Origin: Chromera velia
Lineage: Eukaryota > Sar > Chromeraceae
Length of the DNA stretch: 54,812 nucleotides
NCBI GenBank assembly: GCA_018398765.1
Contig: JAHBMJ010000180.1
Location: forward strand, 1 to 54,812
Direction of reading: 5' to 3'
This document shows, piece by piece, positions 1 through 54,812 of this stretch. Each line of letters starts with the position of its first letter. The stretch's first letter is position 1. The notes beneath the pieces are model-generated. The model was given only the letters and a program-made list of their open reading frames with translations. It was not told where the DNA came from and made no database searches. A program made the translations under genes and the position numbers.

Positions 1-230
1 TCTGGGAGATTCACCTCCACCTCACTCGACACCCACCAGGGACGCCCACACGGTGCAGGGGCGAGAGACAACGCACCACCCAATTCCCACCCACCCAGCT
101 CAGGACATTCTCCCACCACCACAACGCGTTGATTCTCTCCCACCTCCGGGCAATGCGCAACAAAGACGATGGATCCTTTCATTGTGCCAAAGAAGGGATA
201 TATGTAGACGGATGTAGACACCTAAGTTCA

Positions 231-585
231 ACGTTTCAATCGGAAGATGTGAAGCGGAAAGGAGACAGAGCACGCTAGCTGTACTCTTCGACGCCGTCGC
301 TGGAATGTCAGCTGCACACACCCACAAATTCACAGAGATGAGAGCCGCACACTCGATGCAAGAAGGGCAAAAGCTCAGAGACCCGGCAACTTCGCACAAC
401 AATGTCAACGCTCGAAGGACGAAAAGATAAAGGAATCTTGCTGACGCACCCGCAGTTCCCCAACTCCAACGAAGGTGTCTACCCAGTCCCTGAATCTTCC
501 TCCAAGAGCGTAAGAAGACAAGAGAGGGTCGAAGTCGGAGTCAGATGACTGATTGGCAAGTTGATCGTGAAACAGTCCCAGACCA
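231..585 (-). other. Possible coding exons of an unidentified gene
   Basis: Two exon-like stretches on the minus strand could join in frame. The first, about 585-452, reads SDSDFDPLLSSYALGG followed by RFRDWVDTFVGVGELR and ends at a GTGCGT donor. The second, about 320-231, follows a tgtgtgcag acceptor and reads ADIPATASKSTASV... to a GTGTCT donor. Both joins are phase 0, and any continuation would run off the left edge. I recognise no family, and there is no clear start codon. Chance open frames are a real alternative. Confidence 0.2.
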
Positions 586-590
586 CTCAA

Positions 591-698
591 AACTCCTCAA
601 GAAAGACTCGCGCACGATTGATTGTACGGCCTTCCTATCGACAGTCGAAGTCGCACTGGAGAGTGAGTCACACAGTGGAAGGTCTGAAGAAGAAGAAG

Positions 699-729
<31 letters not shown>

Positions 730-1825
730 CTGAAGAAGAAGAAGAAGCGAATCGCGATCGATCGACAAGCTTCTGTTCGATTGACAAAAAAGATTCAGTC
801 TGTCAACCAACTCGATCGTCTTGCTCGGGCTGAGGGACGGTTGCAGTTCCTCTCAAACAGATTCTTGATCGACTTCGCACTTGTAGCAGCAGTATGATGT
901 CGTGGTCAAGCTGTCAGAGAGGCTCAGACTTTCAGATTCAAACTGAAAACGCAAGTTAAAGACTGGCGTCAGCTAGCACAGTTAAGTTGGAATTTGAAGA
1001 AATTAAATTGAAGAGACGGCTGTGTCGGCCGGGGCGCGCGCAAAGGGAATGCCACTGCAGCAATCTGCAGCACGCTGCAGCAACAATCAGCAACATGCAT
1101 GCATGCAGAGAGACGCGCGAGCTTTGACGACCTTTAAATTGGAGCTGTCAGACAGTCAGAGTCGCCTCGAGTAACATGAGTCGAGTTCAACAGATTCGTT
1201 GTCCTCTTCAAAGCTTTCACGGAGTACTTCGACCACCTTGCAGCTTGCTCTACCCTACATTTAAAGACCAGCATTGAATTTGAAGGGCTTCTTGATTGTC
1301 TCTTGCCTCTCAAGTCTCCATATCGATATACGGCCTTTGTTTGTCTCTGAAGGGACTGCTGCATCGATCAGGAGGCTTTGACTCCTTTGCGCGAGTGTGA
1401 CAGACAGAGTTCGACATAGAAGCATCCGGCAGCATCACCAAATCAAGGCGCTGATCTGTCCTTCAGATTCTCCAACAGAAGCGCACTAATCGTGCACTGT
1501 CTAGGGAAGGGAGAAAACTACGAAGCTGTTCGCAACCAAGTTGCGCAAGGAGTTTCCAACCGTCCCTACACGTGCGCTTCGACTTCATCCACATCTGTTG
1601 TGAAGGTCACCCTGACGACCCCCTCGAATATCGTCAAATATCGAATCAAGTCAGTGGGAGAGTGAACTTAAAGGCAGACTTTTGCGATCACTGTGTTGCT
1701 CGAGCTCTGCAGACGTTTCAACATTCACTCTTCGCTCTGGCAAGGTCGAAGCACACATGGCGTTTGGCTTTTGATGTGCGTGCAGAGGTCAATCGGGAGC
1801 TCATTCCCGTCAACTTGACGTATAT
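591..1825. other. No supported gene; GAA microsatellite inside
   Basis: The stretch holds a perfect (GAA)n run at about 686-728, which creates poly-Ser and poly-Glu shadow frames on the two strands. The remainder is mixed sequence with short open frames only. It includes the upstream region of the CBM20/zinc-repeat gene. A TATATA string lies directly before that gene's ATG, too close to act as a normal TATA box. Confidence 0.6.
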
Positions 1826-3871
1826 ATGAGTATCAAGATGATGGAAGCGGAGACGGGTGTTGTGCTTTTTGCCTGTTCCGGTGTGGAGCCTCGGGAGGGG
1901 CAGACGCTGGTGGTTGTCGGGAGCAGCTCTGAGCTCGGAGGGTGGGATGCGAGTCGCGGTATCACCCTCCATCGAGTGAAGAACCCTGCCTTCCCAGGCG
2001 TGTGGATGTCCTTTCCGATACGACACAGTGCTTGTTCTGAAGCCCGATTTCAGTTTGCCCTTGTCACACCAAGTGCCGTCACTGAGTCTCTTGAATCAAG
2101 GACGTTTGACGACCGAAGATTGGTGGTAGACGGTCTCAAATCCTCATCTGCAGTCATTTCAACCATCTCAACAGCAGCTCCTTCACACAGTCGAAGTCAG
2201 GACTGTTGTTGGTGCGTGTGGGGGGAGCCTTTGGGGTGTGTGCCGCGGGAGGTGGAGGTCGTCGCTGGTGGGTATGCGTTGTTTGGTGGGCGTTGGGGAG
2301 ATGGAGATACACAAGTGACTCCGTTGAGATTGGAAGACATGGTGTTAGCGCAGCAGCAACTGGAAAAGGACACGCCCCCTTCTGACTCCTCAAAGTTCGA
2401 GACTGACAAAGAGAATGAGTGGGAGGGGAAGGGTGCGGGTGGAGGCGGAAACTTCAGGGGTCTCTCTGAGGGCGACCTGATGGTCAGCGACGTCTCTGGA
2501 AAGACCGACAGTGCTCTTTCTGAGTCTTCTCCGATTTGCACTTCGCCACAAAGAGCGGGTGAGAGCGGAAAAGAGGAGGGATGTGAAAGTGCAGTTCAGG
2601 TTGACGATGAGTTTTCCGCCCGCAAAAGCCATGTGTCACAACAGACGGTTGTTGGTGTGGGAGTCGCACCTGCCTCCGAGAATGCAGATATTCTGATGGT
2701 GTGTGGTCACGGCGCTGAGTGTGACAGCGTGTGTGTGCCCGCGGGTTACAATCATCTGAAGACCGATTCTGCGATTCTGCAGCGGGGAGGGGGTGAGTTG
2801 AGGGGGGTAAGGGGGGGGGTCGGATTTCGATTTGCACCTGCAGCTCTGAATAGACGGAAAAATGAGAGGGTGAATGGGGGGCAAGGTCTGTCGGGAGGGA
2901 AGGCTGCAGAGACGGGGGGAGCGGTGAATCTTCTGGCGGGGAGAGTTGGGAAGAGTCGGTCGGTCTCCCGAGAGTCCTTGCCAGAGAGAAAGTGTCCCTC
3001 TGCCGTGTGTGATGGTCCGAAGCGCCGCCGTCTCTCTTCTCTTTCCGTTGCCGTCTCCGAATCTCAGTCTGACATGTCATTGAGAAGAGGTGAACAGACG
3101 TTGATATTTCCCTGTCCGTCTATCCCACAGCAGCACTCCCGTTTTCCGAAGACCCGTCTCTCCTTTGACACCGTCGGAATGAACCAGGCCGACGGCGCAT
3201 GTCAGCGTGAGGCTGCAGTCTGCGGATTGTCCGAAGAGGAGGAAACGCAAAAGGGATCGACAAATTGGGGGGGAAACACCACCAAGGCTGCCAAGAGACC
3301 CCTCCGCCCCCCTGACCGCTGTCACTCAGACTGCAGGGGTGCAGAGAGGAAGCACCTCGTCGCTTGCAACAGGGACGTCCAGCAGCACCCCGCGGGTAGA
3401 GACGGTAGCACTGAAAACATTGGTGTAAGAAGAAAGGGGAAAAAGAGAGAGCACACAGGAGAGGTCAAGAGAGACCGGCACGGAAACATCCTATGTCCAC
3501 ATGGACGGGTTCGCTCTACATGCAAAGAGTGCGGAGGGAAGAGCATCTGCGACCACGGTCGCGAACGCAGGAAGTGCAAGGAGTGCGGAGGGAAGAGCAT
3601 CTGCCAGCACGGCAGGGAGCGATACAGGTGCAAGGAGTGTGGAGGAAAGGGCATCTGTGAGCATGGTCGCAGGCGAACCGAGTGCAAGGACTGCGGAGGG
3701 AAGGATATTTGTGAGCACGGCCGGCGCCGACACAGTTGCAAGGAGTGCGGAGGGAAGGGTATTTGTGAGCACGGCCGGCAGCGCTACGTTTGCAAAGATT
3801 GTGGAGCGAAGGATGAGGGTCTAAGGATCGGTCTTATGATTGGTTGCGGCTCTAAACCTGTAGAATTGTAA
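1826..3871 (+). CDS. CBM20-like starch-binding protein with six CxH-CxxC repeats
   Basis: A single uninterrupted frame of 681 residues. Residues ~10-105 resemble a CBM20 starch-binding domain: a beta strand with LVVVGSSSELGGWD, then GITL, PGVW and a later FQFAL strand, matching the family's 'vGs..eLG.Wd' opening and W-containing sites. Residues ~110-550 are low-complexity (Ser, Gly, Glu, basic) and probably disordered. Residues ~556-665 (DNA ~3491-3816) hold six 18-residue repeats of the form ICxHGRxRxxCKxCGGK. Each has one Cys-x-His and one Cys-x2-Cys pair, so each could hold one zinc ion. Similar repeats occur in alveolate and other algal proteins; their function is not known to me. Start: the first ATG in frame, 24 residues before the CBM20 core. 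A role in binding starch granules or glucan while the zinc repeats hold a partner is inference. No signal peptide is seen, so a cytosolic site is likeliest. Confidence 0.8.
   Translation: MSIKMMEAETGVVLFACSGVEPREGQTLVVVGSSSELGGWDASRGITLHRVKNPAFPGVWMSFPIRHSACSEARFQFALVTPSAVTESLESRTFDDRRLVVDGLKSSSAVISTISTAAPSHSRSQDCCWCVWGEPLGCVPREVEVVAGGYALFGGRWGDGDTQVTPLRLEDMVLAQQQLEKDTPPSDSSKFETDKENEWEGKGAGGGGNFRGLSEGDLMVSDVSGKTDSALSESSPICTSPQRAGESGKEEGCESAVQVDDEFSARKSHVSQQTVVGVGVAPASENADILMVCGHGAECDSVCVPAGYNHLKTDSAILQRGGGELRGVRGGVGFRFAPAALNRRKNERVNGGQGLSGGKAAETGGAVNLLAGRVGKSRSVSRESLPERKCPSAVCDGPKRRRLSSLSVAVSESQSDMSLRRGEQTLIFPCPSIPQQHSRFPKTRLSFDTVGMNQADGACQREAAVCGLSEEEETQKGSTNWGGNTTKAAKRPLRPPDRCHSDCRGAERKHLVACNRDVQQHPAGRDGSTENIGVRRKGKKREHTGEVKRDRHGNILCPHGRVRSTCKECGGKSICDHGRERRKCKECGGKSICQHGRERYRCKECGGKGICEHGRRRTECKDCGGKDICEHGRRRHSCKECGGKGICEHGRQRYVCKDCGAKDEGLRIGLMIGCGSKPVEL
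3491..3816 (+). repeat. Six coding tandem repeats, 54-bp unit
   Basis: The DNA repeats every 54 bases and encodes the 18-residue Cys/His units of the CBM20 gene. Copies two to six share most bases, including synonymous positions such as tgcggagggaag, which suggests recent unit duplication or gene conversion. The spacing of Cys and His is constant, so selection appears to hold the zinc-binding pattern. Confidence 0.85.
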
Positions 3872-3876
3872 ATAAA
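3871..3876 (+). promoter_or_regulatory. AATAAA overlapping the stop codon
   Basis: AATAAA starts on the last base of the TAA stop of the CBM20/zinc-repeat gene. It could be a poly(A) signal, but protist signals are loosely defined and the following DNA is AT-rich, so a chance match is possible. Confidence 0.25.
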
Positions 3877-4883
3877 AGTAGTATCAATGGAAACCTTAAA
3901 ATATATCTAGAAATATATACATATAGTAGTGACTAGAGTAATAATATGTTAATACTACTACTATATAGTACCATATTATTATTCCACAGAATTTGTGACA
4001 GAAATTTATGTCAGAAAATCGTATAGATACCAGCTGCAGTTTACAACTTAAATCACGTTTATAAAACTTAATTGAACTTAATCAATCAATAATACGATTC
4101 AATATTTTAGTCTCAACACATTAATTTATTAGGTTTGTATACTTATAAATTTAGGCTTTATAATGAACTTCATGTAGATAATATTGTATTAAATATGAGT
4201 CACTGTGACTGAATTTTTTATGAAAACTCTGTTGCGATGGTTAAAGTATAATTAAATCTAGAATTACATAGTATGACTAGCTGGGCAATAGCCATATAGT
4301 ACCATATAGTAGCCAAGCGCCAAGTTTGCCCGAGACTAGGTGCATTGAATGAAGACTAGCTACTAGACCAGCTACCGAGCCACTAGCCTAGCCAGCCACA
4401 GAAGCCAGAAAATGTAGAAAGAGCGCTTGGAGATGTCAATCAAGTTGCTTCACTAATTTGAGCACAGAGGATTCAATCACTTCACATGCCTACGCGGACC
4501 TCGGGCGGAAGAAGCCAGAGGAAGAATGGATTGGATTGGAGTGGAAAGGCATCCTTGTTACAAACCTAGCTGCAAGCTCAACCCTAGGGTCAATCCCCAC
4601 AGAGCTTGTGCCGTCCCTCATGTGTACACAGCAACTCAGTGCAGCAATCCCGTCCGCTTCATTGTGAGCCGAGCTTCATCATAAATAGATGTTCCTGCAC
4701 GTCGCCCTGACGGTCTCCAGCTCCCAACCGCTTCTCCCAATCCCCTCTCATTGCTCTACAATCCTTTCCTCCACTCCTGCCTCCACGTTCTTCTTTCAGC
4801 CCTCCCATACCCCCACTGATTCCTGTGATATGAACGAAGGAGAAGCACCAAAAGCCCGGACGCCTCCTTCATTCTTTCTCTTT
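3877..4883. other. AT-rich spacer between convergent genes
   Basis: About 3880-4300 is strongly AT-rich with short imperfect ATATAGTA-type repeats. From 4300 to 4883 the composition returns to normal, with only short open frames. I see no gene. It separates the 3' ends of the CBM20 gene and the RIIa-like gene. Confidence 0.6.
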
Positions 4884-5843
4884 CTACGAGGACTGAGAGT
4901 CGCCCTCCTTCTCAGACCTCCCTGCTCGGTGACGAAACCAGTTGGCAGACCACTCGTAGATCTTCAGCTTGGCTGCGTCCAGATCTGCAACACAGCAAAC
5001 AGTCACACAGAATGTATGTGTACCCCTGTTGCTCTATCCGTGTGTCTAGGCCTGCACAGTATCGACCCAAGACTACATGACGCTTGTTATTGGTCCATAA
5101 GGATGTTCTGTCTGTCCGGCCGTCTGTCTGTCGATGCATCCACCCATCCATTCATCCATGTATCCGCCTATCAGTCTATCTTTCTGCCTATCTTTCTACC
5201 TAACTACCTTTCTTTCTGTTTGCCCACCAGTTGCCTTCCTTTTAGAGCTAATCGGCATTTCTACCCACTCATCGACACGGACATTGGAATCGAGTTGCCC
5301 TGTGATCCATCCACTCAGTTGTCAATCATGTTTCCGTCCTTCCTTCCTTCCTTCCTTCCTTCCTTCCCTTCTTTCTTTCTTTCTTTCTTTCTTTCTTTTT
5401 TTCGTTCTTTCTTTCTTTCTTTCTTTCTTTCCTACTTTCTTTCAGCTGGCTATCTATCTTCTGATTCCTGCCTGGCGGAGTGGCTGTCTGTATGGAATTA
5501 GGAAAGACCGTCTACAGATTTGTAAAAGCCTTGCTACCGGCAAACATGTGGGCAAAACAACGGGGTAAAAGTTCGAGGGCTGCCGCCAGATGCCAGAATT
5601 CCACGTCTTTGACTCACTTGTTTCTCCTTCCGTTGGGTCCCTTCGAATCACCTGCAAGCGAACAGATCGGAAGTGAAAGGTATACAGGAAGAACAACCTC
5701 AAACAACACCTTCTTGCAGCGTAAAATCGCCCCACAGACTTGAGACCGACCTCTTTTGTGTACTCTTTCAAAATGACAGGCAAGGTTGGGGGGACGTTGA
5801 TCTGCTCCGCGCAGAAAATTCGCTCCATGGTGATGTCAGTCAT
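4884..5843 (-). CDS. Small RIIa/ropporin-like docking protein, 3 exons
   Basis: Joining 5843-5751, 5651-5618 and 4984-4884 gives a 75-residue protein with consistent phases (0, then 1). The read is MERIFCAEQINVPPTLPVIL near the start, then KEYTKE, then VIRRDPTEGETN, then LDAAKLKIYEWSANWF. This fits the RIIa dimerisation-docking fold of ropporin (ROPN1/ROPN1L) and SPA17-type proteins, whose hallmark is a hydrophobic '(I/V)PPeLP.iLK.ftK..ir..P.dl..W...YF' pattern. Such proteins sit in flagellar radial spokes or fibrous sheath and bind amphipathic helices of AKAP-like partners. Introns start GTCGGT and GTGAGT and end TTGCAG. A second ATG five codons in is an alternative start. Intron 2 contains a long CTTT/CTTC microsatellite. 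A flagellar role is inference from the family. Confidence 0.75.
5336..5445. repeat. CTTC/CTTT tetranucleotide microsatellite
   Basis: Runs of CTTC then CTTT, slightly interrupted, lie inside intron 2 of the RIIa-like gene. They produce Ser/Phe-rich shadow frames with no coding value. Confidence 0.9.
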
Positions 5844-7181
5844 CTTGCTTTACTCTCTCTTGAGGCTCGATCGATGAGTGAGAAGCTTGGGTGAATGAAC
5901 GATCAACTTTGCTTGTCTGCAACAGGTGTAGTAGTCAGACTTCTCTTTTCGCGGCTCAGTGCAGCGCTGTTCGCGGAAGACAAAACCGACTGACTGGAGG
6001 TTCCACTTCTTCCAGATGATGAAAAGTCTAAGACGGAAACCTCGTGACGCAGCGAAGCCTTCTGTCTGCAGTGTGGATCCAATATGGTCTTCTGTATGTC
6101 CAAATTATGCAATTTCATGCATGCATGCATGCGTTCAATTGCGTTCACGCGTTAATTTGCGTACATTTTGACGTACGAGCTAGCACACACCAGTTTCTTG
6201 CGAGGGGCTGCATGGGGCCCCGCGCCCTTTAATTCCGAGAATTTCCGACCGGCGCCAACATGCGCCAACCGAATACAACCGTCGGAATTAACTTTGAGGT
6301 ACAGAAGAGGCAGGGTTTTGGGTCACTCTCGATGCAGTGATCCGAAGGAGAGGGGAGGGGAGGAGAGGGTTGCCAGGGTTAGAAGGGGATCTGAGGATTC
6401 GTTCACTGTTCAACTCTCAGCGCAACGCAGTCCTTGATATTCCTTGATGTTCGGCTGGCTGACTATGATCAGCAGAGCTATCTCCGGCTGAGCGTTGCAA
6501 AGATTCTTCAATATAATGCTGTACACGAAAGGCAGAAGAATACATTATACTGGGAAGTGTGCGTAGAGGCTCGCACGGATTTTGCACTGTTTGTGGCCTC
6601 CACCGATGGGTCACTTACTCCAGTGGCAATGGCTGTCTTGAGAGTGGTAGTCCACGAAATTTGCTAGAGAACAGGGATGTCAGCAATAAGATACAACAAG
6701 AGTGGGGGATGCAGTCAAAGCTCACATGCAAAGAGCAATTCTGCAAGCATCCGTCTATTGCATGCGGGGGGATCGCGTCTCGAGCGGCGACCTCGCAGAC
6801 AGGCAGTGGAGGAATGTTTTAGTTCAGTATGATCGATTGCAGCAATACAGGCCCCTAGAGACGATGGTGACTGGGCTTAGGCCCCTAGGCAGACCTAGCA
6901 TTTGCATCTAATAAAAATGACTATAAAATATAGTGTCAAAAAAAAACTAACTTTGAAGGTAGTATTTAAGGTACACCAAACTACCCAAACTTCTGACACA
7001 AGCGACCTATCATGTCATCTAATGTCATCCATAAGCTACAATAAGCTTAAATGAGCCTCTTCAAAAAAGTGTTCACTAATAAAAATAAATAAAAAACTTC
7101 CGACGTTAAAATTTATTCCTGCCCCCTCCCCAAAAAAACTTCCAAAGAAAGGTTTTTATGATCGAGATCTATGGTATTTTA
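5844..7181. other. No supported gene
   Basis: This includes the 5' flank of the RIIa-like gene. ATGC repeats occur near 6119-6132, and short open frames without family resemblance fill the rest. From about 6900 the sequence becomes AT-rich with A-runs. I could not assign any RNA or coding feature. Confidence 0.55.
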
Positions 7182-7548
7182 GTTGAAGTACAGGGTATCT
7201 GACACTATCTGCAGTTGAAGTACAGGGTATCTGGCACTATCTCCCGGGGTACCGTGCCACGCATTGGGCCAGGCTTGGCCAGGCTTGTGTTATGTACGCA
7301 TGTTGCATGCAGCAAATAATCACTGCGCCGAGCGATTATCGCACGGACGTATTGTTTTGTCATTTCTGTACGTATCGTGCTTTGAATGACATGCGAGATT
7401 GGATTCATTATTTTGGTTTCGGATTAAGATTATTACTATTACTTTTACAGACTTCTCCAGGAGCTGTACAGACTTAAGCACAGACCACAGAGACTTACCT
7501 GTCATAAGATCTTGACACACACCTCCACTTTACCTTAGTTCTGTAGTT
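7182..7548 (+). repeat. Dispersed repeat R, copy 1 (uninterrupted)
   Basis: It begins with two tandem 32-bp units (from 7182 and 7214, each starting gttgaagtacagg) and continues through gcattgggccaggcttggcc. It ends in a conserved block from about 7365 (acatgcgagattggattcat, later acttctccaggagctgtaca, then ttaccttagttctg). The same blocks occur in the same order at 10881-10990 and 11430-11607. The second copy is broken up by other elements, while this copy preserves the order before insertion. I recognise no coding capacity. Confidence 0.8.
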
Positions 7549-10430
7549 AACAGCCTACAGTGTTTACTGTTGTTGTGTTACAGTTTAATATGTTTCTTCA
7601 CCTTCTCTCTCTGTGACTGAGGACCGCTCCTTTTCTCTTAAAGCAGCCTCGGGGCATTCCCCTGTTCTTCGCAATGCATCTGTTTATGCAGCTTGGTCGT
7701 TTCAATCATGTCTTCGCTTTCATGATAGAAACCCTCTTAGCAGTTGGGTACTCAGCTGCTAGATGAATCTTAATGAGTTTGCTTCTATGAATAAGGTGAA
7801 TGATCTACTATTTGTGCACATTAGATGCAAGCAGGAGTAGAGAACTGGTTCTAAAGGGGGTCTTCCCTTAATTTGTAGAAGGAAAAGAAGTCGGGTAGAC
7901 TACAGTTCATGAAGCATTACGGCTTCTGCTAGGGCTTCTAGTTGTGAAGGAAAGGAGACGGCTTGGACGACCTTCTACAACAGCGCCTCTGAGCAGTCAA
8001 GGATGACTGACAGAGGTATCTCTGTGGATCTCTCAAGTGCAGCTTCCTTGTTAGGATTGGAATCTGTTTTGTAAGTGAAAGAAAACGGTTACCTTATAAA
8101 TGACCTCCTGTAGTGTGTTGATCTGTCTTTTCTCTCTCCTTCATGGTTCTTTGTGTGCCTTAGTTAACACTGTGAGCAGCCTGTGCTGTCTCTTCCTAGT
8201 TTTCAACGTTCCACTCTACTTATTTGTGGTGACTGAACAAAGCAGGAGACAGGTTTGCACTGTTTTATTTACTTGTCATCTCACCCTGCATAAAGTCTTC
8301 CAGAGGGAGAAGAAAAGAGTTCTGATCATCGTGGACCTTTGTTCTGTGTGCTGTGTAGAGTTTGCCGTTTTGCCTGTGCTGGCCTCTCACCTGTGCCAGA
8401 TGGACGTCCTGAGTAAGAATGGGACGGTTCTTGATTTATGAGTGCCTGGACATACTCTGATATATAAATAGGTCATGTCTGGATTGAGATGTGCACTGTG
8501 TTAAGGGCTGCCCACCCACGTTTATGAGTTTGTCGCCGGGCCACATTCCATTGAATGAAGACGATTCGTAAGGAAGTAGCCATACCTTTCAGAGTGGTAT
8601 GCTTACTCTGCATCCTGTATCTGGTTGTATTGATTTCGTCTGGCTATGTTTTCTGGGTTTTATGAATGGATGGACTCTATGACTTCTATATAGACTTTGT
8701 GGGGACTTCGAGTGCCTTAAGCTTCTGCACCCATCCTTAGATCCAAATCAGTCGATTTATGAATATCCCTTTTCCACCTTATAAGCAACGGATAGCTGGG
8801 GGGGGGATGAATACATATAAGGACTGGGATGATGGAGTAGCAGATCCCTGCCTAAAAAATCTTAAAAAGAAGGAAGGAAAAGAATTCCACTTGAATCCGC
8901 TTTCCTAATACAGGAGAACAAGAAGACAAACATGGATGTATATAAATGTCCAATCATTTCTTTTCATTTATTTTTTATACCTCTCTTCTCAAACTGTTTT
9001 TCTTTTTGTAATGTGTGAGTCTAAGCATCTAGTCTTTGTGTAACTTGTTGCGGCGGTAGCGGAAGATGACTGTGTTTTTGAGTAGCCGATGTTTCGTTCT
9101 CTCATCACTTTTCATTCAGAGTCTTACTCTTCTTTTTGTTTGATTTCTTTTCTCTTTTTTTTTTCTTTCTGGCATCTCTCGCTCTTTCTTTCTTTACTCT
9201 CTCATGCTCTTCTTCTTGTCTTTTCTCTTTTTTAATCATTGTTTGACTAATGAAATGAGAAAAGAATAGGGGGGGAAGCGGGGGTGCTGAAGAAAGAGGG
9301 CTACATAGTTGCACAAGTACACTGTACTATACTGTACTATACTGTACTGTACTACTGTACTATAACATCTACACTGTACTGTACTACTGTACTAGACCTT
9401 AAAAAAAATTTCTTCTATTTCTAGCGTCCTAGGGGGTCTCTTAACCTACGTTAATGCTCTATGAACGTGTACTAAGTTATGATATGGTGATGATGAATTA
9501 CAGTGACTTAGAAAAGAGCCTTTCTGAACTCCAGTCCGATGCTCTTCAGGTATTCAATCGCCATCTGTCCATCTAGCTCGTCATCAAATGCCTCGGCAGA
9601 CTCATCCGATGCAAGGTCGAGTCTTTAGAGTCCCAAAATCTAGGTCTCTCTCTTGTGGTGCCCGGCGTTCCTCTGATGAACCCTCTGGAGGTGGAGGTTG
9701 GTATGTGTGGTGACCAGCAAGTCCTGGTGTAGCTAGGTGAGACGGTTTCTCTTCTCAGAGTAAACCTGGTCGTAGAGAAAGAACCTCCGCTCACAGAGTC
9801 CCACCGTGTTAGTGGTTTGAAAGACCTCCGTGGTGAGGGAGGCGTTCTTAGGGGCTTGAGCAGCTCTCATATGTAGCTCGCAGAGAATACTAGTCAAAGA
9901 GATAGGAGTTTCAAGATTTTCTTGAAAGTAAGGGGTACTTTCAAGTTGCTGTGAAGAGTATTGCTCTTTGGTATAAGTGAATCATCATTGAACCTGTATT
10001 GTAAGCAGGTGTGATGCTGTCATCCCCGACAATATACAGTTAAGCTGAAGAGGGGGCGTCACAGCCTGTACTACCTTGTGCTACTCCAACGTCATCTACA
10101 AAGACATCGTTGCCCTAGATTTCCTCCGCCCCTCGATTTTAACATGCAAAACCTCGTCTAAGTACCCAAGGGATGGAACAGAAACCTTGTATTCTCGTGG
10201 TTGAGAGGCTTCACTTAAAGCCATCTTTTTCTCTAATTTATCTTTACTATAAAAACATAATGAAAACTCACTAAAACATTAGTAAAAAGTTACTAAAAAC
10301 ATAAGGAAAAATATGCTAAAAGTAGGCTTTAAGTAGCCTAAAACTTAGCTTAAAGGCTTATAAAAAGGTAGTGGGACGAGCGGCGGGCGGCTCGCCCAAC
10401 TTAGTGAAGCAGGGCGGGGCGGGCCGCTCG
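7549..10430. other. Intergenic repeat-rich DNA without a supported gene
   Basis: Short open frames only. About 9318-9395 carries ACTGTACT-type short repeats, which recur at about 10431-10490. The block at 9245-9310, read in reverse complement, resembles about 11380-11425, so pieces of one element are scattered here. Coding-like plus-strand sequence at about 9540-10200 is interrupted by stops and I could not place it in a family. Confidence 0.5.
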
Positions 10431-10510
10431 AACTGTACTGTATTGTACTGTACTAGTTTTGCTTCTACAGTGTACTGTACTAGTGCAACTATGGAGGGCT
10501 ACGAGGAAAG

Positions 10511-11373
10511 AAAAGAACGAAATGATTTAACAATTGAAAAGGTTTTCTTTTCTCTTCTTTATTCTTTTTGCATTATCTGAAATTTCAATGTGCTTGGTGA
10601 AAGTTTCTTTTTTAGATACAGCAAAATTGCTTTCTTTTGCGTTTTCTCTTTGTTCCACCGTTTATCGCTCTCTCTTTCTCTCTCTCTCTCCTCTTTCTCT
10701 TTACAGTTGTTACTTTTCTCTTCTCTTTTCCTAGCTCAGAGTCTTTTCAAACAAGTCTGTTTCTTTTCCGGACTGAATTGATTTGTAGTACAAACTTCTG
10801 GTTTTCTTTTCTAAAAGAAGACAGGGCAGAGGGGAGATCAAAACAGATTGGTTTAAAACCGATGACATCACAGAAAAGGAGTTGAAGTACAGAGTATCTC
10901 GCACTATCTGCAGTTGAAGTACAGGGTATCTGGCATTATCTGCCGGGGTACCGTGCCGCGCATTGGGCCAGGCTTGGCCGGGCTTATGTCACGTATGTTC
11001 GTCAAAAGCAAAGACTTTCCTATGACGTCATCGGTTTTAAACCAATCTGTTTTGATCTCCCCTCCGCTCTGTCTTCTTTTAAAAAAGAAAACCAGAAGTT
11101 TGTACTACAAATCAATTCAGTCCGGAAAGGAAACAGACTTGTTTAAAAAGAGAAGAGAAAAGTAAGAACTGTAAAGAGAAAGAGGAGAGAGAGAGAGAAA
11201 GACACTCTAAGAGAGCGATAAACGGTGGAACAAAGAGAAAACGCAAAAGAAAGCAATTTTGCTGTATCTGAAAAAGAAACTTTCACCAAGCACGTTGAAA
11301 CTTCAGACAACGCAAAAAGAATAAAGAAGAGAAAAGAAAACCTTTTCAATTGTTAAATCATTTCGTTCTTTTT
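10511..11373. repeat. Large imperfect inverted repeat, arms ~370 bp
   Basis: The left arm, 10511-10880, and right arm, 11014-11373, are reverse complements with scattered mismatches and one small deletion. Matching landmarks are acaattgaaaagg / ccttttcaattgt at the outer ends and ggtttaaaaccgatgac / gtcatcggttttaaacc at the inner ends. The ~130-bp spacer holds the start of repeat R copy 2. The arms are pyrimidine-rich on one strand. This could be a foldback element or an inverted duplication; no open frame of note lies in the arms. Confidence 0.8.
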
Positions 11374-11607
11374 TTTCCTCCTAGCCCTCTTTCTTTAGCA
11401 CCCCCGCTCCCCCCCCCCATTTTTTTCCCATTTCTTTCTGTGCGTATCATACTTTGGATGGCATGCGAGATTGGATTCATCATTTTGGTTTCGGATTGAG
11501 AGTATTACTATTACTTTTACAGACTTCTCCAGGAGCTGTACAGACTTGAGCACAGACCACAGAGACTTACCTGTCATAAGACCTTGACACACACCTCCAC
11601 CTTACCT
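10881..11607 (+). repeat. Dispersed repeat R, copy 2 (split by other DNA)
   Basis: The two 32-bp units (10881, 10913) and the gcattgggccaggcttggcc block are present. About 440 bp containing the right arm of the inverted repeat then intervene before the conserved acatgcgagattggattcat block near 11460. The end of the repeat is split by the hAT-type element at 11608 and resumes at 12479 with tagttctg. Order and orientation match copy 1. Confidence 0.75.
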
Positions 11608-12470
11608 CAGGGTTACTTTTCTGGTCAGTAACAGGTGTAGTCTACCGGCAATTGCCGGTAACCGGTAATGGCCTCAGTCTACCTTCCTTTTACCGACAAA
11701 AAAAAAAGATAAAAATTATAGGATCAAAAAAAAAAAATTCGTCTGCGGCGCCAACCTTCAAAAACATGTTTTTAAGTGTTTGTTGACATTTGAAAAGCCT
11801 ATTAACAAAAAAAGATATATATGAATTTTATAATTTACTATAATTTCAATTATATTTTAACTGCTTTGATCACCCTTATATTAGAATGACATAAAGTTCT
11901 AACAGCTCTATCCAACAGCTACTCCCTTTTCCTTAAATTGACTCTGTTCCATCTCCTACTGTTCTGTTTCTCTGTATCAGGCCTTGAGCCGTCGTTTGAA
12001 AGCAATCAAAGTAAGGGACAAGTAATGACTTAGCAGTACTTAGCGTAGTCGGCTCCTAAGGCATACTCATCCAGAGTTCATACCTTACAGAAGTTAATAC
12101 TGTTTACAACAACATGAAGAGACTGCCTCTTGTTTGTGTCTTTGTTCTGTTTAATCCATCTGTATCTGTATTCTCATCTGTATTAATAGAATTAATAATA
12201 TAGATCCTAGGATTGACCGGCATGCATCACTTGACCTAGTGACTGTCTTACACCTTGCATACTGCCAGTTGCAACTGGACGGTAAAAGCTAGTAAAAGCA
12301 CTTCAAGTTCTTCGGACTGTGCCACCTATGATTGATTGATTGACCTATAAGGGAGTATGAATGATTATTAGAATTCTGCAAAGTCTTTTTCGACTGCCAG
12401 CAAACTCTGCCGGTAATTACCGGTTACCGGTAATGAAGCTTGTCTACCGCCAAAAAAATTGGCAACCCTG
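11608..12470. mobile_element. hAT-type non-autonomous DNA transposon (MITE-like), 863 bp
   Basis: The element starts CAGGGTTAC and ends GGCAACCCTG, giving terminal inverted repeats of about 9 bases (CAGGGTTRC). It is flanked by perfect 8-bp direct repeats, CCTTACCT, at 11600-11607 and 12471-12478. CAGGG-type ends and 8-bp target duplications are hallmarks of the hAT superfamily. Palindromic CCGGTAA/TTACCGG blocks lie just inside both ends (11645-11672 and 12410-12436). No transposase-like open frame is seen, so it depends on an enzyme elsewhere. Repeat R copy 1 at 7528-7548 shows the matching uninserted site. Confidence 0.85.
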
Positions 12471-12478
12471 CCTTACCT

Positions 12479-13021
12479 TAGTTCTGTTTTTACTGGTTTT
12501 TACCAAAGATTCCCAATAATTCCTAAATTAGAGGGTCTTAATAATACTTAATAATGTTTTATTCTAAATCTTCTCTATTATTTGATCTAATTTAATCAAA
12601 ATCATCAATTTATCTCATTTTTAGATCCAGACTACTTCATCCACATAATATCACACAAAAATTATATCAATATTTTTTATTTTTAAAAAGAAGCTCAACT
12701 GTTTTACCACCATTATTCTTCTTACAATTTTTACTTCTTTTCATCTGATTTGAACTACTGCATCTAGCTCATAAACTTTATTTCACTTCAATTCTTAGTT
12801 GAATTCTATGTTTCAAGTTGGTTTTGTATCTTCAAAGATCCATATACAGTATAAACATTAAAACAAACCGCATATAGGAGCTTGTATCAAATAAAAAAGT
12901 AACACATCTAAACATAGTACCACCATGTAGAAGTAACCATCCATTGCCATCAAACTGCCACTTTCAAACGCAATAAAAGTAATTAAGTTATATTTTGTTA
13001 TTTTCTACTGATAGTGGTTTT
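12479..13021. other. AT-rich spacer
   Basis: AT-rich DNA between the end of repeat R copy 2 and the stop codon of the large unknown gene. It probably includes that gene's 3' untranslated region. No gene seen. Confidence 0.55.
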
Positions 13022-16000
13022 CTATTGGCTGCGCGCTCGTGCAGCAGCCTCGTCGCACAAGCGAACAATGCAGTCGACTTCATCCATCACGACGCGAAGG
13101 CCGGGAGTCCTTCGGTTCTGCTTGTTTGGAGAAGATCCGGAGGCGGTCACTGAAAGTTTCTGTAGGTGATGCGACTCGACTCTTTGCTCCCAGCGCTTGC
13201 TTGCGTCAGTTTCTACTCGAAATACACCTCTTTCGTCCCTTCCTCCAAAATCAGGCATTAATTCGCAAGAGTGATTTCGAGCCATCTTGGAGGCACGGGG
13301 GTGGGAGTCTGAGCGCAGGGCAAAGTCTGGGAAGGACTGGCGGCTAGAGAGGCCGTGCGGGCCGTCGTGCGCGCCGTCACAGTCCAGTCGCAGGTCCACA
13401 TTCACTCCACCCCTTCCCTCCTCCTTTTGGGACCCCATCCGGCTACTGCGCCCCTCCCTCCTTGTGCCGTCGTTCGTTCTGGTTACCGCCTTCCTTCTGT
13501 TGGAGGGGGAGGAGACAGATACTTCGAGGATCGTCTGAGGCTCCTCATCCGTCTCGTTCCTCCCCCTTCTCCCATGTGAGATGTGCCCAATTTCTTCCTC
13601 TTCCTCAAGCACTCCCTCCACAGAGTGACTTCTCCTGTATCCTTTCGACCCCCGGGAAGGCGGTGCAGGTATACGGACAGACATTCGGGAAATGAGCATC
13701 TGACGTCGGGACGAGGACGAGCAGGAATCTCTCCTCTCACTCCTCTCGTCTCTGTCTCTGCCGACCGATACTGACACAGTCCTCTCCCTCTCTGTCGATT
13801 TCCCTTTCGGTGTCGTCTGCCTCAGAGCATCTCTCTCAGTCTCACTCCCATGCATCCTTCGTCTTATGCCGACCTCTCGGTGTGAGTCTGCGGGTGGCTG
13901 GCGGGAGGCAACAGAGAAAGGCGCGGTCTTGCTGAGCTGCTGGTTTCTCGATTGGAATGCAGCGTTCCAACTGGAGGGAGAAAGGGGGTCAGGGAGGTGA
14001 GAGGGCAATGGAGAAACTTGGGTGGGATGGTCCGGCAACAATCTACGAGAGGGCAAAGAGAGGCCGCCTGCGGCTGCTGCTGCTGTTGGCGTCTGTAGGG
14101 AGCACTCAGCCATTGTTCCTTCTCTGTTTGAAGATGTGAGCAGACGCTTCTGCGCGTTTTGAAGCTGTGAGGGAGAAAGAGCAGAAGGCTGGCAAGGCTC
14201 TTGTAGAGCTGGAGTGGGAGTGAGTTGAGGTGGGCCGAGTGAGGGGAGGGCACAGGATCCTCCCAGTGTTGTCGGTGCGGGTGTGGGGGTGTCAGAATGG
14301 ACGGGCATGGCGGAGACTGCCTGTGGAACCGAAGGGCTGAGCAAAGAGGGGGAACGGTCTGTTAAGGTGTAAGAGGGGTGTGCTGAAGGGGGTGTGGGGA
14401 CGATCCGTGTTCGACTTGGACGTCTTTCTTGTTCTGGTTTGGGAATGGATGGGGAGTCTGGCAGGAGGACGGGATTTTCGGACTCTTCTCTCTTCTCACC
14501 AGACTTTTCACTTTTCTCTTCCTGCTGACTTTCATTCCCCAGGACTTCGTTATGTTCCTCTCCCCTCAACGGGGCTTTTACAAGGGGTGGACAAACGCTC
14601 GAAGAGGAAAGAGAGTCAGTTGGATTGCTACTGCTTTTTTGGGTTCCGGATCCCATGGAGTCAGTTGGGTCTTTGTTAGTCAGCTGCTGGGTCTTCGAAC
14701 GGGCAGTGACAAGCTCAAAGGAGTCTGTGGCAGACGAGGCTGCTGAAGCTGAGAGGAAAGCAGAGTCATCTTCCGCGCCCTTCTCTGCAGAAGATTTATC
14801 CTCTTCATCTTTTTCGCTTCCTTTCTCTTCCTTTGCCTGCGGACTGTCCTCGGCTCTGTGTTTTCCCCCGCTCTTACTCATTTCCTCGCAGACTTTGCTG
14901 CCTTCTTCTTCTTCTTCTCCCTCCTTTTTCTGTGTGACGCTTTCGACTCCTTTCTCTTCCTTTAACTTTCTCTTCATCCCCCCGTCCTGCATTCCTTCGC
15001 CTTCTGCATCCCCATCCCCCTCCTTCACTGCTTCTTTTTCTCCCTCCATCACAAGAAGAGAGGAATCGCAGCTCGGCTTTTTCTTAACATCTTCCCCCTT
15101 CCGAGGGTGAGACGAGTCCCTCAGAGATTCTTCCAGAGACTCTAAAGCCTCGAACGAGTCGGAACCCCCGCCTCTTTGAAGACAACCGAGCGAAGAAGAA
15201 GAGGAGGATATATCAGAACTCCGGCCCGCGTGTTTTGAACCAGGCGGCTCGGCTCCCCTTGAAACAGCCGGGAGCGTTAGGGTTTTTCTTTCAGCCACAG
15301 GTGCGTCGGGTGTGACGCAGGCTGACTCTGTGAAATTTCTTACACGGTCTTCAGTAAGGCTGTCTGACCCCGTTCCTTCTCCCTCAATCTCTTCTTCTAT
15401 CTCTTCCACCTCATCGCACTCTGCTGCCTCCTTCTCCTTTTTCTTTTCCCTTGCCCCATTTGATGAAGGCGAAGAAGAAGAAGAAGAAGAAGCACTACAG
15501 GAATCTGAGGCTGAAGACGCAGAGAGCGCATCGGGAACCCCAAAATTCGCCGTCGGCACAGACCGAACGATAGTACCTGCGGCCTCCTGACCCCTCCCTG
15601 CAGTGCCAGCCCCCCTCCCCTTCCCTTCTGACGGAGGGCCGGTGACCTTGATTACTCTAGTCAGGGGGACGGGAGAGGAGGGGGCCGCTGCTGGGCGTGC
15701 AGGTGACTGTGCAGATGATTCCCTTCCCCCTTTTGTTTTGTCCTTTTCAGACGGAATTGCTGATGAAAGGGCGTTGTCACCTTCTGGCCCCTTGCCCTCA
15801 AGAGCAGCAAGAAGGAAAAGGCCACCGGGGGGGTTTACGGAAGAGGATGAAGATGCTTTTTCTCTTTCTGCTTCTTCGAGAGTCGCAGTGGGAACACTGA
15901 TTTTCTTCTCGGAAGAAAAAGAAGACGAATAGCATTCTTCCCCTTCTTCAATTTCTGCAGGTGCCTCGGGGGGGACAGAGGGGCCCCCTTGCCTGCCTTC

Positions 16001-19000
16001 AAGCGTGGTCTCTTCTTGCTTCCCCGCCTGTTTTGGCGCTTCCTTCGGCAGGACATCTGCGAAGGAATCGGAAACCTCTCTCACTGTCTTGCGCTGCACA
16101 TTCCCGACTGCTGTCTGACTATTTTTTTCCTCTATTGATGATGTCATTCTGCTGTTCAGTTGTGGCACTGCTTCTTCGATGCTTTTTTTCTCTTTTTGGC
16201 TCTCACTCTTCTGCTGGGGGTTGCTAGAAAGAGAAAGAGAGGACCTTCCTCTTCGCTGCTGCTCTTTCTGTTCTTCCTCCTTTGTTCCTTCCTCTCGGCT
16301 CTTGGTTGCTTCGGGTTGCTTCGAGTCGGGGGATGGTCCCTCTCTCCTCTTTTGTTTCTGTTCGGAACCTCTGAAAGAAGAAGCGACGCCAGAAGAGAGG
16401 AGACCGGAAGTACAAGAGGAAGAAGGCACGGGAGGAGGGGCCTCTTTCTCTTGTGTCTCTTCGTGCACAGCTAATGGCTGCCTTTCCTCGGACAGAATGG
16501 AAGTCTGGAGAGGCGGTCCAAGGGGAGTGTGGGGGACTTCTCCCTCGGGGTGGCTTTGTGTCGGCTCGGCAGCTTTCCCCGATTGGATTCGAAAGTTCTG
16601 ACCGGGAGATTTCAAGTCACTCTGTTGATCCCTCTCCCGCCCCTCGTCTTCTTCTTCTTCTTCTAAAATTGGGATTGGAAGGGAGGCAGCATCTTTTGGT
16701 CTCTCCGTGTCTGACACCTTTTGGGAATATGTCAGGCTCGGCTCTCTACCTTCCTTTTTCCCTTTCTCTTCTTCCTCTGTACTCCGACTGAAAGTCAATT
16801 CCTCCTCCGCCTGCACGATGAGGTGACCTAGCCCCGCACCAGCTCCGTGAGAGGATCTCGAGGCAGCATGGGTCTGCGGCCTTGGGGGAGGAAGTGGAGA
16901 CTCGGAGGGTGTTAGCAGTTGAGCATCCGGTGCTTGCGGCTCTTGTGCTTGCTTTTGGTGATGAGGAGACGGAGGGAGCATGGGGGGAATTTTTGAGGGA
17001 GACTGGAATGCTGCACCCCGACTTGGGGAGAAGTGGGGGCGTGTATGGGTCTCTTGGGCTCTGTCTGATGGATCCGCTGCTGTCAAAATGGAGCTTTGTC
17101 TCTGCTGAGTCGGACTCCACTCGTTTGGGGACCCCCACTTTTCTGAATGATTCTGTTGTAAATGTGTAGTCGAGTAAGGAGAGTGGCGGGAGGGGGAGAC
17201 GACAGCAACGGGACGGGGGGGCTCTCGCTGGCCCCGGAAAGCATTATTCTGTGTCGGAGAGTTGATCATGGCTTGCATAGAGAAGGCGGTGTAGGGAGCA
17301 GAGGAAATATGTACAGGGACAAAATCACTTAAACTCTCCGGAAGGGACGACAAAACAGCATACCCCTTCAGCCAGCCGTCCCTTGCAAGGCCACCCTCCC
17401 CCACTTCTCCGGCTACACCTTGGAACCCCGGTGGGCGAGACGGAAAGTCTGAAGCACCCCTGAAACCTTTCAGAAACGCTTTGACTGCCTCTGCAGCTTC
17501 AGGGGTGTCCTCCTGCCCACCCAGCGCCCCTGACAGCGCTGCAGCAGTTGTCATGGCGGGTTGAGAGACTGATTTGGCCGTCAGGGGTGATGCATCTGAA
17601 AAGGGAATCTGGGTAGACATCATCATTCTCCCACTGTCCATCATCTCTCGTTGTTGGGATGGTGACAGGGGTGCTGCCTTCATCTTTTGGAATCCTGGGA
17701 CTCGCCCCCCTTCCTGCTGTGCGAAGCTCTGCTGGGCCATTCCAAGCGCTCTCTCCTCTTCCAACCGGCCTCTGTCTCTGCGGGGAGACTTCAATCCATC
17801 AGTAATCGAGGCGGCCCCTCCATTTCTCTCCATCAATGCGACCTGCTCTTTCAGTTCATGATTTTCCTGAGAATCGAGAGGGGAGGAGAGGAGAGGAAAG
17901 GAGGGAGAGCAACAGGAAGGACAATTATGTGCCACGCATCAAACGGACGAATGGATACATGGATGGATGGAAGGACAGGAGGACAGAGAGTACTGAGAGC
18001 AGACTCCTCAGCAAGAAATGAACCTGGTGAAGAGGAATGGTGACAAAGAATGAAGATGACTCACAACGAAGTCTTGAAGGCGTCTTTCCGAGGCCGTGTT
18101 CAAGAGGAGAGATGAAAAGAGAGTGATCCGGAGGGAATATATAGGAGCTCGGCTTCACCTGGCTTAGTCATTCATCCATTCATTCATTCATTCATTCATT
18201 CATTTGGAAAGAAAGACGTTGTCGAGTGTCTAGACATTTGACTGACCACGTAAAGGCAATCACAAAGCTCTTTGTAGAGAGCCAACGCCGCGCCTGTCTC
18301 GTCCCCCTCCTCCTCCGCCCCTTTCCACCGTGCTCGGTCTCTTTCTCTTTCCCTTTCCAGGTCCTCCTTGGTGCATCCCACTCCACTCCCACCCACTGAA
18401 CGGGAGGGAGGATCCACCTTGGCATCGAGAGTGCTCACAGCTGTTTTCTCTCTTTCATTTCTGCGGCGATCAACTGCTCCAGGCACCCGGCGGCTCGTCC
18501 AGACACCGGCCCTGTTGGGCAGAAATGGGGATTCGAAAGTACGCGCCTGCATCTTGCTGGAGGAGTCTTCCGCCTCTCCGTGTCTCTTCATCATGATTTG
18601 TTCCATTGCAGAGACGGGAGGGGAATTTGAAGACGCTCTCGGACACAGGACACGGTGCACCTCCCGCAGGAAAGTGAGGAGACACGATGCGGAATCCGGT
18701 GTAAGATCAAAAAAGAGTGAGAGAAGTGCAGGCAGAGCGGCAGGCTGCTCCTTTAGCCTCGCATCTCCGCTGGCCACTTCCACAAGAGCGGACGACCGCG
18801 CTCGGTCAAGTAGGGGAGCTGCATGCAGTGCGAAGTCACGCCAGGGATTGGACGGTGAAAACAGAAAGAAAGGGAGGTAGGGAGGGAGGGAGGAAACCTC
18901 CAAATAAAAAGTAAAAGAGAAGATCGATCAAAGGCATGGACGCGGAGAATAACCAGAGAGGGAGTGCGGGCCAGGGAGGCAGAGAGAAGAAAAAGTTCAG

Positions 19001-20643
19001 AGAAGAGAAGTGAACGAAACGGAAGAGAAGAGAGGAGAGGATCTCTGGGACACTAAGCCGGGCAGCTCGTCGGAGAAATATCTGTTTGTGAACAAGGGAG
19101 TCCAGTTAGGAATTTCGTCTCCTTCCATGAAACTCCTTTGCAAGTGGAAGAGGCGAGAGGCAACAAGCCCCTCACATTTCACGCCACCCGCATGCACATG
19201 CCAGTGAGAAGATACCGCCTGCCTGTCTGCCTGCTTGACTGACTGACCGAGGTCGTCACAGATTTTGACTACTTCGCCGAATCTGAACTCACGCCCGCCG
19301 CCCTCCCCGTTGCCTTCCATCTCCCCTTCTTCTTCCGTCTCTTCACGAGGCCGGAGAGCGTCACAGGACTTCCACTGACGACACAGGGCCCTGAAGGAAC
19401 TGTCAAAGAATTTGTCTGCCTCCTCGACAGACTTCAGGGAAAAAGGCTTTGCGGACCTGAGATGAGAAAGACGGAGGGGAGGGGGGGTGCAGAATGATGG
19501 TCGACGTCGACCGAAAAGTGAAGGTCGCTCCCACGATGCATGTATATTCACAACAGAAAGAAACGAAATGCAGAAAGAAAGCAGAGGCGAGGGCACAGGC
19601 AGCCTCGAGGCGCAACCTCCCTTTCTGGCTGTCACACTCGTTCACTCAGTCCCTCGTATACTCACTTACCCATTCACTTACCCATTCACTTACTCAATCA
19701 CTCACTCGCTCACTCACTCACTCACTCACTCACTCACTCACACACTCGCTTATCTTCACACACTCGCTCACTCATTCACTCACTCACTCCCTCACAAACT
19801 CATTCACTCACTCCCACACATTCACTCACTCCCTCACACACTCATTCACTTCGCTCACTCACCCACTCGCTCATATTCACTCACTCACTCACTCACTCAC
19901 ACACTCATTCACTTCGCACACTCACCCACTCGCTCACATTCACTCACTCACTCACTCACTCACTCACTCACTGACCCGACAGCTTTGATGGCATCTCCCA
20001 CGAGGGCATTCAGATTCTCTTCAACGTCTCTCCATTTTGCATCCACGCCCAATCCTCCCTCTTTCCGCTCCACTCCACTCTCGCCCTCTTCCTGCTGTAT
20101 TTCCTGAAGAGTCCCGTCCCCCTTCCCTCCCGCAGTTCCCTCACGAGAGAGAAACGAACGGGAGATGTTGTCCGCTTCTTCCTCTTGCGGACGCAACACT
20201 TGCAAGAGGCTTCTCTGAGAACTGAGAGAAGGTGCGCCTCCAGGGGTCATAGACGGAGGGGGCACGAAGGGAGAGAGGGGGAGGGCGCCTCCAGACGCTC
20301 TCAAAGGATCAAGGGCGTTGATTCTTCTGTCCCCATCCCCATGTTTCCCTGAACCTGCAGTCGTCCTCAATCCTTCTGCACTTCCGTAGAGAACGAAGTG
20401 GGATCGATCTGCATCAACGGTTGGTCTCTCCCTGTACTGGACTGGGGATGCCTCTTGTCCACCCGTTGGCCTGCCACTCCTATCGTAGGAAACCCAGAGT
20501 GAGGCTCTGTCTGAAGGATCCCTTTTGAGCAGAGAAGGTTGAAACGGACGCGAAGACAAAGAGACAGACCCAGTCATACCATCCCTCTCTCTTTGTGAAA
20601 CAAAAGGCTTGCGAGCCGTAACCTTTCTCAGACCCTCTGCCAT
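13022..20643 (-). CDS. Large protein of unknown function, 4 exons, ~2,097 aa
   Basis: Exons 20643-19976, 19456-19248, 18818-18247 and 17866-13022 join in consistent phases (2, 1, 0) with GT-AG introns. I recognise no family. Residues ~1-220 are rich in Ser, Gly and Pro and end in an amphipathic segment (WRDVEENLNALVGDAIKAVG). Residues ~220-400 look helical and ordered, with KPFSLKSVEEADKFFDSSF and repeated Leu-rich segments such as LLSLFFDL and LLTFLREVHRVL. Residues ~460-510 form a likely coiled coil (LYKELCDCLYVENHELKEQV). The last ~1,570 residues are long acidic, Ser/Glu/Lys-rich low complexity with poly-Glu and poly-Ser, then basic Arg/Ser-rich sequence, and end with a short conserved-looking tail (GLRVVMDEVDCIVRL). 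It could be a scaffold or a nuclear or cytoskeletal protein; the sequence does not decide. Intron 1 is built almost wholly from GAGT-type repeats. Confidence 0.7.
19640..19975. repeat. CACT/CATT tetranucleotide array filling intron 1
   Basis: On the plus strand the array reads CACT with CATT, CACA and CGCT variants; on the gene strand it is GTGAGT repeats beginning at the splice donor itself. It yields His/Ser/Leu-rich shadow frames. The array is interrupted, not perfect, which implies age. Confidence 0.9.
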
Positions 20644-21847
20644 TTCGTGAACGCAGTGGACAGCTTGCTGATTTGACAGTAGTCTGTACTCTGTAAATCA
20701 TACCATCTTGTATGCCTGATTGTGTTGCACGTCACTGCAGATATGCGTTGAACTTAAGATGCCCAAGCGAGATATGCGTGCTCTCTCTGCCCAAGTTTCG
20801 GTCCATGTTCGGCTGGGGGTGGTAATGTTCTGTGTCATCACTGCTGTTCAATAGGACTGCTGCATTCAAGACTAGCTGTCACTGGCATTGACTTGCATGG
20901 CATGTTGACCAATAAGATCATAACTGCGTCACTCTGCGTGATATATACGTACTGCGTCGCTTGTCTGTTGTTTCAGAACGAGGGTTCGTGGATTTTGCTT
21001 GTATGCATGAGCGATTATAATATACTCGCGCGTATCGGTCGACTGCATGCAGCAAAATGCTTTGTATTAAACATATGGCTTATAATTACGGGATACACCC
21101 AACCAGTTGGGTGAGTGCCTCGGGGGGCTATTTAGGGGTCCGCTAATTGATGCACACCATCGGGGGCTTGGGCATGTCTAAGTTGTGTACTGCCATGGGG
21201 CGGGGGCCACGGCAGCGAAGTATGCTTTTCGGGACCGCGCGCGCGTTGTATGCATGTGCAACTCCGTGCGAGTTACTTGAGGGGCACGCATGCGCAAAGT
21301 GATCGCGGCTCCGTGCGAGTTGCTTGAGGGGCACATTTTGGAACTCGGGCGACACCGACCGTGCATGACGGAGACAGAACCGATCCCCCCCTCAAAAATG
21401 AAAAAATGCGTTATGCGAGTGCGTGCGATCTCAGGGCCTCTCGGCTGATCTCAGCAGAGCTGAGCTGCCCCCCGAGGCGATATAGGCGCGGGCCCCGCGC
21501 GGCGTCGGATGGCCTCTGCGGGCCCTCTGAGCTTCTGAAATGCCGGGGCCCTCCCTCCTGCAGGCAGCGCTCTGTATTGACGTGCATGCATTCTTTTCCA
21601 ACAAATTAATTCTGACCTATAGCTGTATGTTAATATATGCATGGTATAAGCTAGGTTGTTGTATATACACACGAACGACACCCTCCAGACGCCTCGATCA
21701 CGTAATTGGTGAAGATCCGGGAGACCATTGAAGTCATACAAAAGGCTGTCTTCACGCTTTTCTTCTGCTTGAGACACTTCTTTGCTTGCCGAAGCGTCTT
21801 TCCATACAAACAACTCCCAGTCACCTACAGACCAGCAGCCAACCAAG
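20644..21847. promoter_or_regulatory. Shared upstream region of two divergent genes
   Basis: This 1.2-kb stretch separates the start of the unknown gene (minus) from the ammonium transporter (plus). At about 21265-21290 and 21309-21334 a near-identical segment (ctccgtgcgagtt, then cttgaggggcac) is repeated with a 44-bp period. GC-rich blocks follow at 21470-21560. No TATA box stands out. Bidirectional promoter use is inference from the layout. Confidence 0.35.
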
Positions 21848-24665
21848 ATGTCTGCCGCGCTCGAGGAGCCGATCAGGCAGTTCTTTCTGCTTATCATGGG
21901 GTCCATGGTCAGTTGCTGTGGCCACTTCCCTCATTTCTTGATTACCGTGCCTTTCCTGTGACTCCTTGATGACAACTGCTCATCGCATGCGTTGTGCTGG
22001 GACACCGTTGTTGCCTGCAGGTGTTCATGATGCAAACTGGGTTTGCATTCTTGTGCGCGGGACTGATCCAAGAGAAGAACGTCGTCAATATCTTGATCAA
22101 GGTGAGTGACTGATTGAGCTAGTGGCTGAATTTGTTGCCCCAGCTTCATGCCGAGGCTTCACCCACACAGTCCTGCGTCAGGGCGTTCCATCCATCCGTG
22201 CAGGGAGCAAAACAGACACTGGACCAAGCCCTACTTCCGTATACCATCCATCCGAGCCCTTCGCATACGGTCTTGAATCTGTGATTGCTGTCTATGTGCA
22301 GAACCTTCTGGACGCCTGTGTCGGCGCAATCCTCTACTGGCTCATCGGCTACGGTCTCGCTTACGGTGATGGTGTCCCAGGCAACGCTGCAGATGGGACT
22401 TTCTTGGGAACAACAAAGTTTGCCCTGTACAACGCAACAGACAGCGACTACGCAGACTGGTTCTTCCAGTACACTTTCTGTGCGACTGCTGCGACAATCG
22501 TTTCGGGTGCACTCGCAGAGAGAGTCAACTTCTACGCCTACATCTGCTACTGCATCTTCCTCACCGGGTTCGTGTACCCCATTGTGACCCACTGGGGCTG
22601 GACTTCGACCGGGTATCTGACAACTCTTGGATACGTGGACTTTGCAGGTGAGTGAGTGGCTGTCTATCTGGGAAGTGGGTGTGTGATGAGGGAGCGAGGG
22701 GGATCGAAAGGGGAAGGAGGGAATGAATGAATGAATGAATGAATGAATGAATGAATAAATGAATGAATGAATGAATTAGGGAGTGAGCAGGGAAGCGAGT
22801 GAGTGAGTGAGTGAGTAAGTAAGTAAGGGAGGGAGTAAGTGAGTGAGTGGGTGAGTGAGTACGCCTTGAAAGAAATGTTTCCGGAAGGATTTCGATGGCT
22901 TCTGTCTTCCTTTCAGTGTGATGAGAGAATGAATGAGTGAGTACACCAGCTTGTCTGCCTGCGTATCTCTCTGCAAGCTTTCATGTGGATTCGCTTCACA
23001 AACGTAATGTACATTGCATCATGAGAATGCAGGAAGCGGCCTTGTACACTGTGTGGGTGGAACCGCTTCTCTGGTCGGAGTGATCATTCTTGGGCCCCGA
23101 AAGGGACGATTCTCTTTTGAGAACGGAAGGAGAGTCGTCAACGAAATCCCCAGACACTCTGTACCCTTCGTTGTCCTCGGAACTTTCATCCTCTTCTTCG
23201 GTACGTCGATCTGACTGTAGGTACTCACGTGGTGGGTTGGTTGACTCTTCCTTCTTTGTTCCTTCTTTCTTCCCTTGCTTCATGTGTCTGCCCTTTTGCT
23301 TATTTCTTCGCTCTTCGATCGTATGTCCATCTGTACAAATCACCTTATATGTATTTGTTTTCCCGAAAGCAATACCAAGAATGCCCGAGGCGTCCCCTCC
23401 AACTGCAAGATCATGCAAGAAATTATGTAAGAACGAAATCGACGAAAAAAACAACAAGGAAAGAAATCAAACAGTTCTCCATCAAGAAGAAGTGCGTCGG
23501 TGTCTCACTGAACTACAGTCGACGCATTCTTTCTCTACTCTATCCGTACCCCTTTCTTTCTACCCGTTTCCCTGTTTTATCACGCTTTTGAAACAACGAA
23601 AGCAACGGTGCATTAAACAATTGTCCAGAATTCTTGCCACAGAATCGACTCGAGGTCATGTTTTGTGTGTCTGTCTGTCTGCCCTCTTTCTTTCTGCTGT
23701 CTGAATTAATGAAATAAATGCCTTCATGCAGGCTTCCTGGCCTTCAACGGTGGTTCTGTGCTCAACATCGCCTCGACTGCCGATGCTGTGGCGGTGATGA
23801 AGTCCGTGATCAACACGATCATCGCGGGGGCTGCCGGATGCATTTTCTCCCTTTTCTTCTCCGCCACTTTGACCAAGTACTCAAAGTACTCCCTCATCGA
23901 CGCGTCAGTCGGTCATACAAAATAGAAAATAGGGGGTTGCAAATTGATGTAGACAGACAACAGATAGACAACAGGCACGAGACACAATTCTCGGTCAGGC
24001 CGCCAAACAGCCAATCAATCATGTAGACGACAGAAAGAACAGAAATCAAAATATCTGTCAGCAAGCCGTGACGAAAAGACAGCCACTTGTCTTCTTCACA
24101 ATTTTTCATTTCGACGTTCTTGTGTTCTTCTTTCCTGACTTTCTTCTTTGTTCCTGCAGCTGCTGCGGCTGCCTTGGGGGTATGGTTGCCATCTGTGCCT
24201 CCGCAAACGACGTTGAGATCTGGGCAGCCCTGATCATCGGAGGCCTTGCAGGGATCTGGACGATCTACTTCGCGTCCCTGATGCAGAAGATGGGACTTGA
24301 TGACCCTGTGGACGCGGTGAGTTCGTGAGTGAGTGGGTGTCTTTTCTTTCCGGTCTTGCTCATTGGGTCTGTTTGTTTTGGTCGACTTCGTTCGCATAAA
24401 AGCGGTGCGCATGCGGGACTGTGATGTGAGGGACGTCATGGATTTTTCACTTTTTGCTCGTAGAAGAAGGGCGTGTGTCTGACAGGATATAAAAGCGAGA
24501 GACAGCGAATACGGTCCGGCAACAAGTGTGTGCATGCCCAGTTGATTTCATGCTGGTCCGTCCAATCTTTATTTACCATATGTATTTGCGTTTGGGAACT
24601 GTATTTCTGTATATCGGTCTGCCTGAGCTTCCATCTCCCCCCCCCCCTCTCTCTCTTTCTCTCTT

Positions 24666-24705
<40 letters not shown>

Positions 24706-25124
24706 GCACACACAGAGTCACTCAGTCATTCTTCTCCTCACTTTCTCTGCCTCACTGTGTCCATCTATGCCTCTCTGTCTCTCTCCGTGGTTGCATGCCA
24801 TCAGGTCGCCGTCCATCTAGCGGGCGGTGCCTTCGGTGTGATCATGCAAGCGTTCTTCTCGAAGTCGTATGGAATCTTCTACGGAAACAGCGATGGTGGC
24901 AGACAGCTCGGCTACCAGGTTGCCGGGCTGTGCGCAATCGTGGGGTGGACCGCCGTCACCCTTGGAGTTGTCTTCTTCCTCTTGAAGATTATCGGTCCGT
25001 TGCAAGGGTGGTGTTTCTCTGGCTGGCCGTCTTCCTGCATCACTAAGAGTTTTTTTCTAGTACCCCCTCAGTTTCTATTCTTGTCGGTCCCTGTTATGCC
25101 GTCATTCCCTCTTCCGTGTGTGTT

Positions 25125-25155
<31 letters not shown>

Positions 25156-25342
25156 ACAATTATGTGTGTCTGGATGCGCAGGACTCCTGAGAGTGAAGGA
25201 GGAGCTCGAAGAGGCGGGCCTGGATGCCGCCAAGCACGGAGAAATGGCTTACAACATGGAAAGATCCTTCTACAGAGGAAGCGGCTCAGGACCCCAGCAG
25301 AAGGTGGAGGCTGTCCCGGAGTCCGCTGAGGTGGAAGTCTAA
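21848..25342 (+). CDS. AMT: Ammonium transporter (AMT/MEP/Rh family), 8 exons
   Basis: Exons 21848-21907, 22021-22101, 22302-22647, 23033-23200, 23732-23903, 24160-24316, 24805-24994 and 25182-25342 give 444 residues with matching phases. Family features: [19 protein letters not shown] in helix 1, [13 protein letters not shown], and the twin-histidine pore pair (GLVHCVGG at His168 and VHLAGG at His332). These histidines line the pore that conducts ammonium or ammonia. About eleven hydrophobic helices are present, as expected for a plasma-membrane AMT trimer. The C-terminal tail ([20 protein letters not shown]) is the usual cytosolic regulatory tail, followed by a short acidic end. Length is normal for the family. 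Introns are 110-530 bases; intron 3 opens with GTGAGTGAGT and holds GAAT and GAGT arrays. Starting at this ATG gives [13 protein letters not shown] before the first helix. No signal sequence is evident. Confidence 0.93.
22717..22864. repeat. GAAT then GAGT/AAGT tetranucleotide arrays
   Basis: A run of about a dozen GAAT units is followed by GAGT and AAGT units, all within intron 3 of the ammonium transporter gene. Confidence 0.85.
24640..24706. repeat. CT dinucleotide run
   Basis: A C-run and a long CT/CTTT tract within intron 6 of the ammonium transporter gene. It lies about 100 bases before the acceptor and may act as extended pyrimidine tract. Confidence 0.85.
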
Positions 25343-27397
25343 ATGCATCCTTCCTTCCTTCCTTCGTTTGTTTCGTTTCAATGTTGTTCTTCTTTCTTTC
25401 TTTCTTTCTTCTGTGTCTGTCTGTGTCCCTTGTCGGATACCTCCCCTCCCCTTCGACCCCTCTCTGCACGCAGTTGCATCGACAAAATGATGTCGGAAGG
25501 AGAAGAGACAAAAAAAAACACGGAGTGCAGACAAGGCGCAAATGAGGTGTGCAAAGAAGATCAAACAGGCACAAACCAACGACCTGCTGTACATACAGGA
25601 GGCTGTGGCGGGAATCAACCTTTTGCTTCCCTGCTATCTCCTCTTACACAGACATCCACACAAGCGACGGTCGAAACAAAAAAAGCCTTGAAGCAAAGCC
25701 GGCACACGTGCCAACACAGGTCAACTTCTAATTATGGCGTCCATGCACTCATACTACAAATTCGCTATTCAATGTCAATAAATTCATTGAACATTTTCAC
25801 CTTTCGGCAAATCTTCTGCATGCGTCGAGTGCTGTAGTAAATAGACTTTTCGATCTGTCCAGGGGGAAAAGAGGGGGAGCACATGCGTACAACCGCCGGA
25901 ATAGGAAGAGAAAGAGAAACAGAGAGAGGGAGGGAGGGAGAGCTGGCACGTTCTTCCTGTTCTTCGTCGGAATCTCTCTCTGGCTGTCTCTTTTGCTATC
26001 CATTGCCATGCATTCATTTATTCTCTCCTCTTCTTTTCTAGCCCGATAAATGAAATGAATCTTCAGATCGACTGGCAACACAGTTTTGAAGCTGCTGCTG
26101 TCTCTGTGGTGCGTGAACTGGGTGGGTGGGTCCCGGGGGGATGCAGAAGGAAAGAATAAGAAAAGGCAGTAACGCGATCGACAAGAGAAAACCAGTTGAG
26201 GCTGAGGGACGCTTAAGTGTGGGTCCCGACGACCAACTGATACAACACACACCACAGAGAAGTTCCACAGGAGCGCTCTTTCTTCCCTTCATTCTGGTGA
26301 CAATTCTTTCTTCTTCTTCCCCCAGGAGAAATGGCAGAAAGAAGTGAGTGAGGCAGTGGGGGGAGAGTGTCATTAATGCCCTTTCGCTCCCCCAATGTGA
26401 ACGAGGCGTCTCGAAAGAGCCTTGCCCACATGATGGAAGAGAGTAAGCCTTGAACAAAGAAAGGAAGGAAGAAAGGAAGGAAGAAAGGAAGGAAGGAAGG
26501 AAGGGGGCCTGATCAAAACCAAACTCTTTCCTTTCCCTTCTGTCGTCGAAGAGATGTGAAAAAAAACGGCCGGTCGGTCAGAAAGTCGAGAGAGAGAGAG
26601 CAAATAAATAACTGAAAACACAGCATGGGTGTCTGCGAAGAAAAAGGGAGGGAGAGGCCTTGCCGCATGGGCCCTCTCTGCTCTTTTCTTGTCTACTTGT
26701 TGGTTGCCCAAAGCGGTAGCCACCCAATGACGTGACTGTGTGTGTGTGTGTATGTATGTGAAAAACCTCTAAGTGGCAAGTGAATGCGGAGATGTAGGGA
26801 GAAGGCTCGACTTTTCTGTCAGTAGCGAATCAGCTTTCGATCATTTAACCGATGTTCCCCAAGATCGACCAAACAGTCTGGTACACTGGTAATTAACGCT
26901 GCACCTTGCATCTTGAACCGTCTTTTGTTAACAGGATTGAGGTCGGCCTTCCTTCACTTCCAAATTCGTGCGACGTACTCGAATAATGAGTCGAATTCAT
27001 TCATTCATTCATTCAATATTTCTCACGAATTGATCGCTCGATCGTCGCTTGCTTTCTTTTGTTTTGTTTCCTGCATGAAAGTGCTTTGGTCAGTGCATGC
27101 ATCATCGAATTAAGTCAAACGTACACGGGCACGTGCTGATGGTCTGTCACTAGGTCTGTCAATCATACAGACGCAGTCAGAGTGACTGTCCGATCGATTG
27201 CAGTGTTTTTCGCATACATGAGTTGTCTGGTTAACTTCCAACTCAAGCAAACCAGGATGAGAGAAAAACCGGGGAACGATTTACCAGGTTCAAACATATT
27301 TGACAAGACATGCCACACTTCATGTAGGCGGGATGAACGTTACATTCGGAGCACTTCAGGCATGCATGGCTTTTTGCTGCGTTTACGGGGCATTGAT
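25343..27397. other. Intergenic; unresolved exon-like pieces on both strands
   Basis: This includes the 3' flank of the ammonium transporter gene. On the minus strand, 25854-25765 follows a strong pyrimidine tract and CAG. It reads IEKSIYYSTRRMQKICRKVK to a stop after FNEFIDIE. On the plus strand, 26041-26109 follows a good ttttctag acceptor and reads PINEMNLQIDWQHSFEAAAV. A further piece near 26365-26451 ends VNEASRKSLAHMMEESKP and stop. I could not join any set into a gene or name a family. The rest (26460-27397) is low-complexity purine-rich DNA and short frames. Confidence 0.3.
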
Positions 27398-28165
27398 TTA
27401 AAGTTTGTTCCTAGCGTCTAGCCTATACGTCTTTCATCTCTTCCTTCTGTCCTGGTTACTGCTCTCGCTGCTAGCTTTCTCTCTCATGCGACCTCATGCT
27501 TGACGCTCCTCCACCCGAATGCCTTCTTCGGCATTTGCTAGGTACTTCCTACCCCTCAGTTATGACCAGCGCACTGCCTACTCCTCCTTCCTCCCAGCCC
27601 TCCCCCTGCACTCCTCTGGTCCCCCGAATGCACGCGCTTGCCGCTTTCAGGTGGGCAATCTGCAGTCGGGCTCGGATCCGGCCGCACGTCTTGCTCACGT
27701 GTTGCCCCCATTTCTCACTCAATCGCTCTGCCACCCTCTTCAAGAACATCTTTGCCTCCCCCTCCATCGTCCCGTCGACCGCACTCACGAGTGGAGTGAA
27801 GTCGCACCCTCTGTCCACGCTTGCCTGCCCATGTTTCCTCTTCTTTTCTTCTGCTGCTGCTTTGAGGGTTTGAGTCCAGGTCACCTTCTCCCTCGAGGTG
27901 GCGTGTGGGTTTATCACCCTGGTATCGAAAATTGTCAGCCTTTGTGGAGCATAGGCCCCCCGGACTTGGAAGTCCCCCCTTAGCGCCAGACATCCCTGTA
28001 CCTCCCCTTCCTCCCTAATGATCGGCTCCTTTGCGTGGACCGCTCCCGCGGGGTATGCTTCTGCTGCTAGACTCGCCCACGTACGGTTGACTTCGTCATG
28101 TCGTAGCGTGGGCAGTCCCCCGACTGGGCAGTTCAGGGCATGTTGCAGACTCCTGCGTTTAGCAT
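27398..28165 (-). mobile_element. Relic of a LINE-like retroelement, C-terminal part
   Basis: On the minus strand the frame is open from about 28165 to a stop at 27549 (~205 codons). It begins [20 protein letters not shown], then [14 protein letters not shown], then DFQVRGAY...DTRVINPHA. It ends [16 protein letters not shown]...[20 protein letters not shown]. This order (HAL-C-GG..RH-E, D...D.RV.NPHA, then a K-W helical segment ending CIRG.R) matches, from memory, the region downstream of reverse transcriptase in retroelements of algae and cnidarians. The acidic/basic pattern may be a restriction-enzyme-like nuclease fold. The 3' untranslated part runs to ~27398. The 5' part, including the reverse transcriptase, is missing. 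A second copy lies inverted at 44191-44616. Confidence 0.65.
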
Positions 28166-29541
28166 GTACATAAGGACATAAACGCTAGCAAAAACGTACA
28201 AATTAAATCGTTAGTAAAACATGTTTCCTAGCATGTTTCCTATATTAATTTATCATTTAACATTGTATAGTTCTATTGCTTTATTCGCTATTGCGTCTAG
28301 TATTGCATAGGCCACTGCTCTCACGACTAGTCTCACGATTTGATTACTATAGAATGAATAATTTAAACTAGAATCTAACTAGGAATCTAAATTCTTTAAT
28401 TGTTATTCGGATAACTCCTGATGATATGCATGCTGCGTGCATAGATTTAAATTTCAAGTTCAAAGTTCTATCTAAATAACTACTTAAATTTTTATAACTT
28501 CAAAAAACTTATTTAAAAAAATGTTTAAACTTTAAAACACTTATATTTCCGATAAGTATTCCCGGTAGCCAACCGCAGGAAAAACCTACAGCACTCATGT
28601 TATACTATACCTGCAAGATAAATTAAGAAGCGTACGCCAAACGCCATTATAGTATATGATCGTATATCATTATTATCATATCTACTACTAGACTACTTTA
28701 GTCGTATATGCATTCCAGCATATAATGAAACGCATTAATTTCCCATCCTAGTTTCCGTCCATATAATGCTCACTGCATATATACACCCGTGAATTAATTT
28801 ACTGATCGGGAGGCTGTTTCCTCCACATATCTTCGCTCTGTCAGGCATGACGCGCACTCCAGCGTCCTCGCCGTCCGGAGTGCTCCCCTCAGGTCGCCCA
28901 CGCAAAACAGAGAGGCTGAGAGAGCACAATTTGCGTGGAGAAAAAGACGAGACAAAAGAGGTCACACTGTTGAATTCAATCTTTCATGCAATCATGCATG
29001 CAGAATTAAAGCGGGGAAGAACAGGTGGTCGAAGACATCGACCACGCAGACAAAATACAAAGACAGCTAGGCAGGCCTCAACAACGACAGACAAAAGAAG
29101 AAGAGCCACTGCAATGACTACGCACAGTTCAATTAATGTGCTTGTGCAAGGTCCAGCCACAGGCCCCACAGATCGACCCATTTGATTTCCCCTCCATGAC
29201 TTCGGATTCTAAAAGCTTTTGATTTTTTACTTTAATTCATCAGACGGCCGGGCACAGCCAGACAGATAGATAGACAGAGAGACAAAGAGACAAAACGTTC
29301 CTGCATCGCCTGCAGGTCCAACTCCGGCACCCCAGATTAGTCGCCTGATTCCCCCCCCCTTCTTTTTCCTGTGTTCCCTCCCACCCCAGTAGAGCTACTC
29401 ACTTCCTCCCCTCTCTCCTGTCCTTCTGCTAATTCACTCACCCCCACCTACAAGATAGAATGCACAGACAGAGAAACTGACAGACAGTCTAACGATTGAA
29501 TTGAGTGCATCTTTTCTTCTTCTCTTCACTCCTCTCTTCAA
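28166..29541. other. AT-rich then mixed intergenic DNA
   Basis: About 28170-28800 is AT-rich without open frames. 28850-29541 has short open frames of basic composition on the plus strand and GACA/GATA-type short repeats near 29260-29300. This lies downstream of the J-protein gene, so part is probably its 3' untranslated region. No gene supported. Confidence 0.55.
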
Positions 29542-31861
29542 CTAGAGTTCTTCCCTCACGGGCTGGTCTTTCTCCTCCCACTCAATTCCCACAATGTACC
29601 TCATGATCTTGCCCAGCATGTCCATTGCTGTGATTGCGGGGTGGGCGTGGTCTTCGTTGTAGTCCAACTCCATCTTTTCTATCCCCCTTTGACCCTCCCT
29701 GGTGACCCACACCTCAATGTACGGAAAATACTTCACATTGTAGCAAGGCGTGGAGCCGCAATCGATTGTTGCTACCTTTGCAACACCCTCCGCCTTCTGT
29801 GCCACTTTCCGCAAAGCTGATTGAACTCTATGACATGGGGGGCAACCAGGTTTGTAAAAGTCCGCAATCCAGACAGACGAGATCGAACCAGGACCCCTCG
29901 ACTTTCCCGTTTTTACCACAGGCTGCGACACCCTCTTTTCCAACTCTCTGATCGATTTGGCCTGCACGACTAACTGACGGGCAGATTCCTTTGCGGCCGT
30001 GAGAAGAGTCTTGGGGTCCATCGGACCTCCGTACTCTTCAAAGTCAAACCCTCCTGCGCCGAACTGGTTAGGGGGGAATACGTAGACGACTCCTGCAAGT
30101 AACATGAGGAGAGAGCAGGATATTCTTTTTGCCCTTATTCTTGTCAGAACTTCTTGGGAGATCGTCCAGCTGGTTGGGTGAGGGGGCAACGACAACTCTT
30201 GCAAGATAAGAAAATTCGAGAATCGCCTTGCGAATAAGATTGAGATGTACACACACACACACACACACACACAGACACACACACACACACGAACGAAGAC
30301 AGAGAGAGAGGGAGAGATGCAAGACCTCTGTTTCCGCACCGTCCTCTGCTTCTTTTACATACACACCAGACAAGGGACAAGGGAAAAGAAAAAAAGAAAA
30401 GGAGGAAACCAAAAAAGGAAAAAAGAAGAAACAGATCGCGCGAGCTGTGTGTGTGAAAGAAAGGGAATCCGTGTGTCTGTGTGTGTGGAATAGAAAACAA
30501 AAGCACCCTTCATGAAGGAGAACAGAAAAGCAAGGGAGATGACAAAAGGGCAGCGAGGGAGGAAGGGAGGGAGGAAAGGGAACAAAAAGATCGACGCAAG
30601 AAAGAAGTCCATGCAAGGGACGAACGGACCGTAGTGGCTGACGCCAAATCGGTGGCACTGCCGGACATCGAAAGCGCAGTTGACGGCTCCGATTCGAATT
30701 TTGTTGAATTTCGGGTTGTCGTGAGTCATCTTGGCTGCTGCTGCGAGTTTGGGCATGTTCTGCAACAAGTACCGAAGGGCAAGCAGTAGGCAGCAGGGAA
30801 AACAAAATGGGATAGCTAGGGATCAACCCAGGTGGTCACACATGCATGATGAAGAGTCAGTGACTGTCCGAGGAGGGCGAGGCCACTCAACCCGGCTGGA
30901 CGAAAGGGCGGGGGGATGAGGTCGGAGAGCGGGGAGGAAAGAGAGGAAACGCTTACGAAAGAAGGTGGACAGAAGGACAAAGGAGACCAACAAAAACGAA
31001 ACGAATGGGCCAAAGGGCAGGCACAAATTGAGTGACAGAGCTCGGGAAAAGCAGAGGCAAAAAAAAGCAACGGAAGGAAAGGAGGAGGGTTGAAGAGGAC
31101 GTGAGGTCAGCAAGGGGGTGTGTAGGGGGNGGGGGGGGGGGGGGAATAGATGGAAAGACAGCAGGGGAAGACAGTGAGGCAGAAAAATGTTCGGTCACAG
31201 CAAATGGATTCCTTGAGGTAGAAACGAGGTATCCGGAGATACTTTACGGACTGAAAAGGCGTCCAGGAGGAGACAGAGAGAGAGAAACTGGCAAGCCGCC
31301 CGCAGGAACAGGGAGAGAGACGGAAGCATGTGGTGATCCTCAATCCAATTCTGCACGGGGGGCAGCAGGGCGCAAAAAAAGGCTGTGACTGACCGCATGA
31401 CAGCCCCCACAGTTTGGATGATAAAAGGTGACCAGCCAGACGTTTTCACTCCGTGTGAGCAGTTCATCGATGTTTGCTCTCCACATCAGAGCAACATAAG
31501 GCTTCCCCTTGTACAGATCTGACAGTCTCATACTCCGAAGTTGCGTGGCGTAGTCCTTCACCTGCTCCCACTTCATTCCTGTCCAGTCATCATGACCGTA
31601 CTCGTCATATATTGATTTCGATGACGCATCTGAGAGGATCTCATAGGCAGCGGCAATTTCCGAGAATATCCTCTGAGCATCTTTTTCTTTGTTTTTGTCT
31701 GGGTGATATTGCATGGACAGTTTTCTGTATTGTTTCTTGATGTCACTTATTGTCGCCCCCCTGTCCAGCTGCAACACTTTGTAAAAGTCTCCGCTTGCCA
31801 GCGACCTCCAGAAAGAAAGGAATTTGACAAGCAGACATAACAGAACTGAATGGTTCCACAT
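29542..31861 (-). CDS. ER J-protein with two thioredoxin-like domains (ERdj5-like)
   Basis: Exons 31861-31394, 30759-30630 and 30092-29542 join in phases 0 and 1 to give ~382 residues. Residues 1-22 form a hydrophobic signal peptide (WNHSVLLCLLVKFLSF). Residues ~24-90 are a J domain (FYKVLQLDRGATISDIKKQY) with the HPD motif at 53-55 for stimulating an Hsp70/BiP. A first thioredoxin-like domain has CGGC at ~152-155 (TFYHPNCGGCH), and a second has CPPC at ~283-286 (ADFYKPGCPPCH). The protein ends VREEL, close to KDEL-type ER retention signals. This is the plan of ERdj5/DNAJC10, which reduces wrong disulphides for ER-associated degradation, but with two thioredoxin domains where animal ERdj5 has more. 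An upstream in-frame ATG at 31903 is possible, but 31861 places the signal peptide at the start. Intron 1 contains an ambiguous base in a G-run at ~31130. Confidence 0.85.
30246..30291. repeat. CA dinucleotide microsatellite
   Basis: A (CA)n run with one CAGA interruption in intron 2 of the J-protein gene, followed by a GA-rich tract. Confidence 0.9.
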
Positions 31862-32663
31862 TGTCGGAACCGAACAACAGCTGGCTTGGAGGAAAAAGAT
31901 CAAGTACCAAAGCCAACTCTCCGTCTACCTGGGAGGTGAAAGGGCGGGATGAACAGTAAAGAGGACCTCTCTTCGCGACATGCATGCAGCTCTCGTAGTG
32001 GAATGCTTTGCTCTAACAGCTTGCCTGTCGTGTTTGGACAATGTTTGGACAGCGGATTAATTGTCAAGTGCGAAAGTAGATTTTGTGACACTGAGGCAAG
32101 CTGCATGGACCCTCAGTACGAGCGCATTTTGCGCGCGACGAATATAGCCCGATGCCGATGCATGCAGGACCCGCGCGGCCCGGCGGCGCGCGGCCACGGG
32201 TCCGAGTTATTAAAACGCGCATTCGAATTCACTGCAGCTGGGCTATGCTTGCTAGACTTGAGAACTGTCAGATTCAAGCAATGAGGGATCCATTCGCTCC
32301 ACTGAGATGATGCTGGAACTCTTGACTGTAGGGGTCCTTAGCAAAGCGTTACCAGAAGGAGGGACAGCTTGATTGATATTTGTGGTGTTCAGCACCTAGC
32401 TGTCTGCATGAGAGAATCCGGCTGCCTCGTTTGCACTCTCTCGACGTAGGAGCCTTTCCGACGACAACCTGAACGATGAAAACGAAACGAGGGAATTTTA
32501 GATTGTGAGCAGACACAAATTTATAGAGATGCGGCTTTTTTGTATAGAAGATCACCCAAGAGAGCCGTGGCACAGCGCAGTGCTTTGTGAGAAATAGCTG
32601 ACCTATCAATGCCGTCTCCGACTTTTGCCATCCAACGTATTTCGTTTCAACTGAACATGCCAT
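31862..32663. promoter_or_regulatory. Shared upstream region of J-protein and helicase-PARP genes
   Basis: The two genes are head-to-head, 0.8 kb apart. A short very GC-rich, partly palindromic block (gcgcggcccggcggcgcgcgg) lies at about 32173-32195. The remainder is ordinary. Use as a bidirectional promoter is inferred from layout; no defined motif is seen. Confidence 0.35.
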
Positions 32664-35600
32664 GTGCCGTCTCACACCTCCTCTATCACATGCATTGAAT
32701 GCAGCCGCAAGAAGAGAAGGGAGGATGGGAATCAAGGAAACGGACAAGGGCGGGCCGTCCTGCGAAGCGCACAAGAAGTTGGGCAGGCTTCTCGAGGACC
32801 CCAACAAAGTTCCCTTCCGGGCCCGAGGGTCATCCTGCAGCAGAATCCGCAGGCCCACGCGGCACTTCAGCAGAGGCCAAATGAGGGCCAGAGACACGTC
32901 TCCATGAAGAAGCATACGGGGACAGCAGCTGCCAACGCCCCAGCTCATTTCTTTCCTGCCACCGGATTTGGCCCAGTGCCGTCTCCTCACCTTCCCCCCC
33001 CCAGTCTGTCCCATGCGGGGCTTGGAGAGAGACAGGGGACTTGGGCGGAGGGATCCGTGGTCAGGTCGGGGAGCGGAGGGGGTGTGAACTGGAAGAGGCC
33101 GCATGCTGGGGAGGAAGGCCTTCGCCATGCAGGAGAGCATGGACACAGCAAGCGAAGAAGAGACGTGGAGACGGAAGGCAAAGGGGAGGCGCTCAGGTGA
33201 GCACAGAGACTCATGTTCATGAAGGAATGCATCAACAAAGTCACGCTGACCCTGTAATTTAATTGATGCAAGCAGTTAGTGGTTGCATTTCTGTGCCGTC
33301 AACAGAGGTGGCAGCTCGTTTTGGCTTTCTTTCTGCATCACTGCGGGTAACTCATTTTCTTTCTTTCACTCAGCCTCTTTCTTGTGTCTACCTCTCCCTC
33401 TCCTCCATCCCCTTGTTCTTCTGCTCGTCCTTGCACTCTTCCTTCCCCTTTTTTCTGTACGTTTCCCCCCACTCGCCTCCTTCCCTCTGTGCGTGCAGAT
33501 TTCCTCCGGAAGAACTTCGTCGGTCAACTACAGACCCATCAAGTCGCTCGCGCGCCACGGGGGTTCCATCTGATATCCTCGTTCCGGATTCAGTCAGTGT
33601 GAGCTCCACTGGCCTCACTCATCAGAGACAGATCACCGCGGGCAGAATGGACCGCCCATTCCCGGTCCCCCCCCTGCAGGCGCCTCAGCTTTTCCTTCAA
33701 CCGTCTGCTGCAGCAGGTGGGGAGAGAAGAGATAGCGGCAGGAAGACCGAGAGGGGCAGTAGACGGGAAGGAAAACGTAAGTGGAAAGGCGCAGCTGGTC
33801 CGCTGGAGGAGGGGGAGAGGGACATGAGTGGTCTGGGAGGGGTTCGTGGGGGAAAAGAGGTCCGGAAAAGGGACTTGGGAGGTGGGCAGAGGGGAGAGCC
33901 TGATCGGAGAAAAGAGGAGGGGCAGGGGGACTTGAAACGGAAAAAGACGTTCCACGCAAAAGAGACATTCAGACCAGAACAAAGCAGAGATTGGCTTCAA
34001 ATCCCTCATGACGGGATCCGTAACGGTTTGGTAGTTTTCATAAAACAGGAACAGCAGCAGCAGCAGCAGCAGCAAGGGAGACCAAAGGCATCCGGTGAAG
34101 GGGATGGAAACGGAGGTCTTCCTGCCGCAGCTTCTTCAGCCGCAGCCTCTAGCCAACAGCCGTCAGTGCAGTCTCTGAGTGGAGTGGGAGGGGGAGGTAG
34201 AGGTACATTTTTTGGCTTCATCAAGGAAGATACTCAGATGGATCAAGCGGGAGGGGAAAGGAGGGCGGGTGAGGGAGGGGGGCAAAATGCTGACCGTGAG
34301 TCTGACTTCTATTTTCGTAGCAACGAGTACCTTGATAAGGAGGGCCCTTCATTAAAAGAGGGCGACAGGGTCAGTTTCAGGGCTTCTCAGCAAGTCCGCG
34401 GAGGGGGGGGGGGAACGGGAAAGAGGGCAAGTGGGGAGAAAGGGAAAAGAGCTCCCCGAAGAACCGCCACTTCTGTGGGTATACAGAGATACAACCCCGT
34501 CAAGAGGGATGCCGTAGAGGTGTTAAACTTTCTTTCCGCTATCCCTCACACAGAGCAGTCAGAGGGGGAGCAGGTGGGGGGGCCTTCCAACGAGGTGAAT
34601 GGGCACGCACAACAAATGGAATGGGTCGCTGGCTCCCGGCCCTTCTGGGTTCTCGTGGCCGAGATCCTGCAACAGACTGTCCTCTCCAGTGCACCCGCAC
34701 CGTCTGCACAGGGACATGCAGAAAGTGAAAAAGAGCACGAAGAAACTGCAGTCCAGTTGTTTCGCACCGCAGTCGCCCTTCTTCAACGTTTTCCGGAAAA
34801 CGGTCTCGACCAGTCAGTACCGGTGGGTTGGTTGATGAAAGTGGTCTGTGTCCTCTCTCAGCGACATTTACAGGGGGAGTCCGCAGGGGTCTTCTGGGAA
34901 TGTTTGGTGGGGGACCTGAAGAAAGATTCTAGCGGGTGTGCCTCAGGGAGCACGGCAGCTTTGCTCCAGGTGGCGGGACGTGTATGTCCGCATCTACTGG
35001 AGATGGCGATGCCCCTGCTGCGGACTGCCGTTGGTGAGGGTGCAGGGGCATCCAGTGTTGCTCTAACATTGCTGGACTGTATGGACGGGCTGAGCGCCGC
35101 CCTCTCAAAGGTGAGTGAAAGATCAGCTAGACTAGTCATTGATCACCGTTGATGTAAATGAGACAGCGGTCCAGGTCTGCACCAGTGTATCGGGGTAGTC
35201 AGAAGGCTGAAAGAAGCACAAGAACCTGCGTGCACAGGCAGCCCTGGCGTTTTGGATTCCATGAGACTCCAATTTTGCCTTTTCCGGTTTCACTGGTTCT
35301 GCAGCGACAGGGACATCTTTGTGTGTTTGCATGATCTTAGTGCAGAATGTATACTTTTGTTCAATAAGGTTCGATCACTGTAACTATATTCCCGTGTTCC
35401 TGTACCTATGTCTTTTGATTCCCACTTTTGCAGGGGCGTGACGGGCCCCGCCACTTCCGGAGACTCCCCGAGATCCTCACCCCGACAGAGCTCGAAAAGG
35501 GGTTGGGAGTTGGCAGACAGAGGGGAGGGCGTCTGGAAGCTCTGGATGATCAGCGGGGCGATGCTCTTCTTCTTCCCCTCCCAGTTGCGCGGAGAGAGGG

Positions 35601-37236
35601 CGCATATCCATCCGGGGACTCGTACTTGGACACGCAGGTGCGGCTCCTGAGAGCTTTGTGCTTCCAGCCACTGCAGGAGGCAGTGTCTGACTTTCTTTCT
35701 GGGACCCAAAACACAGGGGTGTACTCTGTGCGACTCGTCCGTCTCCGACCGAAAGAAGGCTCTTTGCAGTTGGTCCTGAAGCTGAAAGACTATTGGGGGA
35801 AGGATATCAATTGGAGAAGGGAGAAAAAGAGAATGATGCCGGGAAATCTGGTTGTCGTCTCCCGAGACGGCACCTTCAAAGACTGGCCGCTGCTCTGGCT
35901 GACTGTTGCAGAGCGGAATGAAGCGATCCTCGATGCAGAGAAGCTTGTTGCTTTGGAATTCTGCCAGCCTTCAGATATCTTCCAGGCTATGAGGCTGAGG
36001 GGACGAAAGATGGTTGCTCTGGAGTCCCCCAGCTTCTACAAAGCCCACGCCCCCGTCATTCGCTGTCTCCAGCAGATTCCAAGTCACAAAATCCCGTTCG
36101 CGATTGAAATTGTAAACCTCCAGCGCCCTGCCGAGAAGACTGAGACAGAGCCGAAGGAGCATTTGGAGTTGGTGGCAGAGGGAGCGGAGGAATCTGCAGG
36201 GGGCAGTGAAAGTGCGGGAACTGAAACTGAAGGGCAAGAAGCGGTCGGCATCCCAGCAAGTGACAGACTATCCCAGAACCTCCCTGTGGATCCCCAACTG
36301 AAAGAATGGCTTGACCAAATTGAAGGCGGAGAGGGCAACGTGCCAGTCAAATTGAGGAAAGGGGGGCGGGGGTGTATGATATTACAAACGAGGATTGTGA
36401 TATTGAAACTGTTCAGCTGAACGGCAGCCAGATAGAGGCGCTTCGTCACGTGTTGGAGAACAGACTTGGAATCGTGCAGGGTCCTCCGGGCACTGGGCAG
36501 ACGACCGTCGCCATGACCGTCATCCGGTTGCTGTTGGAGAAGGTCAGAGGGGATTCGACAGGACATCCTCTTCTACTCGCCTTCTCGCTTTTCCTTCTTG
36601 TCTTGTTTCTTCACTTCGCTTTGTTCCAAAAACCACTGAACACGGTCATAAGAGTAACGCTTGACCCCTTGGGCTTTCTTTGGGAAGCTACACACCAAGG
36701 CCTGGACTTGTGTGTCTGTATGTTGCACTCTCTATCTTCCGTGCTCGTGCAGAGTAGGAGCCCTACCCGAATTCTTATCCTGGCGTACAAGAACTTTGCG
36801 CTCGACGATCTGTTGTGCAAGCTGATCCGTGCTCCCTTCATTGAGGGTCGGACTGCACGACTGGGGAGACGGTCTCCGGATTTTCCCGACGTCGAGAAGA
36901 GAAATCTTAACGAGGTAGGTCAGAGAAGGGCTTCGATGCGGCAATTGTTGTTGTCTTTCCAACCCAAGGCCGAGGTGTGTGCCGTGCATTTCCTGTGGCA
37001 TAGATGATACTTGAAAAAGACTGCAAAGAGCTGCAAGCACACAGCTGGCTGCAGGACGGTAGGCAGTCTCTAGTCACCGAAGCTCTCTCTGTTGGAATGA
37101 TAAGGCGTGCCTTTCATTCATTCAGTTGTGAAAATCCCGCAACTCCTGAAAGCACATTCCCTTATCTCAGCGTCCTTCTGTGTGTTTCTTTTTGATGTCT
37201 GATTATCTCTCTGTTTCCCTCCCCTCCTCTGTGTGC

Positions 37237-37269
<33 letters not shown>

Positions 37270-40200
37270 TTGGTGGTGGTTGCAGATAAAGAGGAGAGAG
37301 CGGGAGGCCGCGGAACGGCATCGCAGAGACGGGACTTATGGCCAGACCCGCTCGCAGATCTCCTTCAACACCGATGAGATGCAAAAGGCGGCACGACAGC
37401 TCCAAGAGGCGCATTCCTTTCATCCAGATTTCCTGATTGCCGTTTGCGAATTCCCCCTCCTCAGGGACCTTCTGCAAGCAGTGATGCAGAAACTTCCCTC
37501 TATGCCACCAGATCTTGACCGTGCACTATCCGTCCTTACTCAGCTCGCAGCTGACTACGGATATTTTGACGATTCAGACGCTGACGTCCTCCTGGATGAT
37601 TCTCTCCCACGAAAAGACCCCACAGCAGTCGCGGCAGCCCACCAGCAGGACTTTCAGAGCTCAGTCCCGTACACAGAGAGGTCATCCGCGGGGAAAGAAA
37701 GAAACATTCAGTGGGCTGGGACGTTCGGTGATTTGGTTTTTTCCAGAGAGACGTGCGAACGTCACAGAGAGGACACAAGAGACGATTTTCAGTGTCTGGT
37801 CTACCACCTTCGAAAAGCAGTAGAATTTTGGTTACCGGGTCTGAACGAATTTGATCAGGTTGCCTCGCGAGCTGCTGCAAGCAAGCATCAATGCAAGTTC
37901 GATTCCCTCTCGTTTGACGAGAAGGACCAAAACTGCAGCGGTGGCCCCCACGGGTCTTCTTTTCTTGAAGAGATTGAAGGCGGGAGAAGAGGAAGGGGCA
38001 GTAGGCCCTGGGGCGAATCATCGAATGGGTGCAGCACGAGAGGCAAGAAATAGGGGATGGGGAGGAATCGGAGGACGACGACGATTTATTGAGGGAGCGG
38101 GAGCTGGCACTCGGGCTTGGGGGGGGGTCTGGGCCCTTCGGTTCCCAGACAGATCCTCGACAGGTCTGCGAGGAGTTCTTGGAGGAGACCGTCTGCATTG
38201 ACCCTGAAGGGAAGGGGAAAGGCAACACCTGTTTCTGGCTTGCTCCATCGTGCTTCGGCAGGTGTGTGGGAGATGGAAAACAAGTTGAGGGTTCTGTGGG
38301 TGCAGGGGCTGATGGGGGAGCGTGTGGCAAGGGCAGAAAGTGCTCTTGAAAAGACCGTCACGGAAGGTGAAGAGCTGAACAAAATCCTCAAGTCTGCTAC
38401 CAAGAGGGAAGAGCTCGCAGTGCTGGGAAAGATGCAGGTGGGCCGGCAGGCATCACAATTTGCCTTTCTGCTGCTGAGAGTCAAAGATGCATAACGTGAG
38501 AACCGCATCTTCTTCGCTCTTTTTTCTTTCGAGAACCCTCTGGTGTCCCCTTTTGCATGATTTCCTGCTGAACGTTTGCATGAATGCGCGCTGCAGCATC
38601 TGAAGGTATTGACACCCTTATCCTCTTTGCAGATTCTCGGGGCAACCACCACGGGAGCTGCGATCAACCAAGAACTGATCTCTGCCTGGCAGCCCACTGT
38701 CGTTCTCTTCGAGGAAGCCGGAGAGATCCTCGAACCCCAAACCCTCGCGTGCCTCCCCCCTAGCGTCCGACAGCTTATCCTCATAGGGGACCACCAGCAG
38801 CTGCCCCCTCATGTTGACAGCTACCGTCTGAGGAAGGAACACAACTTCTCTCTCTCTCTCATGGAGAGACTCATCCTCAATAAATTCACCTATGCGCCTC
38901 TCCAGGTGCAGTGCCGCATGCACCCAGACATCAGTTTGCACCTCCGAGACATATACCCGAGTCTGAAAGACGCCCCTGGACTTGAAAACGAGCGCCCTCT
39001 CCCCGGCTGTACGAAACACCGCATTTTTTGGTGGTCGCACCAGGAGAGGGAGGCAGAGGGAATGCGATTGTATTCGAATGAAGGGGAGGCTAGGCGTGCA
39101 GTGGCTCTCTTCTTCTGGCTGTGCCTGCAGGGAGTACCACCAGAGAAGATCACAATTCTCGCTCCATACGCCTCTCAAGTCGCTGTCTTGCGACGGCTCC
39201 TGGTCAGAAAGAGCTCGAAGCAGGCGTACGGGGGAGCGATGAGAGCCCAAACGCAGACTCTAAGCGCCCCCTCTCCCTCTGCTCCGGCAGCCTCAGGGCC
39301 GTGGAGATGGGTTGAAGACCCGAAGGGCTCCTCTAGGGGAACCAGCGGAGGGCGTCCCCCCACTGTGACAGCTTTTGGCTCTGATTCCGCTTCCGAATCT
39401 GTCGGAGGAAAAAAGCAAAACAAGGCAGAGGGAGGAGGAAAGGAAGAACAGGACCTCCGGTCGAGGGTTCAGGTTCTCGATCGTTATCAGGGTCAAGAGA
39501 ATGAACACATCATCCTTTCCCTCACGCGTTCGAACCCGAAAAGAAAAACTGGTTTCCTCGACATGGAGAGGGAGGGAATTGCCCGTCGGTGTGTTGCCCA
39601 GTCCCGCGCCCGCAGTAGTTTGTACATTCTTGGAAATTTAGACACTTTCGAATTCCGAGAAACGCGCGATGGGTCAAGTTGGGGGGCAGACAGCAGTGAA
39701 ACAGGCAAGCAATTCAAGTCTAAGGTATGGGGTGTGTTAGTGGATTCGCTACGGGTGCACGACCAGCTGGGTTCCGATTTCGTCCTCTGCTGCCCCCGGC
39801 ATCTCGAGACTACTCTGAAGGTGGGGTCCTCCGAGGAGATCCCCCGCACAGAGGGAATTCTGTGCACCGCTCGCTGTGCTTGCACGATGGGATGCCAGGT
39901 GCATCTCTGTCCGCGTAAGTGCCATGCGATCCACCAGGCTGACCACTCGCCTGCCGAGTGTCGTGAGCGTGTTGAGTTTGAGTGTGCAGAGTGTGGGGCA
40001 CCTCTAGAGCGCGAGTGCTCGGAGGATGTTGCAAGCGTGAAATGCAAAAAGTTGGTCGATTGTCTTTGTATCAAGGGAAGTCACAAGGTGATGAAAGTCT
40101 GCTCAGCAAAAGAGCCGCCCGTCTGCCTTCAGCCCTGCACAAAGAAGGTGGAAGTCTGTGGACATGCATGCACAGAGAATGTAATGCACCGTGCATTTCT

Positions 40201-42009
40201 CGTGAGGATTGTCCTGAGTGCATTAGGCTGGAAAGGGAGAGACAGAAAATTGCCGAGGAAGAGGCAAGGAAGGAGAGGGAGAGGGAGGCCGAGGAGGCAA
40301 AGAAAGAGGTCGAGGAGATTTGGAGGCTCCACAGAGAGGAAGGATTTTCCCTCTCCACCGTGTCGCCCTCCTCTCATGATTGGAGGCCTCTAGAGAACAC
40401 CGTCCGTTCTCTCATCCAACCCACGGCAGCCGGCATCACTGTGTCGCTCGCCTCAGCCCAGAAAATTACAGACCACAAGGCCCGGGCGGCGTGGCTGCGA
40501 AAGAAGGTGCAGATATTGACGCAGAGGAAAGATGCGCACCCACAGCCCTTGCCGTCTCTGCTCCCCCTTCCCGTCTCTGTATCAGCAGGAGGAAAAGGCT
40601 CAGATGCTGTCACGGAGGAAGGACAAACCATTGCTAGGGGGGGGTTGAAGGCTGCTGCCGCGATGGGCCGCCGCCTTCTTGTCTTGTCACCAACTGGTGC
40701 GAGATTGGAGAAGGGAAGTGGAGAGGCCTCCACTGTACCGCTGTCATTGCTCGTCTCCACAGTTTCAGAAACAGTCTCTGCAGCAGTCACAGCGGCGCGT
40801 GGGGAGGGCAGCACGTCGGACCGTCTTTTTCATGCAGTCATCTTTGATATTCTTCCGGGCAAGCTCGGACCGTTTGTCAACAACGAAGGGGAAGGGGGTC
40901 GCTCTCTAGTTACATTCCAAAATTTGATTTCACATGGTGCATCGAGAGTTGACCAAAAAAATCCGATTCAGCCCCCTCCGCCTCCCTCTCCCCCTCCTCC
41001 TCCCCCCTTTGACTCTCTGGAAGTCGCAGCCGAGGGAGGAAAGGGAAGGTTTATCATCCCTCTCGACAGTGCTCAAACGCTTCCTGTCGCTCTTGTTTCG
41101 GTCCGTCTGGCACGTTCGGCTGCCCCCCTCTCCGCCTCCATTCCCTCCCACTGGACGTTGCAGACTGACGAAAAGACGGTCCGTCGGATGATTCCCGTTT
41201 CCGATTCAGAGAGAGAGGCTCTGCAGGGATGTCTGGCCATCAGTCTAGAGAACCTCGCAGGTAGAGACAGATCAGCCGTGCCTCAACACCGCAGTCTGGA
41301 GGTAGCAGCAGCATGGCGCATTGAGCACCCCGTCCTGTGGGCAAAGTTTTGTGTGGAGAGAGGGCAGGTGTGTGCCTTTTTGAATGACCTCCGAGATCAG
41401 GAAGGGGTGGGATCCGTCCTGTTGACGAAGAGTCCGAACATCAGCACGGTGTTGAAGGCCGCCACAGAAAAGCTCCCCGGAGACTGTTTTGAGGGCGAGG
41501 CAGGAGAAGTGCGGCTTCTCCATGGAACGAAGGCCAACCTGGTCACGGCAATTCTGTCGGGGGGATTGAACGAGAGGTACAGTGAGGGGCTTTTCGGACG
41601 CGGTACGTATTTTGCAGAAGATGCGACAAAGTGCGATCAGTACGTGAGTGCATCTCGACACGATGGCGAACTAGGCAAACTTCTCTGCGAAGGCGCGGGG
41701 GCGTCCCGGCCTCCGGGAGAGTTGTTCTATCTCTTCGTCTGTAGAGTCGTGTTGGGACTGCCACAGTTCACTCGAGATGGTTCCACGAGCAGCCACGGGG
41801 ATGAGAGCACAAGGGGGAAAGAGATCTTTTCGAATGCTGGCTCAAAGCATGAATTGACAGTCATTCCCGGCTCAGACCCGCCCACAGAGTTTCACAGTCT
41901 GATTGCAGAGGCAGGAAGCGACTGTCGCGTGGCTCGTTTCCGAGAATTCGTGCAGTTTCACAGCGATCGCATCTATCCGGAATATCTGATTGCGTACACG
42001 AGAAAGTAA
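32664..42009 (+). CDS. ZNFX1-like SF1 helicase with NFX1 zinc fingers fused to PARP
   Basis: Probable exons: 32664-33196, 33499-35110, 35434-36542, 36753-36914, 37004-37072, 37286-37858, 38005-~38138, 38262-38437 and 38633-42009, ~2,580 residues. The end of exon 7 and the exact start are unsure. Order: disordered N-terminus; a ZNFX1-type entry region (DSYLDTQVRLLRALCFQPL); Walker A GPPGTGQT at ~36480; motif Ia-like LAYKNFALDDLL; motif II VLFEEAGEILEPQT; GDHQQLPPHVD; QCRMHP; DRYQGQENEHIILSLTRSNP; and VAQSRARSSLYILGN. Cys/His-rich NFX1-type fingers follow (~39860-40230). Then come a Glu/Arg coiled coil, a Pro run and a PARP domain (WRIEHPVLWAKF, LLHGTK, GRGTYFAEDA, YPEYLIAY) with His-Tyr-Glu triad. 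ZNFX1 binds RNA in small-RNA and antiviral pathways; PARPs transfer ADP-ribose. The frame breaks at ~36360 and ~40175 and Walker A Lys is Gln, so a decayed gene or assembly errors are possible. Confidence 0.75.
37236..37281. repeat. GT dinucleotide run at an intron end
   Basis: A (GT)n tract, then TTGGTGGTGG, lies directly before the TTGCAG acceptor of the helicase-PARP exon at 37286. This acceptor lacks the usual pyrimidine tract. Confidence 0.85.
41510..42006 (+). other. PARP catalytic domain within the helicase fusion
   Basis: A continuous frame carries the three ADP-ribosyl transferase signature residues. His is in LLHGTKANL (~41520), Tyr in GRGTYFAEDATKCDQY (~41605) and Glu in YPEYLIAYTR just before the stop. 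H-Y-E is the triad of poly(ADP-ribose)-forming PARPs such as tankyrase. The preceding WRIEHPVLWAKF matches the segment that normally opens the catalytic fold. There is no helical regulatory domain of the PARP1 kind, so it is closer to tankyrase/PARP14-type enzymes. Confidence 0.85.
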
Positions 42010-42635
42010 AGGGGGGAATCATGTCTTTTCGTGCATGCCAGTTTTCACTTTTTTGCAGTGTTTCTCCCTGAGGTTCTTTTGATGGAACGAATGTACAAAG
42101 AGGCGGGGCTGTACTTCCTCGCCGCTTTTCCATCCAACTGCATGAGTCTTTTTTCGCTGAGAGAATTCTTGTCGGCTTTTGGTGTATAATTCGCTCTCTA
42201 TCCGTTGAGCTTTTCTCGTGTATATCTCTCTCCATCAGTTTTGATTGTTTGGGCAGAGTCGATTGTTTGTGCTAGTGTTTGGGCAGGGCCACTGCAGGCT
42301 GCAGGCAGACTCAAAATTTTATACTGACTGTGACTGACAATTGATAGAATGAAACTAGTTCCTATTTTTAAGATATGAAATTCATCATCAAAAAATCTGG
42401 ACTTCTCATCATCATCATACGTCAATGATCGCCATGAGCCTATTAATAATAATTGCGAGGCCGGCTTCTAGCGTTTTATGGCAATACTTAACGCAGTTTT
42501 GTTCCTATATTAATGGTTAAGTCTAAGTTTAATCTAGGGTTTAATTCGATAAATTACATTCACCAAATTAGTTTATTGAAATTACTCTGGATGCTTTTTT
42601 TTTAACTCTGTCACCGTAGGTGTACTGGCAGCGAC
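42010..42635. other. 3' flank and AT-rich spacer
   Basis: Downstream of the helicase-PARP stop. It has short frames only and becomes AT-rich after 42300. No gene seen. Confidence 0.55.
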
Positions 42636-43514
42636 TCCGCATCCCGGCAGTGACCTATGTGATAATGGACCCTATTTCGCCTATGTAAGGGGCTCTCAGA
42701 TGGCAAAAAAATTAAAAACACTTTGTATAGCAAAATTAAGCCTATATATAGCATAGTTATGACTTTTCTAACACTTTTAAAGGTTTTTTACATGTTCTAG
42801 CTTGTTTAGAAGATTATATATTTGCCTTAAAAAAGCTTTAAAAAGGTCTCCTAACTATGGGGGCAACATAAGCATCATGGAGGTGGGAATCATCATAAGA
42901 TAAAAATGTAGTCTAGCTAGGGATGTTTCCATGAAAACGCTAGCATCTGTCAAGCATTTAACGTACAGAATTGTATGCTTAGATCTAGTGAGCCTTCGAA
43001 ATTGCACGCGTAGCCCCCGTACTGATGCTGAGGCCCCGCCGCCGCCCGCTGAACCACCCGGCACCCCCACCTACCCCCCCAGATCTCTCCGTCTACCATG
43101 CAGTGCCCCGTTAAGCATATTGTCTGTCGCCATTAACCCCACAATACCACGAGACACAAGCTGTGCATTGTCTTTATCGTCTGCATTGTTGTCTTCCATC
43201 TGTTGATCCTGTACATTGCCAGTCTCAGGCACTGGCAATCGAAGGAACTCCCCCTGCACTCCTGGCAGTGCCCCCGTCTGTGTTGCACCCATAGTTAGGA
43301 AGCCTTATTACTAGCCTTATTAAAGTTTTTTTAACGCAAATATATAATCTTTTAAACAAGGTAGAACATGTAAAAAACCTTTAAAAGTGTTAGAAAAGTC
43401 ATAACTATGCTATATATAGGCTTAATTTTACTATACAAAGTGTTTTTAATTTTTTTACCATCTGAGAGCGCCAAATAGGGTCCATTATCGCATAAGTCAC
43501 TGCCGGGATGCGTC
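42636..43514. mobile_element. Foldback-type DNA element, ~235-bp inverted repeats
   Basis: The left arm (42636-42868) and right arm (43281-43514) are reverse complements at high identity. The outer mark is cgcatcccggcagtgac on the left; the inner mark is cctaactatggg with its reverse complement on the right. The arms are AT-rich. The ~410-bp core is GC-rich, quite unlike the arms. On the minus strand the core holds an open frame from an ATG at the right arm's inner edge (MGATQTGALPGVQGEFLRL), broken by one in-frame TAG at 43071-43073 and continuing VGVPGGSAGGGG. No transposase is recognised. Likely a non-autonomous transposon carrying foreign or captured DNA. I could not define target-site duplications. 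Confidence 0.75.
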
Positions 43515-44616
<1,102 letters not shown>

Positions 44617-44913
44617 GTCACTGACTCAGTAAGCCACCTATCTAGCCACCTATAGTAAGCCTAAGCTGCTCATATAAAACCTTCAAAGTTTGACGTACAG
44701 CATATATTATGGCATATAAAGTTTTAGCTATTACATACCTTTGAACTTCTATCCCCGGGCCATTGGCAACAATGACCTACAAGAATTTAAGCTAAAGCTC
44801 GAATATGATGGGGAAAAAATTATTTTTCTAGCATTTTTTAAAAGAACGGAACCAGATGCAGGAGAACATTTTTTTTTTCTCAATCCGCAACATGTTCGTG
44901 CATCTCATGTGTT
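44617..44913. other. Short spacer downstream of NSF
   Basis: Between the poly(A) tail of the retroelement copy and the NSF stop codon. AT-rich; probably NSF 3' untranslated sequence. No gene seen. Confidence 0.5.
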
Positions 44914-53996
<9,083 letters not shown>

Positions 53997-54812
53997 CTTC
54001 TTCTCCTTCGAAAGAGCCGGTCGGAACCTGGAGTCAGTCACTGCTCACTGACGAGAGGATCTTTCAGCGCGTCCGCAAAATCGTTGTGCTCCAGTCTGAC
54101 CGTCGTCAGGCAGGAAAGATAATCTCTGGAACGGTTTGATCACTGAATTTGACGTCTGATAAAAGGGTCAAAACTCATGGACCGACTCGTAGGCTCCCAT
54201 GACTCGCAGCACCCGAGATCGGTAAAGACAGACCCGAAGAGGTGTTCCAGAAGACAATTAGAACCATTGTGTTGGATGCGTGCGCGGCCCACTACTCCTT
54301 CAGGAGACCCAAACCAGCGCGGCCGACCCCCCTCCGAGGCGGCGCGCCCTCGCGTCCGCCGGGGTCAGGCCCGCCAGTGTGTAAGGTAACCCACGACCGC
54401 GAGCCAGGCGACTACACTATCCGTAACCTCGGTTTGAGCAACTTGCGCTATTTTTCTAGCCCGAACGGCGCAGAGTCAGCCGACGAAACCGGTACCGTTG
54501 GAAAGCCCTCCTCGAGAGGAAATCCGTGAAATACTTCAGATCTCGAGATTCTGCCTCGATCGCCCGGTTTGAAACCGAAAAGGATTTCGTGAACTCTCCG
54601 GGGCCACAGGCATGTCCCGCGAATCTGGCCGGAGGCCACGGCTTTCGAATTCACGACAAAACTTGTAGAACTCATTGCTTTCTACCACAGTTGGCCCACT
54701 CCTTCTCGTCAAAGGTGCCTGTAGACCCTTCCAACAGTTTTCCACACTGCTGCCTCTTCGTTCTGTTGTGCCTCGGAGCTCTGGAAGCGACCAGATCGTG
54801 CAGAACGTTCAG
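53997..54812 (+). other. Upstream of NSF; unassigned open frame
   Basis: On the plus strand a frame from about 54215 to 54529 reads GKDRPEEVFQKTIRTIVLDA, then CAAHYSFRRPKPARP, and ends VGKPSSRGNP before a stop. The minus strand at 54745-54450 is also partly open. Composition is GC-rich and unlike the NSF introns. I recognise no family. It may be part of a gene or repeat that continues past the window edge. Confidence 0.25.

Follow-up and report, generated by a model that had tools for sequence, protein, structure and literature searches.

In the accessible parts of two reports, human ZNFX1 is described as an RNA-activated ubiquitin ligase with an RZ-type finger at its end (PMC11959080, PMC13270118), and the available portion of the latter reports that it couples RNA sensing to ubiquitin marking (PMC13270118). 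In the passages cited, the RZ finger is stated to be the ligase site for RNF213, not for ZNFX1. On the PARP side, PARP13/ZAP and its relatives are presented in the accessible sections of two papers as RNA-directed antiviral factors (PMC2964712, PMC8787094). No description of a helicase-PARP fusion was found among the open-licence PMC papers listed on such a fusion or on ZNFX1 or PARP in protists. The words "helicase" and "NFX1" are absent from the main text of a PARP census (PMC2964712), and "helicase" occurs once in a human PARP survey (PMC10450202), inside the name of the RWD domain.

We examined a stretch of 54,812 nucleotides from Chromera velia (hereafter the window) that carries a gene with parts of both kinds. 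On balance, this gene is probably one member of a four-locus family, in which a ZNFX1-type SF1 helicase is joined to a C-terminal PARP/ART and marking would be by ADP-ribose.

Domain order of the window gene

In the window, a ZNFX1-specific domain, the halves of an SF1 helicase, a Cys/His block and a PARP domain with an H-Y-E triad follow one another on the plus strand. The gene was placed at 32664–42009, with 32664 as its putative 5' end. The ZNFX1 domain (PF25396) lies at 35710–36024; it scored 28.5 and 31.4 bits in two Pfam scans (cut-off 27) and aligned to residues 446–626 of human ZNFX1 (7.1e-7), which was the only solved structure matched by this ORF at E up to 1. Further upstream, a possible cold-shock-like (OB fold) stretch was tentatively recognized by eye in the N-terminal part (34000–34390; GFI ... 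DFYF ... GDRVSF); Pfam gave no CSD match for the N-terminal ORF of the window, and the paralog on contig C2698 gave a CSD score (5.3e-4, 20.3 bits) under the cut-off of 27.

The helicase was matched by AAA_11 (4.6e-11) and AAA_12 (5.5e-26). Its Walker A motif, checked in the sequence, reads GPPGTGQT (36480–36503), that is, GQT and not GKT, a K-to-Q change overlooked in the earlier note; the paralogs on contigs C3448, C2698 and C70 retain GKT. The RecA1 region with motif Ia follows at 36762–36917 (AAA_11; 51% identity to C3448), and then FEEAGE, GDHQQLPP and QCRMHP at 38627–39202 (AAA_11, AAA_12, ZNFX1 9q9z, paralog alignment), which we take to be motifs II to IV, and YQGQENE and VAQSRAR at 39437–39670 (Pfam, ZNFX1 9q9z, paralog alignment), presumably motifs V and VI. 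Among solved structures, human ZNFX1 came closest to the helicase ORF (9q9z; 2.8e-46, the next being 2.9e-21), and this match extends into the Cys/His region behind motif VI. The bit scores were 161.6 for ZNFX1 versus 79.0 for a pre-mRNA-splicing factor, 67.2 for Aquarius, 64.5 for NAM7, 60.5 for human UPF1 and 51.2 for SEN1: judged by sequence, ZNFX1 is a closer relative of the window helicase than Aquarius, UPF1 and SEN1 are. The ZNFX1/UPF1-type helicase motifs noted earlier are borne out by PF25396, AAA_11, AAA_12 and the best match to human ZNFX1.

The NFX1-like Cys/His finger block occupies 39780–40260 and spans a frame change discussed below. For the designation of these fingers as NFX1-type, the evidence is mixed: they show homology to the Cys/His block of human ZNFX1 (49.6 bits) and a finger spacing pattern, but Pfam zf-NF-X1 had no match in the scanned ORFs of the window, C3448, C70 or C2698, and its genome-wide matches sit elsewhere. 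The spacing pattern, which was devised after the sequences had been seen, is present in 5 of 6 stretches; in the window it was found before the frame change and had no match behind it. A charged coiled-coil-like stretch was read from the sequence at 40213–40340 in the PARP frame. For the middle region (40660–41170), a degenerate ART was considered as a hypothesis and rejected: the hhalign results were not significant (P 0.07 to 0.16). An RZ finger was matched neither in the scanned ORFs of the window, C3448, C70 and C2698 nor in a genome-wide search, the latter run without a positive control.

The PARP catalytic domain (PF00644) lies at 41275–41997 (52.9 bits, cut-off 26.7; Pfam 4.3e-14; tankyrase-1 4e-6). 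The triad claimed in the earlier note is confirmed, all three codons being found in the sequence: H at 41521–41523, Y at 41608–41610 and E at 41980–41982. In the tankyrase-1 alignment, the main segment covers H and Y, and a second segment, weak at 7.5 bits, covers E. Tankyrase consists of ankyrin repeats and a SAM domain in addition to its catalytic part. The term "tankyrase-like" fits the catalytic domain but not the rest of the protein, as Pfam matched neither ankyrin nor SAM in any of the nine ORF pieces by which the window gene region was scanned. Tankyrase modifies proteins, and the H-Y-E triad and the nearness of the domain to tankyrase speak for a PARP whose targets are proteins alone (e.g., itself) and which functions in the nucleus or in DNA repair, with a helicase that serves only to localize it. 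We consider this less likely than not; the domains to which PARP is joined here are ZNFX1 domains, and ZNFX1 is an RNA-triggered protein according to the accessible part of PMC13270118.

Further loci with the same order

The order of ZNFX1-domain region, helicase, Cys/His block and PARP was found on four contigs (the window, C3448, C70 and C2698), on two of which (C70 and C3448) the key pieces share one stop-free frame. The earlier note had proposed a search for the joined order in chromerids, dinoflagellates and apicomplexans; within this genome, a search yielded the latter three loci. Because three further loci have the joined order, the joining of helicase and PARP has support as a trait of the family, and the fusion claim does not depend on the window copy. 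As a family, the ZNFX1-helicase/PARP architecture is strongly supported.

The clearest case is C70, where one stop-free frame of 632 aa contains helicase motifs V–VI, fingers and PARP (AAA_12 9.6e-17, PARP 2.2e-21); its residues 37–223 align to ZNFX1 1266–1445, and from about residue 392 it aligns to PARP10/tankyrase. An upstream frame of 770 aa matches ZNFX1 (1e-13) and no other solved structure at E up to 0.01. A TGA lies between helicase motifs IV and V, where a short intron is possible. C70 carries two ART domains in tandem, the first being nearest to PARP10 and tankyrase, and by eye from the alignments their triad E is replaced by K and A; by the same inspection, H-Y-E is complete in the window, C3448 and C2698. 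On C3448, one 826-aa frame comprises fingers and PARP (PARP 4.5e-13), and C2698 has the same domain order split by introns. The PF25396 cut-off was passed by the window only (C2698 11.4 bits; C3448 and C70 no match). The ZNFX1-domain regions of the paralogs align to the window region (C3448 5.4e-13, C2698 6.2e-20) or to human ZNFX1. Third codon positions are the least conserved on both the helicase and the PARP sides.

The genome helicase search matched at least 12 contigs, and the fusion contigs took the first four ranks (C70 1.7e-30; the next contig 5.1e-7). PARP matches were found on at least 18 contigs, including these four. A fifth ZNFX1-like helicase, on C3779, has no PARP match. Among the remaining helicase matches, those on C529 and C1730 look by eye like SETX/SEN1 and UPF1, those on C133 and C29 look to be of the UPF1/SETX type, and all four were set aside; further matches occur on C245, C641 and C2637. 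In the genome PARP search, C686 came next after the four loci (4.5e-11), with no helicase match on the contig among the matches listed; its high score in one profile search is circular, C686 itself being in the profile. Repeats on this contig resemble GRF fingers by eye. In a PARP tree of 13 rows from 12 contigs, which leaves out the matches on C15, C1027, C1982, C3702, C1315 and C226, C686 groups with three family members. The five ART rows from the fusion loci are not united in a single group (3 changes are required, a number as low in 79 of 500 shuffles).

Beyond this genome, no relative was confirmed in the viral contigs scanned. A scan of prokaryote genomes with the helicase alignment gave 34 loci, of which 32 belong to records with Euryarchaeota or Poseidoniales in the title, and the family PARP profile had no match at E up to 1 in the ORFs of at least 60 aa at any of the 34.

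Frame changes in the window copy

The last helicase motifs and the PARP domain had been placed in the same exon (38633–42009). No intron of ordinary size lies between them, but they occupy two different reading frames: the helicase/finger frame runs over 38561–40393 (frame 2) and the PARP frame over 39982–42009 (frame 1), with an overlap of 412 bases, so that a frame change is required. Most likely, the frame switches within one of the fingers, where a CATG repeat lies (CATGCATGCA, 40163–40172), as suggested by the sequence and by the finger spacing of the paralogs compared by eye. A search of the genome found the region 39700–40700 in one DNA copy only. A 26-base GT-AG stretch at 40.17 kb would restore the frame as an intron; this candidate was rejected by eye, as it deletes conserved finger residues and is far below the approximately 200 to 320 bases of the introns of the window gene, also read by eye. 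The difference in frames would suit two adjacent genes, one for a ZNFX1-like helicase and the other for a PARP, yet the last finger of the window copy carries on in the PARP frame, fingers and PARP share one frame on C3448 and C70, and the order is common to four contigs; we regard two genes as highly improbable.

Besides that at 40.17 kb, at least two further frame changes without an ordinary intron were found in the window copy, among them those at 36.37 and 38.0 kb. Given the Walker A K-to-Q change and the broken frame next to an intact PARP triad, the window copy either was mis-assembled, has decayed recently, or is a variant whose helicase is dead and whose PARP is competent. The first reading, in which the frame changes arose in assembly, at short repeats and homopolymers, and the organism itself carries an intact gene, is a real possibility that we place somewhat short of even: two changes lie at the CATG repeat and beside a G run (~36,360), and tight frame changes, at least one each, occur in C3448 and C2698 as well. 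Against it, several such changes fall in one gene family, whereas the HSP70 table has none by coordinates alone (one of 38 matches has a TGA), and the K-to-Q change is a substitution, not an indel. Slightly less probable is the reading that, within a real fusion family, this copy is either a young pseudogene or a variant with a dead helicase. The frame changes, at least three in all, together with the Walker A change speak for it, as do the long, single-frame HSP70 matches of this genome; stop-free stretches of 610 and 675 aa, the intact triad and an evolutionary rate not clearly faster than that of the paralogs speak against it (PARP identity 0.418 and 0.427 to the paralogs, 0.450 between the two others; helicase identity 0.469 and 0.449, versus 0.407). 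Both readings are compatible with a four-locus fusion family as the best explanation.

Proposed role and comparison with known systems

By analogy with human ZNFX1, the helicase of such a fusion protein would load onto RNA with ATP, the fingers and the coiled coil would gather an RNA particle, and the C-terminal part would mark the RNA, proteins bound in the particle or the fusion protein itself. Here, ADP-ribose from NAD+ would be the mark, where human ZNFX1 uses ubiquitin. We infer both the ADP-ribosyltransferase activity and its RNA dependence; together they would amount to a swap of writers, with an RNA-triggered ADP-ribosyltransferase in place of an RNA-activated ubiquitin ligase. A fuller version, which we put forward tentatively and consider less likely than not as a whole, is that the ubiquitin-writing end of ZNFX1 was replaced by an NAD+-using writer that is activated by RNA and marks foreign or aberrant RNA or particles, in several paralogs, one of them with tandem ARTs. 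The same analogy makes RNA defence or RNA modification a plausible role, as far as human ZNFX1 is covered in the accessible parts of PMC13270118 and PMC11959080. With PARP attached to a ZNFX1 core, the sensor would seem to be a module accepting different writers, and sensing by an RNA helicase would be linked directly to ADP-ribosylation based on NAD+; the four loci offer concrete genes in a protist for the study of RNA-triggered ADP-ribosylation.

Four comparisons can be made. L066, a fungal-looking locus on a contig labelled as a Deltaproteobacteria MAG, likewise has a ZNFX1-like helicase and then Cys/His fingers, but AAA ATPase-like units (by eye) come next instead of PARP, and the family PARP profile was unmatched there. 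Tankyrase-1/2 and PARP10 share the PARP catalytic domain by sequence, including H-Y-E in the window copy; they differ in that the window gene has a helicase partner and no ankyrin or SAM match, and the C70 ARTs are without the third triad residue. PARP13/ZAP and its relatives, as described in the accessible sections of PMC2964712 and PMC8787094, are RNA-related and have zinc fingers ahead of PARP. The fingers of PARP13/ZAP are, in contrast, of the CCCH type, and it has WWE and no ZNFX1 core. Finally, human ZNFX1 (PDB 9q9z) has the ZNFX1-domain region, the SF1 helicase halves and the Cys/His block in the same order, followed by a coiled-coil-like stretch; according to the available parts of its reports, the human protein carries an RZ-type finger at its end, whereas in the C. 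velia family, with RZ unmatched in the scanned ORFs, PARP follows.

Domain composition of the window gene

After ORF calling, nine ORF pieces of the window gene were scanned with Pfam. On the plus strand, this gave the ZNFX1 domain (PF25396; 1.6e-6), AAA_11 in a separate ORF (4.6e-11), AAA_11 and AAA_12 in the helicase ORF (2.4e-9 and 5.5e-26), and PARP (4.3e-14). Human ZNFX1 is the top solved relative of the helicase ORF (2.8e-46), with a splicing factor next (2.9e-21), then Aquarius and UPF1; it is also the sole solved relative of the ZNFX1-domain ORF with E ≤ 1 (7.1e-7). The closest solved relative of the PARP ORF is tankyrase-1 (4e-6): the main aligned segment holds H and Y of the catalytic triad, and a further, weak segment (7.5 bits) covers E. 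Inspection of the DNA verified the triad codons and those of Walker A, which is GQT and not GKT. The ZNFX1-type helicase motifs and the tankyrase-like PARP domain with H-Y-E, both proposed in the earlier note, were confirmed.

As for the NFX1-type fingers proposed there, the match of the helicase ORF to human ZNFX1 extends past motif VI across the Cys/His block, whereas Pfam zf-NF-X1 had no match in the scanned ORFs of the window and its paralogs. In the genome, zf-NF-X1 exceeded the cut-off on contig C3029. A finger pattern, composed after viewing the sequences, was present in five of six stretches, these five being matched by 0 to 11 of 2000 shuffles, and was absent from the short window stretch of the PARP frame.

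Elsewhere in the window, 1775-3871 resembles by eye a starch-binding start followed by tandem ICxHGRxRxxCKxCGGK repeats. On the minus strand, exons at 29542-31924 look like DnaJ plus thioredoxin, reminiscent of ERdj5 (by eye), and 13022-17938 is a low-complexity stop-free frame (1638 aa).

Recurrence of the domain order

In the genome searched (177.8 Mb, 4040 contigs; the window is the entire contig C179), helicase matches are listed on at least 12 contigs and PARP matches on at least 18. Four contigs occur in both lists: the window, C3448, C2698 and C70, which are also the four best among the helicase matches listed (C70, 1.7e-30; next contig, 5.1e-7). Further members with the joined order, sought within this genome, were therefore found: the three paralogs are collinear with the window in translated comparison, with the ZNFX1-domain region aligning at 5.4e-13 (C3448) and 6.2e-20 (C2698). 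The Pfam cut-off for this domain was reached by the window alone. The domain order recurs across contigs.

On the minus strand of C70, AAA_12 (9.6e-17) and PARP (2.2e-21) share one stop-free frame of 632 aa (L047:1613-3508), in which phmmer aligned residues 37-223 with human ZNFX1 1266-1445, and the part that starts near residue 392 with PARP10 or tankyrase. Upstream on this strand, a 770-aa frame (L047:5608-7917) matches ZNFX1 444-793 (1e-13), its sole solved relative with E ≤ 0.01. A TGA lies between helicase motifs IV and V, around which short frame-keeping introns are possible (10 candidates). In C3448, a single 826-aa frame holds fingers and PARP (4.5e-13), and one tight frame change is required between helicase and fingers. 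C2698 has the window's order, divided by introns, and shows one or more tight frame changes; a below-threshold cold-shock domain (5.3e-4) was seen in its N-terminal part (L049, 4600-6858).

A fifth helicase, on C3779, has human ZNFX1 as its sole solved relative with E ≤ 0.1 (3.1e-5) and finger-like repeats by eye; PARP was found neither among the matches listed nor in plus-strand ORFs of 28.0 to 42.8 kb. L066, a contig labelled Deltaproteobacteria MAG, looks eukaryotic and fungal-like; spread over its frames are a ZNFX1-like helicase, a set of fingers and units resembling AAA ATPases (all by eye).

In the PARP tree of 13 rows, C686 groups with the window, C3448 and C2698 (90/89, not starred), and both C70 ART domains fall outside this group, on long branches. 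The five fusion rows require 3 changes, a figure that 79 of 500 shuffles equal; this is compatible with a single joining event as well as with several. By eye, the triad E is present in the window, C3448 and C2698; K and A occupy the site in the two C70 domains; C1600, C732, C735 and C487 lack E there, and the remaining rows stop short of it. The C70 domains, both without the triad glutamate, form a tandem ART/PARP pair on the minus strand (L047, 1206-1664 and 1613-2554), the second in another frame, with weak Tpt1/KptA matches (17.1 and 19.6 bits; cut-off 26). In a single 646-aa frame (L054, 506-2443), the C686 PARP, close to the fusion-family PARPs, is preceded by three repeats that resemble GRF zinc fingers (by eye).

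Reading frames of the window copy

The earlier note placed PARP in the same exon as the last helicase motifs. The open stretches do overlap, by 412 bases, but helicase plus fingers (38561-40393) and PARP (39982-42009) occupy different frames. The last finger is split, its second part sharing a frame with the coiled-coil-like stretch and PARP; judging by eye from the finger spacing in C3448 and C2698, the probable site of the change is a short CATG repeat (40163-40172). At least two more changes lack an ordinary intron: one adjoins a G run near 36.37 kb, and one lies at 38.00-38.05 kb. An intron could account for another near 38.26 kb.

These changes may reflect decay of the gene or an assembly error; either would concern the window copy alone and is compatible with a fusion family. 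A DNA search for a second copy of 39700-40700 matched the window itself only. The HSP70 control table gave long single-frame matches (C4039, 599/599 positions; C799 and C102, 514 each), no tight frame changes as judged from table coordinates, and a TGA inside 1 of 38 matches.

Nucleotide identity was lowest at third codon positions in all six pairs computed: at first, second and third positions, it was 0.49-0.57, 0.60-0.63 and 0.34-0.39 for PARP, and 0.48-0.57, 0.58-0.63 and 0.33-0.42 for the helicase. For the window, PARP identities to the two paralogs are 0.418 and 0.427 (0.450 between these), and helicase identities 0.469 and 0.449 (0.407 between these). Since this copy shows no clear acceleration relative to its paralogs, decay, if there was any, is likely to be recent.

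Comparison with human ZNFX1

According to two reviews (PMC13270118, PMC11959080), human ZNFX1 comprises an ARM-type fold, helicase, six NFX1-type fingers, coiled coil and C-terminal RZ finger, and long ssRNA together with ATP triggers its activity as a ubiquitin ligase. The RZ-finger ligase evidence comes from RNF213 and not ZNFX1, and two studies cited there reach opposite conclusions about marking of the RNA itself. For the fusion proteins, we infer an RNA trigger, a substrate and a defence role. The RZ finger had no match in the scanned ORFs (Pfam) or genome-wide, in a search run without a positive control. The order of human ZNFX1 is matched up to the coiled-coil-like stretch, after which the fusion proteins carry PARP, whereas human ZNFX1 has the RZ finger at its C-terminus. 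On these grounds, we propose that the ubiquitin-writing end of a ZNFX1-type protein may have been exchanged for PARP.
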